Shown here: in pieces, positions 1-64,000 of the stretch
Layout: each line of letters starts with the position of its first letter
Position numbering within the stretch: the first letter of the stretch is position 1
Source of the DNA: Glycomyces tenuis DSM 44171
GTDB lineage: Bacteria > Actinomycetota > Actinomycetes > Mycobacteriales > Micromonosporaceae
DNA length: 64,000 nucleotides
Assembly (NCBI RefSeq): GCF_000427885.1
Contig: NZ_ATYW01000001.1
Location: 240,699 to 304,698, forward strand
Reading direction: 5' to 3'
Program-made: the position numbers and the translations under genes
The notes under the pieces: generated by a model
Seen by the model: the letters and a program-made list of their open reading frames with translations, nothing else
Databases searched by the model: none
Told to the model about the DNA's origin: nothing

Positions 1-297
1 GTTGACCAGGCCGGTGTTGTTCTGCGTGGTCAGGTCTCCTCCGGGGCCGCCGAAGGTGGCCTCGGAGCCGCCCTCGCAGCCCGCGCTCGAAGTGCCCAGG
101 ACCGCGGCGGAGACGCCGCAGATGTTGATCGGGGCCTGGACGGGGGCGACCACCTGGTTGCCGGTCACCGCGCCGATCTGGTCCGACGTCTCGACGTCGG
201 GGCCGTAGGCGTGCGCCGTGCCGGCGCCCGCCACCAGGACGGCGCCCGCGGCGATCACGCCGGTCTGTGCAGTCTTACGTGCCCATGAGTTGTTCAC
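1..297 (-). CDS. Chaplin-like secreted surface protein (3' end outside window)
   Basis: A GTG start at 297 is preceded by AAAGGTG and opens 99 codons that run off the window edge without a stop. Residues 1-30 form a signal peptide (positive WARK, hydrophobic run, Ala-rich AHA cleavage site). The mature part carries a chaplin-type core, NQVVAPVQAPINICG followed by a second Cys about 15 residues later, and then Gly/Asn-rich sequence. Chaplins are small amphipathic proteins that coat aerial hyphae and spores. The match is to the core and the Cys spacing only, so the call is chaplin-like rather than a specific chp gene. The remainder of the protein is not visible. Confidence 0.6.
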   Translation of the reverse strand, partial: MNNSWARKTAQTGVIAAGAVLVAGAGTAHAYGPDVETSDQIGAVTGNQVVAPVQAPINICGVSAAVLGTSSAGCEGGSEATFGGPGGDLTTQNNTGLVN

Positions 298-440
298 GAA
301 CCGTCACCTTTCAGGGTTCTCGTTGTTCCATCACGTATCCCCCGTGAAGCTCCGACGGCTCCAAATGGCTTGTGCACGTTCATGAAGGCGAGCAATGCCC
401 ACCGAAACGGGGTGCCTTGGAAACCGGGGAGAGTTGTGTT

Positions 441-493
441 GATCGGCGGGCCGCCCGGGACCGGGCCCTTGGCGCCGGGTGCGCCCGCCGATC
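441..493 (-). terminator. Long GC-rich hairpin downstream of the small secreted gene
   Basis: An 11-bp perfect stem (GATCGGCGGGC at 441-451 pairing with 483-493) encloses a further GC-rich fold. It lies between the end of the 566-952 gene and the chaplin-like gene on the same strand. There is no T-tract, as is common for actinobacterial terminators. It may separate the two secreted-protein transcripts. Confidence 0.5.
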
Positions 494-565
494 GAGTTCG
501 CCTCCGCGGATGGCGCGACGGTCGAGGCCGTCCGCGGTCGGCGTTTCCTGCCAGTGTGTGGGCGA

Positions 566-952
566 TCAGAACGGCAGCGGGACCGGAAGGCCGCCGCCCA
601 GGTTGCCGAGCAGGTCGTCCACGGGGCTGCCCGCGGGCTCCTGCGTGTCGGCACCGTCGGCGTCGACCTTGTCGACGTTCCTCTCGGCGGTGTCGTCGAC
701 CTGGACCTGCTGGCCGGTGCTCTGACCGGTGGCGTTCGGGACGACGGGCAGGTTCTGCACCGCGTCCAGGCCGGGAACGGCGTCGGTGGGGACCGGCAGT
801 CCGCCGAGCAGGTCCGGCGCCGACTGAACGGCGTCGAGTCCCGCCTCCTCGACTTCGGTGTCGGCGGCCTGAGCGGCCGATCCCGCGAACAGCAGAGCCC
901 CCGTGGCGATGCCTCCGACGAGTGTCGCCTTACGCACAGTGCGCATTTTCAT
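566..952 (-). CDS. Small secreted protein of unknown function
   Basis: 128 residues. The ATG at 952 has AGGAGAAAGG about 12 bases upstream; a second in-frame ATG lies at 946. An N-terminal signal peptide (MKMRTVRK, then a hydrophobic stretch ending GSAAQA) is followed by an acidic, low-complexity mature region. That region contains two copies of a LDAVQ element and repeated GGLPVP motifs, the last at the extreme C-terminus. No enzymatic domain is recognisable. It is followed on the same strand by a chaplin-like gene, which suggests a cell-surface or aerial-hyphae role, but this is inference from position. Confidence 0.7.
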   Translation of the reverse strand: MKMRTVRKATLVGGIATGALLFAGSAAQAADTEVEEAGLDAVQSAPDLLGGLPVPTDAVPGLDAVQNLPVVPNATGQSTGQQVQVDDTAERNVDKVDADGADTQEPAGSPVDDLLGNLGGGLPVPLPF

Positions 953-1338
953 CTGCGTTGCTTGCCTTTCTCCTGGCCGCGCACAACGTGGCAGTGCGGC
1001 TGGAGATACAGCGCAGCACGAACCACCCCACCGTGTGGGCCATGTCATTGGTCTTGTCGTCAGTTGTCCAGCGAGCCGGTGGCGCGTCGCGCCGCTTCCG
1101 GATCGGGCCCTCAGCCGCGACCTCGCCGGCTGGATCGCCTGCGGGTCGAGGACCCTCGCGCTGTCTGGCGGCCGGTGACACTCCGGCCCCGGGCCGCCGA
1201 TCGTGTGATCGCGCAGCCACCCTGACTAACTAGGCAAGCCGGGGGGCGGTTACGCCCGGACGCGAAGAAATTCGAAAACATCACCCTCCTGTCGCGTACA
1301 CGACACTGGGCGACAAGCGGGCTCGTCGCACGGCGACG

Positions 1339-1365
1339 ACGGGGGCGCCCAGGCGGCGCCCCCGT
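1339..1365. terminator. Perfect 11-bp hairpin
   Basis: Arms ACGGGGGCGCC and GGCGCCCCCGT pair exactly around a 5-base loop. It lies in a gene-free interval about 230 bases beyond the dedA stop. It could terminate read-through from dedA or be part of a mobile-element end. There is no T-tract on either side. Confidence 0.4.
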
Positions 1366-1439
1366 GCTCGGCTCTGATGAAGGTGCGGGTGCTCGGCCTC
1401 GGACCGGAACCGGCCTCGAATCGCTCCCGCGGCCGCGGG

Positions 1440-1603
1440 TCGCTTCTCGTATCCGGCCACCGGTTTCCCGGAGGGTGCTCCGGCCTTACGGGGGCCGGTG
1501 AGACCGAGGAGACCCGGCGCGGCCCGTTGAAACGGGAACCCACCCGTAGCCGGGGGCCGCAAGCCGGGAATCCCCTCCCCGAAGGGAGGGGAGGAAGTCA
1601 ACG
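1440..1603 (+). mobile_element. Orphan IS200/IS605-type right end with omega-RNA-like scaffold
   Basis: The stretch ends in a perfect 9-bp stem (1571-1579 with 1584-1592, tetraloop CGAA) followed by GAGGAAGTCAAC. From memory of the family, this is the layout of TnpB omega-RNA and right ends: GGGAATC, hairpin, GAGG-A-GTCAA. Upstream are further short stems (GGCC...GGCC near 1480-1500, CCCGTT..AACGGG near 1525-1540, CCGGGGGCCGCAAGCCGG near 1552-1568). The plus-strand reading here (RRGPLKREPTRSRG) resembles the low-complexity C-terminal tail read through the omega-RNA of many tnpB genes. No tnpA or tnpB remains. The terminal TCA also supplies the dedA stop codon. It could instead be an unrelated structured RNA or simply the dedA terminator. 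Confidence 0.45.
1571..1592 (-). terminator. Hairpin immediately 3' of dedA
   Basis: Perfect 9-bp stem, TCCCCTCCC pairing with GGGAGGGGA around CGAA, only 5 bases past the dedA stop. Besides its likely origin as an IS605-type end, it is well placed to terminate dedA transcription. Confidence 0.55.
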
Positions 1604-2341
1604 CACCTTGCGCAGGATGACGGTGTCGGTGCTGGGCCCCGAGCCGGAGCCGGCTCCCGGGCCCGAGTCGTCCCCGCGGCCCCTGTTGCGGATCAGCTTG
1701 ATCGTCCGGGCGACGACGAACCAGAGGACGAGCACGGCGATGACGCCGAGCACGATCTTGCTGAGCAGGTCGCTGTAGCGGTTCAGGACCGGCTCGATCT
1801 GCGGGCCGAAGCCGAAGCCGAGGCCCACCCAGATCGAGTTCCACACGGTGCTGCCGATCAGCGTGAACAGCGAGAACTTCCAGATCGGCATCTTCTCGAT
1901 GCCCGCGGGGATGGAGATGACGCTGCGCACGATCGGCAGGCACCTGCCGGCCAGGACGGCGACGACGCCCCACTTCGCGAACACCCGCTCGGCGAGCTCG
2001 AAGTCCTTCACCTCGAACAGCGGCAGCTTCTCGAACAGCCAGCGGGTGCGGTCGCGGCCGAAGGCGTAGCCCACGTAGTAGTAGAACCAGCCGCCGATCA
2101 TCGACCCGATCGTCGCGAACACCATGACCAGGCCGAAGTTCATCTGGCCCGAATAGGAGAGGTACCCCGCCACCGGCAGGATGAGCTCGCTCGGCACCGG
2201 CGGGAAGATCGTCTCGATGGCGAGGGCGAGCCCGACGCCCACCTCGCCCAGCCTGTCCATGAGGTCAAGGACCCAGCCGATGAACCCGCCGGGCTCCTCT
2301 GCCGCGGCGGCCGTCGTCGACGCCAGGGTTTCATTGAGCAT
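1598..2341 (-). CDS. DedA/SNARE-associated family membrane protein
   Basis: 247 residues, ATG start with GAGG seven bases upstream. DedA proteins are undecaprenyl-phosphate/lipid flippase-like inner-membrane proteins. Family marks are the re-entrant motif ETIFPPVPSE (about residues 43-52), the Gly-rich stretch at 80-90 followed by FGRDRTRW, and GRCLPIVRS (about 132-140) ahead of the second membrane pair. The C-terminal 30 residues are hydrophilic and Gly/Ser-rich. The stop codon lies inside the putative mobile-element end at 1591-1602, so the tail may have been changed by that insertion. The exact transported lipid cannot be deduced. Confidence 0.9.
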   Translation of the reverse strand: MLNETLASTTAAAAEEPGGFIGWVLDLMDRLGEVGVGLALAIETIFPPVPSELILPVAGYLSYSGQMNFGLVMVFATIGSMIGGWFYYYVGYAFGRDRTRWLFEKLPLFEVKDFELAERVFAKWGVVAVLAGRCLPIVRSVISIPAGIEKMPIWKFSLFTLIGSTVWNSIWVGLGFGFGPQIEPVLNRYSDLLSKIVLGVIAVLVLWFVVARTIKLIRNRGRGDDSGPGAGSGSGPSTDTVILRKVR

Positions 2342-2775
2342 GGTCGTCCTCTGGAATGGCGATCGCGGCCCGCGGTCGGCGCCGGTCGATCTCGGTGGTC
2401 ACGTGGGAAGAAGCGTACGCGCGGGCCGCTGAGCGGACCGCCCGGGAGAGGTCCGGAACGCCTCTGGCGCTTCGGTGGTTCGTCACTCGGCAAGCCTAGT
2501 CAGCCCGCCGGTGCGCGCGCCTCGGTCCTCCGGCCGATATCGCCCCGGCTCGCGCCTCGGCCCTTCGGCCCGCCGCCCCGCGGGCGCGTCTCTCGAGCCC
2601 GGGGGCCCGACGCGCCGCGCCGCCGCACGCGGTGCGGCGGGTGCGGGAACCGCGGCCACCTTGGTGTCGCCGGACGAGCAGCGCCACGCCATACTTAGTG
2701 GTAATTCGCGGACTTCCGGCTCGCACTCGCTGCCGGATTACCGGTCGGTAGCTCGGAGTGGGAGGGAGGGTCTCG
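2342..2775. other. Divergent intergenic region, no gene seen
   Basis: 434 bases between the divergent dedA and the 2776 gene. It is extremely GC-rich (2480-2660) with a short AT-richer patch near 2690-2705 (CATACTTAGTGG), a plausible -10 for the plus-strand gene. No convincing open frame with a ribosome binding site. Confidence 0.5.
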
Positions 2776-3912
2776 ATGAGCCGCACCGTAGGGCCGTACA
2801 AGGACGTCGCGACCGCTCGCGTCGAAGGGGCCTACGAGCTGTGCGAGGGCGTCGACGAGACGGGGCGCCCCGTCCAGATCCTCACCCTCGGTTCGACCTC
2901 CTCCAAGGACCCGGCCAGGCGCGGCCTGCTGTCCGACACGGTGGCCTGGGCGTACGCCACGGCGGGCCCGGAGGACGCCCCGATCCTGGTGGCCGACCTC
3001 GAGGCCGAGCAGCCGTACGTCGTGACGCTGCATGACGCGCGCCTCAGGGGCGCCGACCGGATCATGGACCGGCTGCTCGCGCTCGGCCCGGCCACGGGGC
3101 CGCTGCCCGTCGGCGCCGCCGCCGCGGCCGCCCGGCCGCAGGCCCCGGCCTCCCCCGCGGGGCCGCCGTCGGCCCCGCCGATGTCCCCTCCGGTGATGAT
3201 CACCGCGCCCAAGCGGCCCTCGCAGCTGCGGCCCATCCTCATCGGGATCGCCAGCGTCGTGGGGATCGTGGCGCTGATCGTAGGCGGCTGGATCATCTGG
3301 ACGACGCTCGCCGCCGACGACGGGGAAGACGACTCGAACGGCTCGCAGCCGGCGTCGCAGACCACCGAGACCGGCCCCGCCGAGGCCGAGGAGGCGCCCG
3401 ACGGGGCGGCCGAGGAGGGCCCGGACGGGCAGTCGAAGCCGGAGTGGCAGGACGACGCGCCGGGCCTGTCGGTGGCGGGCGAGCTGTTCGGCGAGGACGA
3501 CGACACGCGCGTCGTCTCGCTCACCGGGTGGCCGTTCGCGTTCCGGGCGCCCTCGGACTACGAGTGCGCGCCCGAGGAGCAAGCCGCGGTGTGCACCGCG
3601 CCGGACGGGGAGTCGTCGGTGGAGGTGGCCTGGACGGTGTGCGAGGACCCCTGCGGCGACACGACCCGCGAGGAGCTCCAGGAGCAGCTGCCCTACCAGC
3701 CCTTGCAGGCCTACGAGAACGGCGACATCGGCTTCTCCGACCGCGAGCCGTACGGGGAGTGGAAGGCCTCGCTGAGCGTGTTCGTCGAGACCGAGGACGC
3801 GGTCCTGCACGTCACGGCGGTGGCGAACGTGTCCTCCGATCTCGCCGTGGAGGTGCAGCCGATCCTCAACGACGTGCTCAACCAGGCTAAGTCGCTGGAG
3901 GAAGAGGAGTAG
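2776..3912 (+). CDS. Single-pass membrane protein, unknown function
   Basis: 378 residues from the ATG at 2776, which has GGAGGGAGGG five bases upstream. An in-frame GTG at 2758 has no ribosome binding site. Layout: a cytosolic N-terminal domain of about 105 residues, a Pro/Ala linker, one TM helix near residues 152-176 (ILIGIASVVGIVALIV), an acidic linker, and an extracellular domain of about 150 residues with four Cys in the pattern C-x8-C...C-x3-C, which could form two disulfides. The N-terminal domain faintly recalls a kinase N-lobe, but no Lys or DFG is identifiable. Its 3' end is overlapped by 202 bases of the convergent gene. Function unknown. Confidence 0.8.
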   Translation: MSRTVGPYKDVATARVEGAYELCEGVDETGRPVQILTLGSTSSKDPARRGLLSDTVAWAYATAGPEDAPILVADLEAEQPYVVTLHDARLRGADRIMDRLLALGPATGPLPVGAAAAAARPQAPASPAGPPSAPPMSPPVMITAPKRPSQLRPILIGIASVVGIVALIVGGWIIWTTLAADDGEDDSNGSQPASQTTETGPAEAEEAPDGAAEEGPDGQSKPEWQDDAPGLSVAGELFGEDDDTRVVSLTGWPFAFRAPSDYECAPEEQAAVCTAPDGESSVEVAWTVCEDPCGDTTREELQEQLPYQPLQAYENGDIGFSDREPYGEWKASLSVFVETEDAVLHVTAVANVSSDLAVEVQPILNDVLNQAKSLEEEE

Positions 3913-4751
3913 GAGTCCCAGGTCTCCAGCACGGAGGCGACGGCGGTCTCGGAGCGGGCCGGGGCCGTGGGGACGGCCGGGCCGAAGCCGGCCTCCATGA
4001 GCAGGTCGGTGTACTTGTGGCTGCCGTAGGAGCGCAGGAGGTTCGAGGCGGCCTCGCGCCGGGCGTCGTCGAGCTCGGCGTCCACGAGCATCGGGAACTC
4101 GAACTGGCCGACCTGCACGTTGCCGCTGGGCGGCTGGAGCCCGGCGTCCTCCTCGGCGTTGCGCAGGCGGGCCTCGGCGCCGGACATGACGGGGAAGGCG
4201 TCGTCGGCGCCGGCGACGTCGGCCTCGCTCACCCCGAACATCACGATCCACATCAGACTCGCCGGGTCCTGGCGCGGGTCCTCGAGGGCGATGGCCGCCG
4301 CCTCGGGGTTGATCTCGGTGGCGTCGGCGCCCTCGGGCACCGCGAGGCCGACCGCGTCGGAGGCCGTGGAGGTCTCGAAGACCTCCCACCGCTCGGCGAG
4401 GCCGGCCTCGGGCAGGTCCAGGACGAGTTCGGTCTCGGGGATCCACACGTCGGCCTCGGCCTCGCCGATCGCACTGGTGGGGACGGCGTTCACGGTGATC
4501 TCCGCGCACACGTCCGATCCCCGGGACGGGGCTCCGCCGCCGTCGGCGACGAAGTCCTGGAGGATCGGCGCGATGCTGGGAGAGGCGGCCACCGTCAGCG
4601 TGGTCTCGGTTCCGCACGACTGCACGTGGGCGATGGCCGCGTTCAGCGTGTAGACGGTCACCGGCGCGAAGACGGCCAGCAGCGCGGCACCACCGAGGAG
4701 GCGGCGGCCCTCTTTCGAGAGCCGTCGCGGCCTGCGGTGTCTGCCGGTCAT
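3711..4751 (-). CDS. Truncated extracellular solute-binding protein (VWA half missing)
   Basis: 346 residues. An N-terminal Arg-rich segment and an uncleaved-looking TM/signal (LLGGAALLAVFAPVTVYTL) precede a periplasmic-binding-like domain: TLTVAASPSIAPILQDF, CAEITVNAV, ADVWIPETELVLDL, ASLMWIVMFG. Actinobacterial proteins of this type normally continue into a von Willebrand A domain and reach about 550 residues. Here homology stops near residue 278 (ASVLETWDSY). The last 65 or so residues are only the antisense reading of the convergent gene, with Ser/Thr-rich sequence, suggesting the 3' half was deleted. The ORF is open and may still be translated, but a functional product is doubtful. Confidence 0.6.
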   Translation of the reverse strand: MTGRHRRPRRLSKEGRRLLGGAALLAVFAPVTVYTLNAAIAHVQSCGTETTLTVAASPSIAPILQDFVADGGGAPSRGSDVCAEITVNAVPTSAIGEAEADVWIPETELVLDLPEAGLAERWEVFETSTASDAVGLAVPEGADATEINPEAAAIALEDPRQDPASLMWIVMFGVSEADVAGADDAFPVMSGAEARLRNAEEDAGLQPPSGNVQVGQFEFPMLVDAELDDARREAASNLLRSYGSHKYTDLLMEAGFGPAVPTAPARSETAVASVLETWDSYSSSSSDLAWLSTSLRIGCTSTARSEDTFATAVTCRTASSVSTNTLSEAFHSPYGSRSEKPMSPFS

Positions 4752-4859
4752 GTCACAAGTGTATGACCCGACACAGAATCAGTCGAGCTCCCGTTTTTCA
4801 GTTATCCACTGTTGACCGAGCGTCACGGCAGGTGAGACGCCATGCCGTGGGCGCGGTCG

Positions 4860-5216
4860 CTAGCGGCGGCGGCGCCGCTTCGGCGGCGTGAGCAGGTCGG
4901 CGACGATCCGCATCGTCTCGGGGACGAGGCGGAAGTAGGCCCACACCCCGCGCTTGTCGCGCTGGACGACCCCGGCCTCGGCCAGGATGCGGAGGTGGTG
5001 GCTCACCGTCGGCTGGGACAGGCCCAGCGGCTCGGTCAGCTCGGCGACGCAGGCCTCCTGCTCGGGGGAGGCCTGGATGAGGCTGATGAGTTGGAGTCGG
5101 TTCGGGTCCGCAAGTGCTTTGAGGACACCTGCGATGCGTTCTGCGTCGGCCTTGGAGATCGTCTCGCCGCTCACTGGCGATACTGGCGTCTCCGCCTCGA
5201 CGGTGACTCGCACCAT
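4860..5216 (-). CDS. ArsR/SmtB-family transcriptional regulator
   Basis: 118 residues. The ATG at 5216 is preceded by GGAAGGAAC at good spacing; longer in-frame starts up to 5369 lack one. A winged-helix fold is evident: ADPNRLQLISLI, then CVAELTEPLGLSQPTVSHHLRILAEAGVV (helix-turn-helix, about residues 57-85), then KRGVWAYFRLVPE. Only one Cys is present in the alpha-3 region, where arsenite/cadmium sensors usually carry CxC. The inducer is therefore not obvious and may not be a soft metal. The C-terminus is a poly-basic KRRRRR tail. No transporter or detoxification gene is adjacent. Confidence 0.85.
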   Translation of the reverse strand: MVRVTVEAETPVSPVSGETISKADAERIAGVLKALADPNRLQLISLIQASPEQEACVAELTEPLGLSQPTVSHHLRILAEAGVVQRDKRGVWAYFRLVPETMRIVADLLTPPKRRRRR

Positions 5217-5814
5217 GATCGTGTTCCTTCCGGATTGGTTCCCAGTCGGCGCCGGACATGGCCGCGCTGCCATTAATCCAGTTCCAACCGTGAATATGCC
5301 CTCGCGTTGTAGCCGGGCGGTAACGACGACGCTTCCAGCACGCAAAGGCTTCGGTTCCCTGTGGTCCAAGAGAAAGCTGCACCACGGCTCTCACTAGACC
5401 TAACGCCGAGAGTACGCCCCTTGCACCAACCGGGCCACCACCATTCGGCGATCACTTTCCGCGGGGTGACCATTTTCGACCGGTCGGACGGATGACTACC
5501 AGGCGTTATATCCAAATACGCCTATATTTAATCGTTTGCCAATTTTAGAGTGAGATAGACGTCACGCTCCGTAGGTGACGAACGTCTCAGTATATAGAAC
5601 AGGACGGAACCGCAGCGTACGTCGGCCGGAAGTACATCCTATAGGATACCGCCCAAACGAACCACGGACACCGCTTTCCGCTGACCCGAGCCTAACCAGG
5701 CCGCCTCGCGGCCCATTGCCGGCGGCCCCGCGGGAGTTGCGTGGACCGCAATGGAAACGAGCCGCATAACGCCCGAGCGGCGTTCATGCGACTCGTCACA
5801 CGGAAGAAATGTGA
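5217..5814. other. Unusually AT-rich non-coding region
   Basis: 598 bases upstream of the arsR gene and downstream of the lacI gene. The segment 5500-5600 is far richer in A/T than its neighbours (CGCCTATATTTAATCG, CAATTTTAGAGTGAG). It contains an imperfect inverted repeat around 5559-5588 (AGACGTCAC ... GTGACGAACGTCT) and the palindrome ATCCTATAGGAT listed separately. No gene is supported here. Confidence 0.6.
5636..5647. promoter_or_regulatory. Second copy of the ATCCTATAGGAT palindrome
   Basis: A perfect 12-bp palindrome identical to the core of the 16-bp palindrome over the gntR/lut control region at 34870-34885. It lies in AT-rich DNA about 420 bases upstream of arsR, with no catabolic gene nearby. 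It may be a remote site for the same GntR regulator or a remnant. Confidence 0.4.
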
Positions 5815-6837
5815 TCATTTCCCGCGCGGCGGCGCGGTCGATTCGCGGGCGACGAGTTCGGCGTCCACCGAGAGCTCGTCGGGAAAGTCCCCGTCCTCAT
5901 CCAATGCCGCCACAAGCGCTTTCACGCCCATGTCGTGCAGTGGGAGCGCGACCGTAGTCAGTGACGGAGTCAAGTCGCGCACGATCGGGATGTCGTCGAA
6001 TCCGGCCACCGAGACCTCCTCGGGAATCCGCACGCCGCTCTCCCGCAGCGCCGTGCACAGACCGGTGGCCTGCACGTCGCCGGTCACGAACACCGCCGTC
6101 GGCAGGGAGCCGCGCGCGAGCAGATCGAGCCCGGCCTGGTAGCCGCCGTCGCGGCTGAACTCCGAGGGCACGTGCGTCACGCTCGCCTCCGGCGGGAGCG
6201 CCCCGACGAAACCGTCGCGGCGATCGCGCACCACCTGGAGCTGCTCGGGCCCGGACACGACCGCGAACTCCCGGTGGCCCTGCTCGACCAGATACCGCGC
6301 CAGGGCCCCCGCCCCCTCGCGATTGGCCGGGCGCACCACGCGGCCGGGCAGTCCCGGCTGGCCGACGCTCACCACCGTCGCGCCCAGTTCGAGCAGGTCG
6401 GACAGGTGGTCGGCGAGCCTGGCCTCGGCCTCCTCGTCGGTGGTCCGCGAACCGGCCACGATGACCGCGCGGGGACGGTAGCCGCGCAGCGAGTCGAGGT
6501 GCTGCACCTCGGAGTCGGGGTCGATGCCGGTGTCGGCGATGAGGACCCGGATGTTGCGGCGGGCCGCCTCGGCGAGGACGCCGCCCGCGATCTGGCCGAA
6601 GTACGGGTCGGTGACGTCGTGCAGCAGCAGGGCCACCGTCTGCGACGTCGAGCGGGCCAGGACCTGCGCTCCCACGTTCGGCGCATATCGCAACCGGCGC
6701 GCCGCCTCGCGCACCCGCTCGCTCAGCTGATCGCTCACCCGATGGGGAGATCCGTTGAGGACGCGCGAGGCGGTGGCCACCGAGACACCGGCGGCTCGGG
6801 CGACATCGGCCAGTCGGGCCGGTTGTTTGCGTTCCAT
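5815..6837 (-). CDS. LacI-family transcriptional regulator
   Basis: 340 residues from the ATG at 6837; a GTG six codons earlier (6855) is an alternative. The N-terminal HTH is typical: ARLADVARAAGVSVATASRVLNG, hinge RYAPNVGAQVLARS. A type-I periplasmic-binding effector domain follows: VALLLHDVTDPYFGQIAGG, SVAGFDDIPIVRDLTPSLTTV. It lies directly downstream of the HAD gene on the same strand. A GGAAAGCGCT half-site at 6860-6869, of the kind bound by LacI proteins, overlaps the HAD stop and could mediate autoregulation. No sugar transporter is adjacent, so the ligand is unknown. Confidence 0.92.
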   Translation of the reverse strand: MERKQPARLADVARAAGVSVATASRVLNGSPHRVSDQLSERVREAARRLRYAPNVGAQVLARSTSQTVALLLHDVTDPYFGQIAGGVLAEAARRNIRVLIADTGIDPDSEVQHLDSLRGYRPRAVIVAGSRTTDEEAEARLADHLSDLLELGATVVSVGQPGLPGRVVRPANREGAGALARYLVEQGHREFAVVSGPEQLQVVRDRRDGFVGALPPEASVTHVPSEFSRDGGYQAGLDLLARGSLPTAVFVTGDVQATGLCTALRESGVRIPEEVSVAGFDDIPIVRDLTPSLTTVALPLHDMGVKALVAALDEDGDFPDELSVDAELVARESTAPPRGK

Positions 6838-6871
6838 CTCGCTGAGGCTACCCACCTTAGGAAAGCGCTGC

Positions 6872-7750
6872 TCAGGCGGTCCTGAGACGACGGTCCCTCC
6901 ACACGCGCCAGACTACATATGCCACAGCGGCAACGCCGAGACCCGCCGCCGCGTACTTCAGGCGTGTCGGGCCCGGCATCGCCGGGCGCAGCGCCACCGG
7001 GCGCCGGAACACCAGCTGCGGCCACTCCTCCTCCAGCGCCAGGCGCCGCAGCCCGCGGTCGGGGTTGACCGCCCGCGGGAAGCCGACCGAGCGCAGCATC
7101 GGCTCGTCGGTGATCGAGTCGGAATAGGCGAAGGAGGCCGCCAGGTCGATGCCGTGCTCGGAGGCGAAGTGCTTGATCGCCTCGGCCTTGGCCGGGCCCG
7201 CGGCGTAGAAGTCGATCTCGCCGGTGTAGCGGCCGTCGCGGCCGATGACCATCCGGCTGGCGATGACGTCGGTGACCCCGAGCATCCGGCCGATCGGCGC
7301 CACCATCTCCTCGCCCGAGGCGCTGACCAGCACGACGGCGCGGCCGGCGGCTCTATGCGCCTCGATGAGCGCGGCGGCCTCGGCGTAGACGAACGGGTCG
7401 ATGAGCTCGTGCAGGGTCTCGTCGACGATGGCGCGGACCTGGTCGGCGGGCCAGCCGCGCGAGAGCTGCGCGATGTAGTCGCGGGTGCGGGCCATCTGCT
7501 CCTCGTCGGAGGAGCCGCCGAGCCGGAACACCAGGTGCGAGTAGGCGACCTTGAGGACGTCGCGGCGCCCGAGCAGCCCGCCCTTGTACAAAGGCCGGCT
7601 GAACGCGAGCGAGCTCGCCTTCGCGATGACGGTCTTGTCGAGGTCGAAGAAGACGGCGCTCGGTGAAGCCTGCGAGCCGGGCGCCCGCGGGTCCTCGGTC
7701 CGATCGTCGGAGAGCGCCGGTGAGCCGCCTGTCGGCTCCTCTTGTTTCAT
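6872..7750 (-). CDS. HAD-superfamily IB hydrolase (SerB-like) with C-terminal TM
   Basis: 292 residues from the ATG at 7750. Motif I FFDLDKT (nucleophile Asp36, acid Asp38), motif II VLVSASGEEM, and motif III/IV K ... AYSDSITDEPML give a class IB phosphatase of the SerB/CicA type. The C-terminus holds one TM helix (YAAAGLGVAAVAYVVWRVW) ending in basic residues. Members act on phosphoserine or related small phosphoesters; the membrane anchor makes a dedicated SerB role unlikely. It diverges from radA with an 80-base gap and is followed by the lacI gene. Confidence 0.85.
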   Translation of the reverse strand: MKQEEPTGGSPALSDDRTEDPRAPGSQASPSAVFFDLDKTVIAKASSLAFSRPLYKGGLLGRRDVLKVAYSHLVFRLGGSSDEEQMARTRDYIAQLSRGWPADQVRAIVDETLHELIDPFVYAEAAALIEAHRAAGRAVVLVSASGEEMVAPIGRMLGVTDVIASRMVIGRDGRYTGEIDFYAAGPAKAEAIKHFASEHGIDLAASFAYSDSITDEPMLRSVGFPRAVNPDRGLRRLALEEEWPQLVFRRPVALRPAMPGPTRLKYAAAGLGVAAVAYVVWRVWRDRRLRTA

Positions 7751-7829
7751 GATCGCCAGTCTAATGACACCGGCCGACGAGTTCGCCCGCTTATCGAGGG
7801 CTGTCGGCCCCTGCCCGTACGCTTGCGGC

Positions 7830-9233
7830 ATGCCGAAGAGCCAGCGGATCTCCTATGCATGCGCCGTGTGCGGCCACCGCGTCCCCAAGTGGGTCGGGCA
7901 GTGCCCCGACTGCGGCGAATGGGGCTCCATGGAGGAGTCGGCGGCGCCCCCGCGTCAGTCGGCCGGGCCGATCGCCGCCGCCTCCGGGGCCCGGCGGCCC
8001 GCCGCGCCCGCGCAGCGGATCGGCACCGTCTCGGCCGAGCAGGCCGCGAGCCTGCCCACCGGCATCGGCGAGTTCGACCGGGTCATGGGCGGCGGCCTGG
8101 TGCCCGGCGGCGTCACGCTCATCTCCGGCGAGCCGGGCGTCGGCAAGTCGACGCTCCTCCTAGAGGTCGCCCACAGGTTCGGTGAGGCCGGGTACGGGCG
8201 GGCGCTGGTCGCCACCGGCGAGGAGTCGGCCTCGCAGGTGCGCCGCCGCGCCGACCGCACCGGCTGCCTGTCCGAGGAGCTCTACCTGGCCGCCGAGACC
8301 GACCTGGGGGCGGTGCTCGGCCACATCGAGGACGTGAAGCCGGCGCTGTTGATCCTCGACAGCGTCCAGACGGTGATCGCGGGCGACGCCGACGGCGTCC
8401 CCGGCGGGGTGACGCAGGTGAAGTCGGTCGCCAGCGCGGTCATCGCCGAGGCCAAGGCCCGCAACATGGCCGTGGTCCTCGTCGGGCACGTCACCAAGGA
8501 CGGCGGCATCGCCGGGCCGCGGGCGCTGGAGCACCTCGTGGACACGGTCGTGCACTTCGAGGGCGACCGGCACTCGATGCTGCGGCTGCTGCGCGGCGTG
8601 AAGAACCGCTTCGGGCCGGCCGACGAGGTCGGCTGCTTCGAGATGACCGAGGACGGGATCGTGTCGCTGGCCGACCCGTCCGGCCTCTTCCTCGACGACG
8701 CGCCGAGCGAGCCGACGCCGGGCACGTGCGTGACGGTGACGATGGAGGGCCGCCGGGCCGTGCCGGTGGAGGTCCAGGCGCTGGTGGGGAAGTCGGTCAA
8801 GGACGGCGCGATCCCGCGGCACACCGTCTCGGGGCTCGACCAGGCCCGCCTGAACATGGTGCTGGCGGTGCTGACGCGGCGCGGCGGGATGCGGCTGCTC
8901 GACCGCGAGGTGTACGCGACGACGATCGGCGGCATCAGGGTCCGCGAGCCCGCCTCGGACCTGGCGCTGGCCTTGGCGCTGGTGAGCGCCGAGCAGGAGA
9001 TCGCGGTGAGCGCGGACCTGGTGGCGATCGGGGAGGTCTCGCTGACCGGGCAGGTGCGCCGGACGGTCAACGCCGACCGGCGGCTGAGCGAGGCGGCGCG
9101 GCTGGGCTTCAAGACGGCGATCGTCCCGAAGGGCTCGGTCTCGGAGCGGCACACCGGCATCGAGGTCATCGAAGTGGAGACGATCAACGACGCGAAGCAG
9201 GCCGCCGCGAGGACCTGGGCCACACGCGGCTGA
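7830..9233 (+). CDS. radA: DNA repair protein RadA
   Basis: 467 residues from the ATG at 7830. The N-terminal zinc finger has Cys11, Cys14, Cys25 and Cys28 (CAVCGH...CPDCGEW). A RecA-like ATPase carries Walker A GEPGVGKST at about 100-108 and the RadA-specific KNRFG motif at about 258-262. The C-terminal Lon-like domain is complete (VGKSVKDGAIPRHTVSGLDQ, IAVSADLVAIGEVSLTGQVR). RadA drives branch migration of recombination intermediates in the cytoplasm. Length is normal. It is divergent from the HAD gene and probably monocistronic. Confidence 0.97.
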   Translation: MPKSQRISYACAVCGHRVPKWVGQCPDCGEWGSMEESAAPPRQSAGPIAAASGARRPAAPAQRIGTVSAEQAASLPTGIGEFDRVMGGGLVPGGVTLISGEPGVGKSTLLLEVAHRFGEAGYGRALVATGEESASQVRRRADRTGCLSEELYLAAETDLGAVLGHIEDVKPALLILDSVQTVIAGDADGVPGGVTQVKSVASAVIAEAKARNMAVVLVGHVTKDGGIAGPRALEHLVDTVVHFEGDRHSMLRLLRGVKNRFGPADEVGCFEMTEDGIVSLADPSGLFLDDAPSEPTPGTCVTVTMEGRRAVPVEVQALVGKSVKDGAIPRHTVSGLDQARLNMVLAVLTRRGGMRLLDREVYATTIGGIRVREPASDLALALALVSAEQEIAVSADLVAIGEVSLTGQVRRTVNADRRLSEAARLGFKTAIVPKGSVSERHTGIEVIEVETINDAKQAAARTWATRG

Positions 9234-9342
9234 CGGCGCCCACCATGATGACCTGGCGAACACGCGGGGACACATTCGGTGGCGACAATTCGGTAGCATC
9301 CTTCGAGAACAGTCCGAATTACTATGAATGGATCCCCCATCC

Positions 9343-9768
9343 ATGGGTGTCGAACTGCGAATAGATCCGGATGCCGTGGACACGGCCGCCGAGAACCTGA
9401 AATCCGCTGCCGAGGCGATCGCCCGGGAATGGGCGTCGGTCGACAGCACCACCTCGAACGACCTCGCGGACATCACGGTGCGGGAGTTCGCGTTCAGGGC
9501 CGGTCTCGCCGTGGCCACGGCGTTCTGGGCCGGGCGCGTCGGCGGGTTCTGCGAACGCGTCGTCGACGGAGCGGATTACATGCAGACAGGCGCCGCCGAG
9601 GCCCGCGCGGCCGACGGCTACGCGGCAGGCGACTTCGTCGAGCTCGACGACGCGACCGGTCCGGTCGAGTACACCGAGGACGCCTACTACGAGGCCACGG
9701 GCGCCGAGCGCGCCGAGCCGGTCACCGGCGGCGTGCCGAGCTCCGGCGAGGCGGTCCCGGTGGCATGA
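9343..9768 (+). CDS. EspC/WXG100-like small protein, first gene of a T7SS-type trio
   Basis: 141 residues from the ATG at 9343; an in-frame ATG at 9328 is an alternative, and neither has a clear ribosome binding site. The helical N-terminus (RIDPDAVDTAAENLKSAAE) and the mid region AFRAGLAVATAFWAGRVGGF resemble the EspC/DUF2580 group of ESX-associated helical proteins. The C-terminal 40 residues are acidic and disordered. Its stop overlaps the start of the DUF1023 gene (ATGA at 9765-9768), so the two are translationally coupled. By analogy it would be a partner or secretion chaperone for that protein. No ESX membrane component is in the window. Confidence 0.65.
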   Translation: MGVELRIDPDAVDTAAENLKSAAEAIAREWASVDSTTSNDLADITVREFAFRAGLAVATAFWAGRVGGFCERVVDGADYMQTGAAEARAADGYAAGDFVELDDATGPVEYTEDAYYEATGAERAEPVTGGVPSSGEAVPVA

Positions 9769-11510
9769 GCGCGCTGACCTGGCAGACGTTCCGCGATACC
9801 GACTTCGCTCCCCTCGATGAGGTCGCGTCCGTGTGGGAACGGCGGATCCGCGCCTCGACGGAGGAGTACGGCGCCGTGATCTTCGACGACAACCCGGTCC
9901 TGCAGGCGGACAGCGGCGAGTACGAGGGCGAGGGCGCCGATGCGACCCGCGAGTATTTCCGCCGCACGTTCGATCGCTTCGTCGAGGACCTGGAGTCCGC
10001 CGAGCGGATCAAGAACCTGCTGTACGACGGCGCCGAATGGTTCGAGGGCAAGCGCCAGGAGCTGAGCGACCTGCTGGCCGAGGGCGGCTTGTACATCCTG
10101 CCGACCGGCGGCGTCGGCGAGGAGCGCTTCGAAGTGTCCGGGGCGCAGGTCCTCGACGACCCCGTCGCAGCCGGCGGTGTTCCGCCGGAACGCAGGCTCG
10201 AACTGGAGGGAATGGTCGAGCGGGCCGAGGCGCTGACCGAGCAGTTCCGTTCGCTCATGGCCGAGGTGCGCGAGTACGACGACGAGCTGAGCGCGCAGTT
10301 GAAGGCGATCGACGACGACGTGCCGCAGCTGGAGCCGAAGCTCTCGGACCCGCGTTACGACGACTGGGCGGCCGACCAGCTGCTGGAGCAGCACCAGGAC
10401 TTCCTGGACCGGGCCGAGTCCGGCGAGGTGAGCCCGGAGGAGGTCAACGAGTGGTGGAACTCCCTGTCCGATGAGGAGCGGGAGCTCTTCACCACCGAGC
10501 ACCCCAGTGTCGTCGGACCGCTCGACGGTGTTCCGGTCGAGTATCGCGACCGGGCCAACCGCGAACTGCTGGACGACGAGATCACCGATCTCGACTCGCA
10601 GATCCAGGATCTGGAGGCCCAGGCCGAGGAGGCGCGGGGGGACCCCGGCGCCGACCCGAGCTGGTCGACGATCATGGGCGAGCTCGAAACGCTACAGGAG
10701 CGGCACGAAGGCCTGACCGACCTCCAGGACAGGATCGGTGAGGACTACAAGATCGAGGACGGACCTAGCTTCCCGTACTACCTGATCGATCTGGACCCGA
10801 CGGGTGATGGTCAAGCGGTGGTATCGGTCGGGAATCCGGACACGGCCGACAACGTGAACGTCTACGTTCCCGGCACGGGTGCTGACCTCAACGGGATCGG
10901 AGGCGATATCGGCAGGGCCGAGGCCATGGCCGCGGACGCTTACTGGTCTGATTCCAGCAGCATGACCGCTTCCATGATGTGGCTGGGCTACGACGCGCCG
11001 GACACCGTAGGCGATGCGGCGCTGGAGAGCTACGCCGAAGGGGCCGCCGGTGATCTGAGCAGGTTCACGGACGGCCTTCGATCCACTGCGGAAGGCGATC
11101 CGGCCAATCTCACCATGACCGGCCACTCCTACGGCTCGACCACGATCGGCGTCACCGCACGCGAGGAGGGGCTGGACGTGGACAACATGATCTTCGTCGG
11201 CTCTCCGGGCGTCGGCGTCGACTCCGCCGAGGATCTGGGGATCGGCGCGGACAACGTCTGGGCCAGTCTCAACGATGAGGACATCATCTCCTGGGCGCGC
11301 CCCGAATCGTTCCAAGCAGGCGGGGACTACGACCAGATGATTCACGGCACCGATCCGACATCCGACGAATTCGGCGGCAACGAGTTCCACAGCGAGGCGA
11401 CGCGCGACGGGGCGAAGGCCAACCACAGCGCCTACTGGGACGAGGAGAACAACATCGGACGCAGGAACATGGCGAAAATCATCACCGGAAACACCGGAAG
11501 TGTGACATGA
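9765..11510 (+). CDS. DUF1023 alpha/beta hydrolase with long helical N-terminus
   Basis: 581 residues. Residues 1-340 are acidic and largely alpha-helical, with coiled-coil segments around 145-185 and 265-300. The C-terminal 240 residues are the DUF1023 hydrolase: VNVYVPGTGADLNGIGGDI, nucleophile elbow GHSYGS (about 453-458), DNMIFVGSPGVGV, and a likely catalytic His in ANHSAYW (about 553). It overlaps its neighbours by 4 bp on both sides (9765-9768 and 11507-11510), so all three are made from one message. Such proteins are often T7SS substrates or polymorphic-toxin-like esterases; substrate unknown. Confidence 0.85.
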   Translation: MSALTWQTFRDTDFAPLDEVASVWERRIRASTEEYGAVIFDDNPVLQADSGEYEGEGADATREYFRRTFDRFVEDLESAERIKNLLYDGAEWFEGKRQELSDLLAEGGLYILPTGGVGEERFEVSGAQVLDDPVAAGGVPPERRLELEGMVERAEALTEQFRSLMAEVREYDDELSAQLKAIDDDVPQLEPKLSDPRYDDWAADQLLEQHQDFLDRAESGEVSPEEVNEWWNSLSDEERELFTTEHPSVVGPLDGVPVEYRDRANRELLDDEITDLDSQIQDLEAQAEEARGDPGADPSWSTIMGELETLQERHEGLTDLQDRIGEDYKIEDGPSFPYYLIDLDPTGDGQAVVSVGNPDTADNVNVYVPGTGADLNGIGGDIGRAEAMAADAYWSDSSSMTASMMWLGYDAPDTVGDAALESYAEGAAGDLSRFTDGLRSTAEGDPANLTMTGHSYGSTTIGVTAREEGLDVDNMIFVGSPGVGVDSAEDLGIGADNVWASLNDEDIISWARPESFQAGGDYDQMIHGTDPTSDEFGGNEFHSEATRDGAKANHSAYWDEENNIGRRNMAKIITGNTGSVT

Positions 11511-12271
11511 GCGCAAAGCCCGTCGACGCCATGAGCAGAGAAGTGCCGGGAATTTTGAAACTGACAGTGACAGCTTTGGCCGCGATCGCAGCCGCAATCG
11601 TGCTGACCGGATGTGGGGTGTTCGGAATGTCGGAGGAACCACCGGAGAGCGAGTACACCCAGGCGGAAGCCTACGCCCCAATGGAGCAGGCTGTAGTCGA
11701 CACCATCGCGGTGCTCCCCGACTTCCCCGGCTTCACCGCCCGGAGCTGGCGTGAACTCCCGTGCAGCCACAACGGCGTCGACGACCCCGACTACACCAAC
11801 ATTGAAATCAGCTACTCCTTCGGCAAGGAGCTCTCAGCGGACCCGAAGGTTCGCGAAGACTACATCGATGTGCTGCGCGAGCACTGGGCAGAGCTGGGAT
11901 ACACCACGCGCACCGACGAAGGAGACGGCGCGGGGTTCCACGACCTCTCCGTCAAGCGCGAGGACGGCATAGCCCTCTGGTACAAGGTCTGGGACATGGT
12001 CGGCCTGGTCGTCCAGTCGGGTTGCGTGCCGGTGAGCGACAAGGGCGAGATCGAATACATCCCCCCGGCAGGCGGCATCGAGCCCGGAAGCGATGGCGAC
12101 ATCGTCGAGGAATACTTCCCCGACGGCATCCCCACAGAGGAGACCAGCGACGAGGCCGTCGCGCCGTTCGACCACACCACGACAGCCGGCCTCGCAGGCA
12201 TGGTGCCATGGAGCCGCGAACCCGACGCCCCCGGGAACCCGACCCTCGGACGCTACGACGGCATGCTCTGA
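11507..12271 (+). CDS. Lipoprotein, unknown function (third gene of the trio)
   Basis: 254 residues. A lipobox LTGC places the acylated Cys at residue 36 after a hydrophobic run (LTVTALAAIAAAIV); a late in-frame start could shorten the signal. The mature protein has one likely disulfide (Cys near 82 and 166) and motifs such as NIEISYSFGKEL and EHWAELGYTTRT, seen in small lipoproteins next to DUF1023 genes. The ATG overlaps the hydrolase stop. It is anchored outside the membrane and could act as receptor or immunity partner of the hydrolase; this is inference from coupling only. Confidence 0.75.
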   Translation: MSAKPVDAMSREVPGILKLTVTALAAIAAAIVLTGCGVFGMSEEPPESEYTQAEAYAPMEQAVVDTIAVLPDFPGFTARSWRELPCSHNGVDDPDYTNIEISYSFGKELSADPKVREDYIDVLREHWAELGYTTRTDEGDGAGFHDLSVKREDGIALWYKVWDMVGLVVQSGCVPVSDKGEIEYIPPAGGIEPGSDGDIVEEYFPDGIPTEETSDEAVAPFDHTTTAGLAGMVPWSREPDAPGNPTLGRYDGML

Positions 12272-12475
12272 AAAGGCGATCCTATTCATAATTGCTGTCC
12301 AGACGTCGTGGTTGACAACGCCGGGATCTTCGTTCGTCATGCGATCACCGCGAGTATGGGTCATCCACCGCGGCGATCATTTGCGAGCGTTCCTGAAAGG
12401 ATCACGTCCTCAGCCGTGAATCTTGAACGAACTTCATAAGTTCGCCGCCTCCTACTTCGTCGGCGGGCAAGGCGT

Positions 12476-13024
12476 TCAACTCGGCGGGTCCTCGCCGACG
12501 AGACCGTCGACCGATTCGCGGATGAGGTCGGCGTGGCCGGTGTGCCTGGCGTACTCCTCGATGAGGTCGATCATCATGCGCCGCAGGCTCGGCGAGCCGC
12601 CGTCCAGCCACGTGCAGCGCACGAGCTGGTCGAGGCCACCGTGCTCGAGCGCCTCGGCGAGCAGGAGGCGCGACCGCGCCACCGCGCCGCTCCACAACTC
12701 CATGAGCTGCTCGGGTGTGTCCTCCGCCGCGGAGTTCCAGTCCCACTCCGGGTCGGCCTCCCAGTCCGCGGTGGTCCACGGCTCGCCGAACGGCCGGTCG
12801 TGGAGCATGTGGGAGAACTTCTCCTCCTCGACGCGCGCCAGGTGCTTCAGCAGGCCGCCCAAGGTCACCGCGGAGGCGCCGACCGTCGCCCGCATGCCTT
12901 CGGCGTCGAGTCCCCCGCACTTCCATGCGAGGGTGGCCCGCCGGCGTTCCAGCGAGCCGATCAGCGTCGCGGTCTCGTCGCCCGCGAGCGGCGGTTCGAT
13001 GCGGTTCTCATAGGTGTCGCTCAC
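12476..13024 (-). CDS. DinB-family protein
   Basis: 182 residues, GTG start at 13024 with no strong ribosome binding site. The DinB/DUF664 four-helix fold is suggested by LGGLLKHLARVEEEKFSHML, a long loop with DRPFGEPWTTADW, and RRMMIDLIEEYARHTGHADLIRE near the C-terminus. His66, His150 and His153 (approximate) are the usual metal triad. In actinobacteria many DinB proteins are mycothiol-dependent transferases. It follows the first LuxR gene on the same strand with a 46-base gap, so may be cotranscribed. Confidence 0.85.
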   Translation of the reverse strand: MSDTYENRIEPPLAGDETATLIGSLERRRATLAWKCGGLDAEGMRATVGASAVTLGGLLKHLARVEEEKFSHMLHDRPFGEPWTTADWEADPEWDWNSAAEDTPEQLMELWSGAVARSRLLLAEALEHGGLDQLVRCTWLDGGSPSLRRMMIDLIEEYARHTGHADLIRESVDGLVGEDPPS

Positions 13025-13070
13025 AGGCCGAGGCTGCCAACCGGGTCCGGCACCGGGCGGGAGCTCCCTC

Positions 13071-15812
13071 CTACAGGCCCAGTCTCGACAGCTCGTTGCG
13101 GGAGGCGACGCCGAGTTTCGGATAGGCCTTGTACAGGTGGTAGCCGGCGGTGCGCGGGCTCAAATAGAGCTGCTCGCCGATCTCGCGGTTGCTCAGGCCC
13201 GCCGCCGCCAGGCGCACCACTTGCAGCTCCTGGGGCGTCAGGCGCTCGGCCAGGCCGGGGCCGTTCTCGACCGGCCCGGCGTCGCCCGCCGCGCGCAGTT
13301 CGCGCCGCACCCGCTCGGTCCACGGCGCGGCGCCGAGGCGCTCGAAGGTCTCGGCGGCCGCGCGCAGGCGGGTCTTGGCCTCGCCCACGCGCCTGGCCCG
13401 GCGCAGCCACTCGCCGAGGACGAGCTCGGTCCTGGCGGTCTCGAAGGGGAAGGCGTCGGCCTCGCGGTGCAGCTCGGCGGCGCGCTCGTAGTGCTTGCCG
13501 GCCTCCTCCTCGGGCGCGAGGAGGCCGAGGCAGCGCTCGACCATCGCCTGCCAATGCGGCACGCCCGTCGCTTCGGCCCAGAGCCTGAACCACGAGAAGA
13601 CCTCGGCGACCCGGCCGGGATCGCCGACGCGGACGGCGGCCTCGACCGCCACCGGGGCGTGCGTCAGCGCGTCGCCGGGCGCCTCGGATTCGAAGCGCGC
13701 CATGTACCGGTCGAGCGTCTCCTCGTAGCGGCCGAGGCTGAAGTCGAGCAGCGCGAGCGCCGTGTCGACGGCGACGAGCGTCCCCGCGGGCGACTCGTCG
13801 AGCGCCGAGCCGATGAGTTCCCTGGCTCGGACCTCGTCGCCGCGCAGCGCCGCGATCGGGGCGAGCACCCATGCCCGCGCCTTGACCGGTCCGATGCGCT
13901 GCCCGAGCTCGTAGGAGATCTCCACGGAGTTCTCGGCCAGCGCCACGGCGTCGGCCCATCGTCCTCTGTGGAACTCGGTGACGGCGTAGAGGGCCAGTGC
14001 CCTCGGCAGCGGCCCGGAGGCGCCGGACTCGCGGCATTCGCGAACGAGCGCCGCGCCGGAGCGTTCGGCCCTGTCGATGTCGCCGATCAGGAGCCGCCAC
14101 CAGGTGATCATGGCCCGGTCCTCCAGCGAGGTCCTCGGGCCGAACTCCTCGTGGATGCCGATCAGGTGCCGCAGCGAGTCCACCGCGTCGGCGACGGTGA
14201 ACGCGCATGAGCGGTTGAACCCGGCGGTGGCGACGGCCAGTGCCCGCACCCACGGGGCGTGTTCGAGGCCGAGCCGCTCGGCGTACTCGGCGGTCACCTC
14301 GGCGCGGGAGAAGTCCCCGCCCTGCCAGGCCAGTTCGACGGCGCGGAACAGCGGGTACCCGGCGGCCTCGGGCCTGGAGGCCTGGTAGTGGTCGGCGGCC
14401 TCCATCCACAGCCGGTAGGCCTCGTGGACCTCCCCGCCCCAGGAGGCGACCGAGGCGCCGACGGTGGTGGCGCGGGCCAGCAGCCTCCGGTCCCGGGTCC
14501 AGTACCCCACCTGCGCGCACAGCTCCGCGGCCTTGGCGCCGTTGCCCGCCAGCATGGCGGCTTCGGCGGCCAGCACCAGGCGCCGCCCCTTCTCATGGCC
14601 GTCGGGGGTGAAGGCGGCGGCGCGCTCGTAGATCGAGTACTCGACGCGGTGGCCGCCGCAGCCGCGCACGCATTCGCCGGAGGCCTCGAGCGCGGCCGCC
14701 ACGGACTCGTCGGGGCCGGTCGTGGCGGCGGCGAGGTGGAAGGCCCGGCGGTGGTCGGCCTCGTCCATGGCCTCGGCGATGGCCAGATGCGCCTCGACGC
14801 GGCGGTAGGAGGGGGCGCCCTGGTAGGCGGCCGAGCGGATGAGCGGGTGGCCGAACTCGAAGCGGTCCTGGGCGAAGTGGACGAGGTCGTCGGCCTCGGC
14901 GGGCGCCAGATCGGACAGGCCCGCGCCGAGTTTCCCGGCGGCGGCCAGGACGGTGCCGGTGTCGCCGGTGTCCTCGGCGGCGATGACGAGCAGCAGTGTG
15001 CGGGTGGCCTCGGGGAGGCGGTCGATGCGGTCGCGGAACGCCTGCGTCAGGCGGGCGGTCGTGGAGCGGCGGTGTCCGGGCCGGTCGGTGGCGGGGCGGG
15101 CGTCGGGCTCGGTCGGCGGCAGTTCGAGCAGGGCGAGCGGGTTGCCCGCCGCGGCTTGGAGGAGGCGCTGCCGCGCCGTCTGGGGCATGCCGGTGAGCCG
15201 CTCGCCGAGCAGGCTCGCGGCGGCCGCGTCGTCGAGCGGGCCGACGGAGAGCTCGTCGACGCCGGGCGCGGGGAAGTCGGGGGCGTAGCCGTCGCGGGCG
15301 GCGAACAGCATCGCGATCGGCTCGGCGGTGAGGCGCCTGGCGACGAACAGCAGGACCTCGGCCGAGTCGGGGTCGAGCCAGTGGGCGTCGTCGACGACGC
15401 ACAGCACCGGCTTCGCCGCCGCGGCCTCGGCCAGCAGGCTGAGGACGGCGACGCCGATGATGAAGCGGCTGTCGAGGCGCTCCTGCTCGGAGGGCGGACG
15501 CTTCTTGAGATCGGGGTTCAGGCCGAGCACGGTGCGCAGGACGCAGGCGTGGGAGTCGGCGAGCGCGTCGAGGTGGCCGGTGAGGGGCAGCAGGAGCGCC
15601 TGGAGCCCCGCGTAGGACCAGGCGTGCTCGCTCTCGACGCCGACGCAGCGCAGCACCGTGAAGTCGGCGGCCGCCTCGGCGGCGGCGTCCACGAGGGTGG
15701 ACTTGCCTATCCCGGCCTCCCCGCGGATCACCAGTGCGGATCCACGGGAGGCGCGGGCGTCCTCGAGGAGGGATTCGAGGCCGGCGATCTCTTGGGCGCG
15801 TCCGTACAGCAC
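13071..15812 (-). CDS. LAL-type LuxR regulator with AAA ATPase domain (paralogue 1)
   Basis: 913 residues. I use the GTG at 15812 (VLYGRAQEI, the usual family N-terminus) rather than the TTG at 15857. The ATPase domain has Walker A GEAGIGKST (about 31-39) and Walker B VLCVVDDAHW. A long TPR-like helical middle follows. The C-terminal LuxR HTH is ELQVVRLAAAGLSNREIGEQL plus SPRTAGYHLYKAYPKLG. Such regulators activate transport or secondary-metabolite genes in an ATP/ligand-dependent manner. The C-terminus is close to that of the second LuxR protein at 19489-22359. It sits downstream of the FMN reductase (115-base gap) and upstream of dinB. Confidence 0.9.
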   Translation of the reverse strand: MLYGRAQEIAGLESLLEDARASRGSALVIRGEAGIGKSTLVDAAAEAAADFTVLRCVGVESEHAWSYAGLQALLLPLTGHLDALADSHACVLRTVLGLNPDLKKRPPSEQERLDSRFIIGVAVLSLLAEAAAAKPVLCVVDDAHWLDPDSAEVLLFVARRLTAEPIAMLFAARDGYAPDFPAPGVDELSVGPLDDAAAASLLGERLTGMPQTARQRLLQAAAGNPLALLELPPTEPDARPATDRPGHRRSTTARLTQAFRDRIDRLPEATRTLLLVIAAEDTGDTGTVLAAAGKLGAGLSDLAPAEADDLVHFAQDRFEFGHPLIRSAAYQGAPSYRRVEAHLAIAEAMDEADHRRAFHLAAATTGPDESVAAALEASGECVRGCGGHRVEYSIYERAAAFTPDGHEKGRRLVLAAEAAMLAGNGAKAAELCAQVGYWTRDRRLLARATTVGASVASWGGEVHEAYRLWMEAADHYQASRPEAAGYPLFRAVELAWQGGDFSRAEVTAEYAERLGLEHAPWVRALAVATAGFNRSCAFTVADAVDSLRHLIGIHEEFGPRTSLEDRAMITWWRLLIGDIDRAERSGAALVRECRESGASGPLPRALALYAVTEFHRGRWADAVALAENSVEISYELGQRIGPVKARAWVLAPIAALRGDEVRARELIGSALDESPAGTLVAVDTALALLDFSLGRYEETLDRYMARFESEAPGDALTHAPVAVEAAVRVGDPGRVAEVFSWFRLWAEATGVPHWQAMVERCLGLLAPEEEAGKHYERAAELHREADAFPFETARTELVLGEWLRRARRVGEAKTRLRAAAETFERLGAAPWTERVRRELRAAGDAGPVENGPGLAERLTPQELQVVRLAAAGLSNREIGEQLYLSPRTAGYHLYKAYPKLGVASRNELSRLGL

Positions 15813-15927
15813 GCATGCAACGATAGCGCCGCCCAAAAAGGCCTGGAAAGTCCGCAAGCCATGGCCGGTAAGCCTTCCCTCATGGGGAAAAGACCGCGGG
15901 CCGTGGACGCGCGGAGAGCCCGCGCCC

Positions 15928-16521
15928 TCAGGCCGGGAGCGGCGCTTCCCTGCGGGCGTTGACCAGCGCCCGGCCCCACCATTCGAGCTCGTCGAGGAAG
16001 CTCTTGGCGTGCGGCTCGGCCTCGTCGAAGCCGGCGAACCGGCCGTTCTCGTCGAACTTCTCCCAGTACATCGAGAACATCAGGGTGTGGCGGATGGTCG
16101 TCGCCCGCAGCTCGGGGAAGACCTGGCGCAGGTGCTCGGCGGCCCGCTGGCCTCCGGCGCCGCCACCGTAGGAGACCAGCCCGACCGGCTTGGCGGCCCA
16201 CTCGGACATGTAGTAGTCGATGGCGTGCTTGAGCGGGGCCGGATAGGAGTGGTTGTACTCGGGCGTGACGACGATGAACGCGTCGGCGCGGTGGAGGCGC
16301 TCGCCGAGGGTCGCGACGGGGACGCTCGGTTCCCCCGGGCGCGACCACAGGTCCAGTTCGGTCATGTGCTGGGGCAGGTCGGTGTCGAGCAGGTCGACCA
16401 GGTCGACCTCGAAGCCGCCGTGCCGGGCCGCGGCCTCGGCGATCCACTTGGCGGGGACCGGGCCCCAGCGGCCCTCGCGGGTGGAGCCGATGATGACGGC
16501 CAGGTTCAGCTTGTCGGACAT
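15928..16521 (-). CDS. NAD(P)H-dependent FMN reductase family protein
   Basis: 197 residues, ATG at 16521. Flavodoxin-like FMN reductase motifs: AVIIGSTREGRWGPVPAKWI (phosphate-binding loop) and FIVVTPEYNHSYPAPLKHAIDYY, with a later GGGAGGQRAAEHL. The family reduces FMN, quinones or azo compounds in the cytoplasm. It is divergent from the MFS gene at 16701. Its promoter contains a CCAGTCG-type operator shared with three other genes in the locus, suggesting control by the neighbouring LuxR regulators. Confidence 0.92.
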   Translation of the reverse strand: MSDKLNLAVIIGSTREGRWGPVPAKWIAEAAARHGGFEVDLVDLLDTDLPQHMTELDLWSRPGEPSVPVATLGERLHRADAFIVVTPEYNHSYPAPLKHAIDYYMSEWAAKPVGLVSYGGGAGGQRAAEHLRQVFPELRATTIRHTLMFSMYWEKFDENGRFAGFDEAEPHAKSFLDELEWWGRALVNARREAPLPA

Positions 16522-16560
16522 GGGGTTCTCTTTCGCTCGTCATTGCGGTTGACGACAACG

Positions 16561-16605
16561 AAGCTACGGACGGACCGACTGGAGCGGCATCTGTCGGGCG
16601 ACTGG
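16561..16605 (-). promoter_or_regulatory. FMN reductase promoter with LuxR-locus operator
   Basis: On the minus strand CCAGTCGCCCGAC (16605-16593) is followed after 26 bases by a TANNNT -10 element, TAGCTT (16566-16561). The operator thus sits just upstream of the -35 position. An extra CCAGTCGG lies in the spacer (16582-16575). The leader to the ATG is about 33 bases. Confidence 0.55.
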
Positions 16606-16646
16606 CCGCCGACCGGTCGAGGGCCGCGGCCGGCGCCCGTCGCCGC

Positions 16647-16692
16647 GACCAGTCGGTCGACGGATGCGGCGCCACCGCGCCGCCCATAGCTT
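16647..16692 (+). promoter_or_regulatory. MFS gene promoter with LuxR-locus operator
   Basis: GACCAGTCGGTCGAC (16647-16661), 21 bases, then CCCATAGC (16683-16690) giving a TANNNT -10 at 16687-16692. Transcription would start around 16699, making the mRNA almost leaderless for the ATG at 16701. Operator, 21-base spacing and CCCATAGC are the same at 22477-22520. Confidence 0.6.
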
Positions 16693-16700
16693 TGGGAACC

Positions 16701-18077
16701 ATGACCACCGCACTCGAATCGGCCCCAGCGGTCGAACGCACCCGCTGGGGGGCGATCGCCGCCGTCGGCTTCGCCCAGCTCGTCGTCGCCGGCGGCATGT
16801 CCGCCCTGGCCGTGGGGCTCCCCCCGATCCGCACCGAGTTCACCGTCTCCGAGGCGTCCACCGCCTGGGTCCTGCTCGCCTACGCCCTGCCGATGGGTGC
16901 GGTCGCGATCGCGGCCGGGCGCCTGGCCGACCGCGCCGACATGCGCGCGGTCGCCGTGTTCTCCATGGGCGGCCTCGGCCTGTTCGCCCTGGCCGCCGCG
17001 CTCGCGCCGAGCTTCCCGGTCCTGATCGCCGCCAGGGTCGCGCAGGGCCTGCTCGGCGGGCTCCTGTTCGGCATGACCGGGCGGATCATCGTCACCTCGG
17101 CAACCGAGGCGCAGCGCGGCCGGGCGATGTCGACGATCACGCTGCTGATGACCATCGGCGGCATGGGCATGGTCGGCGCGGGCGGGCTCATCATCGCCGC
17201 CTTCGACTGGCGCGGCCTGTTCTGGGTCTTCGTCGCCATGGCGGCGCTGGCGATGGCCGCGCTGTGGGCGACGGTGCCGAGCAACGGCACGGGACTGCCG
17301 CGCCTGGACCGGGTCATCGTCGTCGACGTGGCGACCTCCGGCGGCGCGATCGTGGCGTTCCTGCTGGCCTTCGAATACCTCGACTCGGCGCCGTGGATCT
17401 CCTTGGCGGCCTTGGCGGCGAGCGTCGCGCTCGGCGCGCTGTGGGTGCGCCAGCCCTCGTCGAGGGCGACGGTCGCCCTGGTGCGCAGGCCGATCATGGC
17501 GGGGGCGCTGCTGAGCCTGACGCTGATGTCGGGGGTGACGGGCCTGCTGAACTTCAGCCTGCCGTTCCTGCTGACCGACGTACACGAGATGCCCTCGGAG
17601 CTGGTGAGCACGGTGCTGCTGACGTACATCGGCGGCGTCGGGCTGATGACGCCGCTCTCGGGGTTCCTGGCCGACCGCTTCGGCGCGGGCCGCGTCTCCC
17701 TGGCGGGGGCGGGCCTGGTCATGGTCGCGATCGTGCCGCTGCTGTTCGTGGACGAGTCCACGGGGCTGCTCGGCATCGGCGTGCGGATCGCCGCGCTGGG
17801 CCTGGCGTTCGGAGTGTTCAACACGCCGATGAACACGCACCTGCTGGCGGCGGCGCCGGACGAGCAGGCGGGGACGGCCGGGGCGTTCATGGCGACGACG
17901 AGGACGATCGGCACCTCGCTGGGGCCGGTGATCGCCGCGCTCATGTGGGGGCTGGGAGCGACGGCGGTGGACGGCTACCGCCTCTCGGCCTGGGCCGTGG
18001 CCGCGATCCTCCTGTTGGGAGCGGCCGCGATGATGAGCGGCAGACCCTGGCGCGCCCCGGCTCCCACCGCGTCATGA
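16701..18077 (+). CDS. MFS transporter, drug/metabolite efflux type
   Basis: 458 residues from the ATG at 16701. Twelve hydrophobic segments are visible. Loop 2-3 has the MFS signature GRLADRADMRAVAVF; the first half starts WGAIAAVGFAQLVVAGGMSALAVGLPPI. The C-terminal half carries GFLADRFGAGRVSLAG. It probably exports a small hydrophobic compound. It diverges from the FMN reductase and shares the CCAGTCG operator, so is likely co-regulated by the LAL regulators. No ribosome binding site is present, consistent with leaderless translation. Confidence 0.9.
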   Translation: MTTALESAPAVERTRWGAIAAVGFAQLVVAGGMSALAVGLPPIRTEFTVSEASTAWVLLAYALPMGAVAIAAGRLADRADMRAVAVFSMGGLGLFALAAALAPSFPVLIAARVAQGLLGGLLFGMTGRIIVTSATEAQRGRAMSTITLLMTIGGMGMVGAGGLIIAAFDWRGLFWVFVAMAALAMAALWATVPSNGTGLPRLDRVIVVDVATSGGAIVAFLLAFEYLDSAPWISLAALAASVALGALWVRQPSSRATVALVRRPIMAGALLSLTLMSGVTGLLNFSLPFLLTDVHEMPSELVSTVLLTYIGGVGLMTPLSGFLADRFGAGRVSLAGAGLVMVAIVPLLFVDESTGLLGIGVRIAALGLAFGVFNTPMNTHLLAAAPDEQAGTAGAFMATTRTIGTSLGPVIAALMWGLGATAVDGYRLSAWAVAAILLLGAAAMMSGRPWRAPAPTAS

Positions 18078-18113
18078 GGACCTCGGCCAGGCTTCGAGGC
18101 CTCGCGCGGGCGG

Positions 18114-19409
18114 TCATCGCCGACGCCGCCTGCGCGGCGAGCGGATCAGTTCCGAGGCCAGGCCGATGACGATCGACACGATCCCGCCGGCCACCAGCTC
18201 CTCCCTCAGCGAAGCGGGATTGAGCCGGAACCAGTCGGCGATCGTCCTCACGCTGTCGTCGATCTGCGGGGCGAGGACGACGAGCGTCAGGCCGACCACC
18301 ACGATCCACAACCTCCGCTTGACCAGCCAGTGCCGGACGCGCCGCACGGCGTCCCGGCCCGCCTCCAACATCCTCGCTCTTCGGGTGCGCGGCCGGGAGA
18401 GCCGCCATTCGACGAGCGCCACGATCCCCTGCGACACCAGCCAGACGTAGCGGTCGGTGCCGTTGCCGAACGTGTCGTCCCAGGAGCCCCTGGTCTGCGA
18501 GCCGCCCGCCGTCTCCTGGGCCGCGAGGATGTAGCGGACCAGGCGCCTCGCCATGTCCCGCGCGAGCTGCTCGTCGCAGCGCGCGAGCGCCAACAGGATC
18601 CAGAAGTTCCCCGACACGTGGAAATGCGGGAAGCGCACTTCACGGCGCGTCTTGATCGCCCAGTGGTCGCTCACCGGCGGCCACGACCCGTCCGCCTGCT
18701 GGAGCCGGGCCAAGTACCGCAGGGCCGCCTTCTTGACCTCTTCGGAAACGGGGGTGTCGGAGACCGACAGCACATGCAGCACCATGCCCGTCATCGCCGG
18801 GCTCGGCGTGCCGTTGCGACGCGCGCTCCACCCGCCCGTGTTCGGGTCGCGCACGCGAAACAGGAAGTTCCTGATCCGATCCTGCGCCTCGAGATCGTGG
18901 CCCCACTCGGTGAAGGCCCACAGCGTCAGCGCGGCGGGGATCACGCGTGGACTGCGGTCGGTCTCCTCGACGCCGGAGCGGACCGTGCCGTCGGGCGCCA
19001 CTCGCGAGCTCAGGTAGGCGAGCGCCCGAGCGACGTACTGGGATCGGCCGTGGCCGTACTCCTTGAGCCCCACCAGCACCCATACCGTCGGCTCGATCCC
19101 CGCGAAGCCCTGCTCTCGCAGCGGGAAGGAGCCGTTGCGCTTCTGCTGGCGGAGGATCGTGTCGACCACGTCGTCGAGGCGGACGTTGAAGTGCCCGGGC
19201 ACCTTCAGCCCGGGGACGAGCTCATTGACCCGTTCGACGGCGGTGAAGGCCCGGACACCGTCGATGCCGCCGCCCCACACGGGAGTCTCCGAACCCCCGC
19301 GGGTGACCGGCCAACCGGGCACGTCGTCGACATAGGCCTCGGCGACCCAGTGCAACGCGCGCTCGAGGCACGCGAACAGCTGGCGGTCCCGAATCGAGGG
19401 GGAGGACAT
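18114..19409 (-). CDS. Terpenoid-toroid (prenyltransferase/squalene-oxidase repeat) protein with C-terminal membrane helices
   Basis: 431 residues. Residues 20-330 form alpha/alpha-barrel repeats with QW-like motifs: QQKRNGSFPL, GTVRSGVEETDRSPRVIPAAL, DPNTGGWSARRNG, QQADGSWPPVSDHW, and a final GSWDDTFGNGTDRYVWLVSQGI. No DXDD or class-II cyclase acid is evident, so cyclase activity is doubtful. The C-terminus has two TM helices (LWIVVVGLTLVVLAP and VAGGIVSIVIGLASEL) and a poly-Arg tail. It lies 79 bases downstream of the second LuxR gene on the same strand and converges on the MFS gene. Role unknown. Confidence 0.75.
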   Translation of the reverse strand: MSSPSIRDRQLFACLERALHWVAEAYVDDVPGWPVTRGGSETPVWGGGIDGVRAFTAVERVNELVPGLKVPGHFNVRLDDVVDTILRQQKRNGSFPLREQGFAGIEPTVWVLVGLKEYGHGRSQYVARALAYLSSRVAPDGTVRSGVEETDRSPRVIPAALTLWAFTEWGHDLEAQDRIRNFLFRVRDPNTGGWSARRNGTPSPAMTGMVLHVLSVSDTPVSEEVKKAALRYLARLQQADGSWPPVSDHWAIKTRREVRFPHFHVSGNFWILLALARCDEQLARDMARRLVRYILAAQETAGGSQTRGSWDDTFGNGTDRYVWLVSQGIVALVEWRLSRPRTRRARMLEAGRDAVRRVRHWLVKRRLWIVVVGLTLVVLAPQIDDSVRTIADWFRLNPASLREELVAGGIVSIVIGLASELIRSPRRRRRR

Positions 19410-19488
19410 GGCTCACATGCTAAGCGGGCGCGGCGAACCGCGGCGTCACCGAATCCCGAACTGACGGAAACCCGACAGCGCGGCACCA

Positions 19489-22359
19489 TCAGAGATCGAG
19501 CTTCGCCAACTCGGTTCTCGAGGAGACGCCGAGCTTCGGGTAGGCGTTGTACAGGTGGTAGCCCACCGTTCTCGGGCTGACGAAGAGCTGCTCGCCGATC
19601 TGGCGGTTCGTCAGCCCGTCAGCGGCCAGCCGCACCACTTGCAGCTCTTGCGGCGTGAGCTTCTCGGCCAGGTCCGGCTTCGCCTCGATCGCCGAGGAGT
19701 CGCCCGCGGCGCGCAGCTCCCCTTGGGCGCGTTCGGTCCACGGCACGGCGCCGAGGCGCTCGAACACCTCCGTGGCCTCCCGCAGGTGAGCCCTGGCCTC
19801 GTTGATGCGGCGCTCGCGGCGCAGCCACTCGCCGTAGGCCAGTTCGGTGCGGGCCCGCTCGAAGGGATCGATGTCGTCGGCGCGGTGCAGCTCCACGGCC
19901 CGCGCGTAGTGCGCGCCCGCCTCGTCGTCCGGCTCCAGCATCGCCCGGCACCGCTCCACCAGCGCCTCCCAGTAGGAGCGCCCGGTGGCGTCGGCCCAGT
20001 CGGCGAACCAGCCGAAGACCTCCTTGACCTCCCCGAGCCTCCCGCAGCGGTAGGCCGCCTCCACGAGCGTCGGCACCTGCGTGAGGATCTCCATCGGCGT
20101 GGTGCCTTCGGCGATGCGGTGCATCCGCTCGAACGCCGCCTCGTGGCGGCCCAGCCCGAGATCGAGCAGCCCCAGGGAGGTGTCGGCGGGGATCACCGAG
20201 TCCTCGGGGGCGTCCTCGATCGCGGCGGCCACCAGTTCGCGGCAGCGCCGCTCCTCGCCGCGGATCGCCGCGATCGGCAGCAGCACCCACACGCGGCCCT
20301 GCATCAGGGCCCGGCGGTCGTTCGTCTCGGCGGCCAGCTCGATCGCGCTCGTCGCCGCCGCCTGCGCGTCCGCGTAGCGGCCGTAGTGGAGCTGCGTCTG
20401 CGCCTGCACCAGCAGCGCCTGGATCAGCGGGCTCGTGGCGCCCGCCTCACGGCAGTCCCGCACCTTCTCGCTCGCCGCGGTGTGCGCGGCCGGGACGTCC
20501 CCGGCCAGCAGCCGCCAGCGCGAGGCCAGCACCTGGTCGAAGCGCCGGAAGTCGTCGTGGAGCGGCTGGTAGTAGTCGTACAGGCTCCGCAGCGCGTCCA
20601 CCGCCTCGCCCGCGGTCACCCATGGGCGCCGGTTCAGCCCGGCGGCGGCGCGGGCCAGCCGCTTGGCCCAGGTGTTGTTCGAGCCGCCGAAGCGCGTCGC
20701 CAGCTCGTTCGCGTACTCGACCTTGCCGAAGTCACCGGTCTCCCAGGCGTTCCATACACCGCGCAGCAGCGGGTAGCCGGTGTTCTCGTGGCCGTTCACC
20801 GCGTAGTGCTCGGCCGATTCCATCCACACCTCGAAGGCGCCGGCGTCCCCGGCCCACGAGAGGACCGTGGCCCGGATGAGCGCGGTGCGCGCCAGCAGGA
20901 CGTGGTTCTCGGTGAGGCGCTCGGCTTTCTCCGCCAGTTCCAGGGCCTTCTCGACCAGGCCCGCCGCGTACGCGGTCTGGGAGGCCTCGACCAGGCGGCG
21001 GGCCCGCTCCTCGGCCTCGGGCGTGAACGACGCGGCGCGCTCGAGGGCGACCATCTCCGCCACGCAGCCACCGCGCTCGGCCTCATAGGACGCGATGGAC
21101 TCGAGCGCGGCGGCGGCCTTCTCGTCCAGGCCTGTCGTCGCCGCCGCCAGGTGGCGGGCGTGACGGATGTCGCCGTTGCCGAAGGCCTCGGACAGCGCCC
21201 GGTGCGCGTCGATCCGGCGGGCCCTGGTCGCCGAGTGGTAGGCCGCGGAGCGGATCAGCGGGTGCACGAACTCGATGCGGCCCAAGTGGTACCGGGCCAG
21301 ATCGTCGATCTCGGCGGGCTCGAGGTCGCTCAGGTTCGCGCCGAGCTTCTCGGCGGCCTCGGCGATCACGGCGGTCTCGCCGGTCTCCTCGGCGGCGGCC
21401 ACCAGCAGCAACGTGCGCGTCGCCTCGGGGAGCGCGATGATGCGCTCGGTGAACGCCTGCCGGATGCGCGAGGTCGTCGAGTAGCGGCTGTTGGAGGAGT
21501 CGATGGTGCGCAGCGGGTCCTCGTGGTCGGCCGCGGGGAGCTCGAGGAGCGCGAGCGGGTTGCCTTCGGCGAGGCGCAGGATCCAGTCGCGGCTGGTGTA
21601 CGGCACCGCGTCCGAGCGGGTGTCCAGGATCGCCTGGGAGGCCTCGATGTCGAGCGGCCCGAGCGTGAGCTCGGGGATGCCGGGGGCAGGGAACTCGGGG
21701 GCGAAGCCGTCGCGCACGACCAGGACCATCCCGATCGACTCGGTCGTCAGGCGCCTGGCGGCGAACAGCAGCGCGTCGGTGGAGTCGCGGTCGAGCCAGT
21801 GGGCGTCGTCGATCACGACGTACACCGGCCGCTGCGCCGAGGCGTCCACCAGCAGGTTCAGCACGGCCAGGCCGACCTGGAGACGCTGGGGGCGGCCCGT
21901 GCCGTCGCCCATGCCGAGCGCGGTGCGCAGCGCCTCGGCCTGCGCCGCCGGCAGGTTCCCGATCCGGTCCAGGAGCGGGTGCAGCAGCATCTGGAGGCCC
22001 GCGTACGACCAGGTGTGCTCGGCCTCGACGCCGAGGGTGCGCAGGACGGTGAAGCCCTCGGCCCGGGGGATCACGGCGTCGACGACCGCGGACTTGCCGA
22101 TGCCCGGCTCGCCGCGCACCACCCAGGCGCCGCCGTGCCCGAGGCGCGCGCCGTCGAGGAGGGCCTGGATGGTGTCGAGTTCGACGTCCCTGCCGTAGAG
22201 GACGGTGCGGGAGGAGTGCGAGAGGGCCTCGCAGTAGCTGGGGGCCGCGTCGCCGCCGACCTGGCAGTCCACCGCCTCGTTCTGATGCCGGGCCTCGAAC
22301 TGCTGAGCCCCGGTCGCGGGGCGGACGGTGGGCTTCACGGCGGCTCCAGTCCTCGGCAT
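19489..22359 (-). CDS. LAL-type LuxR regulator with AAA ATPase domain (paralogue 2)
   Basis: 956 residues from the ATG at 22359. This start lies about 11 bases after the predicted transcription start, with GGAAGAG between. It has a 55-60 residue N-terminal extension before TVLYGRDVEL that paralogue 1 lacks. Walker A GEPGIGKSAV lies near residue 83, Walker B VYVVIDDAHW, then a TPR-like middle. The C-terminal HTH is ELQVVRLAADGLTNRQIGEQL with SPRTVGYHLYNAYPKLG. The close match to the first LuxR protein implies a duplication. It is divergent from the half-MFS gene and probably cotranscribed with the toroid gene. Confidence 0.9.
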   Translation of the reverse strand: MPRTGAAVKPTVRPATGAQQFEARHQNEAVDCQVGGDAAPSYCEALSHSSRTVLYGRDVELDTIQALLDGARLGHGGAWVVRGEPGIGKSAVVDAVIPRAEGFTVLRTLGVEAEHTWSYAGLQMLLHPLLDRIGNLPAAQAEALRTALGMGDGTGRPQRLQVGLAVLNLLVDASAQRPVYVVIDDAHWLDRDSTDALLFAARRLTTESIGMVLVVRDGFAPEFPAPGIPELTLGPLDIEASQAILDTRSDAVPYTSRDWILRLAEGNPLALLELPAADHEDPLRTIDSSNSRYSTTSRIRQAFTERIIALPEATRTLLLVAAAEETGETAVIAEAAEKLGANLSDLEPAEIDDLARYHLGRIEFVHPLIRSAAYHSATRARRIDAHRALSEAFGNGDIRHARHLAAATTGLDEKAAAALESIASYEAERGGCVAEMVALERAASFTPEAEERARRLVEASQTAYAAGLVEKALELAEKAERLTENHVLLARTALIRATVLSWAGDAGAFEVWMESAEHYAVNGHENTGYPLLRGVWNAWETGDFGKVEYANELATRFGGSNNTWAKRLARAAAGLNRRPWVTAGEAVDALRSLYDYYQPLHDDFRRFDQVLASRWRLLAGDVPAAHTAASEKVRDCREAGATSPLIQALLVQAQTQLHYGRYADAQAAATSAIELAAETNDRRALMQGRVWVLLPIAAIRGEERRCRELVAAAIEDAPEDSVIPADTSLGLLDLGLGRHEAAFERMHRIAEGTTPMEILTQVPTLVEAAYRCGRLGEVKEVFGWFADWADATGRSYWEALVERCRAMLEPDDEAGAHYARAVELHRADDIDPFERARTELAYGEWLRRERRINEARAHLREATEVFERLGAVPWTERAQGELRAAGDSSAIEAKPDLAEKLTPQELQVVRLAADGLTNRQIGEQLFVSPRTVGYHLYNAYPKLGVSSRTELAKLDL

Positions 22360-22376
22360 GGCATGGGAACTCTTCC

Positions 22377-22420
22377 AGGGTAGCCACGCTGGCCGAACAC
22401 CGCATCTGTCAAACGACTGG
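22377..22420 (-). promoter_or_regulatory. Promoter of LuxR paralogue 2 with shared operator
   Basis: On the minus strand CCAGTCGTTTGAC (22420-22408) followed by AGATGC, as in the FMN reductase promoter, then a TANNNT -10 (TACCCT, 22382-22377) at the same distance as in the plus-strand promoters. This implies auto- or cross-regulation. Confidence 0.5.
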
Positions 22421-22476
22421 GGTGTACCGGGCCCGCGCCGACCGGGTCGGGCGACCTGGTCGAACCCAGTCACCGA

Positions 22477-22522
22477 GACCAGTCGTTCGACCTACTTCGG
22501 CGGGCGCGGGCGCCCATAGCGT
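22477..22522 (+). promoter_or_regulatory. Promoter of the half-MFS gene with shared operator
   Basis: GACCAGTCGTTCGAC (22477-22491), 21 bases, CCCATAGC (22513-22520), -10 TAGCGT at 22517-22522. The ATG at 22530 falls at the expected transcription start, so the message would be leaderless. It matches the promoter at 16647-16692 in sequence and spacing. Confidence 0.6.
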
Positions 22523-22529
22523 CGACGGC

Positions 22530-23111
22530 ATGGCTACTACGACATCCGCCCGGCGGCCCACCGCCGCACTGCGGTGGGCGCCGGTGATCTCGGCGGCGTA
22601 CGCGCAGGCCACCGCCTTCGCGGCCGCGGCCGTGCTCGCTTTCCTCATCACCGACGTCGCCGCCCACTTCACGGCGCCCGCCGCGGCCAGGCTCTGGCCG
22701 CTGGGGGCGCTCGCGCTCGGCATGGTCGCCGCCGCGAACGCCTCGCGGCGCGTCGGCGCGATCGGGCCGGCCCGCTACACCGGCTCGGCGGCGCTGGCGG
22801 GCCTGACCGCCTCGGCCTTCGCCGTCGCGCTCGCGCCGGGCTTCGCGTTCCTGCTCGTCGCGGCGTTCGCCATGGGGGTCTCGGGCGGGCTGGCCGTGGC
22901 GATCGCCGGGCGCGTGGTCGCCGCGGCCGAGGTCGGCGACGGCTCGGCGTCGGTCGTGGTCTCGGCGGTGGCGGTGTTCGCGGGGATCGTCGGGGGCGTG
23001 GGGAGCCTGTTCGTCGTGCCGGCGCTGGGCTGGCGGGGCGCGATGGGGCTCGTGGTGGTGGCGGCGGTGATGGCGACGTGGAAGTTCGCCGAGCACACGC
23101 CGCGCGAATAG
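22530..23111 (+). CDS. Half-length MFS-like membrane protein (six TM)
   Basis: 193 residues from the ATG at 22530. About six hydrophobic segments align with the N-terminal half of an MFS transporter: RWAPVISAAYAQATAF, LALGMVAAANASRRVG in place of the GRLADR loop, FLLVAAFAMGVSGGLAVAIAGRVV, GGVGSLFVVPALGWRGAMGL. It ends (MATWKFAEHTPRE) where the central loop of a full transporter begins. There is no second half downstream. It could be a degenerate relative of the 16701 transporter or a functional half-unit. It shares that gene's promoter arrangement. Confidence 0.75.
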   Translation: MATTTSARRPTAALRWAPVISAAYAQATAFAAAAVLAFLITDVAAHFTAPAAARLWPLGALALGMVAAANASRRVGAIGPARYTGSAALAGLTASAFAVALAPGFAFLLVAAFAMGVSGGLAVAIAGRVVAAAEVGDGSASVVVSAVAVFAGIVGGVGSLFVVPALGWRGAMGLVVVAAVMATWKFAEHTPRE

Positions 23112-23190
23112 ACGGCCGGATGCACGGAGGTTCATCCGGCGGACCGGGCACAGACGGTTTGTTCCTTGTGGACGGTGTCCGGGGCGGGGC

Positions 23191-23218
23191 CCGGGGGAGG
23201 TTCGAGACCCCCGGGCTC
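23191..23218. terminator. Hairpin between convergent genes
   Basis: Nine-bp perfect stem GCCCGGGGG / CCCCCGGGC around a 10-base loop. It lies between the end of the half-MFS gene and the end of mvaB, so it can serve both strands. Confidence 0.6.
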
Positions 23219-23289
23219 TCGCATCGCCCGCGGGCGGGTCGAGGCCGCCGACACGGAAGGGGCGCCGCGGCGACGGCGGTCGGCGCCGG

Positions 23290-24210
23290 TCACGGCCGTT
23301 CGGTCAGGCGGGTGCGGGGTCCGGCGCGCAGCACCCCCGATTCGAGCTCGCGGCCCACGACCTCCTGGGCGAGCGCGGCGGCGCCGAGGAGCGCGTCGAG
23401 GTCGACGCCGGTCTCGATCCCCATGTCGTGCAGCATGTGCACCACCTCCTCGGTGGCGACGTTGCCCGAAGCGCCAGGGGCGTAAGGGCATCCGCCGAGG
23501 CCGCCGACGCTGGCGTCGAACTCGACGACGCCCCTGTCCATGGCCGTCAGCAGGTTCGCCAGGGCGGTGCCGCGCGTGTCGTGGAAGTGCATGAGCATCG
23601 GCAGCTCGGTCCCGACCCCGCTCAAGACGGCGTCGAGCAGGTCGTTCACACGCCGAGGCGTTGCCATGCCGGTGGTGTCGCCGAAGGCGACGCGGTCGAC
23701 GCCCGCCGCGGCCGCCGCGTCGACGATCCCGGCCACGCGGGCGGGGTCGACGTCGCCCTCGTAGGGGCAGCCGAAGCTCGTGGCGATGATGGCCTCGACC
23801 TCGGCGAGCCGCTCGTGGGCGAGCTGGACGACGTCGGCGAGCTCGGCGATCGACTCGTCCGTGCCGCGCCCGACGTTGGCCCGGTTGTGGGTGTCGGAGG
23901 CGGAGACGACGAGCTCGATCGCGCTGAAGCCGGCGTCGAGCGCGCGCTGGACGCCTTTCAGGTTGGGGGCCAGGGCGCTGTATCGGATGCCGGGGTGCTT
24001 CTCGGCCGCCTCCCACACCTCGGCGGCGTCGGCCATCTGCGGGACGGCCCTGGGGTGGACGAAGCTGACGGCCTCGATGCGGGACAGGCCGGTGCGCGAG
24101 AGCGCGTCGAGCAGGCGGATCTTGTCCCCCGTCGGCACGGGAGGCTCGTTCTGGAGCCCGTCGCGAGGGGCGACCTCGCGCAGGGAGACCTGTTCCGGTC
24201 GATGCATCAT
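23290..24210 (-). CDS. mvaB: Hydroxymethylglutaryl-CoA lyase
   Basis: 306 residues, ATGATG start with GGAGG upstream. A DRE-TIM metallolyase: VSLREVAPRDGLQNE at the N-terminus (catalytic Arg, metal Asp), a conserved HFHDTRGTALAN metal His pair, and the active-site Cys signature GGLGGCPYAPGASGN (about 235-249). It cleaves HMG-CoA to acetoacetate and acetyl-CoA, the last step of leucine degradation. No other leucine-catabolic gene is adjacent. A TetR regulator precedes it on the same strand. Confidence 0.95.
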   Translation of the reverse strand: MMHRPEQVSLREVAPRDGLQNEPPVPTGDKIRLLDALSRTGLSRIEAVSFVHPRAVPQMADAAEVWEAAEKHPGIRYSALAPNLKGVQRALDAGFSAIELVVSASDTHNRANVGRGTDESIAELADVVQLAHERLAEVEAIIATSFGCPYEGDVDPARVAGIVDAAAAAGVDRVAFGDTTGMATPRRVNDLLDAVLSGVGTELPMLMHFHDTRGTALANLLTAMDRGVVEFDASVGGLGGCPYAPGASGNVATEEVVHMLHDMGIETGVDLDALLGAAALAQEVVGRELESGVLRAGPRTRLTERP

Positions 24211-24222
24211 CGCGCCTCCGAT

Positions 24223-24251
24223 CCCGTTTCCTATACGATATCTCCCGTTTC
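24223..24251 (-). promoter_or_regulatory. Direct repeat GAAACGGG upstream of mvaB
   Basis: Two exact copies of GAAACGGG (minus strand) at 24251-24244 and 24230-24223, 21 bp apart (two helical turns), flank ATATCGTATAGG, a plausible -10. They sit just 5' of the mvaB ribosome binding site and are a candidate TetR or activator site. Confidence 0.4.
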
Positions 24252-24283
24252 TCGCTCCGGGCGGCGTACACCGGCCGGAGCCG

Positions 24284-24880
24284 TCAGGTGCCCGCCAGGG
24301 CCGCCAGGGCCGCCGCCCGCAGCAGGGACGCCGTCTCCTCGGCGCTGACCTCCTCGCCGAGCGCCAGGTACGGCGTGGAGTTCATCAGGCCGAAGGCGCC
24401 GTGCGCGATCACGCGCGCCTGCTGGGGCTCCAGGCCCTCCCGCAGCTCGCACAGGACCCGCACCCACTCCTCGACGTACACGCGCTGGAGCTTGCGCACC
24501 TCGCGCCGCGGCTCGGCGGGGAGCCGGTCGAGCTCGTGGAGGTGGAGGATGACGATCTCCGGCGAGTCGACGGTGACCGCGAGGTGGAAGTCGACCAGGG
24601 CCTCCAGGGCCGCGCGCGGGTCGTCGGAGTGCAGCGAGGCGTAGTGCTTCCCGCCGACCATGAGGCGCTCGGAGACGGGGATGAGCGCGTCGGCGAGCAT
24701 CTGCTCCTTGCCGCCCTTGAAATGGTGGTACAGCGCCGGCCCGGTGATGTTCGCGGCCGCCCCGATGTCGTCCATCGACACGCCGTGGTAGCCGTGCTTG
24801 GCCAGGAGTTTCACGGCGACGTCGAGGATCTCGCGGCGGCGTTTGGAGCCGCCTCGCTTATCGGTCAGGTCAAGGCTCAC
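24284..24880 (-). CDS. TetR-family transcriptional regulator
   Basis: 198 residues. N-terminal HTH: RREILDVAVKLLAKHGYHGVSM, DDIGAAANITGPALYHHFKG (about residues 15-57). The ligand-binding C-terminal domain is generic for regulators of acyl-CoA metabolism (DSPEIVILHLHELDRLPAEPRREVR). It is 73 bases upstream of mvaB on the same strand and most likely controls it, with a CoA ester as plausible ligand by analogy. Confidence 0.92.
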   Translation of the reverse strand: MSLDLTDKRGGSKRRREILDVAVKLLAKHGYHGVSMDDIGAAANITGPALYHHFKGGKEQMLADALIPVSERLMVGGKHYASLHSDDPRAALEALVDFHLAVTVDSPEIVILHLHELDRLPAEPRREVRKLQRVYVEEWVRVLCELREGLEPQQARVIAHGAFGLMNSTPYLALGEEVSAEETASLLRAAALAALAGT

Positions 24881-24938
24881 CCGCGTTAGGCTACTCCGGC
24901 GCGCACCCCGTCGCAGGTAGGAAAGACCCCCTCTTTCC

Positions 24939-26111
24939 TCAGGACTCGGGGCCGGGCTTGCGCTGCTCGAAGGGCGCGTCGCTGAGGAGCATCTGGATCT
25001 CCGAGGGCTCGATCGACTGCGCCTCGGCCTGCTGGTCGGGGAAGGCGCCGTTGCGCACGTCCATGACCGACTGGTAGCTGTTGACGCGCATGCGCGGGAT
25101 GCAGTGCGGGTGGTTGTCGACGATCCAGCGGATCATGTGCTCGCGCACCTCGCACCGCAGGGACCACTGGTGGGAGGGGTTGGAGGCGGAGATGGTCATG
25201 CGCAGCCGCATGTAGGGGCCGGTGGCGTCGTTGACCTCCATGTTGCAGCTGCGACCGTCCCACAGCGGGTTGACCGTCAGGTACCGGCGGAGCTCGGCGC
25301 GGGCCTCGTCGACCGGCAGCCGCCAGTCGGCGTCGAGCAGGATCGTGCCGAGCACGGCGGGGTCGTTGCGGGTCCAGTTGACGTAGGCGTGCGTCTTGAA
25401 ATAGGAGGTGGGCAGCACGAGCCGCCGCTCGTCCCAGATCCGGACCACCACATAGGAGAGTGTGATCTCCTCGATGCGCCCCCACTCGCCCTCGATGACG
25501 ACGACGTCCTCGAGCCGGAGGGCGTCGCCGAACGCCAGCTGCATCCCCGCGAAGAGGTTCTGGAGCATCGTCTGCGCGGCCAGCGCCGCGATCACGCCCG
25601 CCACGCCGGCCGCCCCGAGCAGCGAGGTGCCGACGACCCGCAGCGAGGGGATGTTGAACAGGATGATCCCGACCGCCACCATCCACACCCCGGCCGAGAC
25701 CAGGCGGTAGGTGACGATGGCCTGGGTGCGGCGGCGGCGCCCGCCGACGTCGTGCTCGTTGAGCGAGCCCCACCGCTCCTGGAGCGGCTCCTTGGCGATG
25801 CTGAGCAGGTTGGAGATCAGCCACGCGCCGGAGATGACGGTGCCGAACAGCAGGGTCCGGCTGAGGTTGATGTTCCACCCGCCGTCCCAGTCGTCGGCGG
25901 GGACGTCGCTCTGGACGAACAGCAGGATCTGCACGCCGCCGGTCGCGGCCATGAGCTGCGCGGGCCTGAGCGCCTTGTGCATGAGGCGCGAGGCCCGCTC
26001 GGAGGCGTGGCGCAGCAGCAGCCACTTGATCAGCAGTCGCGCCAGGCTCACAGCGAGGGCGGACAGGATCGCCACCGCCACGATGACGACCCAGGGGTCG
26101 AGATTCGGCAT
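24939..26111 (-). CDS. MscS-family mechanosensitive ion channel
   Basis: 390 residues from the ATG at 26111. Several N-terminal TM segments precede the MscS core: LGAAGVAGVIAALAAQTMLQN (pore helix region), FAGMQLAFGDALRLEDVVVI, then the beta domain GEWGRIEEITLSYVVVRIWDER and PTSYF. The C-terminal alpha/beta domain is present and ends in a charged tail. It gates under membrane tension to release solutes. The start has no strong ribosome binding site but has TATAGC about 15 bases upstream, so a very short leader is possible. Confidence 0.92.
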   Translation of the reverse strand: MPNLDPWVVIVAVAILSALAVSLARLLIKWLLLRHASERASRLMHKALRPAQLMAATGGVQILLFVQSDVPADDWDGGWNINLSRTLLFGTVISGAWLISNLLSIAKEPLQERWGSLNEHDVGGRRRRTQAIVTYRLVSAGVWMVAVGIILFNIPSLRVVGTSLLGAAGVAGVIAALAAQTMLQNLFAGMQLAFGDALRLEDVVVIEGEWGRIEEITLSYVVVRIWDERRLVLPTSYFKTHAYVNWTRNDPAVLGTILLDADWRLPVDEARAELRRYLTVNPLWDGRSCNMEVNDATGPYMRLRMTISASNPSHQWSLRCEVREHMIRWIVDNHPHCIPRMRVNSYQSVMDVRNGAFPDQQAEAQSIEPSEIQMLLSDAPFEQRKPGPES

Positions 26112-26231
26112 GGGTCTCAGGCTATAGGCAAAGACGAGTGACGCGCGTGTCACGGCCCGTCGGCACGGCGGCGGCCGCGCTCCGCAGAGCGGGAGCACGG
26201 CCGTCCGTCGAGCAGCGCTATTCGTTTGTCA

Positions 26232-26247
26232 AGGGGCCCTTACCCCT
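26232..26247 (-). terminator. Short hairpin 3' of the TM-helix gene
   Basis: AGGGG (26232-26236) pairs with CCCCT (26243-26247) around a 6-base loop, four bases past the stop of the 26252-27067 gene. It is short, so termination strength is uncertain. Confidence 0.35.
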
Positions 26248-26251
26248 CTGG

Positions 26252-27067
26252 TCACGGCTGGTCGCCGCGCGGGCGGTCCATGCCGGGCTCGGAAGCGTGC
26301 GGCACCTCCGTGGCGCGCGGCTCCTCGGTCTGGATGTCGGCGTCGCTGCCGTACCGCTCCGAGGTGTAGCTGCGCCCCATCGGGTCCGTCGACGACTGCT
26401 GCCTGTTGCTCTTCATCCGCGCGGTCTCGGTCTCGGCGGTGTTCAGCATCCGCTCCCAGCGCGTGCGCATCGGCCCGATGAGGCCGCCGCCGACACCGAC
26501 GATGACGATGCCGGCCACCGCGGCGAACACCGTCCACATGAGCGGCTCGGTGACGCTGTCGGCGATGCCGGCCTGGCTGGTGGCGGCCACGACGCCGATG
26601 AAGATGATCGCGACCTGCACGATCCGCGCCAGCGTCTGACCGTAGCTGGTCTCCGAGAGCATCCCGGCGACCATGCCGTGGACGGCGTTGGCGATCGCGA
26701 AGGCCACCACGACGAGCAGGATCCCGACGAACAGCTGCGGCAGCCAGCTGACGAGCTGCGTCAGCATGCTCGAGACGGGGTTGGGCCCGAACGCGGCGAA
26801 TGCCAGCTGCAAGGTGAACAACAGCAGCATGTAGTAGACGAGCTTGCCGAAGACCTCGCTCAACTCGAACCGGCCCGTGAACCGGCGGAGACCGGATTTC
26901 TCGCCGACCCGGTCCAGGCCGACCTTCCCGAGCAGCTTGCCGACCAGCCTGCCGAGCCATTTGGCGACGAACCAGCCGATCACGAGAATCAGCAGGAAGG
27001 CGATCAGCTTCGGCACGAACTGCACGACGGTGTCGAGGGCGTTCTCAAGGCTCTGCATGATGTCCAT
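26252..27067 (-). CDS. Conserved TM-helix (CmpX/MscS-related) membrane protein
   Basis: 271 residues. It carries the repeated TM-helix element of this family: LIAFLLILVIGWFVAKWLGRLVGKLL, LPQLFVGILLVVVAFAIANAVHGMV, ARIVQVAIIFIGVVAATSQAGI, with about five membrane spans in total. The C-terminal 70 residues are hydrophilic and cytosolic (RYGSDADIQTEEP). Related proteins combine with or resemble mechanosensitive channels. It lies just upstream of the MscS gene on the same strand, which may mean a shared osmotic role. Confidence 0.85.
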   Translation of the reverse strand: MDIMQSLENALDTVVQFVPKLIAFLLILVIGWFVAKWLGRLVGKLLGKVGLDRVGEKSGLRRFTGRFELSEVFGKLVYYMLLLFTLQLAFAAFGPNPVSSMLTQLVSWLPQLFVGILLVVVAFAIANAVHGMVAGMLSETSYGQTLARIVQVAIIFIGVVAATSQAGIADSVTEPLMWTVFAAVAGIVIVGVGGGLIGPMRTRWERMLNTAETETARMKSNRQQSSTDPMGRSYTSERYGSDADIQTEEPRATEVPHASEPGMDRPRGDQP

Positions 27068-27200
27068 GTCCGCAGACTAAGACAGAAATTCGCGCCATTC
27101 CGGCTATTGGAGCAATAGAGCCGCACTGGGCGGGCGAAACACGCGCGAGAGGAATGACAATTGTGTAAGCATCCGCCTATGTGGGCGTTTGCACCAGTGC

Positions 27201-27776
27201 TCACGTGGGCCAGGTGCGCCACTTCTGCCACGATTTCGACGGCGTCGGGCCTCGCTGCCCCTGATAGCGCGAGGCGATGCTCTCCGAGCCGTAGGGGTGC
27301 TCGGCGGGCGAGGAGAGTCGGAAGACGCACAGCTGCCCGATCTTCATTCCCGGCCACAGTGTGATCGGCAGGTTCGCGACGTTCGACAGTTCCAGAGTGA
27401 CGTGTCCGGAGAAGCCGGGGTCGATGAACCCGGCCGTCGAGTGCGTCAGCAGGCCCAGCCGCCCCAGGCTCGACTTGCCCTCCAGGCGCGCGGCCAGGTC
27501 GTCGGGGAGGGTGACGACCTCCAGCGTCGAGGCGAGGACGAACTCGCCGGGGTGGAGCACGAACGGCTCGTCGCCCGCGACGTCGACCGGCTCGGTCAGC
27601 TCGTCCTGCCGCTTCGAGGGGTCGATGTGGGTGTACTTCTGGTTGTTGAAGACCCGGAACCGCCGGTCCAGGCGCACGTCGACGCTGGACGGCTGGACGA
27701 GCTCGGGCTCGTACGGGTCCAGCCCCAGCCTTCCGTTCTTGACGGCGTCGACGATGTCTCGGTCGCTCAGAAGCAT
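27201..27776 (-). CDS. dcd: dCTP deaminase
   Basis: 191 residues, the normal length. Family motifs: [70 protein letters not shown] and the C-terminal [15 protein letters not shown]. It supplies dUMP precursor by deaminating dCTP; some actinobacterial homologues also hydrolyse dUTP, which cannot be decided here. It is isolated between the channel gene and the GT-C gene. Confidence 0.97.
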
Positions 27777-27823
27777 GGCAAAAGGCTAACGCGCCCGCCC
27801 GTCCCGGGCCCAACCGCCGTTGA

Positions 27824-29962
27824 CTACCGCGTTTCGGGCGGGATGGCGTAGGCGATGGTGCCGAGCGTGCTCATGTCCCACGAGCCGGGCACGAGGGTCG
27901 CGCACTCGTCGAGGTCCTCGGCGCACACGATCGCGTCGACGTCCGCGACCTCGGCGGGAGCGCGGCCGGGCACGATCGACTGGAGCGCCACCAGCTCGGT
28001 GCCCTCGGGCAGGAGCACCCACCACGGGTACTCCCACGAGTCGTTGCCCTGGACGATGCCGACGGTCTCGGCGCCGGAGGCGGCGATGGCCGCGGCCGCC
28101 TCCTCGTACTGCGGGAGCCATTCGAGGCGGCGGACGAAGCGCTCTTCGTGGTCGTTCAGGGCGAATACGGACCACGCGCCGGTCAGGCGCCGCGGGTAAC
28201 CGTATGCCACGGTCAGGAGCCCGGCCAGGGAGGCGATGACGGCGAGGGTCCCGAGCAGGCCCCACGCGACGGCCTTGCGCCGCCGCTCGATCAGGCGGCG
28301 CCCGAGTGACACGGCGAGGATCCCGGCGACGGGGGCGCCGAGGACGACCAGGAACAGCACGAGCCGGTTGATCCACGGCTGCCAGGCGACCGTGGCGCAC
28401 AGCAGGACGAACGCGGCGGCGAGGGCCCCGGCGTAGGCGCGGCGCAGGCCCGGCCCCTTCCACAGGAACCAGGCCGCCCCGAGGAGCGTGGCGAGGCCGA
28501 TGAGCGGGAAGGCGGCCCGGTCCTCGTCGGGGTACCAGGCGGCGGTGGGGAAGGTCGTGGAGCCGAAGGTGGCGTCCGGGTCGTTGACGTCGACGCCGAT
28601 CAGGCCGGCGAAGGCCCCGATCCCGTCGGCGAGGGCGTCGGCGAGGGGCCTGACCGGCGTGTCGAACGCGGTGTGGGCGATGCGCAGGCCGTTGACGGCG
28701 ATCAGGCGCGGGTCGGCGGTCTGGACGCCGATGGACTCGCGCAGCATCGCCGGACCGAGCGGCGAGCCGAACTCGGCCTGCATCCGCGCCAGGAAGGGGC
28801 CGACGATGAGCAGCGCCAGGGCGAGGACGGCGACGGAGGCGCCGACGGTGCGCAGCCGCGACGGGAGCGGCCGGGCGGCCCCGGCGCGCGAGCAGTGGTC
28901 GAGGTCGTGCCCGCACATGCAGGGACGGCGGCGGCGCCCGTCGCGGACGAGGCGGCCGACGCCCCACAGGAGCAGCAGCGGCGCGGCGGCGAGCAGGCCG
29001 GTGGTCTTGGTGACGGCGATGAGGCCGAGCGCGAGGCCGAGGTAGAGCGCGTCGGTGGGAGGCGCCGCGGTGGCGTGGGCGGGGCGCTCCGAGGAGACCG
29101 GGCCCCGCTCCCCCGGGCGGGTGAATTCGTCGAGGACGACGGTGGCGAGGCAGGCGACCCAGGCGGCGGCGACGAGGTCGACCTGGGTGCTGGAGGCCTG
29201 GAGGAGGACCTCGGGGGTGGTGGCGAGGAGGAAGACGGTGGCGAGCTGCGCCGTGGGGCCGCCGCCGAGCTGGGCGGCGAGGCGCGAGGCGGCCATGGCG
29301 GCGCCGACGGCGGCGAGGAGCTGGACGAGGTTGTAGGCGCCGTCGCCGCCGGTGAGCAGCCGCAGGTGCGTCAGCAGGTACTCCGAGCCGGGGCTGATGT
29401 CGACCTGGCGGTGGATGTCGGTGGCGTAGACGTCGACCGAGGCGTACTGGACCCAGTGCTCGATGCGCGGCAGGTGGTAGGTCTGCGAGTCGAAGTTGTT
29501 GGGGGCCGAGGCGATCGCGAGGACCGTGACGCTGATGAAGAGGATCGCGATGACGCAGGCCGCCGCCCACTGCCGGCCGGGGGCCGCGGCCGCGGCGGAC
29601 TTGGTGCGCCGCCAGGTGCGGCGGGTGGCGCCGCGGCGGCTCTTGATCCCGTCGCGGATCGCCGAGACGGGACCGCCGCTGCGGACGGGGGCGACGTCCT
29701 TGAGGCACCGGACGACGACGGCGGCGACGACGGCGAGGGTGGCGACGATCCAGGAGGCCAGAGCGGCACCGGCGGTGAGGGCGCGGGCCGCGGAGGCGGC
29801 CTCGACGGTGACGATGGCCCACGCGCCGAGCAGGAGTGCGGCGCGCACGATCGCGAGGCGGACCGGGGCGACGACGGCGCCTTCGTTCGGCCGGAGCGCA
29901 TAGGCGAGCGCGGGTAGGAGGACGAGGAGCCACAGCATGAGCAGCACCGCTCCATTGAACAC
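27824..29962 (-). CDS. GT-C type membrane glycosyltransferase-like protein
   Basis: 712 residues from the GTG at 29962; an ATG at 29938 with GGAG 11 bases upstream is an alternative. About 12-13 hydrophobic segments; the first periplasmic loop holds NNFDSQTYHLPRIEHWVQ with the Asp/Glu/His arrangement of family-39/83 GT-C enzymes, which use polyprenyl-phosphate sugars. A cytosolic-looking loop near residue 348 has a Cys/His cluster (CMCGHDLDHC) unusual for the family. The last 110 residues are a soluble extracytoplasmic domain. It is divergent from a GT2 dolichol-phosphate-mannose-synthase-like gene, which could make its donor. Confidence 0.75.
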   Translation of the reverse strand: MFNGAVLLMLWLLVLLPALAYALRPNEGAVVAPVRLAIVRAALLLGAWAIVTVEAASAARALTAGAALASWIVATLAVVAAVVVRCLKDVAPVRSGGPVSAIRDGIKSRRGATRRTWRRTKSAAAAAPGRQWAAACVIAILFISVTVLAIASAPNNFDSQTYHLPRIEHWVQYASVDVYATDIHRQVDISPGSEYLLTHLRLLTGGDGAYNLVQLLAAVGAAMAASRLAAQLGGGPTAQLATVFLLATTPEVLLQASSTQVDLVAAAWVACLATVVLDEFTRPGERGPVSSERPAHATAAPPTDALYLGLALGLIAVTKTTGLLAAAPLLLLWGVGRLVRDGRRRRPCMCGHDLDHCSRAGAARPLPSRLRTVGASVAVLALALLIVGPFLARMQAEFGSPLGPAMLRESIGVQTADPRLIAVNGLRIAHTAFDTPVRPLADALADGIGAFAGLIGVDVNDPDATFGSTTFPTAAWYPDEDRAAFPLIGLATLLGAAWFLWKGPGLRRAYAGALAAAFVLLCATVAWQPWINRLVLFLVVLGAPVAGILAVSLGRRLIERRRKAVAWGLLGTLAVIASLAGLLTVAYGYPRRLTGAWSVFALNDHEERFVRRLEWLPQYEEAAAAIAASGAETVGIVQGNDSWEYPWWVLLPEGTELVALQSIVPGRAPAEVADVDAIVCAEDLDECATLVPGSWDMSTLGTIAYAIPPETR

Positions 29963-30013
29963 GACCGTCCCGGGCTGTCGCGCCGCGGCGGGTTCGCGTT
30001 AAAGTTATGAAAT

Positions 30014-30027
30014 CGTGTTCGAACACG
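30014..30027. promoter_or_regulatory. 14-bp palindrome between divergent glycosyltransferase genes
   Basis: CGTGTTCGAACACG is a perfect palindrome in the 81-base interval between the GT-C and GT2 genes, beside TATGAAAT, a plausible -10. It is not the GAAC-N4-GTTC spacing of an actinobacterial LexA box. Candidate operator of unknown owner. Confidence 0.35.
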
Positions 30028-30043
30028 CGGGGATGGAGCAGCA

Positions 30044-30748
30044 ATGTTGTTGTCGATTCTCGTCCCGGTATTCAATGAGGAACGCCTCGCAGCCGGGACG
30101 ATGAAGGAGCTGCTCGCAGTGGATTTCCCCTGCGAGACCGAGATCGTCGCCGTCGACGACGGCTCGAGGGATCGGTCCTGGGAAGTACTTCAGTCCTTTG
30201 AGGATCAAGCGCGGGTGCGGCTGATCCGCCACGACCGGAACCGCGGCAAGGGCGCGGCCATCCGGACCGCCGCGAAGGAGGCCTCGGGCGACTACGTGGT
30301 CGTGTTCGACGCGGACGGCGAGTACGAGCCGGCGGACCTGCCGAAGCTGCTCACGCCGGTCCTCGACGGCAAGGCCGAGGTGGTCTACGGCTCGCGGTCC
30401 TTCGGCTCCCATTCGGCGTACTCGTTCTGGTACGTGATGGGCAACAAGGGGATCACGCTCGCGGCGAACCTGCTGTTCAACTCCTACATCTCCGATCTGG
30501 AGACCTGCTACAAGCTGATGCCGCGGCGGCTGTACCTGGACCTCCAGGTGCGCTCGGCCGGCTTCGGCATGGAGGCGGAGCTGACCGCCAAGCTGCTGAA
30601 GCGCGGCATCCGCCCCTTCGAGGTCCCGATCTCCTACACCGCTCGCAGCCGCGAGGAGGGCAAGAAGATCACCTGGACCGACGGCGTCCAGGCCCTGTGG
30701 CTCCTCGGCAGGGAGCGCCTGCGCCGGTCCGATGTCAGACGGCGATGA
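30044..30748 (+). CDS. GT2 glycosyltransferase (polyprenyl-phosphate mannose/glucose synthase type)
   Basis: 234 residues with GGAGCAGCA before the ATG. GT-A fold motifs: VPVFNEERLA, IVAVDDGSRD, RNRGKGAAIRTA, and DADGEYEP (DxD). The DPM1-like C-terminal part has LETCYKLMPR and GFGMEAELTAKL. No TM helix is present, so it is a peripheral enzyme loading a sugar onto polyprenyl phosphate. The divergent GT-C protein is the natural user of such a donor. Its 3' end overlaps the convergent vapC by 14 bases. Confidence 0.88.
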   Translation: MLLSILVPVFNEERLAAGTMKELLAVDFPCETEIVAVDDGSRDRSWEVLQSFEDQARVRLIRHDRNRGKGAAIRTAAKEASGDYVVVFDADGEYEPADLPKLLTPVLDGKAEVVYGSRSFGSHSAYSFWYVMGNKGITLAANLLFNSYISDLETCYKLMPRRLYLDLQVRSAGFGMEAELTAKLLKRGIRPFEVPISYTARSREEGKKITWTDGVQALWLLGRERLRRSDVRRR

Positions 30749-31139
30749 CCCGGACCAGCGATTCCAGGCCCCTGAAGTCCTTAGAGTTGCGCGTGTAGAG
30801 CGGTAGGTCGTGCACCGAGGCGATCGCCGCGATCATCAGATCGAGCCTCCGAGGCTTGGGAGAACGCCCCTGTCCGACGGTCAACATGGCAAGCGTGCCA
30901 AAGCGGCTCGCCGCCTCACCGTCGTAGGGCAATGGCTCGAACTCCTGCACGGCGGCGTTGAGCCGCTCGGTGCGGATGGCTCGCTCCGTAGCGGTCGCAG
31001 CCATCGCGACGCCTTGATGCAGCTCGGTCATGGAGATGACGGTGAGCTCGGGAATCTCCGGCAGAGGACCGGCGCCGATCTCCACGAGATCGATATAGGT
31101 GCAGGTGTCCAGCACTCCGCGAGCCTCGCCGTCAACCAC
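30735..31139 (-). CDS. vapC: VapC-type PIN-domain toxin
   Basis: 134 residues from the GTG at 31139, which overlaps the antitoxin stop by 8 bases. PIN acids are visible: Asp in VLDTCTYIDL, Glu in ISMTELHQGV, Asp in RRLDLMIAAIA, Asp in YTRNSKDFRG. The fold is a Mg-dependent endoribonuclease; targets are usually tRNA or rRNA sites. Coupling to the Phd-type antitoxin gene upstream supports a toxin-antitoxin pair. The whole module is on the minus strand directly behind lutC. Confidence 0.9.
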   Translation of the reverse strand: MVDGEARGVLDTCTYIDLVEIGAGPLPEIPELTVISMTELHQGVAMAATATERAIRTERLNAAVQEFEPLPYDGEAASRFGTLAMLTVGQGRSPKPRRLDLMIAAIASVHDLPLYTRNSKDFRGLESLVRVIAV

Positions 31140-31407
31140 GGGGCCTATCCCACGGGTCGTCGTCGCCGAGGCGGTCCTCGCCGAAGAAGGCGTCCGCTTC
31201 CGCACGCATTCTCTCGTAATCGAGCCGGGGGAGCTTGCTGGCCCGCTCAACCAGCTCCGAAGCGGTGAACTTGCGGTGACGACTGTACGGCCGCACTTCT
31301 CCGACCGGCATACCGTTGCGCGTGAGGATGAAGCTCTCACCGCGCTCCAGGGCGTTCATGACCGCAGCGGAGTTGTTTCGCAACTCTCGCTGACTGATGG
31401 TGTTCAT
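31132..31407 (-). CDS. Phd/YefM-type antitoxin
   Basis: 91 residues, ATG at 31407. The N-terminal Phd fold is MNTISQRELRNNSAAVMNAL, then GESFILTRNGMPVGEVRP, a DNA-binding and dimerisation domain. The C-terminal half is charged (YERMRAEADAFFGEDRLGDDD) and would wrap around the PIN toxin. It binds its own promoter in known pairs; a tandem inverted-repeat array sits immediately upstream. Confidence 0.92.
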   Translation of the reverse strand: MNTISQRELRNNSAAVMNALERGESFILTRNGMPVGEVRPYSRHRKFTASELVERASKLPRLDYERMRAEADAFFGEDRLGDDDPWDRPRG

Positions 31408-31416
31408 GTCAGTACT

Positions 31417-31462
31417 GTAGCATCATACGCTACATGTAGCACTATATGCTACGACGAGCTAC
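31417..31462 (-). promoter_or_regulatory. Tandem GTAGC-N7-GCTAC operators of the toxin-antitoxin pair
   Basis: Two inverted repeats, GTAGC-N7-GCTAC, at 31417-31433 and 31436-31452, repeat every 19 bp; a further GCTAC half-site lies at 31458-31462. They begin 10 bases upstream of the antitoxin ATG in an AT-rich island and overlap the 3' end of lutC. This is the expected arrangement for autorepression by the toxin-antitoxin complex. Confidence 0.65.
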
Positions 31463-32078
31463 AAGATTGTCGGTGCGTGAGCGCTGAATCGGCGAGGATG
31501 ACGACGTCGAGGCGGCGGGGGCCGTGGACGCCTTCCACGCGCTGCAGTTCGATGTCGCTCGTGGCCGAGGGGCCCGAGATCCACGTCTGCGGGCCGGTCG
31601 GGTCCAGGCGCGGCAGCGCCTCGGCCAGGTGACCCGTGATCTGGTCCCGCCGCACCACCACCACGTGGTGGTCCGGCACGAGCGTGATCGCCCTTCTCCC
31701 TTGGGCCGCACCGGCGTCGAGCATGATCGTCCCCGAGACCGCCACGGCCGCGGCGCATCCGGTCAGGACCGCGTCCGCGCCGTCCAGGTCCGCGGTCGTC
31801 AGCGCCTCGTCCTCGACGAACTCGGCCTCGCCGAGCCGCCACTCGGCCGGGAGGTCGGCGGGGACGACCACCCTCCTCGCCTCGCCGAGCGCCTCCGGGA
31901 TCGATGCGATCCCGTGGTGCACATACGCCTTGTAGTCCACGAGGCGGTCGATGAGCAGCTCGACCACGTCGACGTCCGCGTCCAGCGAGCGGCGGTACTC
32001 CCGCGGCGGCTCCGGCGCGGGCCCGGCGCCGTCCAGCGCCCTGCGCATCCGCTCCAGGATCTCCTCGCGCGCGTTCAC
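31449..32078 (-). CDS. lutC: Lactate utilisation protein LutC (LUD domain)
   Basis: 209 residues from the GTG at 32078, whose GTGA overlaps the lutB stop. LUD-domain motifs: GLLxx-like YKAYVHHGIASIPEAL, AVLTGCAAAVAVSGTIMLDAG, LVPDHHVVVVRRDQI, WISGPSATSDIELQRVEGVHG. It forms part of the cytosolic/membrane-associated LutABC complex that oxidises L-lactate to pyruvate. It is the last gene of gntR-lutA-lutB-lutC. Its end overlaps the toxin-antitoxin operators. Confidence 0.93.
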   Translation of the reverse strand: MNAREEILERMRRALDGAGPAPEPPREYRRSLDADVDVVELLIDRLVDYKAYVHHGIASIPEALGEARRVVVPADLPAEWRLGEAEFVEDEALTTADLDGADAVLTGCAAAVAVSGTIMLDAGAAQGRRAITLVPDHHVVVVRRDQITGHLAEALPRLDPTGPQTWISGPSATSDIELQRVEGVHGPRRLDVVILADSALTHRQSCSSS

Positions 32079-33457
32079 CGCTCCCGCTCCTTCCACCAGT
32101 CCCGGAAGCTCTCCTTCGGCGGCACCGGCATGTCGCGACTCACCGTCCACTTCGAAGCGGGCCACGGGAGCCTGCGCACGAAGCCGCGCCCGCGCCACGG
32201 CCGCGAGAGGAACCGGGCCGCGGCCAGGGCCGCGCGCCACAGCGCGGGGCGGGCCATCACGGCCTCGGCGGCGCCCATCGCGGCCTTCTCGCCCGCGCCG
32301 TGCGGGCCCTGCTGCCGCAGGTGCACCAGCACCTCGGGGATGTCGATCTTGACCGGGCACACCTCGTAGCACGCCCCGCACAGGCTCGACGCGTACGGCA
32401 GGTCGTCGTGGCGGCCCGGCTCCAGCTGCGGCGCGAGGATCGCGCCGATCGGCCCGGGGTAGACGTGCCCGTAGGCGTGCCCGCCGGTGCGCTCGTACAC
32501 CGGGCACACGTTCAGGCAGGCCGAGCACCTGATGCACGAGAGCGCCTGGCGGCCGACCTCGTCGGCCAGCACCTCGGTGCGGCCGTTGTCCAGGAGGATG
32601 ATGTGGACGTCCTTCGGGCCGTCGCCCTCGGTGGCGCCGGTCCACACCGAGGTGTACGGGTTCATGCGCTCGCCGGTGGAGGACCTGGGCAGCAGCTGCA
32701 TGAAGACCTCGAGGTCCTCGTAGCGCGGCAGCAGCTTCTCGACGCCGACGATGCTGATGAGCGTCTCGGGCATCGTCAGGCACATGCGCCCGTTGCCCTC
32801 CGACTCGACGACCACGAGCGAGCCGGTCTCGGCCACCGCGAAGTTCGCGCCCGAGACGGCGACCTTCGCCGACAGGAAGCGGCGCCGCAGATGCAGGCGC
32901 GCCGCCTCGGCGAGCGCGGCCGGGTCGTCCGTGAGCCCTTTCGGCGCGTCGGCCATGCGGCCCCGGAAGATGTCGCGGATCTCGGTGCGGTTGTAGTGGA
33001 TCGCGGGCACCAGGATGTGGCTCGGCCTGTCGTCGGCGAGCTGCACGATCAGCTCGGCCAGATCGGTCTCCCACGCGCTCAGGCCCTCGGCCGCGAAGTG
33101 CTCGTTGAGCTCGATCTCCTGGGTGGCCATGGACTTGACCTTGACGACCTCCTCGGCACCGGCGTCCCTGGTGATCCGCGCGGCGATCCGGTTGGCCTCG
33201 GCGCCGTCCCGCGCCCAGTGCACGGTGGCGCCCGCGGCGGTCGCGTTGCGCTCGAAGGCGACGGCGAGCTCGGGCATGCGGTGCTGGACGTCGGCCTTGA
33301 TCGCGGCGGCGGTGTCGCGCAGCCGCTCCCAGTCGTCGAGCTCGCCGACGACCTTGGCGCGCTTGCCGCGGATGGTGCCGGTGGCGTGGGCGAGGTTGGA
33401 CCGCAGCTGCGGCATGCCGAGGGCGACCTTGGCGGCTTTAGGAAAGGCGGTGCTCAT
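32075..33457 (-). CDS. lutB: Lactate utilisation iron-sulfur protein LutB
   Basis: 460 residues; the ATG at 33457 overlaps the lutA stop by 4 bases. N-terminal LUD domain (AVSGANFAVAETGSLVVVESEGN) and two ferredoxin-type 4Fe-4S motifs, CIRCSACLNVCPVY and CGACYEVCPVKI. The C-terminal tail has WPASKWTVSRDMP. It relays electrons in LutABC-dependent L-lactate oxidation. Length and motif order are normal. Confidence 0.95.
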   Translation of the reverse strand: MSTAFPKAAKVALGMPQLRSNLAHATGTIRGKRAKVVGELDDWERLRDTAAAIKADVQHRMPELAVAFERNATAAGATVHWARDGAEANRIAARITRDAGAEEVVKVKSMATQEIELNEHFAAEGLSAWETDLAELIVQLADDRPSHILVPAIHYNRTEIRDIFRGRMADAPKGLTDDPAALAEAARLHLRRRFLSAKVAVSGANFAVAETGSLVVVESEGNGRMCLTMPETLISIVGVEKLLPRYEDLEVFMQLLPRSSTGERMNPYTSVWTGATEGDGPKDVHIILLDNGRTEVLADEVGRQALSCIRCSACLNVCPVYERTGGHAYGHVYPGPIGAILAPQLEPGRHDDLPYASSLCGACYEVCPVKIDIPEVLVHLRQQGPHGAGEKAAMGAAEAVMARPALWRAALAAARFLSRPWRGRGFVRRLPWPASKWTVSRDMPVPPKESFRDWWKERER

Positions 33458-34149
33458 GCGGTGCTCGCCAGGATCTCGGCGTAGTGGATGGGCCTCGGGC
33501 CTCCGGTGCGGGTGAGGCCGCCGCCGATGTGGGTGAGGCACGAGTTGTCGGCGGCGGCGAGGTACTCGGCGCCGGTGCCTGCGGCGTTGCGGCACTTGTC
33601 CTCGAGCATCGCCGATGAGACCTCGCTGTTCTTGAGCGCGAAGGTGCCGCCGAAGCCGCAGCACTGCTCGGCCGCGGGCAGGTCGACCAGTTCGATGCCG
33701 CCGACGGCGCGCAGGAGCCGCAGCGGCTTGTCGCCCAGGCCGAGCGCGCGGGTGCCGTGGCAGGTCGGGTGGTAGGCGACGGTGTGGGGGAAGCGGGCGC
33801 CGACGTCCTCGACGCCGGCGTGGTCGAGCAGGAACTCCGAGAGCTCGTAGACCCGCTCGCCGATGTCGCCGCCGATCAGGCCGGGGTACTGGTCGCGCGC
33901 CATGGCCGCGCACGAGCCGGACGGGGTGACGACGGCGTCGTAGGAGCCGAAGACGCGGTCGAAGGACTTCGCGAGCTTGGCGGCGTCCTTGCGGAACCCG
34001 GAGTTGGCGTGCATCTGGCCGCAGCAGGTCTGGGCCCGCGGGAAGTCGACCTCGTAGCCGAGGCGCTCCAGAACGGCGACGACCGCCTTCGGCGTCTGCG
34101 GGTAGAGGGCGTCGTTGACGCAGGTGATGAAAAGACCGATGCGGCTCAA
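33454..34149 (-). CDS. lutA: Lactate utilisation protein LutA (CCG domain)
   Basis: 231 residues from a TTG start at 34149, with GAGAGAGG about 14 bases upstream. No ATG or GTG is available near the family N-terminus (RIGLFITCVNDALYPQ). Two Cys-rich CCG domains: CCGQMHANSGF and CCGFGGTFALKN, with GSCAAM and HPTCHGTRAL completing the ligand sets. It starts 10 bases after gntR and is coupled to lutB, so the regulator and the complex share one transcript. Confidence 0.94.
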   Translation of the reverse strand: MSRIGLFITCVNDALYPQTPKAVVAVLERLGYEVDFPRAQTCCGQMHANSGFRKDAAKLAKSFDRVFGSYDAVVTPSGSCAAMARDQYPGLIGGDIGERVYELSEFLLDHAGVEDVGARFPHTVAYHPTCHGTRALGLGDKPLRLLRAVGGIELVDLPAAEQCCGFGGTFALKNSEVSSAMLEDKCRNAAGTGAEYLAAADNSCLTHIGGGLTRTGGPRPIHYAEILASTA

Positions 34150-34159
34150 GGGCGTGCGG

Positions 34160-34864
34160 TCACCTCTCTCGTCTGGGTCCCACCACGGCTTCGGACCTGA
34201 GGAAGGCCGCCGCGTGCCTCGATCGGGAGTTCTCGAGGTGGCGGGTCATGGCCTCCGCGGCTGTAAGCGGTTGCCTCTCGATGATAGCCTCTGCGATCGC
34301 CAGGTGCTCGCGCTCGGTCTCCGCGATCGCCTTCGGTTCGATGTACGAGCGGTGGAGGTGGAAGTGGGCGTCGAGGCGGTCGATGGCCTTCGCGAGCATC
34401 GCGTTGCCGCTCAGGCGGGCGATGTCGGCGTGGAACCGCTTGTCGGCCTTGGTGAAGTCCAGCCGGGTCAGCTCCGGGTCGCTGTCGAAGTCCGGGGTGC
34501 GGGCCAGCGCCCGAAGCGCGTTCGCGCCGCCGCCGTGGGCGCCCGGCCTCGGTTCGGCGGCGTGCTTCGCGGCGAGGGGCTCGAGGAGCCGCCGCATCTC
34601 GAACAGGTCCTCGAACTCGTCCTCGGTGAGCAGCGGCGTGACCCGGTAGCCGCTGAGCGGGCGGCGCCCCACGAGCCCTTCGGCCTCCAGCCGGGCCAGG
34701 GCCTCCCTGATCGGCGTCTGCGAGATCTCCAGGCGCTTCGCCAGCCCGTCGATGCTGAGCTTCTCGCCCGGCGCCAGGACGCTCCGCAGGATCCTGGACT
34801 TCAGCTCGGCGTAGGCCTCGTCGGCCAAGGTCCGCCGTCCCGGCGACACCAGCGCTTCTCCCAT
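34160..34864 (-). CDS. GntR/FadR-subfamily (FCD) regulator of the fucose-lactate locus
   Basis: 234 residues from the ATG at 34864. Winged HTH: LADEAYAELKSRILRSVLAPGE, KLSIDGLAKRLEISQTPIREA, LARLEAEGLV. The FCD effector domain has metal-binding-like residues (FHADIARLSGN, HREH-like TEREHLAIAEAI, MTRHLENS). It heads the lutABC operon and is divergent from the fucose operon. Its own ribosome binding site AGGA lies inside the 16-bp palindrome, so binding there would repress both directions. Likely ligands are lactate or a deoxy-fuconate intermediate. Confidence 0.9.
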   Translation of the reverse strand: MGEALVSPGRRTLADEAYAELKSRILRSVLAPGEKLSIDGLAKRLEISQTPIREALARLEAEGLVGRRPLSGYRVTPLLTEDEFEDLFEMRRLLEPLAAKHAAEPRPGAHGGGANALRALARTPDFDSDPELTRLDFTKADKRFHADIARLSGNAMLAKAIDRLDAHFHLHRSYIEPKAIAETEREHLAIAEAIIERQPLTAAEAMTRHLENSRSRHAAAFLRSEAVVGPRRER

Positions 34865-34869
34865 GGAAT

Positions 34870-34885
34870 ATATCCTATAGGATAT
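34870..34885. promoter_or_regulatory. GntR operator candidate, 16-bp perfect palindrome
   Basis: ATATCCTATAGGATAT is a perfect palindrome 5 bases upstream of the gntR ATG, in the 91-base interval shared with the divergent fucose operon. It embeds the gntR ribosome binding site. The 12-bp core recurs at 5636-5647. Confidence 0.65.
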
Positions 34886-34955
34886 CGTCGGCAGGGCATC
34901 GGCACACACCGATCCTCCCGGGAAACGCCCCATACGTCCGCATTGGAGACACTCC

Positions 34956-35942
34956 GTGGCAACGAACCGCCCTGAACTCGAGCGGCGCCGCCTCGGTGAC
35001 ACCGGCGTGTCCGTCAGCGCCATGGGCCTCGGCTGCGCCCCCATCGCGGGCCTGTTCACCCCGGTCGGCCCCGAACTCGCCGCCGCCACCGTCGAGGCGG
35101 CCTGGGCGGGCGGCATCCGCCACTTCGACACCGCGCCCCACTACGGCGCCGGGCTCTCCGAAGAGCGGCTTGGGAGCGTTCTTCGCGGCCTGCCGCGCGA
35201 GGCGTTCACGGTCTCGACCAAGATGGGCCGCGTGCTGGTCGACCACGACGGCCCCTGGGACCTGTGGGCCGAGCCCAACGGCAGGGCCAGCGCCTTCGAC
35301 TTCTCCGGCGACGGCGCCCGCGAGGCCCACCTGGGCTCGCTCGAGCGGCTCGGCCTCGACCGCGTCGACATCGGCCTCGTTCACGACGCCGACGACCACC
35401 TCGACGAGGCCGCCGCAGGCACCTACGCCGCGCTCGCCGAGCTCCGCTCCGAGGGCCGCCTCGGCGCGATCGGCGTCGGCATGAACTCCACCGACGCCGC
35501 CGCCGAGCTGCTCTCACGCGGCGACTTCGACGTCGCGCTCATCGCCGGGCGCTACACCCTGCTCGACCAGTCGGCGCTCGGCGGGCTCTACCCCCTCTGC
35601 CGCTCGCGCGGCGTCTCGGTCATCGCCGCCGGCGTGTTCAACTCCGGGATCCTCGCCGCCCCGGATGCCGGCGCCACCTTCGACTACGCGGCGGCCGACG
35701 GCGCGCTCGTCGCGAAGGCCCGCGCGATCGCCGAGGTCTGCGCGCGGCACGGCGTGCCGCTGCGCGCGGCGGCCCTCCAGTTCCCCCTCGCACATCCGGC
35801 AGTGGCGTCGATTCTGGTCGGCGCCCGCACCCCGGCAGAGGTCGACGACGCCCTCGCGATGTTCGCCCACCCGATCCCCGAAGCGCTGTGGCACGACCTC
35901 AAGCGGACGGGGCTCCTGCCCGAGGAGGCACCCACTCCATGA
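34956..35942 (+). CDS. Aldo/keto reductase, probable L-fucose dehydrogenase
   Basis: 328 residues, GTG at 34956 with GGAG seven bases upstream. AKR motifs: DTAPHYGAGLSEERLG (catalytic Tyr), FTVSTKMGRVL (Lys), IGLVHDADDH (His), and VASILVGARTPAEVDDAL near the C-terminus. It is of the D-threo-aldose/L-fucose dehydrogenase type and would oxidise L-fucose to L-fucono-lactone with NAD(P). First gene of a coupled five-gene operon; its stop overlaps the lactonase start (ATGA). Confidence 0.85.
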   Translation: MATNRPELERRRLGDTGVSVSAMGLGCAPIAGLFTPVGPELAAATVEAAWAGGIRHFDTAPHYGAGLSEERLGSVLRGLPREAFTVSTKMGRVLVDHDGPWDLWAEPNGRASAFDFSGDGAREAHLGSLERLGLDRVDIGLVHDADDHLDEAAAGTYAALAELRSEGRLGAIGVGMNSTDAAAELLSRGDFDVALIAGRYTLLDQSALGGLYPLCRSRGVSVIAAGVFNSGILAAPDAGATFDYAAADGALVAKARAIAEVCARHGVPLRAAALQFPLAHPAVASILVGARTPAEVDDALAMFAHPIPEALWHDLKRTGLLPEEAPTP

Positions 35943-36790
35943 CGACCCGTCTCGTGATCGACGCGCACCACCATCTGTGGACCGCCGACTACCCCTGGCT
36001 CGCGAGCAGACCGGAGTTCGCCCCGATCAAGCGCGACTACGGCGTCGCCGACCTGCGGGCCAACCTCGCCGCCGCCGGCGTCGACCGCACCGTCCTGGTC
36101 GAGGCCTCCTGGGGGCACCCCTCGGAGACCATCGAGTTCCTGCACCTGGCGGGCGCCGTCGAGGAGATCGCCGGCGTCGTCGGCCACATCGACCTGCTCG
36201 GGCCCGACCTGCGCGCCGTCCTGGCCCGCTACCAGGGCCACCCGAGGGCCCGCTACCTGGTGGGGCTGCGAGACCAGATCCAGGGCCGAGCCGAGGCCGA
36301 CTTCCTGGCCCGGCCCGAGGTCATCGCCGCGCTGCGGACCGTGGCCGGGGCGGTCCCGACCTTCGACCTGGTCGTGCGCGTCGACCAGCTCCCCGCCGCG
36401 GCGAAGGCCGCCCAGGCCGTGCCGGAGCTGGGCTTCGTCCTCGACCACCTCGGCAAGCCGCGGGTCGGGGACGGCTCCGAGGGCCTGTGGGAGTGGCGCG
36501 AGGCCGTCGCCCCGCTCGCCAAGCAGCCCAACGTGAGCGCGAAGCTCTCCGGGCTGGTCACCGAGGCCGACTGGAAGCGGTGGAGCCCTGAAGACCTGCG
36601 GCCGTTCGTCCAGGCCGCTCTGGAGCTGTTCGGACCCGACCGGCTCATGTTCGGATCCGACTGGCCGGTCTGCGAACTGGCCGCCACGTACACGCGTGTG
36701 AAGGACGTCCTCACCGAGATCCTCGGCCGCGAGGACCCCGACGTCTTCTCGGGGACGGCGGCGAAGACCTACAAACTGGGAGTGTCATGA
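35939..36790 (+). CDS. Amidohydrolase, probable L-fuconolactonase
   Basis: 283 residues. A COG3618-type TIM-barrel amidohydrolase: VIDAHHHLWTADYPWL at the N-terminus, HPSETIEFLHLA, GFVLDHLGKPRV, NVSAKLSGLVTEADW and LMFGSDWPVCEL at the C-terminus. It would hydrolyse L-fucono-1,5-lactone to L-fuconate. It overlaps both neighbours by 4 bases, so stoichiometric expression with the dehydrogenase and hydrolase is expected. Confidence 0.88.
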   Translation: MTTRLVIDAHHHLWTADYPWLASRPEFAPIKRDYGVADLRANLAAAGVDRTVLVEASWGHPSETIEFLHLAGAVEEIAGVVGHIDLLGPDLRAVLARYQGHPRARYLVGLRDQIQGRAEADFLARPEVIAALRTVAGAVPTFDLVVRVDQLPAAAKAAQAVPELGFVLDHLGKPRVGDGSEGLWEWREAVAPLAKQPNVSAKLSGLVTEADWKRWSPEDLRPFVQAALELFGPDRLMFGSDWPVCELAATYTRVKDVLTEILGREDPDVFSGTAAKTYKLGVS

Positions 36791-37620
36791 AATACCTGCG
36801 CATCGGCGAAGCCGGACACGAGACGCCCGTCGCGGCCCACGGCGGCGAGCACTACGACCTGTCGGGGCGCTGCCGCGACATCGACGCGGCGTTCCTCGCC
36901 GCGGGAGGCGTATCCAGCGTGGACGGACTTCCGAAGATCGACGTCACCGGGCGGCGCGTGGGCGCGCCGATCGCGAAACCCGGTGCGGTGGTGTGCATCG
37001 GCATGAACTACGCCGCGCACTGCGCCGAGTCCGGCGCCGAACCGCCCGCCGAGCCGGTCGTGTTCTTCAAGCACCCCAACACCGTCGTCGGACCGAACGA
37101 CGAGATCGAGATCCCGCGCGGCTCGGCCAAGACCGACTGGGAGGTCGAGCTCGGCGTCGTCTTCGGCAAGCGCGCGTCCTATCTGGAGTCCGAAGCGGCG
37201 GCGCTGGAATGCGTCGCGGGCTTCGTCGTCGCCGACGACGTGAGCGAGCGCGAGTTCCAGATCGAGCGCTCCGGCGGCCAGTTCTCGAAGGGCAAGGCCT
37301 GCCCGACGTTCAGCCCGCTCGGCCCGTACCTGGTGACGCCCGACGAGATCGCCGACGTGCAGGACCTCCGCCTGTGGTCCAAGGTCAACGGCGAGGCCCG
37401 GCAGGACTCGAGCAGCGCCGACATGATCTTCTCGGTGGCGCACCTGATCTTCCACATGTCGCAGTTCATGGCCTTCGACCCCGGCGACCTGCTCCTGACC
37501 GGCACGCCCGAGGGCGTCGCGCTGTCGGGCCGCTTCCCGTACCTGCGGGAGGGGGACGTCGTCGAGGTCGGCATCGACGGCCTCGGGCAGACGCGGAACC
37601 CGGTGGTGCGGGCGAAATGA
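36787..37620 (+). CDS. Fumarylacetoacetate-hydrolase family protein, probable 2,4-diketo-3-deoxy-L-fuconate hydrolase
   Basis: 277 residues. FAH motifs: GMNYAAHCAESG, VFFKHPNTVVGPND, KTDWEVELGVVFGK (metal Glu residues), FVVADDVSEREFQIERSGGQ and LLTGTPEGVAL. In the fucose pathway of Xanthomonas-type bacteria this fold cleaves 2,4-diketo-3-deoxy-L-fuconate to pyruvate and L-lactate. The assignment rests on operon context. Its product lactate fits the divergent lut operon. Confidence 0.87.
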   Translation: MKYLRIGEAGHETPVAAHGGEHYDLSGRCRDIDAAFLAAGGVSSVDGLPKIDVTGRRVGAPIAKPGAVVCIGMNYAAHCAESGAEPPAEPVVFFKHPNTVVGPNDEIEIPRGSAKTDWEVELGVVFGKRASYLESEAAALECVAGFVVADDVSEREFQIERSGGQFSKGKACPTFSPLGPYLVTPDEIADVQDLRLWSKVNGEARQDSSSADMIFSVAHLIFHMSQFMAFDPGDLLLTGTPEGVALSGRFPYLREGDVVEVGIDGLGQTRNPVVRAK

Positions 37621-37647
37621 GCGCCAGCCGAAACGGAGCGGACACCG

Positions 37648-38928
37648 ATGATTAGCGCGGTGGAGGTCGTCGACGTCCGCTTCCCGACGTCGGCGAGCCT
37701 CGACGGCTCGGACGCGATGAACCCCGACCCCGACTACTCGGCCGCCTACGTCGTCCTCCGCGACGACGACGGATCCGAGGGCCACGGGTTCACCTTCACC
37801 ATCGGGCGCGGCAACGACGTCTGCTGCGCCGCGATCGAGGCGCTGTCCGCGCTCGTGATCGGCACGGACGCGGCCGACCTCGGCGAGTTCCACCGGCGCC
37901 TGACCCACGACTCCCAGATCCGCTGGCTCGGACCCGAGAAGGGCGTCGTGCACCTGGCCGCGGCCGCGCTGGTCAACGCCGCCTGGGACCTCGCCGCCCG
38001 CCGCGCCGGGCTCCCGGTGTGGAAGTTCCTGTCCGCCATGAGCCCCGAGCGGATCGTCGACTGCGTCGACTGGCGCTACCTGAGCGACGCCCTCACGCCG
38101 GGCGAGGCGCTCGAACTGCTGCGCGCGGCCGAGCCGGGCAAGGCCGAGCGCATCGCCGAGCTCGAACGGGACGGCTACCCCGCCTACACCACCTCGCCGG
38201 GCTGGCTCGGCTACTCCGACGAGAAGGTCGTGCGCCTCGCGAAGCGGGCCGTGGCCGAGGGCTACGGGCAGATCAAGCTGAAGGTCGGCGCCGACCTCGC
38301 CGACGACCGGCGCCGCTTCGCCGCCGCCCGCGCGGCGGTCGGCCCGGACGTGCGGATCGCCGTCGACGCCAACCAGCGCTGGGACGTCGACCGGGCCGTG
38401 GAGTGGATGTCGGCGCTCGCCGAGTTCGACCCGTGGTGGATCGAGGAGCCGACCAGCCCCGACGACATCCTCGGCCACGCCGCGATCCGCCGGCGCATCG
38501 CGCCGATCAAGGTCGCCACCGGCGAGCACTGCCACAACCGCGTCATGTTCAAGCAGCTCCTCCAGGCCGAGGCCGTCGACTTCCTGCAGCTGGACGCGGC
38601 GCGCGTCGCGGGCGTCAACGAGAACCTGGCGATCCTGCTGCTGGCCAAGCGCTTCGACGTGCCGGTCTGCCCGCACGCGGGCGGCGTCGGCCTGTGCGAG
38701 CTGGTCGGGCACCTGTCGATGTTCGACTACACCTCGGTGAGCGCCTCGCTGGAGGACCGCGTGATCGAGTACGTCGACCACCTCCACGAGCACTTCACCG
38801 AGCCGACCGTCATCGAGAACGGCCGCTACCGGGCGCCGCGCGCCCCGGGATTCTCCGCGGAGATGCGCCGCGAAAGCCTCCGGCACTACACCTATCCGAA
38901 TGGTCCTGAATGGAGCAGAAAACGATGA
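37648..38928 (+). CDS. Enolase-superfamily L-fuconate dehydratase
   Basis: 426 residues, ATG at 37648 with GGAG nine bases upstream. Mandelate-racemase subgroup: KxK motif in [10 protein letters not shown] (about residue 210), metal ligands in [19 protein letters not shown] and ATGEHCHNR, and a catalytic His in [12 protein letters not shown]. The N-terminal [20 protein letters not shown] is typical of L-fuconate dehydratases. It makes 2-keto-3-deoxy-L-fuconate. Its stop overlaps the SDR start. Confidence 0.93.
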
Positions 38929-39662
38929 ACGGATTCGAAGGCCTCACCGTCGTCATCTCGGGAGGATCGTCCGGGATCGGCGCGAAGTGCGCCGACGCCT
39001 TCGCCGCCCGCGGCGCGAACGTGGCCGTGCTCGACCTCCGGTCGAGCGGCGAGCACTGGTCGACCGCCTGCGACGTCGCCGACGACCACCAGGTCCGCAC
39101 CGCCGTCGCCGCCGTCGCCGAGCACTTCGGCGGGATCGACGTGCTCGTCAACAACGCCGGGATCGGCGCCCAGGGCACCGTCGAGGAGAACTCCGACAAG
39201 CAGTGGATGCGCGTGCTGGACGTGAACCTGCTGGGCATGGTCCGCCTCGCCCGCGCGTGCCTGCCGCACCTGCGCGAATCGGAGTCGGCCGCGATCGTGA
39301 ACATGTCCTCGATCGTGGCGAGCACCGGCCTGGTCAAGCGCGCCCTGTACGGCGCGTCCAAGGGCGCGGTCCACTCGCTCACCCTCGCCATGGCCGCCGA
39401 CCACGTCGCCGAGGGCATCCGCGTCAACTGCGTCGCGCCCGGCACCGTCGACACCCCGTGGGTGGGCCGCCTGCTCGACCAGGCCGAGGACCCGGCGGAG
39501 GAGCGCCGGAAGCTCGAGGCGCGCCAGCCCACCGGGCGGCTCGTGGACCCCGAGGAGGTCGCGAACGCCGTGGTCTACCTGTCCGACCCCGCCAACAAGG
39601 CCGTCACCGGCACCAGCCTCGCCGTCGACGGCGGCACCGCCGGACTGCGCCTGGTTCGCTGA
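38925..39662 (+). CDS. SDR, probable 2-keto-3-deoxy-L-fuconate 4-dehydrogenase
   Basis: 245 residues from the ATG at 38925 (ATGA overlap, GGAG upstream). Classical [12 protein letters not shown] at 13-21, [21 protein letters not shown], catalytic SSIVAST ... [11 protein letters not shown], and [13 protein letters not shown]. It lacks an extra domain and has the length of the family (about 250). It oxidises the dehydratase product before hydrolytic cleavage. Last gene of the fucose operon. Confidence 0.9.
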
Positions 39663-39808
39663 CCATATTGGGGCACAACGGTATTCGTTGTCACCTTTCG
39701 GTCACGCTCCGGTACGAACCGGACGCGGCGCACGCTGTCCCCATAAGACACCACGAAAAGCCGCAAGGCGGACTGAAAACGCTCGATCGAAGTCCATAGA
39801 CTCGGCAC

Positions 39809-41317
39809 ATGCAACATCGCTCCCCCCGAGCAGCCGCAGTCGGAGTCGACCTGGGCACCTCGACCACCACGGTGTCGATCCGCGGCCGCGGCGAGCGTTC
39901 GGCGACCCGGGTGTTCGACGGCCTCCCGCCCGAGGCGGCCGCCGGCGCCCTCGCCGCCGCATTCGACCGTGTCCGCTCCTTCCTCGACGAGTCCGAGGCG
40001 GGAAGGGCGCCGGTCACCGTGGTCGTCCCCGCTTCGTGGGAGCGCGACCGGCTGAACGAGGTCGCCGACGCCGCCGAGGCGTCCGGCCTCGAGCGCCCCT
40101 CGTTCCTCCCATCGGCCGAGGCCGCCGCGGTGTACGTCGAGGCCCGCGGCCACGAGTTCGAGCCGGGCACCGCGCTCGTCGTCTACGAGCTCGGCGCCTC
40201 CACCTGCGAGGTCGGCGTCGTCCGGCGGGACCGGGACGGCCGCACCGTCCTGGCCGCGCACGCCACCGGCGACATCGGCGGCGACGAGTTCGACCACCTC
40301 GTCCTCGCCTACCTCTCGGGCAGGCACCGCGACACCGACCCCGAATTCTGGGACCGGGTGATGGACCCGTCCGAGGAGGTGCTGCGGCCCGCCCTGCTCG
40401 AGGAGATCGGGCGCGCCCGCGAACGGCTCTCCGAGCAGCCCTCGGCCGACATCGCCCTGGACGGGCTCGAACTCCAGCTCACCCAGCAGGAGCTGGAGTC
40501 GTGCATAGACGAGCTCGTCGAGCAGAGCTGCGAGCTGGCCGCACGCGTCCTGGCGGCCGCGGGCGTCGGAGCCGAGGAGACGGCCGGGCTCCTGCTCACC
40601 GGCGGCGCGAGCCGCACGCCGCTGGTGGTGGCGCGGCTCGCCGAGCGGACCGGCCTCAAACCGGTCCTGCCCGAGCATCCCGAGCGGGTCCCGGCCGAGG
40701 GCGCCGCGATCGCCGCGCTGACGGCGCTGCCGAGCGGGCCTCCCCCCTCCAGGCTCCGCCGCACCGCGCTGCGCGTGGGCGTCCTGGCGGGGCTGCTGGT
40801 GGCCCTGGTCGGCGCCACCGCGATCTTCGGGTCCGAGCTGGGCTCGGGCGTCAGCTACGAGGCCGGCGGCACCGAGGCGACGCCGACGACGGAGGCCGCC
40901 ACCGAGACGAGCGCCCCCGCCGATGGCGACCTCGGCTCCGGCGGCGCGGGCGGCGCGCCCACGAGCGGCGAGCCGCGGACCCCCGAGCCCGACGACACCG
41001 GCGGGACCGGCGGCGCCGAGCCGACGCCGGACGAGGAGGAGGAGCCCTCGCCGACCGAGGACGACCGCGAGGAGAGCGCCACCGCCGGGCCGGTGCCGGA
41101 CCTCGCGACCATGTCGGCCGAGGAGGCGGGTGCGACCCTCACCGACGCCGGTTTCACCAATGTGGACTACCAGGCCGAGCCCGACCCGCTGTTCGGCCCC
41201 TGGTACGACGACTGCGAGGTCAAGGCCCAGGACCCGGCGCCCGACACCCGCCTCGACTTCGACGAGCCGATCACGGTCACCTACTCCGGCACCGAGTCCG
41301 ACGACTGCGAGCCGTGA
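39809..41317 (+). CDS. Hsp70-like ATPase domain fused to a TM helix and a PASTA-like domain
   Basis: 502 residues. Residues 10-305 are an actin-like Hsp70 nucleotide-binding domain: VGVDLGTSTTTVSI (phosphate 1), VVYELGASTCEVGVV (phosphate 2), LLLTGGASRTPLV (adenosine), but no substrate-binding domain follows. A TM helix (about 317-335) leads to a Thr/Glu/Gly-rich linker. The C-terminal 66 residues read as a PASTA repeat (VPDLATMSAEEAGATLTDAGF ... PDTRLDFDEPITVTYSG), which would face the cell wall and bind muropeptide. Monocistronic. A -10 (CATAGACT) lies about 20 bases before the ATG. Confidence 0.8.
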   Translation: MQHRSPRAAAVGVDLGTSTTTVSIRGRGERSATRVFDGLPPEAAAGALAAAFDRVRSFLDESEAGRAPVTVVVPASWERDRLNEVADAAEASGLERPSFLPSAEAAAVYVEARGHEFEPGTALVVYELGASTCEVGVVRRDRDGRTVLAAHATGDIGGDEFDHLVLAYLSGRHRDTDPEFWDRVMDPSEEVLRPALLEEIGRARERLSEQPSADIALDGLELQLTQQELESCIDELVEQSCELAARVLAAAGVGAEETAGLLLTGGASRTPLVVARLAERTGLKPVLPEHPERVPAEGAAIAALTALPSGPPPSRLRRTALRVGVLAGLLVALVGATAIFGSELGSGVSYEAGGTEATPTTEAATETSAPADGDLGSGGAGGAPTSGEPRTPEPDDTGGTGGAEPTPDEEEEPSPTEDDREESATAGPVPDLATMSAEEAGATLTDAGFTNVDYQAEPDPLFGPWYDDCEVKAQDPAPDTRLDFDEPITVTYSGTESDDCEP

Positions 41318-41521
41318 CGCGGCGCACCGGGCACGTCGTGTGACCACTGAGGCCTGTGAGTCTGGTGTGTGACGTGCATGGGTGTCGGATATCGCCTCGT
41401 ATCGCCGGAAGCGATTTGATCTGCGTCGCAAACCACACCATATATACCGACCTGATAACAAATTCAGTCCATTTCGGGTGTGGCGGCATCAGAATTTACT
41501 TTCACAGGCGAATATCCAGGT

Positions 41522-42571
41522 ATGCCATCCGACTCGAACCGGTCTACGACCGCGCGCCGAAGCGCGAACATACGGGACCGAGGTGTGACCGTCCGCGACG
41601 ACGCCGTTGTCAAACAGCTCATCACGCCGCTGCGCCGCTACATCCCAGTCAATTGGTTCGATTGGGAGCCGTACGGCAAACGCCCCAAGAGCTGGTGGCC
41701 CGACATCGCGCTGATCCTCGCGTTCATCGCCATCGCCGCGCTGCTGACGTTCCCCTCGCCCCTCGTCCAGATGGACTGGGAGATCCGCGAATGGGTGTGG
41801 CGCCACAAGGTCGAGTGGGTCCGCGACGTCTCGCGCGTGGCGACCGAACTCGGCCAGGCCCGCACCGTGGCCACGATCACCCTCGCCCTGGCCGTCTGGT
41901 CCGCGCTGCGCTTCCGCAGCATCCGCCCCCTGCTGATGTACGCGCTGTCGTTCATCACCCTGGTCGTCATCCTCGGCATGAAGCACGCGATGGGCCGCCC
42001 CCTCTCGCAGCACCTGTGGCAGCTGCACGAGGTCTCGCCCGACGGGGCCATGCTGTTCACCTACTACACGGAGGGCGGCGGCGGCAACATCCCCGACGCG
42101 ACGGCCTTCCCCTCCGGGCACGCGGTCAACACCGTCCTGCTGTTCGGCCTCATCGTGATGCTCATCGGCGGCCTGATCCCCGCCTGGGCGCGCTGGTGCA
42201 TCGTGCTGATACCGCCGATCGCGGTGTTCGCCTCGCAGGTGTACATCGGCCAGCACTGGTTCTGGGACGAGCCGGCCGGCATCCTGCTCGGCCTGGTCAT
42301 CATCCGCATCGCCAGGCGGGTGCCGTGGGCGACGATCCCGCTCGGACCCCTCGAGGTCTTCGAGCCGGCGACGCGCAAGACCATCCTGATCTCGACGCTG
42401 CTGATCCTGGGCGTCATGGTCACGCCCGCGATGCCGCTGGTCCCCGCGCTGCTGTTCGCCGCGGCGCTGACGAGCTTCGGCCTGGTCTGGCTGCTCTTGA
42501 AGCTGCGGGCCGCGAAGCGGAACGCCGTGGCCGTCGAGCCGCCTAGTCAGCCTTCCGATAGCTCCCGGTGA
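41522..42571 (+). CDS. PAP2-family membrane phosphatase
   Basis: 349 residues from the ATG at 41522; a GTG at 41585 preceded by GAGG is an alternative. The phosphatase triad is complete: KHAMGRP (about 154-160), FPSGHAVN (about 196), SQVYIGQHWFWDEP (about 238). Six or more TM helices with an Arg-rich N-terminus. It probably dephosphorylates undecaprenyl pyrophosphate or phosphatidate. The 3' end overlaps the convergent purM by 29 bases. Confidence 0.9.
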   Translation: MPSDSNRSTTARRSANIRDRGVTVRDDAVVKQLITPLRRYIPVNWFDWEPYGKRPKSWWPDIALILAFIAIAALLTFPSPLVQMDWEIREWVWRHKVEWVRDVSRVATELGQARTVATITLALAVWSALRFRSIRPLLMYALSFITLVVILGMKHAMGRPLSQHLWQLHEVSPDGAMLFTYYTEGGGGNIPDATAFPSGHAVNTVLLFGLIVMLIGGLIPAWARWCIVLIPPIAVFASQVYIGQHWFWDEPAGILLGLVIIRIARRVPWATIPLGPLEVFEPATRKTILISTLLILGVMVTPAMPLVPALLFAAALTSFGLVWLLLKLRAAKRNAVAVEPPSQPSDSSR

Positions 42572-43634
42572 GCTTGACGCCGTCCTCGCCCTCGGCGACC
42601 TCGCCGATCGTCCACGCCTCGACGTGGCGGGCGGTGAGGACGGCGAGCGAGCGGTCGACCTGGTCGGGCGCGACGACGGCGACCATGCCGACGCCCATGT
42701 TGAAGGTCCGCTCCATCTCCTCGTCGCCGATGCCGCCGGTGTGCTGCACGACGTCGAACACCGGGTTCGGCGTCCAGGTCGAGCGGTCGACGGCGACGCT
42801 CAGCCCGTCGGGGATCGAGCGCACGAGGTTCCCGGCGATGCCGCCGCCGGTGATGTGCGCGAAGGCGTGCACGTCGCACTCCTTGGCCAGCTCCAGGCAG
42901 TCCTTGGCGTAGATGTGCGTCGGGGTCAGCAGCTCCTCGCCGAGGGTCCGCTGGCTGTGCTCGGCGGTGGCGAACTCGGGTACGACCGTGCCCAGGTCCA
43001 TCTTCCCGACGCCGAACAGGGCCTCGCGCACCAGCGAGAAGCCGTTGGAGTGGAGCCCTGAGGCCCGCATGGCGATCGCGACGTCGCCGGGCTTGACCCG
43101 ATCGGGGCCCAGCAGCTCGTCGGCCTCGACGACGCCGACGCCGGTGGCCGAGATGTCGTAGTCGTCGGCCTTCATCACGCCGGGGTGCTCGGCGATCTCG
43201 CCGCCGATGAGCGAGCAGCCCGCGTAGCGGCAGCCGTCGGCGATGCCGGCGCCGATGTCGGCGATCCGCTCGGGCACGACCTGCCCGGTGGCGATGTAGT
43301 CGAGCAGGAACAGCGGCTCGGCGCCGCACACGACGAGGTCGTCGACGACCATCGCCACCAGGTCGATCCCGACCGTGTCGTGGATGTCGAGCTTCTGGGC
43401 GATGACGAGCTTGGTGCCCACCCCGTCCGTGGACGAGGCCAGCAGCGGCCTCCGGTACTTCTCGACGTCGAGCGCGAACAGCCCGGCGAAGCCGCCGATG
43501 CCGCCGACGACCTCGGGCCGGGCGGTCTTGCGGATCGAGGGTTTGAGGGCCTCGACGGCCCGGTCGCCGGCGTCGATGTCGACGCCGGAGGAGGCGTAGG
43601 AGATGGTCCTGTGAGTGGTGGTGCCGCGGCTCAC
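42543..43634 (-). CDS. purM: Phosphoribosylformylglycinamidine cyclo-ligase
   Basis: 363 residues from the GTG at 43634 (GTGA overlap with the purF stop). AIR synthetase motifs: ISYASSGVDIDAGDRAV, LLASSTDGVGTKLVIAQ, IGGEIAEHPGVM, THIYAKDC, AHITGGGIAGNLVR, FNMGVGMV. It makes AIR from FGAM with ATP, step 5 of purine synthesis. Coupled to purF, as in many actinobacteria. Confidence 0.98.
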   Translation of the reverse strand: MSRGTTTHRTISYASSGVDIDAGDRAVEALKPSIRKTARPEVVGGIGGFAGLFALDVEKYRRPLLASSTDGVGTKLVIAQKLDIHDTVGIDLVAMVVDDLVVCGAEPLFLLDYIATGQVVPERIADIGAGIADGCRYAGCSLIGGEIAEHPGVMKADDYDISATGVGVVEADELLGPDRVKPGDVAIAMRASGLHSNGFSLVREALFGVGKMDLGTVVPEFATAEHSQRTLGEELLTPTHIYAKDCLELAKECDVHAFAHITGGGIAGNLVRSIPDGLSVAVDRSTWTPNPVFDVVQHTGGIGDEEMERTFNMGVGMVAVVAPDQVDRSLAVLTARHVEAWTIGEVAEGEDGVKLTGSYRKAD

Positions 43635-45133
43635 GCTGTGGTCCCTTCCCGCACTGATGTGCTCGCTGAGTCGGCCGTTCGGGGTGCTGGCGGTTCGAGG
43701 AGGTGCTTGCCGATGAGTTCGGCGGCGGGGAGTTCGATCGGGTACTCGCCGGTGAAGCAGGCGCTGCACAGCCTGGAGGCGGGCTGCTCGGTGGCCCTGA
43801 CGAGCCCGTCGAGGGAGACGTAGCCGAGGCTGTCGGCGCCGATCTGGGAGCGGATGCCGTCGACGTCCAGGGAGCCGGCGATGAGCTCGGCGCGCGTGGC
43901 GAAATCGATGCCGTAGAAGCACGGCCACTTGACCGGCGGGGCGGAGATCCGGATGTGGACCTCGACGGCCCCGGCCTCGCGCAGCATCCGCACGAGCGCC
44001 TTCTGGGTGTTGCCGCGCACGATCGTGTCGTCGACGACGACCAGGCGCTTGCCCTTGATCTGGTCGACCAGCGGGTTGAGCTTGAGGCGGATGCCGAGCT
44101 GGCGCAGCGACTGCGACGGCTGGATGAAGGTGCGCCCGACGTAGGAGTTCTTCGTGAAGCCCAGCCCGTAGGGGATGCCGGACTCCTCGGCGTAGCCGAT
44201 GGCGGCCGGGATGCCCGACTCGGGGACGCCGATGACCAGGTCGGCGTCGACGGGCTCCTCGCGGGCGAGCGTGCGGCCGACCTCGACGCGCGTGGCGTAG
44301 ACGCCCCGCCCGGCGAGCTTCGTGTCGGGGCGGGCGAGGTAGACGTACTCGAACAGGCAGCCCTTCGGCTCGGGCGCGGCGAAGCGCACCGAGCGCAGCC
44401 CGTACTCGTCGACGGCGATCATCTCGCCGGGCTCGACCTCGCGCACGAAGGTGGCGCCGATGGTGTCGAGGCCCGCGGTCTCGGAGGCGACGGCCCAGCC
44501 GGTGGCGAGGCGGCCGAGGACCAGCGGGTGCACGCCGTGCGGGTCGCGGGCGGCGTACAGCGTGTTCTCGTCCATGAACACCAGGCAGAACGCGCCCCGC
44601 AGCTGCGGCAGGACCCGCTCGGCCGCGTCCGCCACGGACTCGTCCGGGCGGGCCGTGAGCAGCGCGGTGATCAGGTGCGTGTCCGAGGTGGTGGTGCCCA
44701 TGTCGATGCCGAGGTTGCCGACCTCTTTGAGGAGCTCGGCGGTGTTGACGAGGTTCCCGTTGTGGGCCAAGGCGATCGCCGTGCCCGCCGAGGTGGACCT
44801 GATGGTCGGCTGGGCGTTCTCCCACGTGGGGGCGCCGGTGGTGGAGTAGCGGGCGTGGCCGATGGCGAGGTGGCCTTGCAGCGGTGCGAGCGTGGACTCG
44901 TCGAAGACCTGCGCCACGAGGCCGAGGTCCTTGTAGACGACGGTGCGGGAGCCGTCGGAGACGGCGATCCCGGCGGCCTCCTGGCCGCGGTGCTGCAACG
45001 CGTACAGCCCGAAGTAGGTGAGTTTCGAGACCTCTTCCCCGGGGGCCCAGACGCCGACGACGCCGCAGGCGTCGCGCGGACCAGGCTGGTCGGGATCGAG
45101 TTCCGTGGTGAGTCGACCGTCACCTCGGGTCAC
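43631..45133 (-). CDS. purF: Amidophosphoribosyltransferase
   Basis: 500 residues from the GTG at 45133, preceded by GAGGAG. The N-terminal nucleophile Cys23 (DACGVVGV) implies removal of a 22-residue propeptide. Glutaminase motifs (LYALQHRGQEAAGIAV, GHARYSTTGAP, AHNGNLVN), PRPP loop VVVDDTIVRGNT, and Cys residues for a 4Fe-4S cluster (KWPCFYG, SRLCSACFTGEYP) are present. It commits PRPP to purine synthesis. Upstream is the Pro-rich membrane protein rather than purL. Confidence 0.98.
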   Translation of the reverse strand: MTRGDGRLTTELDPDQPGPRDACGVVGVWAPGEEVSKLTYFGLYALQHRGQEAAGIAVSDGSRTVVYKDLGLVAQVFDESTLAPLQGHLAIGHARYSTTGAPTWENAQPTIRSTSAGTAIALAHNGNLVNTAELLKEVGNLGIDMGTTTSDTHLITALLTARPDESVADAAERVLPQLRGAFCLVFMDENTLYAARDPHGVHPLVLGRLATGWAVASETAGLDTIGATFVREVEPGEMIAVDEYGLRSVRFAAPEPKGCLFEYVYLARPDTKLAGRGVYATRVEVGRTLAREEPVDADLVIGVPESGIPAAIGYAEESGIPYGLGFTKNSYVGRTFIQPSQSLRQLGIRLKLNPLVDQIKGKRLVVVDDTIVRGNTQKALVRMLREAGAVEVHIRISAPPVKWPCFYGIDFATRAELIAGSLDVDGIRSQIGADSLGYVSLDGLVRATEQPASRLCSACFTGEYPIELPAAELIGKHLLEPPAPRTADSASTSVREGTTA

Positions 45134-45327
45134 TGCAACTCCTCGGTTGGCTGGACTGGCTTCATGGCCCGCTAGCCCTGCGCGCGGAGCTTCCCGGCCC
45201 GCGAGCTGCGCCGTGGGATGGAGCTTCGTGGCGGTTCGGCTGGAGGCGCCTTGTCACAGTCTATCCGACCCGCCGGAGAACTCCACCATCTCGATCGGGC
45301 GACTGCGGGCCGCCGTCGAGTCGTTCG

Positions 45328-47316
45328 TCACCACGAGCGGGGACGGTCGTCCCACTCGCCCCAGCCGCGGCGCTCCTCGTCGTCGCGGCGGCGCGAGTTC
45401 GGGGAGCCCTCGTCCTCGGGCCGGTCCACGGCGTACGGGGACGGCGAGGCGGGGCTCTGCGAGTGCGATCCGTACGACGGCTCGCCGCCCTGCGGCATCG
45501 CCTGGGTCGGCGCCGGGGAGTACGACTCGGCCGGAGGTCCGCTCGCGGGCTGCGACGGCGGCGCGTACGGGTCGCGGCTCAGGCCGCGGCTCGGGTACGG
45601 GTCGGCGGACGGCTGCGGCGAGGGAGTCGGCGGCGGCGCGTACGGATCGGCGCTCGGCTGCGGCGAAGGAGTCGGCGGCGGCGCGTACGACTGCGACGGG
45701 GGAGCGGGCGAAGGCGACGGGCGCGGCGACGGCTGCGGCGCGTACGGGTCCCTCGAGACCGGCGGCTGCGAGCCCGAGGCGGGCTGCTGCGGCGGCTCGA
45801 ACATCGAGGCGCTCGGCTGCCTGCCGGTCGGCGGCTGCGGCGGGGGCGGCGTCGGCGACTGGTACGGCTGGGTGGCTCCGGGCTCGGAGAAGGAGCCCTG
45901 CGGCGGACGCGAGGACATGTTCGCCTGCGGCATCACCTGCGTGGCGTCGCTCATCGGCGGCGGCGGGACGCTGCCGGGCCGGTCGAGGCCCTTGACCGTC
46001 GACAGGATCTGGGTGTCGTCCGGGTTCACCGGCGGCGGGGGCGGCGTCGGCGACTGGTACGGCTGGGTGGCGCCGGCCGCTCCGGCCTGCGGCATCACCT
46101 GCGTGGAGTCGTCGCCCGGCCCGTACGCGGGCCCGAACGCGGAGGCGGGGGCGCCCTGGCCCGGGACGAGCGGCCCGTTGTGGACCATGGTGGGCGCGTC
46201 CTGGCCCGGCGCGGGGCCGGCCTGGTAGACGCCGGGGCTGCCGACCTGGGCGGCGGTGGGCTGGTGCTCCGGCGGGGCGTCGGGCTTGAAGCTCTCGTCG
46301 TCATCGTCGTCCTTGTCCTTGCCGCCGCGCAGCAGGAACACGATGCCGATGATGCCGCCGACGACGAGGAGGGCGCCGACGACGATGAGGAAGATCAGGG
46401 TGCCGGAGAGGCCGCCCTCCTCGGGCTCCTCGCTGGGCTCGGGCTCCGATGACTCGGCCGGCGGGGTGGTGGGCTCGGCGGACTCGGTGGGCTCGGCCTG
46501 CACGGGGGTCATGGTGAAGTTCCGGTTGAACTCCTCGCCGGCCCCGACGTGGATGGACTCCTCGATGTCCTCGAAGTCCTCCTTGGTGACCTTCAGGGTC
46601 ATGTCGCCCGGCGCGATGGTGTCCTCGGAGCCGTCGAAGGAGAACTCGCCCTGGTCGTTCGTGTTCGTCTCGTGGTCCGTGCCCTCGCCGTCGGTGAGGA
46701 CGACCTTCGCGTCCGCGACGGGCTCGGTGTTCGAGGTGATGATGCCGGTGATCTTGGCGGCCGACTCGGGACCGGCGTTCCCGGCGACCGTGACGCTGGT
46801 CTTCTGCTCGCCGGAGCTCTGGCCGTTGCCGTTGATCTTCAGTTCGCCGGTCTTGGTCTCGCCGTCGGGCAGGTCCGCCTCGGGGGCGGGGGCGACGGTG
46901 AACTGGATCTGGACGGTCTGGTTGGGGAGCACGCCGTCGCACTGGGCGACACCGGCTCCGGCGCGGTAGCAGGCGCCGCCGTCCACCACGTCGACGGTGG
47001 CGTAGCCGTCGAGCCCGGACAGGCTCGCGCTGACGGTGATCGACTGACCGGCCGGGTTGGGGTGCTTGGCCTGGACTTCGACGGTGACGGTGGCCGCCGT
47101 GCCGCCGATGTCGATGTACGGGTCGTTGCCGCTGGAGATCCAGTGCTGGAAGCTGCCCTGCTGGGCGGAGGCCGGCGAGGCGAGGACGAGCGCGCCGAGC
47201 AGGACGCCGAGTGCCGCGGCGAGCCAGGCGAGCCGCGCGCGCAGGCGACCCCATGGCCTCCGCGGGGACCGCGAGACGTTAGTCTTGGTCCGGCTCGGTT
47301 CGGCCGCTACGGTCAT
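45328..47316 (-). CDS. Membrane protein with extracellular beta domains and a Pro/TQ-rich cytosolic tail
   Basis: 662 residues, ATG preceded by AGGAGGGG. A signal peptide or anchor (ends SPASAQQG) precedes two extracellular beta-sandwich domains, the second like a carboxypeptidase regulatory domain (KITGIITSNTEPVADAKVVLTD). Then come a Pro/Glu linker, one TM helix (about 295-320, LIFLIVVGALLVVGGIIGI) and a cytosolic tail of about 330 residues rich in Pro, Gln and Tyr. The tail has repeated TQ elements (DSTQVMPQAG, DDTQILSTV, DATQVMPQAN, two GATQPYQSPTPPPP, APTQAMPQ) that resemble phospho-Thr/FHA docking sites. Function unknown. Confidence 0.8.
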   Translation of the reverse strand: MTVAAEPSRTKTNVSRSPRRPWGRLRARLAWLAAALGVLLGALVLASPASAQQGSFQHWISSGNDPYIDIGGTAATVTVEVQAKHPNPAGQSITVSASLSGLDGYATVDVVDGGACYRAGAGVAQCDGVLPNQTVQIQFTVAPAPEADLPDGETKTGELKINGNGQSSGEQKTSVTVAGNAGPESAAKITGIITSNTEPVADAKVVLTDGEGTDHETNTNDQGEFSFDGSEDTIAPGDMTLKVTKEDFEDIEESIHVGAGEEFNRNFTMTPVQAEPTESAEPTTPPAESSEPEPSEEPEEGGLSGTLIFLIVVGALLVVGGIIGIVFLLRGGKDKDDDDDESFKPDAPPEHQPTAAQVGSPGVYQAGPAPGQDAPTMVHNGPLVPGQGAPASAFGPAYGPGDDSTQVMPQAGAAGATQPYQSPTPPPPPVNPDDTQILSTVKGLDRPGSVPPPPMSDATQVMPQANMSSRPPQGSFSEPGATQPYQSPTPPPPQPPTGRQPSASMFEPPQQPASGSQPPVSRDPYAPQPSPRPSPSPAPPSQSYAPPPTPSPQPSADPYAPPPTPSPQPSADPYPSRGLSRDPYAPPSQPASGPPAESYSPAPTQAMPQGGEPSYGSHSQSPASPSPYAVDRPEDEGSPNSRRRDDEERRGWGEWDDRPRSW
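45596..45685 (-). repeat. Two tandem 45-bp repeats in the Pro-rich tail
   Basis: Units 45596-45640 and 45641-45685 match at 41 of 45 positions by eye and each encode a 15-residue DPYAPPPTPSPQPSA-type unit. Degenerate copies flank them. This is a region prone to length change. Confidence 0.8.
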
Positions 47317-47559
47317 CTACATCCCCTCCTGGGCATGCCATCGAGCACAACAGTACGGTTCGCGGGCACTCCTCGCCGCGCTCGCGAGGCGCACTTCGGT
47401 CGAGCCGCGGTCGGGCACGACTCACCCACGGTCGCGGGCCGTCGTCGCCACTATGCCTGGTCTCGTTTCGGTCACGGGATCCAGGGTGTGAGCACGGCGG
47501 CGCACGCCGAATCGCACGACGCCATCTGGCGAAGTCTAACCGGTTCCGGAGGAGATGCT

Positions 47560-47895
47560 ATGGACGCTGTGGTCGACGCCATTGCCGCACTCGACAACGG
47601 CGAGGAGCCGGACCGGCAGACGCTCAAGGCGGCGGTGCGCGAGCTGCTCCAGGCGCTCGCCGAGAAGGCCCCCGGCCACACGGTGGAGGTGCGGGTGCCG
47701 CCTTACGGTGCGGTGCAGTGCGTCGAGGGCCCCCGGCACCGGCGCGGAACCCCGCCGAACGTCATCGAGTGCCGCCCCATCGTCTTCGTGGAGCTGGCCA
47801 CCGGCCGGCTCGACTTCGCCGAGGCGGTCGCGGCCGGGAAGGTCATGGCCTCGGGCCAGCGGGCCGACCTCTCCGAGGTCCTTCCCCTGGCCTGA
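47560..47895 (+). CDS. Sterol-carrier-family (bacterial SCP orthologue) protein
   Basis: 111 residues from the ATG at 47560, which has GGAGGAG five bases upstream; an in-frame GTG at 47488 lacks such a site. Family core: LKAAVRELLQALAEKAPGHTVEVRVPPYGAVQ, CVEGPRHRRGTPPNV, ELATGRLDFAEAVAAGKVMAS. The fold is the small actinobacterial SCP-type domain commonly found beside purine genes; its ligand is not known. It converges on purL. Confidence 0.85.
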   Translation: MDAVVDAIAALDNGEEPDRQTLKAAVRELLQALAEKAPGHTVEVRVPPYGAVQCVEGPRHRRGTPPNVIECRPIVFVELATGRLDFAEAVAAGKVMASGQRADLSEVLPLA

Positions 47896-47924
47896 CGCCG
47901 GCGCGCACATATAAGAGGAACGGA

Positions 47925-47971
47925 GAACGAGTCACCGCCCCGGCGCCGGGCGCCGGGGCGGTGACTCGTTC
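47925..47971. terminator. Very long perfect hairpin between convergent genes
   Basis: 23-base arms starting GAACGAGTCACCGCC are exact reverse complements around a single base (in practice a 5-base loop). It lies 29 bases past the SCP gene and 15 bases past the end of purL, so serves both strands. Confidence 0.9.
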
Positions 47972-47986
47972 GTACGGGAAGATGTG

Positions 47987-50257
47987 CTATTCGCCCAGGT
48001 GGGCGGCGATGCGGCCCTTCCAGGCCCCCTCGAGCTCGGCGCGGCCGATGTCGAAGTGGTCCCGCAGGTGCAGCCCGTCGGTGCTCGCGTCCACGACGCC
48101 CAGCGGGGTGATCGGCAGGCCCCGCTGCTCGCACGCCCCGCGCACCGCCAGCTCCTGGCCGCGCGGGATGACGATCAGCACCCGGCCGGTCGACTCGCTG
48201 AACAGGTACGTGAACGGGTCCGCCCCTTCGGGGAGCAGGATGTTCGCGCCCATCTCCGAATGGCAGATCGCCTCCACCAGCGCCTGCGCCAGACCGCCCT
48301 CGGACAGGTCGTGCGCGGCGGCCAGCTGCTCGGTGCCCGCGAGCCGCGAGAGCAGGTCGGCCAGTTTCATCTCGTGGTCGAAGTCCACCTTCGGCGGGAC
48401 CCCGCCGAGGTGGCGGTGCGTCGCCCACGCCCACTCCGAGCCGGACAGCTCCTCGCCGGTGGTGCCGATCATCGCGATGGTGTCGCCGGTCTGCCCGAAA
48501 CCGAGCGGGATCCGCCGCGACACGTCGTCGATGACGCCCAGGACGCCGATGACCGGCGTCGGGTGGATCGCCTCGCGGCCGGTCTGGTTGTAGAAGGACA
48601 CGTTGCCGCCGGTGACGGGGATGCCCAGCTTCTGGCAGCCGTCGGCGATGCCGGTGACGGCCCGCTCGAACTGCCACATCACGTGCGGGTCCTCCGGGGA
48701 GCCGAAGTTGAGGCAGTCGGTGACGGCGATCGGCGTGGCGCCGGTGACCGCGACGTTCCGGTAGGCCTCGGCGAGCGCGAGCTGCGCGCCGGTGTACGGG
48801 TCGAGCCGGGCGTAGCGGCCGTTGCCGTCCAAGGAGATCGCGATGCCGACGCCGGTGCGCTCGTCGAGTCGCACGACCCCCGCGTCGTGCGGGGTGCCGA
48901 GCACCGTGTTGCCGAACACCGAGGAGTCGTACTGCTCGGTGATCCAGGACTTGTCGCACAGGTTCGGACTGGCGGCCATGTCGAGGACGGTCCGGCGGAT
49001 CTCCTCGTCGGTGGCCGGGCGCGGCAGCGTCTCGGCGCGGTCGACGGCGATGAGCGCCAGGTCGTTCGGCTCGGAGAGCGGCCGGTGGTAGACCGGGCCC
49101 TCGTCGGCGAGGCTCGCCGGGGGGACGTCGACGACGGTCTGCCCGTGGTAGTCGACGACCAGGCGGCCGGTGTCGGTGACCTCGCCGATCGCGGTGGCCA
49201 GCAGGCCCCAGCGGCGGGCGCGGGCCAGGACCTGCTCGACGTTCGCCGGGGCGACGATGGCGAGCATCCGCTCCTGCGACTCCGAGGCGAGGATGTCGTG
49301 CGGCTCCATGCCCTCGGCGCGCAGCGGCACCCGCTCGAGGGCGACGTGCATGCCGCCGTCGCCCGCGGCCGCAGTCTCGGACAGGGCGCAGGTGAGCCCG
49401 GCGCCGCCGAGGTCCTGGATGCCGACGACGAGGCCCGCGTCGAACAGCTCGAGGCACGCCTCGATGAGCAGCTTCTCGGTGAACGGGTCGCCGACCTGGA
49501 CGCTGGGTCGCGAGTCGGAGTCGTCGTCCTCGGTGAAGGTGGCGCTGGCGAGCACGGAGACGCCGCCGATGCCGTCGCGTCCGGTCTTGGCGCCCAAGAG
49601 GATCACGACGTTGCCGACCCCGCTGGCCTGCATGGACTGGAGGCGCTCCCGGGGCAGGACGCCGACGCTGAGCGCGTTGACCAGCGGATTGCCCTGGTAG
49701 CAGGGGTCGAAGAGGGTCTCGCCGCCGATGTTCGGCAGCCCGACGCAGTTGCCGTAGTGGCCCACGCCCTCGACGACGCCGGGCAGGACCCGGGCGGTGT
49801 CGGGGTGGGAGAGCTCGCCGAACCGCAGCGAGTCCATGACGGCGATCGGGCGGGCGCCCATGGCGATGATGTCGCGGATGATGCCGCCGACGCCGGTGGC
49901 GGCGCCCTGCTTGGGCTCCACGAACGACGGGTGGTTGTGGGACTCGACCTTGAACGTCACCGCGAGGTGCTCGTCGATGGCGACCACGCCGGCGTTCTCG
50001 CCGATCCCGGCGAGCAGGCGCGGGGTCTTCGGGTTCTTCTGCCCGAACTGCCGCAAGTGGACCTTGCTGGACTTGTACGAGCAGTGCTCGGACCACATGA
50101 TGGAGTACATGGCCAGTTCGGCCTGGGTGGGGCGGCGGCCCAGGATGTCCCTGATGCGGGCGTACTCGTCATCGGCGAGGCCGAGTTCGGCGTAGGGCTG
50201 CTTCTCGTCGGGCGTGGCGTCGGCCACCCCGACCGTGTCGAGCAACTGGCGTGTCAT
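47987..50257 (-). CDS. purL: Phosphoribosylformylglycinamidine synthase, synthetase subunit (small PurL)
   Basis: 756 residues from the ATG at 50257 (GAGGGAG nine bases upstream). Small-type PurL lacking the glutaminase domain: [80 protein letters not shown]. It acts with PurQ and PurS, encoded just upstream, to turn FGAR into FGAM. Starts 16 bases after the purQ stop. Confidence 0.98.
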
Positions 50258-50273
50258 CGCGCGGCTCCCTCGC

Positions 50274-50969
50274 TCAGACTGGCTGGTCAAATGTACGGCT
50301 CGCGGGCCGGGCCGCCAGGACCGAGGCGACGATGCCGAGGCCGTCGGTGGACGGTCCGGTGAGCGCCTCGACGGCGTGCTCGGGGTGCGGCATGAGTCCC
50401 ACGACGTTCCCGGCCTCGTTGGCGATCCCGGCGATGTCGCGCATCGCGCCGTTGGGGTTGTCGAGGTAGCGGAAGACGACCTGGCCGTTCGCCTCGAGCC
50501 GGTCGAGGGTGGCCTCGTCGGCGACGTAGCGGCCCTCGCCGTGCTTGGCGGGGAAGACGACCTCGGCGCCGGGCGCGTACTCGTTCGTCCAGGCGGTGTC
50601 GACGCTCTCGACGCGCATGCGCGCGGGGCGGTTGCGGTAGCGCAGGTGGGCGTTGCGCACCAGGGCGCCCGGGAGCAGGTGCGATTCGCACAGCACCTGG
50701 AAGCCGTTGCAGACGCCCAGGACGGGCATGCCGCGGCTCGCGGCCTCGCGGACCACGCCCATGACTTCGGAGAAGCGGGCGATCGCCCCGCACCGGAGGT
50801 AATCGCCGTAGGAGAAGCCGCCGGGCAGGAAGACCGCGTCGACGCTCTTCAGGACCGCGTCGTCGTGCCACAGCGCCACCGGTTCGGCGCCGCCGAGGCG
50901 CACGGCGCGGGCCGCGTCGCGGTCGTCGAGCGAGCCGGGGAAGGTGACGATCCCGATGCGGGCGCTCAT
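50274..50969 (-). CDS. purQ: Phosphoribosylformylglycinamidine synthase, glutaminase subunit
   Basis: 231 residues. Class-I glutamine amidotransferase: [31 protein letters not shown], nucleophile in [11 protein letters not shown], and [11 protein letters not shown] with the catalytic His/Glu. It feeds ammonia to PurL. The ATG overlaps the purS stop (50966-50969). Confidence 0.98.
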
Positions 50970-51250
50970 GCGGCGTCCTCGTCGAGCACCGAGACGGTGA
51001 AGTTCTCGATGACGGGGTTCGCCAGGAGCTGGTCGGCGATGATCTGCGACTGCTCCAAGGCTTTGGCCGCGGCATCGTCACTGTGCTCAGATTCGACTCC
51101 TTCGTCGTCGAATTCGATTTCGACGCGCTTCCCGATCCGCACGGATTTCACGTCGTTGACGCCGAGCCGGGGCAGCGCCCCGAGCACGGCCTCGCCCTGC
51201 GGGTCGAGGATCTCGGACTTCAGCATCACGTCGACCACTACACGGGCCAC
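50966..51250 (-). CDS. purS: Phosphoribosylformylglycinamidine synthase subunit PurS
   Basis: 94 residues from the GTG at 51250, preceded by AGGAG at nine bases. PurS motifs: [51 protein letters not shown]. It bridges PurL and PurQ. First gene of purSQL; a TATGCT -10-like element lies about 40 bases upstream. Confidence 0.96.
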
Positions 51251-51354
51251 GGTCGCACTCCTGTCGGTCACTTGCACGGGACGGACCAAGCATATTCAGC
51301 GGGTCTGACCAGGGCCAGCAACGCGCTCAGGGTGTCGGTGCCAGGTCACACGAT

Positions 51355-52773
51355 TCAGAGGATGTCTCCGGGCCCGTAGGCGGCGGCGTCAGGGTGCGCT
51401 TTCGCGACCGCGGCCACCCGTTCGGCGACACGGTCGACCTGATCGCCAGCCGCCCCAACGAATTCACCCGTATCGGCTACCAGGGCGTCCAGCGCGGCGC
51501 GGTCCATCGGCAGGCGCTCGTCGGCGGCGAGCCGCTCGAACAGATCGTTCTCGCGCTGCCCGGATTCGCGCATCGCGCGGGCGACGGCGACGGCGTGCTC
51601 CTTGATCGCCTCGTGCGCGTCCTCGCGTCCGGCCCCGCGCCTGACGGCCTCCATCAGGACCTTCGTCGAGGTCAGGAACGGCAGGTACCGGTCGAGCTCG
51701 GCGCCGACGACCGCGGGGTAGGCCCCGAAGTTGTCCAGGACCGTGAGAAAGGTCTCATAGAGTCCGTCGACGGCGAAGCACAGGTCCGGCAGGGCGACGC
51801 GGCGGACCACCGAGCAGGACACGTCGCCCTCGTTCCACTGGTCGCCGGCGAGCTCGCCGAGCATCGCCGCGTAGCCGCGGGCGACGACCGCGAGGCCGTT
51901 GATCCGCTCCGAGGAGCGCGTGTTCATCTTGTGCGGCATCGCCGAAGATCCCACCTGTCCCTCCACGAAGCCCTCGGTGGCGAGCTCGGCGCCGGCCATG
52001 AGCCGGATCGTCAGCGCCGCCGAGGAGGGCGCGGCCACGGCCTGCACGAGCGCCGAGCCGAGCTCGTAGTCCAGCGAGCGCGGGTAGACCTGCCCGACCG
52101 AGTCCATGACGCGCTCGAAGCCGAGGTGGGAGGCGACGCGGCGTTCGAGCTCGGCGAGCCTCGCGCCGTCGCCGCCGAACAGGTCGAGCATGTCCTGGGC
52201 GGTGCCGACCGGGCCCTTGATCCCGCGCAGCGGGTAGCGGCGCAGCAGCTCCTCGATGCGCTCCAGGGCCGCGAGCAGCTCCTCGGCCCAGGTCGCGAAC
52301 CGCTTGCCCAGCGTCGTGGCCTGCGCGGGCACGTTGTGGCTGCGCCCGGCCATGACCAGGTCCCGGTGCTGCTCGGCGCGGGCGGCGAGGCGTACCAGGG
52401 CGGCGACGATCCGGTCTCGGACCAGTTCGAGCGAGCGGCGGACCTGCATCTGCTCGACGTTCTCGGTCAGGTCGCGGCTGGTCATGCCCTTGTGGATGTG
52501 CTGGTGGCCGGCGAGTTCGGAGAACTCCTCGATGCGGGCCTTGACGTCGTGCTTGGTGACGCGCTCGCGCTCGGTGATCGAGGCGAGGTCGACCTGCTCG
52601 AGCACGCGCTCGTAGTCGGCGATCACGCCGTCGGGGACGGTCACGCCCAGCTCGTGCTGGGCCTTGAGCACCGCCAGCCACAGGCGCCGCTCGGCCTTGA
52701 TCTTGCCGACCGGGTCCCAGATGTCGCGCATTTCCTTCGAGGCGTACCGCTCGGCGAGCACATTCGGAGTCAC
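51355..52773 (-). CDS. purB: Adenylosuccinate lyase
   Basis: 472 residues, GTG at 52773. Fumarase/aspartase superfamily: HIHKGMTSRDLTENVEQ, VMAGRSHNVPAQATTLGKRF, and the signature loop GSSAMPHKMNTRSSERI. It acts twice in AMP synthesis (SAICAR to AICAR, adenylosuccinate to AMP). It is upstream of purSQL on the same strand (104-base gap) and divergent from purD. Confidence 0.97.
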   Translation of the reverse strand: MTPNVLAERYASKEMRDIWDPVGKIKAERRLWLAVLKAQHELGVTVPDGVIADYERVLEQVDLASITERERVTKHDVKARIEEFSELAGHQHIHKGMTSRDLTENVEQMQVRRSLELVRDRIVAALVRLAARAEQHRDLVMAGRSHNVPAQATTLGKRFATWAEELLAALERIEELLRRYPLRGIKGPVGTAQDMLDLFGGDGARLAELERRVASHLGFERVMDSVGQVYPRSLDYELGSALVQAVAAPSSAALTIRLMAGAELATEGFVEGQVGSSAMPHKMNTRSSERINGLAVVARGYAAMLGELAGDQWNEGDVSCSVVRRVALPDLCFAVDGLYETFLTVLDNFGAYPAVVGAELDRYLPFLTSTKVLMEAVRRGAGREDAHEAIKEHAVAVARAMRESGQRENDLFERLAADERLPMDRAALDALVADTGEFVGAAGDQVDRVAERVAAVAKAHPDAAAYGPGDIL

Positions 52774-52862
52774 GCTCCGAGTATGCCAACCCGACGCCGC
52801 GACGTCATGTCACACTCGGCGCGCCTGTTAACCAGCGTCTATGCACCCCGTAAACTGGCGGG

Positions 52863-54083
52863 GTGCGAGTACTTCTGATCGGTTCCGGCGGCCGCGAGCA
52901 CGCCCTCGCGGAGGCCCTGGCCGCCGACGAATCCGTCGACACGCTCATCTGCGCGCCGGGGAACCCCGGCATGGCGCGGCTCGGCGAGTGCGTCCGGGTG
53001 AACGCGAACGACCCGGCCGCGGTCGCGTCGCTGGCGGTCACCTCCGCCGCCGACCTGGTGATCGTCGGCCCCGAGGCCCCGCTGGTCGCGGGCGTGGCCG
53101 ACGCGGTGCGCGCCAAGGGCGTCCCCGTGTACGGGCCGAGCCGCGAGGCCGCCCGCATCGAGGGCTCCAAGGCCTTCGCGAAAGAGGTCATGGCCGCCGC
53201 GAACGTGCCCACCGCCGCCGCGCGGGCCTGCCGGAGCCGCGAGGAGATCGAGGCCGCGCTGGACGAGTTCGGCGCGCCGTACGTCGTCAAGGACGACGGC
53301 CTCGCCGCGGGCAAGGGCGTCATCGTCACCGAGGACCGCGAGGCGGCCCTGGTCCACGGCCTCGAATGCGAGCGGGTCGTCGTCGAGGAGTACCTCGACG
53401 GCCCCGAGGTGTCGCTGTTCGTCGTCTCCGACGGCGAGGCGGCCCGCCCGCTGCTGCCCGCGCAGGACTTCAAGCGCGTCGGCGACGGCGGTTCGGGCCC
53501 GAACACCGGCGGCATGGGCGCGTACACGCCGCTGCCGTGGGCCCCGGACGACCTCGTCGCCCAGATCATGACCACCGTCGCCGAGCCGACCCTGGCCGAG
53601 CTGGCCCGCCGCGGCACGCCGTTCGTCGGGACGCTGTACTGCGGCCTGGCGCTGACCTCGAAGGGCCTCAAGGTCGTCGAGTTCAACGCGCGCTTCGGCG
53701 ACCCGGAGATCCAGCCGATCCTGTCGCTGCTGGAGTCGCCGCTGGGCGAGCTGCTGTACGCCGCCGCCACCGGCAGGCTCGCCGACTTCGGCACGCTGTG
53801 GTGGCGCGAGGGCGCGGCGGTGTGCGTCGTGGTCGCGAACGAGGGCTACCCGGAGTCGACCGTCACCGGGCGGCCGATCTACGGCGCCGATCAGGAGGGC
53901 GTGCTCCACGCCGGCACCGCGCTCGACGCGGCGGGCCAGCTGATCGCCACGGGCGGGCGCGTGCTGAACTGCGTCGGGACGGGCGCCTCGGTGGCGCAGG
54001 CCCGGCAGGAGGCGTACGCGCTGGCCGAGGGCGTCAAGCTCGAGGGCGGCCACTTCCGCCGCGACATCGCCGCCGGCATCTGA
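52863..54083 (+). CDS. purD: Phosphoribosylamine-glycine ligase
   Basis: 406 residues, GTG at 52863. ATP-grasp enzyme: VLLIGSGGREHALAEAL, GPEAPLVAGVADAV, YVVKDDGLAAGKGVIV, SGPNTGGMGAYTPLP, FNARFGDPEIQPIL. It makes GAR, step 2 of purine synthesis. GTAAACT lies about 15 bases upstream of the start, so the leader is probably very short. Divergent from purB. Confidence 0.97.
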   Translation: MRVLLIGSGGREHALAEALAADESVDTLICAPGNPGMARLGECVRVNANDPAAVASLAVTSAADLVIVGPEAPLVAGVADAVRAKGVPVYGPSREAARIEGSKAFAKEVMAAANVPTAAARACRSREEIEAALDEFGAPYVVKDDGLAAGKGVIVTEDREAALVHGLECERVVVEEYLDGPEVSLFVVSDGEAARPLLPAQDFKRVGDGGSGPNTGGMGAYTPLPWAPDDLVAQIMTTVAEPTLAELARRGTPFVGTLYCGLALTSKGLKVVEFNARFGDPEIQPILSLLESPLGELLYAAATGRLADFGTLWWREGAAVCVVVANEGYPESTVTGRPIYGADQEGVLHAGTALDAAGQLIATGGRVLNCVGTGASVAQARQEAYALAEGVKLEGGHFRRDIAAGI

Positions 54084-54104
54084 CCCGTACTCGGCGCACG
54101 GCGA

Positions 54105-54135
54105 ACGGGGCCCGACCTGAGTGGTCGAGCCCCGT
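54105..54135. terminator. Bidirectional hairpin after purD
   Basis: Arms ACGGGGCCCGACC (54105-54117) and GGTCGAGCCCCGT (54123-54135) pair with one mismatch around TGAGT. It lies between the convergent ends of purD and the SRPBCC gene. Confidence 0.75.
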
Positions 54136-54149
54136 CGCGGCGTTCCGTC

Positions 54150-54575
54150 TCAGGGCCGGGTGACGTACTCGGCGCACCAGTCGAGGAGCATCTGGCTGCC
54201 TTGCTTGGACTGATCGCAGGCCTCCTGGGTGTCGCAGTCCTGGGTGATCGTGAGGCGGGTGCGGTCGTCGCCGATGTCGGCGAACTCCATCCGCATGAGC
54301 TCCTGCCCGCCGTCTGGGGCGTCCATGCCCATGTCGAGGCGCTCATGCTCGACGACGTCGATGTAGGTGCCGGTGATCGGGAACTCCTGGCCGTCCGGGC
54401 CGACGACGGCGGCGCTCCACTTGCCTCCGGGCCTGACGTCCTGGGCGACCGATCCCGGCGCGGAGCGGCTCCAGGCCTCGTATTCGGTCTCGTCGGTCCA
54501 CGCCCGCCAGACCCTGGCGACAGGGGCGTCGACGTCGGCGGTGATCTCGTATCGGAACTGCTTCTCGGTGGTCAT
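54150..54575 (-). CDS. SRPBCC (AHSA1/polyketide-cyclase-like) protein
   Basis: 141 residues, ATG with GGGAGCAG upstream and TATAAG about 35 bases before the start. START/AHSA1 fold: ITADVDAPVARVWRAWTDETEYEAW, DVRPGGKWSAAVVGPDG, YIDVVEHERLDM, TRLTITQDC. Hydrophobic ligand-binding pocket of unknown specificity. It carries three Cys in its C-terminal third, unusual for this family. Confidence 0.88.
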   Translation of the reverse strand: MTTEKQFRYEITADVDAPVARVWRAWTDETEYEAWSRSAPGSVAQDVRPGGKWSAAVVGPDGQEFPITGTYIDVVEHERLDMGMDAPDGGQELMRMEFADIGDDRTRLTITQDCDTQEACDQSKQGSQMLLDWCAEYVTRP

Positions 54576-54786
54576 CGTTCTGCTCCCTCGGTTTCGGATC
54601 TCGCTTATACGGGTGTAGACGCGAGCCGACCGCAGGGCTCATCGGTGCCCGAGAACATTTCTTCGCCGCTCGCCCGATCGGCGGCGCGAAGCCGCACCCA
54701 CCGCTGGACGGCCGTCGCCGTGATGCTCGCCGTCAAGCGGGTCACGAGCCGCTCTGGACGAGGTCCCTCGCGATCGGGAGCACGCT

Positions 54787-55995
54787 CTACACATGGTCGC
54801 GCCCTAGCGGGCACGACATGCACCTGGGGCCGCCGCGGCCCGAGCCCAGTTCGGAGCCGGGGATGGTGATGGCCTTGATCCCGGCGCGCTCCAAACGGGC
54901 GTTGGTGACCGTGTTGCGCTCGTAGGCGACCGCGACGCCGGGGGCGAGGGCGAGCGTGTTGTTCCCGTCGTCCCACTGCTCCCGCTCGGCGGTGACCACG
55001 TCCCGCTCGCCGGTGTGGATGATCTCGATCCCGTCCGCGCCGATCGCCTCGGCCGCCGCGGCCAGGAACGGCCGCGGGCCCTCGATGTCGAGTTCGGAGT
55101 CCTTGCCGGCCCTGAGGGTGTAGGCGTCGAGGCGCCGCTCGGCGGGCGCGTACATGACCATGCGGTGCGAGTCGACCATGGTGCACAGCGTGTCGAGGTG
55201 CATGGTGGCGCGGCGCTGCGCGATCGGGACGACGAGGACGGTGTGGACGGTGCCGCGCTCGAAGGCCCTGCGCGCCAGCCGTTCGGCGCCGGCCGGGGTG
55301 GTGCGCTCGCCGACGCCGACGGCGAGGACGCCGGGGGCGAGCGCGAGGACGTCGCCGCCTTCGAGGTGTTCGAGGGCGGGGTCGTAGATCTTCGGGACCT
55401 CGGCGAAGCGCGGGTGGTGCCGGTAGATGATGCCGGTCAGGGTCGTCTCGCGCCGCCTGGCGGGCATCGCGAGGCTGGTGACGGCGACGGCGTCGCCGAT
55501 CCACACCGAGGAGTCCCGGGTGAACATCATGTTCGGCAGCGGGTCGATGACGAAGTCGGTGCCGCGCATCAGTTTGTGGCGCAGGCTCCGTGAGGCGCCG
55601 AACTCCTCTTTGGTGACGCCTTCGACGAGGACCGCGGTGAGCCGCTCCGGTTCGAGGTCGGCCAGGTAGGCCCCGAGCTCGCCGCCGAGGGTCTCCCCGA
55701 GCCGCGCGTCCGAGGCCACCGAGGCGATGACCTCCTCGCGGGCGGCGGGCAGGTAGAGGCATTCGGTGAGGAGCGCGCCGACGTAGAGGACTTCGACACC
55801 GTGTTCGAGCAGGGTGCGGGCGAAGCGGTCGTGCTCGGCCTGGGCCCGCTCGACCCACGGGATGCCGTCGAACAGCAGCGCGCCGGTGTTGCGGGGGGTC
55901 AGGCGCCGCAGCTCGCCGCCGGGCCGGTGCAGCATGACGCTGCGCAGGCGGCCGACTTCGGAATCGACACCGTAGGGGTGCTTCGTCGAACTCAT
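54787..55995 (-). CDS. arcA: Arginine deiminase
   Basis: 402 residues from the ATG at 55995. Guanidino-group-modifying enzyme motifs: [54 protein letters not shown], and the catalytic Cys in the C-terminal [12 protein letters not shown]. It hydrolyses arginine to citrulline and ammonia. arcB, arcC and the antiporter arcD are not adjacent, so it is probably a stand-alone enzyme. Confidence 0.96.
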
Positions 55996-56086
55996 GATCC
56001 AGACAATAGAGGCACTGCCACCGAAGATCAACTTTTCTCTGTTAACGTGGATCGACTGAGCGTGACGACTACCCCCGGGGCGCCCA

Positions 56087-56548
56087 TTGACACAACTCGA
56101 ACTCGTGATCCCTCTGCGGAGGGCGGTGCCCGGCGCCGAAGGCGCGCACCTTCACCCCGGGCTGGTACCGTGGCGCGCCGCGGTGTGCGCGAGCACCGAC
56201 GCGTGCATGCTGCTGGCCGCCGACACCCGGATCGTCGCGGTCGCGCCCGCCGCCAGGGACCTGCTCGGTCTGCCGCTGGAGGTGGAGGCGGCCAAACCGC
56301 GGTTCCTGCGCTGCGGCCTGGACTTCCTGGACTTCACGGCGGCGGCGCAGCCTTTGCGGGACGCGGAGCTGGCGCGGCTGGCGCCGGTGCAGGCCCTCCA
56401 GACCGACGCCTTGGAACGGAGCCTGATCCGCCTCGACCGCGGTGGTGTGCACCGGACCTTCGACGTGGTCGCCTCGCCGCTGCATTCGCCGCCGCAGCTC
56501 GACGCGATAGGAGCCCTCGCGTTCTTCACACCCGTGGGTCCCGGCTGA
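56087..56548 (+). CDS. Small PAS-like protein, function unknown
   Basis: 153 residues from a TTG at 56087; a GTG at 56105 is an alternative, and an in-frame stop at 56063 limits upstream starts. Residues 30-60 ([30 protein letters not shown]) look like the start of a PAS sensor domain. The middle ([17 protein letters not shown]) fits actinobacterial PAS-containing proteins of this size. No output domain is present. Divergent from arcA by 91 bases. Confidence 0.6.
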
Positions 56549-56565
56549 GCCCTGCGGGGAGCCGC

Positions 56566-58566
56566 TCATTCGAGGCCCGTCTCCTCCTCGCCGATGTGGT
56601 AGACGACGGCGCCGCCGTCGGTGCGCTCCACTTCGACGCCGAACGGGTCGGTCTCGTGGTCCATGCCGTCCCAGTCGGTGCCCGGCAGCCACTCGGGGAT
56701 CACCACCACCGTCTCGATGCCCGCGTCCTGGAGCCCGGCGATCGCGTCCTCGCTGGGGAACGACTGCGACAGCTGCCGGATCGCGGACTGCTCGTCGGTG
56801 GTGAAGCCCGCGATCCCGTTGGGCGTCTCCACGAAGCCGTCGATGCTCCAGTACTGCACGCGCGTGTCCCGACCGTCCGAGGGCAGGAACAGCACCGGCC
56901 CTTCCAATGAGGACATGTCCACCGGGGCCTCGGGCGGTTCGACGTTCCGCGCGACCGTCATGCCCTCGATGAGGACCAGCACGATCGGCAGGAACAGCAG
57001 CGCGTGCGCGCGCCGCGGGGCGCGCACCACCAGCCGCCGGTCCACGCGCGACTCGTGCGCCACCGCGTCGGCCGCGTCCGCCGCGCGCGTCAGCGTCCCG
57101 GCCGCCAGGATCGCCAGCAGCAGCGTCAGGTAGATGACCAGCCGCCCCGGCGTCCGGATCGCGTCGAAGCCCGGCGCGTAGTCGTACAGCAGCCGCCACG
57201 CCCACGCGCCGTGGTCGAGGAAGTTCGGCCCCATCGCGAACGCGAGCGTGATCCCGACGCCCAGCGCCAGCCAGAACCGCTGCCAGCCCGTCCACGACGA
57301 CCAGATCAGACCCGCCAGCGCCAGGGCCAGCAGCGTGAACCCGACCAGCAGCGCCTGCTCCGGCGGCCACGTCAGCTTGGCCCGCGCGAGCTCGTGCGCC
57401 GCGCCCCACGCCCGAGACTCCTCGGGCGCGATGATGAAGCTCTGCCAGGTGGGGCTGAACACGCCGATGTACTCGTAGTCGCGCATCGCCTCGGGGTAGG
57501 CGCGCGCCACGACCGCGTGCCTGTCGGCGATCCACAGCACGCCGAGGCTGAACACGGCGCCGCCGAGGCCGTCGGCGACCAGCGTCTGCCAGCGCAGGCG
57601 CGGGCGCTTCGCCAGCCAGAAGAGGCCGACCACGACGCCGATCGCGAGCAGCAGGTACACGAACGGGACGCCGAGCCCGGCGCCGATGCTGAACTGCCAC
57701 AGCGCGGTGAGCCATCCGGCGACGATCCAGCCGGGCCGCTGCCGCTCGGGCTTGAAGCCGTCCTTGAGCGACCACCCGTGGCCGCGCGCGAGCATGGCCA
57801 GCGCCAAGGCGATCCCGCCGCACGAGAGCACCTGGAGGTGCCCGGCCTGGCCGAGTTTCCAAGGGGCGTACGCGAAGGCGGCCGCGGCGACGGCCGAGCC
57901 GGCCACGCGCGCGCCGAGCTGGCGCAGCAGCGCGTAGGCGCCGAGGAAGGCCAGCGCGAACGAGCCCATGTAGAGGACGTTGTAGACGACGAGGGCGCTG
58001 GTCGTGTCGGTGGCGAACAGCGCGGCGGGCGCGTAGCCCAGGAGCGTGTCGGTGAACAGGTAGGCGTCGGTGGCGGGCCAGAAGCTGTTGGTGTCCCAGA
58101 TCCCGGCGGGATCGCCGCGCAGCGAGTGGCCGACCCAACCGAGGATGTAGGTGAGCAGGAGCGGGTCGCCCGCGTCGTGGGGGATGACCTTGTCGATGTC
58201 CCGGGCGAGCGGCCAGGTCATGCCGACGGCCAGGACGGCGCTGACGAGGGCGGCGATGGTCCACTCGCTGGTGGCGGCGCGGCGCCCGATGCGGCCGAGG
58301 CGGTGGATGGGCGTCAGGCGGTGCCGCCCGGCGGCGGAGTCGCCGTCGAGGGCGTCCACGGAGGTGGCGCCGTCGCCGCTGGCGAAGCGCCGCCAGCGGT
58401 CGGCGTCCGCGCGGCCGTCGTCGGCGCTCTCGGCCGGACCGTCGGCGGAGGCCTCCGGCGCGACGCCGGTCGGCGTGTCGGTCTCGGACGCGCCGGGCCG
58501 CACCGCGGGCTCCGATCCGGGCTCGGGCCCGTCCTCCGCTTCAGGTGCTTTGTCGGTGATCGACAT
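56566..58566 (-). CDS. Large polytopic membrane protein with GT-C-like layout
   Basis: 666 residues from the ATG at 58566. The first 110 residues are acidic and disordered, then about 12 TM helices. A first outer loop contains DAGDPLLLTYILGWVGH and FWPATDAYLFTD, reminiscent of acidic GT-C loops. A soluble extracytoplasmic C-terminal domain has GIETVVVIPEWLPG. It resembles conserved actinobacterial membrane proteins without assigned function. A transfer reaction with a lipid-linked sugar is only a guess. Confidence 0.7.
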   Translation of the reverse strand: MSITDKAPEAEDGPEPGSEPAVRPGASETDTPTGVAPEASADGPAESADDGRADADRWRRFASGDGATSVDALDGDSAAGRHRLTPIHRLGRIGRRAATSEWTIAALVSAVLAVGMTWPLARDIDKVIPHDAGDPLLLTYILGWVGHSLRGDPAGIWDTNSFWPATDAYLFTDTLLGYAPAALFATDTTSALVVYNVLYMGSFALAFLGAYALLRQLGARVAGSAVAAAAFAYAPWKLGQAGHLQVLSCGGIALALAMLARGHGWSLKDGFKPERQRPGWIVAGWLTALWQFSIGAGLGVPFVYLLLAIGVVVGLFWLAKRPRLRWQTLVADGLGGAVFSLGVLWIADRHAVVARAYPEAMRDYEYIGVFSPTWQSFIIAPEESRAWGAAHELARAKLTWPPEQALLVGFTLLALALAGLIWSSWTGWQRFWLALGVGITLAFAMGPNFLDHGAWAWRLLYDYAPGFDAIRTPGRLVIYLTLLLAILAAGTLTRAADAADAVAHESRVDRRLVVRAPRRAHALLFLPIVLVLIEGMTVARNVEPPEAPVDMSSLEGPVLFLPSDGRDTRVQYWSIDGFVETPNGIAGFTTDEQSAIRQLSQSFPSEDAIAGLQDAGIETVVVIPEWLPGTDWDGMDHETDPFGVEVERTDGGAVVYHIGEEETGLE

Positions 58567-58773
58567 GGGGTAGGTCTCGCCGTCTCGAGTAGTCGCTTCA
58601 CGGCACATCCTACGGACGCCCCCGAGTGCGGGCCAGCGGGCCGGACCGGGCGAAATCGGCCGAGGCGCGGCCGTCACTTATCCGCCGCCCGCTCGTTGAA
58701 CGGAGTTGAGACCTGATTCCCGTTGGCGATCAGTCCTTTTCCACACCCAGAATCGCAGTTGGAGACCGCAGGC

Positions 58774-59727
58774 ATGGGAAGACACACCACGAAGCTCGGT
58801 GAGGCCTCGCGAGCCGAGAAGCGTCCGCCACTGCCGTACCCCGTGCGCGACGGGCGCGTCTCGCCGCCGAAGCAGGAGGCGATGGACCGCCGCGCGCAGC
58901 GGCGCCGCTCGCGCCTGGCGGCGCTCTCGGCGGCCTCGATGCTCGCGCTCGGCGGCGCGGCGAGCGTGGGCATGGCGATGGCCGAGGAACCCGAGGCCTC
59001 CGGCGGAGGCGAGATCGTCTTCAGCGGCGACTGCGGCGCTCTCGGCGTCGTCACCCCCAGTTCGAGGCCCAACGCCTCCGAGGTCACGGTCACCGAGGGC
59101 TCGCGCGTCAGCTACACCAACGATCTCGGCACCGACGCCGAGCTGCACGTCGGCAACGAGTCCTACGACATCGGCGCCGGTTCGTCGCAGGTGTTCGTCA
59201 TGAACCGCTCGGCCGAGGTCGCGATGGTCCCCGACTGCCGGGGCCTGTTCGCGCAGTACGAGTCCGCGCAGGTGAACGTCGTCGACGCGCCGCAGTCCGA
59301 GGAGCAGGACACCTCCAGCGGCCAGGACGACTCCGAGCCGTCCGAGGCCGAGCTGCCGAGCCGGGGCTCGGGCGAGGACACCGCTTCGGGAACGGACGGT
59401 GCCGACGCCGGCCAGGACGCCTCCGCCGAGGACGCCGCGCCGCAGGAGGGCGGGGACCGGCCCGCGGACGGCGAGGAGCCCTCCGAGGAACCGGCCGAGG
59501 AGACCTCCGAGGAGGACGAAGTGAACTCGTTCGGGCCGGCCGGCGACGACGCGGAGGGCTCGGGCGAGCCCGGGCTCGACCCGGCCGCCGAGGAGGTCGT
59601 CGCGGTGGACCCGAAGGCGGTCTCGGACGGGGCGAGCGGACTGCTCGCGCTGGTCGCGATCGTCTGCCTGGTCGGCGTGAGCGCCGCGGTCATGCGCACG
59701 ATCCTGAAGCAACGGGCGACGGCTTGA
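58774..59727 (+). CDS. Secreted/membrane-anchored protein with acidic disordered stalk
   Basis: 317 residues from the ATG at 58774 (GGAG about 10 bases upstream). An Arg-rich N-terminus and a hydrophobic segment (LAALSAASMLALGGAASVGMAMA) direct export. A small beta domain (about 85-185) has two Cys (SGDCGALGVVTPSS, MVPDCRGLFAQ). A stalk of about 100 residues rich in Glu, Ser and Gly follows, then a C-terminal TM helix (LLALVAIVCLVGVSAAVM) with a basic end. The layout is that of a cell-wall-spanning surface protein. No known domain was recognised. Confidence 0.75.
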   Translation: MGRHTTKLGEASRAEKRPPLPYPVRDGRVSPPKQEAMDRRAQRRRSRLAALSAASMLALGGAASVGMAMAEEPEASGGGEIVFSGDCGALGVVTPSSRPNASEVTVTEGSRVSYTNDLGTDAELHVGNESYDIGAGSSQVFVMNRSAEVAMVPDCRGLFAQYESAQVNVVDAPQSEEQDTSSGQDDSEPSEAELPSRGSGEDTASGTDGADAGQDASAEDAAPQEGGDRPADGEEPSEEPAEETSEEDEVNSFGPAGDDAEGSGEPGLDPAAEEVVAVDPKAVSDGASGLLALVAIVCLVGVSAAVMRTILKQRATA

Positions 59728-60183
59728 TCGCCCCGCGAACGGCCCGAGGCGCCGCAGGCGTCGAGGAGGGCCACCGGCTCGGGCTCGGCGGCGCCGGGTC
59801 CGAGGCGTCACACGGTGGAGTCCCCGTGGGGCACTGAACCGGAACCTCGCTGTCGGTCATTTCCTCCCCAGGTACCGCATCGATTCGGACCAGTGCCCCA
59901 CGGCCAGCCCGAGGGCGCCGTAGCGGCCCTCACACCCCGTCCCGGCCCCTATGAGCCAGGCCTCCGGCGGGCTGGGCCGCGATCAGCGGCCCGCCTCGCC
60001 CGGCTTGAGCGCTTCCCCCGCCGCGCGAGCGGCCCCCGAGAGTGTCGCCTCCCTCACGGCCCGTCGGGACACCGGGCGCGGGCCGCGGACGGCACCCCGC
60101 TTGCCGTTCGCCGAGCGACTGCTTTAGCGTGGGCCGGAGTCCTTGTCAGCGCTCCCCAGCATTACAAGTCAGGTACCCCAGTC
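59728..60183. other. Intergenic region with a 13-bp inverted repeat
   Basis: 456 bases without a supported gene. CCGTGGGGCACTG (59824-59836) is repeated inverted as CAGTGCCCCACGG (59891-59903), 54 bases apart. TTTAGCGT near 60123-60130 may be the -10 of the hydrolase gene. Confidence 0.5.
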
Positions 60184-61152
60184 GTGACCCCGAAGCCGAA
60201 AACCTCGCGGAGGCTCTGGCCTTACCTCGCCGTCCCGGCGATCGCCGTGCTCATCGCCGCGATCGTCTACATGAGCGACTTCACCGCCGAGGACGTCGGC
60301 CTCGGCGGCACCTCCGGCGAGGAGGACCTCCCGGGGTCGCAGGTGGACCAGTCCGAGATGACCGACTCCGAGCTCCAGCCCGACCCCGCCGAGCAGCACG
60401 AGGCCGCGCAGCGGCAGTTGCAGGAGATGCTCGACCAGGAGGTCGGGGACTACCTCGCCGAGCTCGACGACGAGAACCTCTACGCGTCGATCGCGGTCAG
60501 CGACAGCGAGTTCGAGATCGACTACAACGGCGACGAGCAGCACGACACCGCCTCCATCGTCAAGGTCGAGATCCTCGGGATGCTCCTGCTCGAATACGAG
60601 TCGGTCGACGAGATCCCCGATTGGGCCCTCACCGCCGCGGAGAAGATGATCAAGGAGTCGGACAACGAGGCCACCAACGACATCCTCTTCGGACTCCTCG
60701 ACGGCCACGCGACGATGCGCGAGGCCCACGAGGTCTTCGGCCTGACCGGCACCGAGCCCGGCGAGGGCGAGCGGTGGGGCCTGACGCAGACCACCGCCGT
60801 CGACCAGCTGACCATGCTCGAGGGCGCGCTCTTCGAGGGCGTGCTGAACACCGAGCAGATCGAGCTGGCCCGCGAGCTCATGGGCGACCTGGACGACTCC
60901 CAGGACTGGGGCGTCGTGGCCGGCGCCGAGGACGGCGAGGCCGTCTGGATGAAGAACGGCTGGGACACCCGCGACGACCTCGGCGGCGAATGGGCCGTCA
61001 ACTCGATCGGCGTCATCGGCGGCGACGGCGAGGAGCCGATCATGCTCTCGATCCTCACCGGCGGCTCGGCCTCGGAAGAGGAGGGCATCGCCCTGGTCGA
61101 GGACCTCGCCGAGATCGCGCGCGAAGTCATCGACACCGACCCGCTCGCTTAG
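60184..61152 (+). CDS. Membrane-anchored serine hydrolase of the class A beta-lactamase fold
   Basis: 322 residues from the GTG at 60184. One N-terminal TM helix (LWPYLAVPAIAVLIAAIVYM), an acidic linker, then the penicillin-interacting fold. It has Ser124-x-x-Lys127 (ASIVKVEI), Ser-Asp-Asn at 159-161 (ESDNEAT), and KNGW in place of KTG near 257. The catalytic set is thus plausible, but the Glu166 loop of true beta-lactamases is not clear. It may be a cell-wall-associated hydrolase or a penicillin sensor rather than a resistance enzyme. Confidence 0.82.
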   Translation: MTPKPKTSRRLWPYLAVPAIAVLIAAIVYMSDFTAEDVGLGGTSGEEDLPGSQVDQSEMTDSELQPDPAEQHEAAQRQLQEMLDQEVGDYLAELDDENLYASIAVSDSEFEIDYNGDEQHDTASIVKVEILGMLLLEYESVDEIPDWALTAAEKMIKESDNEATNDILFGLLDGHATMREAHEVFGLTGTEPGEGERWGLTQTTAVDQLTMLEGALFEGVLNTEQIELARELMGDLDDSQDWGVVAGAEDGEAVWMKNGWDTRDDLGGEWAVNSIGVIGGDGEEPIMLSILTGGSASEEEGIALVEDLAEIAREVIDTDPLA

Positions 61153-61202
61153 CGACGGGACCGCCGGGCACCGCCCGGAACGGCAGCTGTGACAATCACG
61201 GC

Positions 61203-62564
61203 ATGAGCGATCTGCAAACCGCGCTGGCCGAGGCGGGCGTCGCCGCGGTCGTCGACGGCGACATCCTGGCCGCCCACTCGGTCGACCACGCCCGGCTCGT
61301 CGCGCCCGGGAAGGCCGCCGCGCTGGTCAGGGCCCGCTCCACCGAGGAGGTGTCCGCGGTCCTGCGCGTCGCCGGGGAGCGCGGCGCGCCGGTGGTGCCG
61401 CAGGGCGCCCGCACCGGCCTGGCCGGCTCGGCCACCGCCGTCGACGGGGCGATCCTGCTCGACGTCTCGCCGATGGACTCGATCCTCTCGCTCGACCCGG
61501 TCGACCGGATCGCGGTGTGCCAGCCCGGCGTGCGCAACGCCGAGATCTCGCGCGCCGCCGCCGAGCACGGCCTGCGGTACGCGCCCGACCCCGGCTCGTG
61601 GGAGACCTCGACCATCGGCGGCAACATCGCCACCGCCGCGGGCGGCATGTGCTGCGTCAAGTACGGCGTCACCGCCGAATACGTCCTCGGCCTCGAGGTC
61701 GTCATGGCCTCCGGCGAGGTCATGCGCTGCGGAAGGCGGACCGCGAAGGGCGTGGCCGGCTACGACCTGGTCCGGCTGTTCTGCGGATCCGAGGGCACGC
61801 TCGGGGTCATCACCGAGGCGACGGTGAAGCTCTCCCCGATCCCGGCCGACCGCCTGTCGCTGGCGGCGGTCTTCGACACCACGGCCGCCGCCGGGCGCGC
61901 CGTCACCGCGATCATGGCCTCCGGCGCGCAGCCGAGCCTGCTCGAACTCATCGACGGCGTCCACCTGCGGGCCCTGGAGGACATGCGGCCCATGGGGCTG
62001 CCGACCGACGCCGCGGCGCTGCTGCTGGTCGCGGCCGACACGGACCCGGCCGCCGAGCTGATCGCGATCGAGCGGCTCTGCGAGTCCTCGGGCGCCTCTG
62101 AGGTCTTCCGGGCGACCGACGCGACCGAGGCCGACGCGCTGCTGGAGTCGCGCCGCGCGGCGTACCACGCGATGGAGCGCCTGGGCACGGTCCTGGTCGA
62201 CGACGTGGCGGTGCCGCGCTCGCGCCTGGCCGAGGCCCTCGACGGGGTGGCCGCGGCTGCCGAGCGGCACGGCGTGGTGATCGGGGTGATCGCCCACGCC
62301 GGCGACGGCAACCTGCACCCGAACATCGTCGTCCACCCCGAGGACGAGGCCTCGGTGGCGGCCGGGCGGGCCGCGTTCGACGAGATCCTCGAGATGACCC
62401 TTGCGATGGGCGGGACCATCACCGGCGAGCACGGCGTGGGGATGCTCAAACGCGATTGGCTCGCAAGGGAGGTGGACCCGGTGAACCTGGCCGTGCAGCG
62501 GCGCGTCAAGGAGGCGCTGGACCCGCTGGGGATCCTCAACCCCGGAAAGGTCCTCGCCGGCTGA
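61203..62564 (+). CDS. FAD-linked oxidase, GlcD/D-lactate dehydrogenase type
   Basis: 453 residues from the ATG at 61203. FAD-binding type 4 domain: VVPQGARTGLAGSATAVDG, CQPGVRNAEISRAAAEHG, APDPGSWETSTIGGNIATAAGG, LFCGSEGTLGVITEATVKL. The C-terminal oxidase domain has VIAHAGDGNLHPNIVV and ITGEHGVGMLKRDWL. It oxidises glycolate or D-lactate. No GlcE/GlcF partner is adjacent, which favours a stand-alone D-2-hydroxyacid dehydrogenase. Confidence 0.92.
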   Translation: MSDLQTALAEAGVAAVVDGDILAAHSVDHARLVAPGKAAALVRARSTEEVSAVLRVAGERGAPVVPQGARTGLAGSATAVDGAILLDVSPMDSILSLDPVDRIAVCQPGVRNAEISRAAAEHGLRYAPDPGSWETSTIGGNIATAAGGMCCVKYGVTAEYVLGLEVVMASGEVMRCGRRTAKGVAGYDLVRLFCGSEGTLGVITEATVKLSPIPADRLSLAAVFDTTAAAGRAVTAIMASGAQPSLLELIDGVHLRALEDMRPMGLPTDAAALLLVAADTDPAAELIAIERLCESSGASEVFRATDATEADALLESRRAAYHAMERLGTVLVDDVAVPRSRLAEALDGVAAAAERHGVVIGVIAHAGDGNLHPNIVVHPEDEASVAAGRAAFDEILEMTLAMGGTITGEHGVGMLKRDWLAREVDPVNLAVQRRVKEALDPLGILNPGKVLAG

Positions 62565-62671
62565 GGCGGCGGAACGGGGGATATCGGCGCGGTGGGGCAT
62601 TGGCGCGGAGGAGGGCGTCGGCGTCTGAATCGTCCCGATACATGGTTGTGTCGGACCTGTGACACAGTAAT

Positions 62672-62705
62672 GGGGCCGCAGCGCTTGCCCATTCGCTGCG
62701 GCCCC
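62672..62705. terminator. Perfect 12-bp hairpin
   Basis: GGGGCCGCAGCG (62672-62683) pairs exactly with CGCTGCGGCCCC (62694-62705) around a 10-base loop, about 110 bases past the oxidase gene. Confidence 0.75.
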
Positions 62706-62708
62706 GAT

Positions 62709-62730
62709 AAAGTGGAGGAGCTCCACTTTT
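62709..62730 (+). terminator. Intrinsic terminator with T-tract
   Basis: AAAGTGGAG (62709-62717), loop GAG, CTCCACTTT (62721-62729), then T; the right arm ends in TTTT. It directly follows the previous hairpin, forming a tandem terminator. Confidence 0.75.
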
Positions 62731-62925
62731 CATTGGCACCGGTCGGGCTGTGCCCGATTGCCCTGACCGGTTATGTGCCCCCGGATGTTCCGTGCCTCCC
62801 AGAAGACTGCCCATGTCCCTCTGTTCGGCTTGTCGGCGTGACCGGAACGGTTATTACTATGAGGACCGTCTCTGAGCGTGGCCTGTGGCAAGGCTGAAAA
62901 AACCCTGGGAATCGATGCGAAACCG

Positions 62926-63780
62926 TTACGAAGGCACCTCGAATCCGGCGAGTTTATCCAGCTCAGCAGTCACATCCGGGCGTTGAGAAACCACCGCTCC
63001 GTCGATGGAAGTGATAAAGGCCACACCGCGCACGGACGAGGTCAGCCAGGCCGCCTCGACCCGCGCCAGCTCCTCCGCCGTGATCAGCCGCTCGGCCGCC
63101 TCGAGGCCGATCTTCGAGGCGCTCTCCAGCAGGAACGCGCTCGTCGTCCCCGGCAGGATCCCCGTCGACACCGGTGTGGTGCACAGCGTCTCGCCGTCGA
63201 GCCACAGCAGCGAGGAGGTCGGCCCCTCCAGCGCGTAGCCGTCGGCCGAGACCCACAGCGCGTCGTCCGCGCCCTGCGACTTCGCCCAGCGCATGACCGC
63301 CATGGTCGTCGCGTACGACAGGGCCTTCACCCCGCCTAGAAGCCACGGGGCTTTCCCCCGCGCGTCGGCATCCACCCCCAAGGAGGCCGTCGCGATCCGC
63401 AGGCCGTCCCGCCTGGGCAGGATCCGCTCCCTGGACACCGGGTCGACCGTCGCGAACACCGTCGGCGGCCCGCCGTGCTCCCGCCCGCGCGTGGCGACCA
63501 GGCGCAGCGCCCCCTCGCCGGTCCCGCGCTCGCGCCAGGCGGCCAGCGCCTGCTCGGACAGCTCGGCCAGCTCCGAGAAGCCGGGCAGCTCGAACTCCAT
63601 GCGCTCGGCCGAGCGCGCCATGCGGGCCAGGTGCTTGTCGAGCAGGAACGCCTGCCCGTCGCGCACGTTGATCGTCTCGAACACGCCGTCACCCCGGAGC
63701 ACCCCCAGGTCGTCGGCGCACAGGATCGGCTCGTCGGAGTCGACGACGCCTCTGTGCAGTACTGCTGTCACTGTTGCCAT
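62926..63780 (-). CDS. Class IV aminotransferase, aminodeoxychorismate lyase (PabC)-like
   Basis: 284 residues. PLP fold-type IV: LGVLRGDGVFETINVRDGQAF, PLP-Lys in LLGGVKALSYATTMAV, ALEGPTSSLLWLDG, and phosphate-binding TGILPGTTSAFLL. The pattern suits 4-amino-4-deoxychorismate lyase (folate synthesis), though branched-chain or D-amino-acid aminotransferase cannot be excluded. pabA and pabB are not in the window. Confidence 0.85.
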   Translation of the reverse strand: MATVTAVLHRGVVDSDEPILCADDLGVLRGDGVFETINVRDGQAFLLDKHLARMARSAERMEFELPGFSELAELSEQALAAWRERGTGEGALRLVATRGREHGGPPTVFATVDPVSRERILPRRDGLRIATASLGVDADARGKAPWLLGGVKALSYATTMAVMRWAKSQGADDALWVSADGYALEGPTSSLLWLDGETLCTTPVSTGILPGTTSAFLLESASKIGLEAAERLITAEELARVEAAWLTSSVRGVAFITSIDGAVVSQRPDVTAELDKLAGFEVPS

Positions 63781-63884
63781 GGCCTCATTCTGCTCCCGCC
63801 CGCACCGGGGCCTCGCACAGCCGGTGCGGGGACGCCCCGAACCGGATTCGACACCGGGCGCGCCACTGGAAGTACCATGCAGAC

Positions 63885-64000
63885 ATGCCCACCGAAGCCG
63901 AGTCAGAGACCGAACTGGCGGCGGTGCTGCGCTCCAAAGGCATGCGCATGACCGCCCAGCGCCAGCTCGTGCTCGAAACGGTGCGCGAGCTCGGGCACGC
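63885..64000 (+). CDS. Fur-family transcriptional regulator (5' end only)
   Basis: 38 codons from the ATG at 63885 reach the window edge. AAVLRSKGMRMTAQRQLVLETV is the first helix of the Fur winged-HTH. Whether it is Fur, Zur or PerR-like cannot be told because the metal-binding part lies outside the window. Confidence 0.8.
   Translation, partial: MPTEAESETELAAVLRSKGMRMTAQRQLVLETVRELGH

Follow-up and report, generated by a model that had tools for sequence, protein, structure and literature searches.

To our knowledge, few DNA sites are known for LAL (large ATP-binding LuxR) proteins. The E. coli MalT box is quoted in the literature as GGGGA(T/G)GAGG repeats in direct order, and the NarL site as inverted heptamers. 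For MalT of Actinoplanes sp. SE50/110, the published description gives the motif TCATCC-N5-GGATGA, with its 3' end 34.4 nt before the transcription start site (TSS) (PMC7567727). The locus described here belongs to a stretch of 64,000 nucleotides from Glycomyces tenuis DSM 44171, analysed at its full length (the window), and includes the following features:

12476..13024, minus strand: mycothiol-S-transferase family protein (PF04978), 46 bp 3' of LuxR 1 and on the same strand
13071..15812, minus strand: LuxR 1 (LAL1), 913 aa, AAA_16 ATPase and C-terminal GerE HTH
15928..16521, minus strand: NADPH-dependent FMN reductase family protein (PF03358), first gene of a putative operon with LuxR 1
16561..16566, minus strand: -10 hexamer TAGCTT of the FMN reductase promoter
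16590..16605, minus strand: operator of the FMN reductase - LuxR 1 promoter, CCAGTCG-CC-CGACAGA, a 7-2-7 inverted repeat, then TGC
16649..16664, plus strand: operator of the MFS promoter, CCAGTCG-GT-CGACGGA
16687..16692, plus strand: -10 hexamer TAGCTT of the MFS promoter, ATG 8 nt further on
16701..18077, plus strand: MFS transporter (PF07690), divergent from FMN reductase
19489..22359, minus strand: LuxR 2 (LAL2), AAA_16 ATPase and C-terminal GerE HTH
22377..22382, minus strand: -10 hexamer TACCCT of the LuxR 2 promoter
22405..22420, minus strand: operator of the LuxR 2 promoter, CCAGTCG-TT-TGACAGA
22479..22494, plus strand: operator of the half-MFS promoter, CCAGTCG-TT-CGACCTA
22517..22522, plus strand: -10 hexamer TAGCGT of the half-MFS promoter, ATG 7 nt further on
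22530..23111, plus strand: half-MFS gene, a half-size MFS-like protein of 193 aa from ATG 22530, divergent from LuxR 2

A domain search detected AAA_16 in the two LuxR proteins with E-values of 1.1e-19 and 6.1e-20, and the GerE HTH occupies residues 872-924 and 938-991 of the two listed ORFs; both predicted products display the N-terminal ATPase and C-terminal LuxR/GerE HTH of LAL proteins. The start of LuxR 2 was set at ATG 22359, 3' of its own promoter, the longer listed ORF overlapping that promoter. LuxR 1, on the same strand and 3' of the FMN reductase gene, is probably also driven by the FMN reductase promoter, and the mycothiol-S-transferase family gene is a possible member of the LuxR 1 operon. 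The MFS likeness of the half-MFS protein is a label from a first reading of the sequence only; the 193-aa protein has no NCBIfam family match, and Pfam likewise gave none for the longer frame on the list. A TetR-family gene is kept near the locus in Glycomyces.

The four CCAGTCG-NN-YGAC sites of the preliminary description are all present where it had placed them (16605-16593 and 22420-22408 on the minus strand, 16649-16661 and 22479-22491 on the plus strand), and the 64 kb contain no other exact match. The TANNNT hexamer that it had noted 25 or 26 bases past the operator end was likewise recovered; counted from the operator start, it begins at 38 bases for MFS, LuxR 2 and half-MFS and at 39 for FMN reductase. 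The 21-base spacing and CCCATAGC common to both plus-strand promoters were recovered too. One correction is that the GATGC extension is absent from the half-MFS operator.

In the full element, CCRGTCG-NN-YGAC(RGATGC), TANNNT begins 38 or 39 bases past the element start. The element forms a 7-2-7 inverted repeat of the NarL kind, with its centre near -43.5 (or -42.5), the TSS and hence these centres being derived from the -10 position. Positions 0-6 and 9-15 of the operator are conserved in the Glycomyces sites and positions 7-8 are free. TTGACA is absent at -35 of these promoters, where the sequence reads TGCGGC-like, and they do not appear to be unregulated sigma-70 promoters, in which a TTGACA-like -35 would lie ~17 bp from -10. 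Their predicted geometry is that of a class II (-35-adjacent) inverted-repeat activator, with a dyad near -42 to -43 at a fixed distance from -10; the operator 3' end lies ~36 nt 5' of the predicted start, leaving the -10 uncovered. The MFS and half-MFS mRNAs may possibly be leaderless. A general leaderless-promoter signal was rejected because the first ATG falls 6-8 nt past the -10 in 28/86 sites, a frequency similar to background (87/358 at 5-9 nt, sites included).

The bare 13-mer proved scattered over the genome without promoter context and near chance (27 exact matches versus 18 for the control) and was discarded as an uninformative genome-wide marker; at <=2 mismatches its 81 occurrences do not exceed the mean of 97.5 in shuffles. 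The full element fared better: model R1, trained on the very Glycomyces sites that it finds, picked out four places in the 5.7-Mb genome with E<0.01, each 5' of a gene, three in the window and one at a quinone-oxidoreductase-like (ADH) gene. The half-MFS operator is not in R1's own-genome list. The training set of model R2 consists mostly of LAL-adjacent sites. At <=2 mismatches, 22 Glycomyces genomes contain CCAGTCGNNYGACNGATGCGGC 81 times and the reversed pattern 12 times, but the 39 other genomes of the same search contain it 27 times and the reversed pattern 88 times. With up to three mismatches to the 19-mer, 89 sites were collected in the fetched Glycomyces loci, and TANNNT stands at 38 or 39 in 86 of them and in none of the other three, against a background rate of 0.18% for offsets 38-40. 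The extended pattern at 3 mismatches falls below its control in the own genome (14 versus 21); apart from the four matches at 0-1 mismatch, nothing stands out there. A sequence-blind scan for 7-2-7 repeats followed by TANNNT returned 22 at d=39 and 11 at both 38 and 40, versus ~7; gap 2 peaks at d=39, yet 18 were also counted for gap 0 at d=38, and given so modest a peak the scan alone would not prove the case.

Orthologues located by protein in 22 Glycomyces genomes carry the site 5' of LuxR 2 in 21 of 21 cases (spacing 38 in three, 39 in 18) and the divergent half-MFS-side partner site beside LuxR 2, at spacing 38, again in 21 of 21. The ADH gene, a fifth target elsewhere in the genome, has the site in 19/19 orthologues found in the same way, always at 39. 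Among loci picked by motif, the site precedes FMN reductase in 20/20 at spacing 39 and MFS in 18/19, counts that are partly circular because these loci were fetched since the motif had already been found there; an ADH count of 13/13 is circular for the same reason. Because of this circularity the ADH and LuxR 2 counts were redone from protein searches. The motif-picked loci had given 18/22 for LuxR 2 and 19/20 for half-MFS: one locus (L085) holds no LuxR 2, three (L091, L098, L109) were lost through an extrapolated gene start, and in these three as well as in the half-MFS miss (L095) the site was present on protein-based re-examination. The expected conservation in orthologous loci thus extends through Glycomyces and, with the same spacing of 38 or 39, to five genomes of four other genera, in which the operator lies 5' of FMN reductase-ADH genes.

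A Glycomyces-trained matrix applied at 15 bits to 95 non-Glycomyces LAL loci produced 46 matches in 31 loci versus 0 in reversed sequences, and 33 matches in 23 of the 75 loci selected by LAL alone, reversed sequences giving none. A site with a proper -10 was absent from 37 of the 95 loci, even after matrix iteration. Fourteen LAL-poor genomes yielded five weak matches, none extending to the -10 part. When 20 genomes with distant LALs were searched, 10 of 21 matches, the four best included, lay <=1.3 kb from a LAL (8 of 19 with one training locus removed). This linkage across Actinomycetota argues for the predicted LAL binding.

Operator variants group by regulator (LAL HTH) clade at constant geometry. 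Operator type requires 23 changes on the LAL tree versus a shuffled mean of 48, and none of 200 shuffles was as low. The helix SPRTVGYHL is found with GTCR-NN-YGAC, SPKTVSYHL with GTCA-NN-TGTC, SPRTIGQHL with GTCA-NN-TTAC, and E-Y/E-H helices mostly with AAA-NN-YTAC; HTH domains were located by HMM, which replaced a regex that found only 2 loci. Co-variation between operator and helix is borderline once divergence in the rest of the LAL is controlled for (partial Mantel r=0.126, p=0.054). The non-operator spacer, thus not a clean control, correlates with LAL divergence as well (r=0.17, p=0.003), so that shared ancestry accounts for part of the co-variation. An Ile-Gly pair in the HTH (31 IG and 27 IA in loci with the site; 9 IG, 25 IA and 3 VA in loci lacking it) was set aside as a marker of having the site, being confounded by ancestry.

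The repeat, whose fixed spacing, conservation, association with LAL genes and clustering of variants by LAL clade are features of the sequence itself, is probably the operator of two LAL (MalT-type) activators, bound next to -35 and switching on redox, detoxification and export genes. We infer LAL binding, positive regulation, a ligand or inducer and a physiological role along the following lines. The LAL protein would sense a ligand with ATP, its oligomer would bind the repeat through the C-terminal HTH domains, and from beside -35 it would recruit RNA polymerase (class II activation). LuxR 2 would be self-regulating, and the FMN reductase promoter would control LuxR 1. Members of the regulon would be the FMN reductase, the quinone-oxidoreductase-like enzyme, the MFS exporter and the half-MFS protein, joined in some relatives by an erythromycin-esterase-family protein or a Cys/Met PLP enzyme. 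Such a set looks like one for redox/electrophile detoxification and not for export alone. The first proposal, a duplicated module of LAL regulator and exporter sharing one operator by -35, is supported by full-element conservation and promoter placement; it was incomplete in that one target lies elsewhere, the site is built as an inverted repeat and the regulon seems to serve redox and detoxification functions besides export.

The near-palindromic core is of a kind used by repressors, and the site could belong to another factor, such as a quinone-sensing MarR/HxlR or TetR repressor encoded elsewhere, the LAL genes being mere targets. A conserved TetR-family gene does lie near the locus in Glycomyces, and no LAL was found within 8 kb at 11 of 15 new genome-wide places (E<=0.001, outside training loci), which leaves room for another trans-factor. 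However, the site occurs at LAL genes in many families while LAL-poor genomes give weak partial matches only, its variants follow the LAL HTH clades, and a site ending ~36 nt 5' of the predicted start with the -10 uncovered fits a class II activator and not a repressor. We regard such a factor as unlikely.

It is equally doubtful that the LALs bind the repeat yet repress, or that one activates and the other represses, although a LAL-type repressor of antibiotic genes has been described (SCO6993, PMC9628970). A third, direct CCRGTCG is frequent between -35 and -10 in Glycomyces FMN, ADH and MFS promoters, where a bound protein could block polymerase; the aligned LuxR 2 promoters lack this heptamer at the usual position, and the fixed centre at -43.5/-42.5 without TTGACA at -35 fits an activator. 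The rigid distance to -10 would also suit a core-promoter feature, an extended -35 of an alternative sigma factor, but this is most improbable: these promoters have an ordinary TANNNT as their -10, the element consists of two repeat arms with their centre at -43.5, its sequence differs between LAL clades at constant geometry, and there are just 4 genome matches at E<0.01.

Activation by LAL proteins from a -35-adjacent repeat may reach beyond this locus. We lean slightly towards the view that many actinobacterial LALs share a promoter plan, with a 7-2-7 repeat at -43.5/-42.5 whose heptamers are read by few HTH residues. On that view, the sequence could serve to predict the operators and regulons of many orphan LALs, and the clade of the window would represent a widespread regulon, under LAL control, for the detoxification of electrophiles and quinones. 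LAL-like proteins are numerous in the family (30-245 candidates per genome in a first look that was loose and includes other LuxR proteins), and for one studied member no consensus could be derived by its authors (PMC9628970). A fixed-geometry operator that tracks its regulator through many genera offers a direct means of predicting LAL targets, testing a recognition code and searching for inducers; here it indicates a compact redox/export regulon under an ATPase regulator. Searching the literature for the letters of the motif, or for a connection between LALs and quinones, gave nothing relevant among the matches listed.

Compared with described systems, the heptamer site of NarL has the same 2-bp gap, and the predicted operator shares its 7-2-7 arrangement of two inverted heptamers and a GerE/NarL-type HTH; the heptamer sequence differs, and NarL is a response regulator whereas the protein here is a LAL. 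E. coli MalT, as the literature describes it, is also an activator of LAL architecture, but its box consists of direct GGGGA(T/G)GAGG repeats and the site here appears as one CCRGTCG/YGACRGA inverted repeat. TpdR of Rhodococcus jostii TMP1 is likewise an actinobacterial LAL controlling small-molecule degradation genes, set apart by its description, in which the authors propose a 15-bp direct repeat (PMC6099782). SCO6993 of Streptomyces coelicolor is LAL-type and binds short palindromes, its own promoter included, but is reported as a repressor for which its authors could predict no consensus site (PMC9628970). Actinoplanes MalT, as described, is an actinobacterial LAL-type activator with an inverted-repeat site over -35, centred at ~-43 as computed here from the 34.4-nt distance; a similar placement is thus already published for a LAL site, with TCATCC-N5-GGATGA and a maltose-dependent regulon in place of the CCAGTCG-N2-CGACRGA found here (PMC7567727).

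The operator is found in a module of the Glycomyces tenuis genome (5.7 Mb, 44 contigs) built around two large ATP-binding regulators of the LuxR family (LALs):

13071-15812, minus strand: LuxR 1 (LAL1), a LAL with an AAA_16 ATPase domain and a C-terminal GerE HTH
19489-22359, minus strand: LuxR 2 (LAL2), a LAL with the same two domains, the GerE HTH again C-terminal

On the minus strand, the FMN reductase gene is followed by LuxR 1 and a mycothiol-S-transferase-family gene. The MFS gene forms a divergent pair with FMN reductase, and LuxR 2 forms another with a half-size MFS-like gene. The protein encoded between the module halves (18114-19409, minus strand) has squalene-hopene-cyclase/prenyltransferase-fold matches; its gene is not a constant part of the module, since the MFS-LuxR 2 gap spans only tens of bases in some relatives (L093, L098).

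The preliminary description had proposed one operator with a fixed spacing for four promoters, and the four sites are indeed exact and unique within the 64-kb window, which spans G000:C1:240699-304698. Stacking of the Glycomyces sites revealed two arms, CCRGTCG and YGACRGA, on either side of two free bases, followed by TGC. Both arms represent YCNGTCG, in opposite orientations and separated by 2 bp (7-2-7 layout). Counted from the operator start, TANNNT begins at position 39 in 72 of the 89 stacked sites and at 38 in 14, and is absent in 3; TTGACA was not found at their -35 position. Taking the -10 hexamer as -12 to -7, the dyad centre falls at -43.5 or -42.5. This placement, the symmetry and the missing -35 fit a class II mode, in which the LAL would activate transcription from the operator. 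A third, direct CCRGTCG is frequent at position 23 of the Glycomyces FMN reductase, MFS and ADH (quinone-oxidoreductase-like) promoters and was not seen there in the aligned LuxR 2 promoters. In the MFS promoter the -10 is followed after 8 nt by the start codon, in the half-MFS promoter after 7 nt (16687-16703 and 22517-22532), and these mRNAs may be leaderless; as a general rule for operator promoters, such proximity showed no excess over background.

Orthologues were searched by protein in 22 Glycomyces genomes, disregarding the motif. A LuxR 2 orthologue turned up in 21 (all but G020), always adjoined by the site (spacing 39 in 18, 38 in 3) and by a second, divergent site on the half-MFS side (21/21, spacing 38). 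The ADH gene, which among NCBIfam families comes closest to PIG3 quinone oxidoreductases (170.7 bits, below the curated cut-off of 296.8), was detected in 19 genomes and carries the site at spacing 39 in all. Where loci had been selected by the motif itself, the site stands before FMN reductase in 20 of 20 (each at spacing 39) and before MFS in 18 of 19 (spacing 39 in 17, 38 in one); the single miss, L107, has three mismatches. A sequence model built from 71 sites gave four matches in the G. tenuis genome at E<0.01, three in the window and one at the ADH gene (G000:C2:381371-381417); the half-MFS site was not among them. Applied to the 22 genomes, it matched 103 places at E<=0.01, with no genome left without a match; many of these are its own training sites. 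Some species add a Cys/Met PLP enzyme gene and an erythromycin-esterase-family gene to the targets, labels assigned by Pfam for one example each and otherwise by similarity or eye, with a wrong frame for a few. In genome G021, the same operator lies upstream of a 162-aa frame (L310:3701-4334, minus strand) with a GerE domain (40/57 positions) and 87% identity to LAL1 over 45 aa, perhaps a remnant or an HTH-only relative.

Outside Glycomyces, FMN reductase-ADH genes are preceded by the same operator (spacing 38 or 39) in five genomes from four genera (L142-L146). LAL1 comes next in the same gene run in four of them and sits about 4.6 kb away in L145; the ADH gene, which in Glycomyces is a fifth target far from the module, thus lies in a cluster with LAL1 in these other genera. 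A matrix built from Glycomyces sites alone was applied to 95 LAL loci of other genera; it scored 46 matches at 15 bits or more, spread over 31 loci, and none on the reversed sequences. Twenty of these loci (L141-L160) were picked around LALs, three with nearby pattern matches already known, and 8 were positive; the 75 chosen by LAL homology alone held 33 matches in 23 loci at the same threshold. Three retraining rounds raised the count to 60 of 95 loci versus 0 in the control at >=16 bits, and 63 versus 2 at >=14 bits, figures that are less independent because training and scoring used the same loci.

A second model, from 31 non-Glycomyces sites, was run on 14 genomes (3.5-10.8 Mb) selected for holding such LAL loci; at E<=0.05 each had between 1 and 9 matches, 59 in total. 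All 19 regions with E<=0.001 outside the loci already analysed were examined, weaker places only in part. Four were training loci; among the remaining 15, a LAL of 600 aa or more lies within 8 kb in four, its HTH being of the matching type each time, and 11 have no such LAL. Seventeen arbitrary regions of the same genomes contained a long LuxR-type protein in two cases, neither of matching type, and a single site-like match (19.3 bits) in one. At ten of the 11 LAL-distant places, where start codons are approximate, Pfam assigns the next gene to the FMN reductase, NAD(P)H-binding, DsbA-like, ABC exporter, antibiotic-biosynthesis-monooxygenase (2), SnoaL/DUF4440 (2) or erythromycin-esterase (2) families, by predicted function a coherent redox/detoxification set. 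From gene families, the regulon has a putative role in quinone, electrophile or xenobiotic detoxification. Fourteen scanned genomes with a weak top LuxR 2 match (E 3.8e-32 to 4.6e-10; six others at 1e-26 to 1e-30 were left out) gave five site matches, the best at E 8e-4, none extending to the model's -10. Twenty genomes with more distant LALs gave 21 matches; at least 10 of the 21, including the four top-scoring, lie within 1.3 kb of a listed LAL, or at least 8 of 19 without training locus L157, which supplies two of the ten.

Operator and regulator also co-vary. We paired 76 sites with a proper -10, from 58 loci, with the nearest LAL HTH. When each LAL was given a single site no more than 2.5 kb away, SPKTVSYHL proteins have GTC-type right arms (4/4), SPRTIGQHL proteins TAC (5/5), E-Y/E-H helices TAC in seven, another type in one and no site in three, and SPRTVGYHL proteins GAC in 17 of 26 (none 8, other 1). 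Operator types require 23 changes on the LAL tree versus a shuffled mean of 48 (0/200 shuffles as low). Mantel tests related operator to HTH (r=0.20, p=0.0005); for operator and helix, the rest of the protein controlled, the correlation was borderline (r=0.126, p=0.054). The spacer, the intended control, itself correlated both with the HTH (r=0.09, p=0.04) and with the remainder of the LAL (r=0.17, p=0.003). This co-variation supports direct recognition of the operator by the LAL HTH and falls short of proof because regulator and operator are neighbours, inherited together. LAL loci with a TVASHLYKAF helix (L211, L224, L157, L366) each carry several TCAGTCA-NN-TGACNGA sites, often as close divergent pairs, beside genes that, judged by eye, resemble those for small membrane proteins and a short-chain dehydrogenase. 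A clade of SPRTIGQHL proteins, seen in five genomes (L150, L153, L158, L160, L228), has near-identical TGAGTCA-CC-TTACTCA sites next to its LAL genes, one with TGCGTCA instead.

We found no description of this operator, regulon or spread in the literature within reach, which excludes most subscription journals. The promoter plan itself is already known for one LAL, since the placement of the Actinoplanes MalT site has been published: the 3' end of TCATCC-N5-GGATGA lies 34.4 nt upstream of the TSS (PMC7567727). Its centre, computed here from the published distance, falls near -43, and it is the closest published case found.
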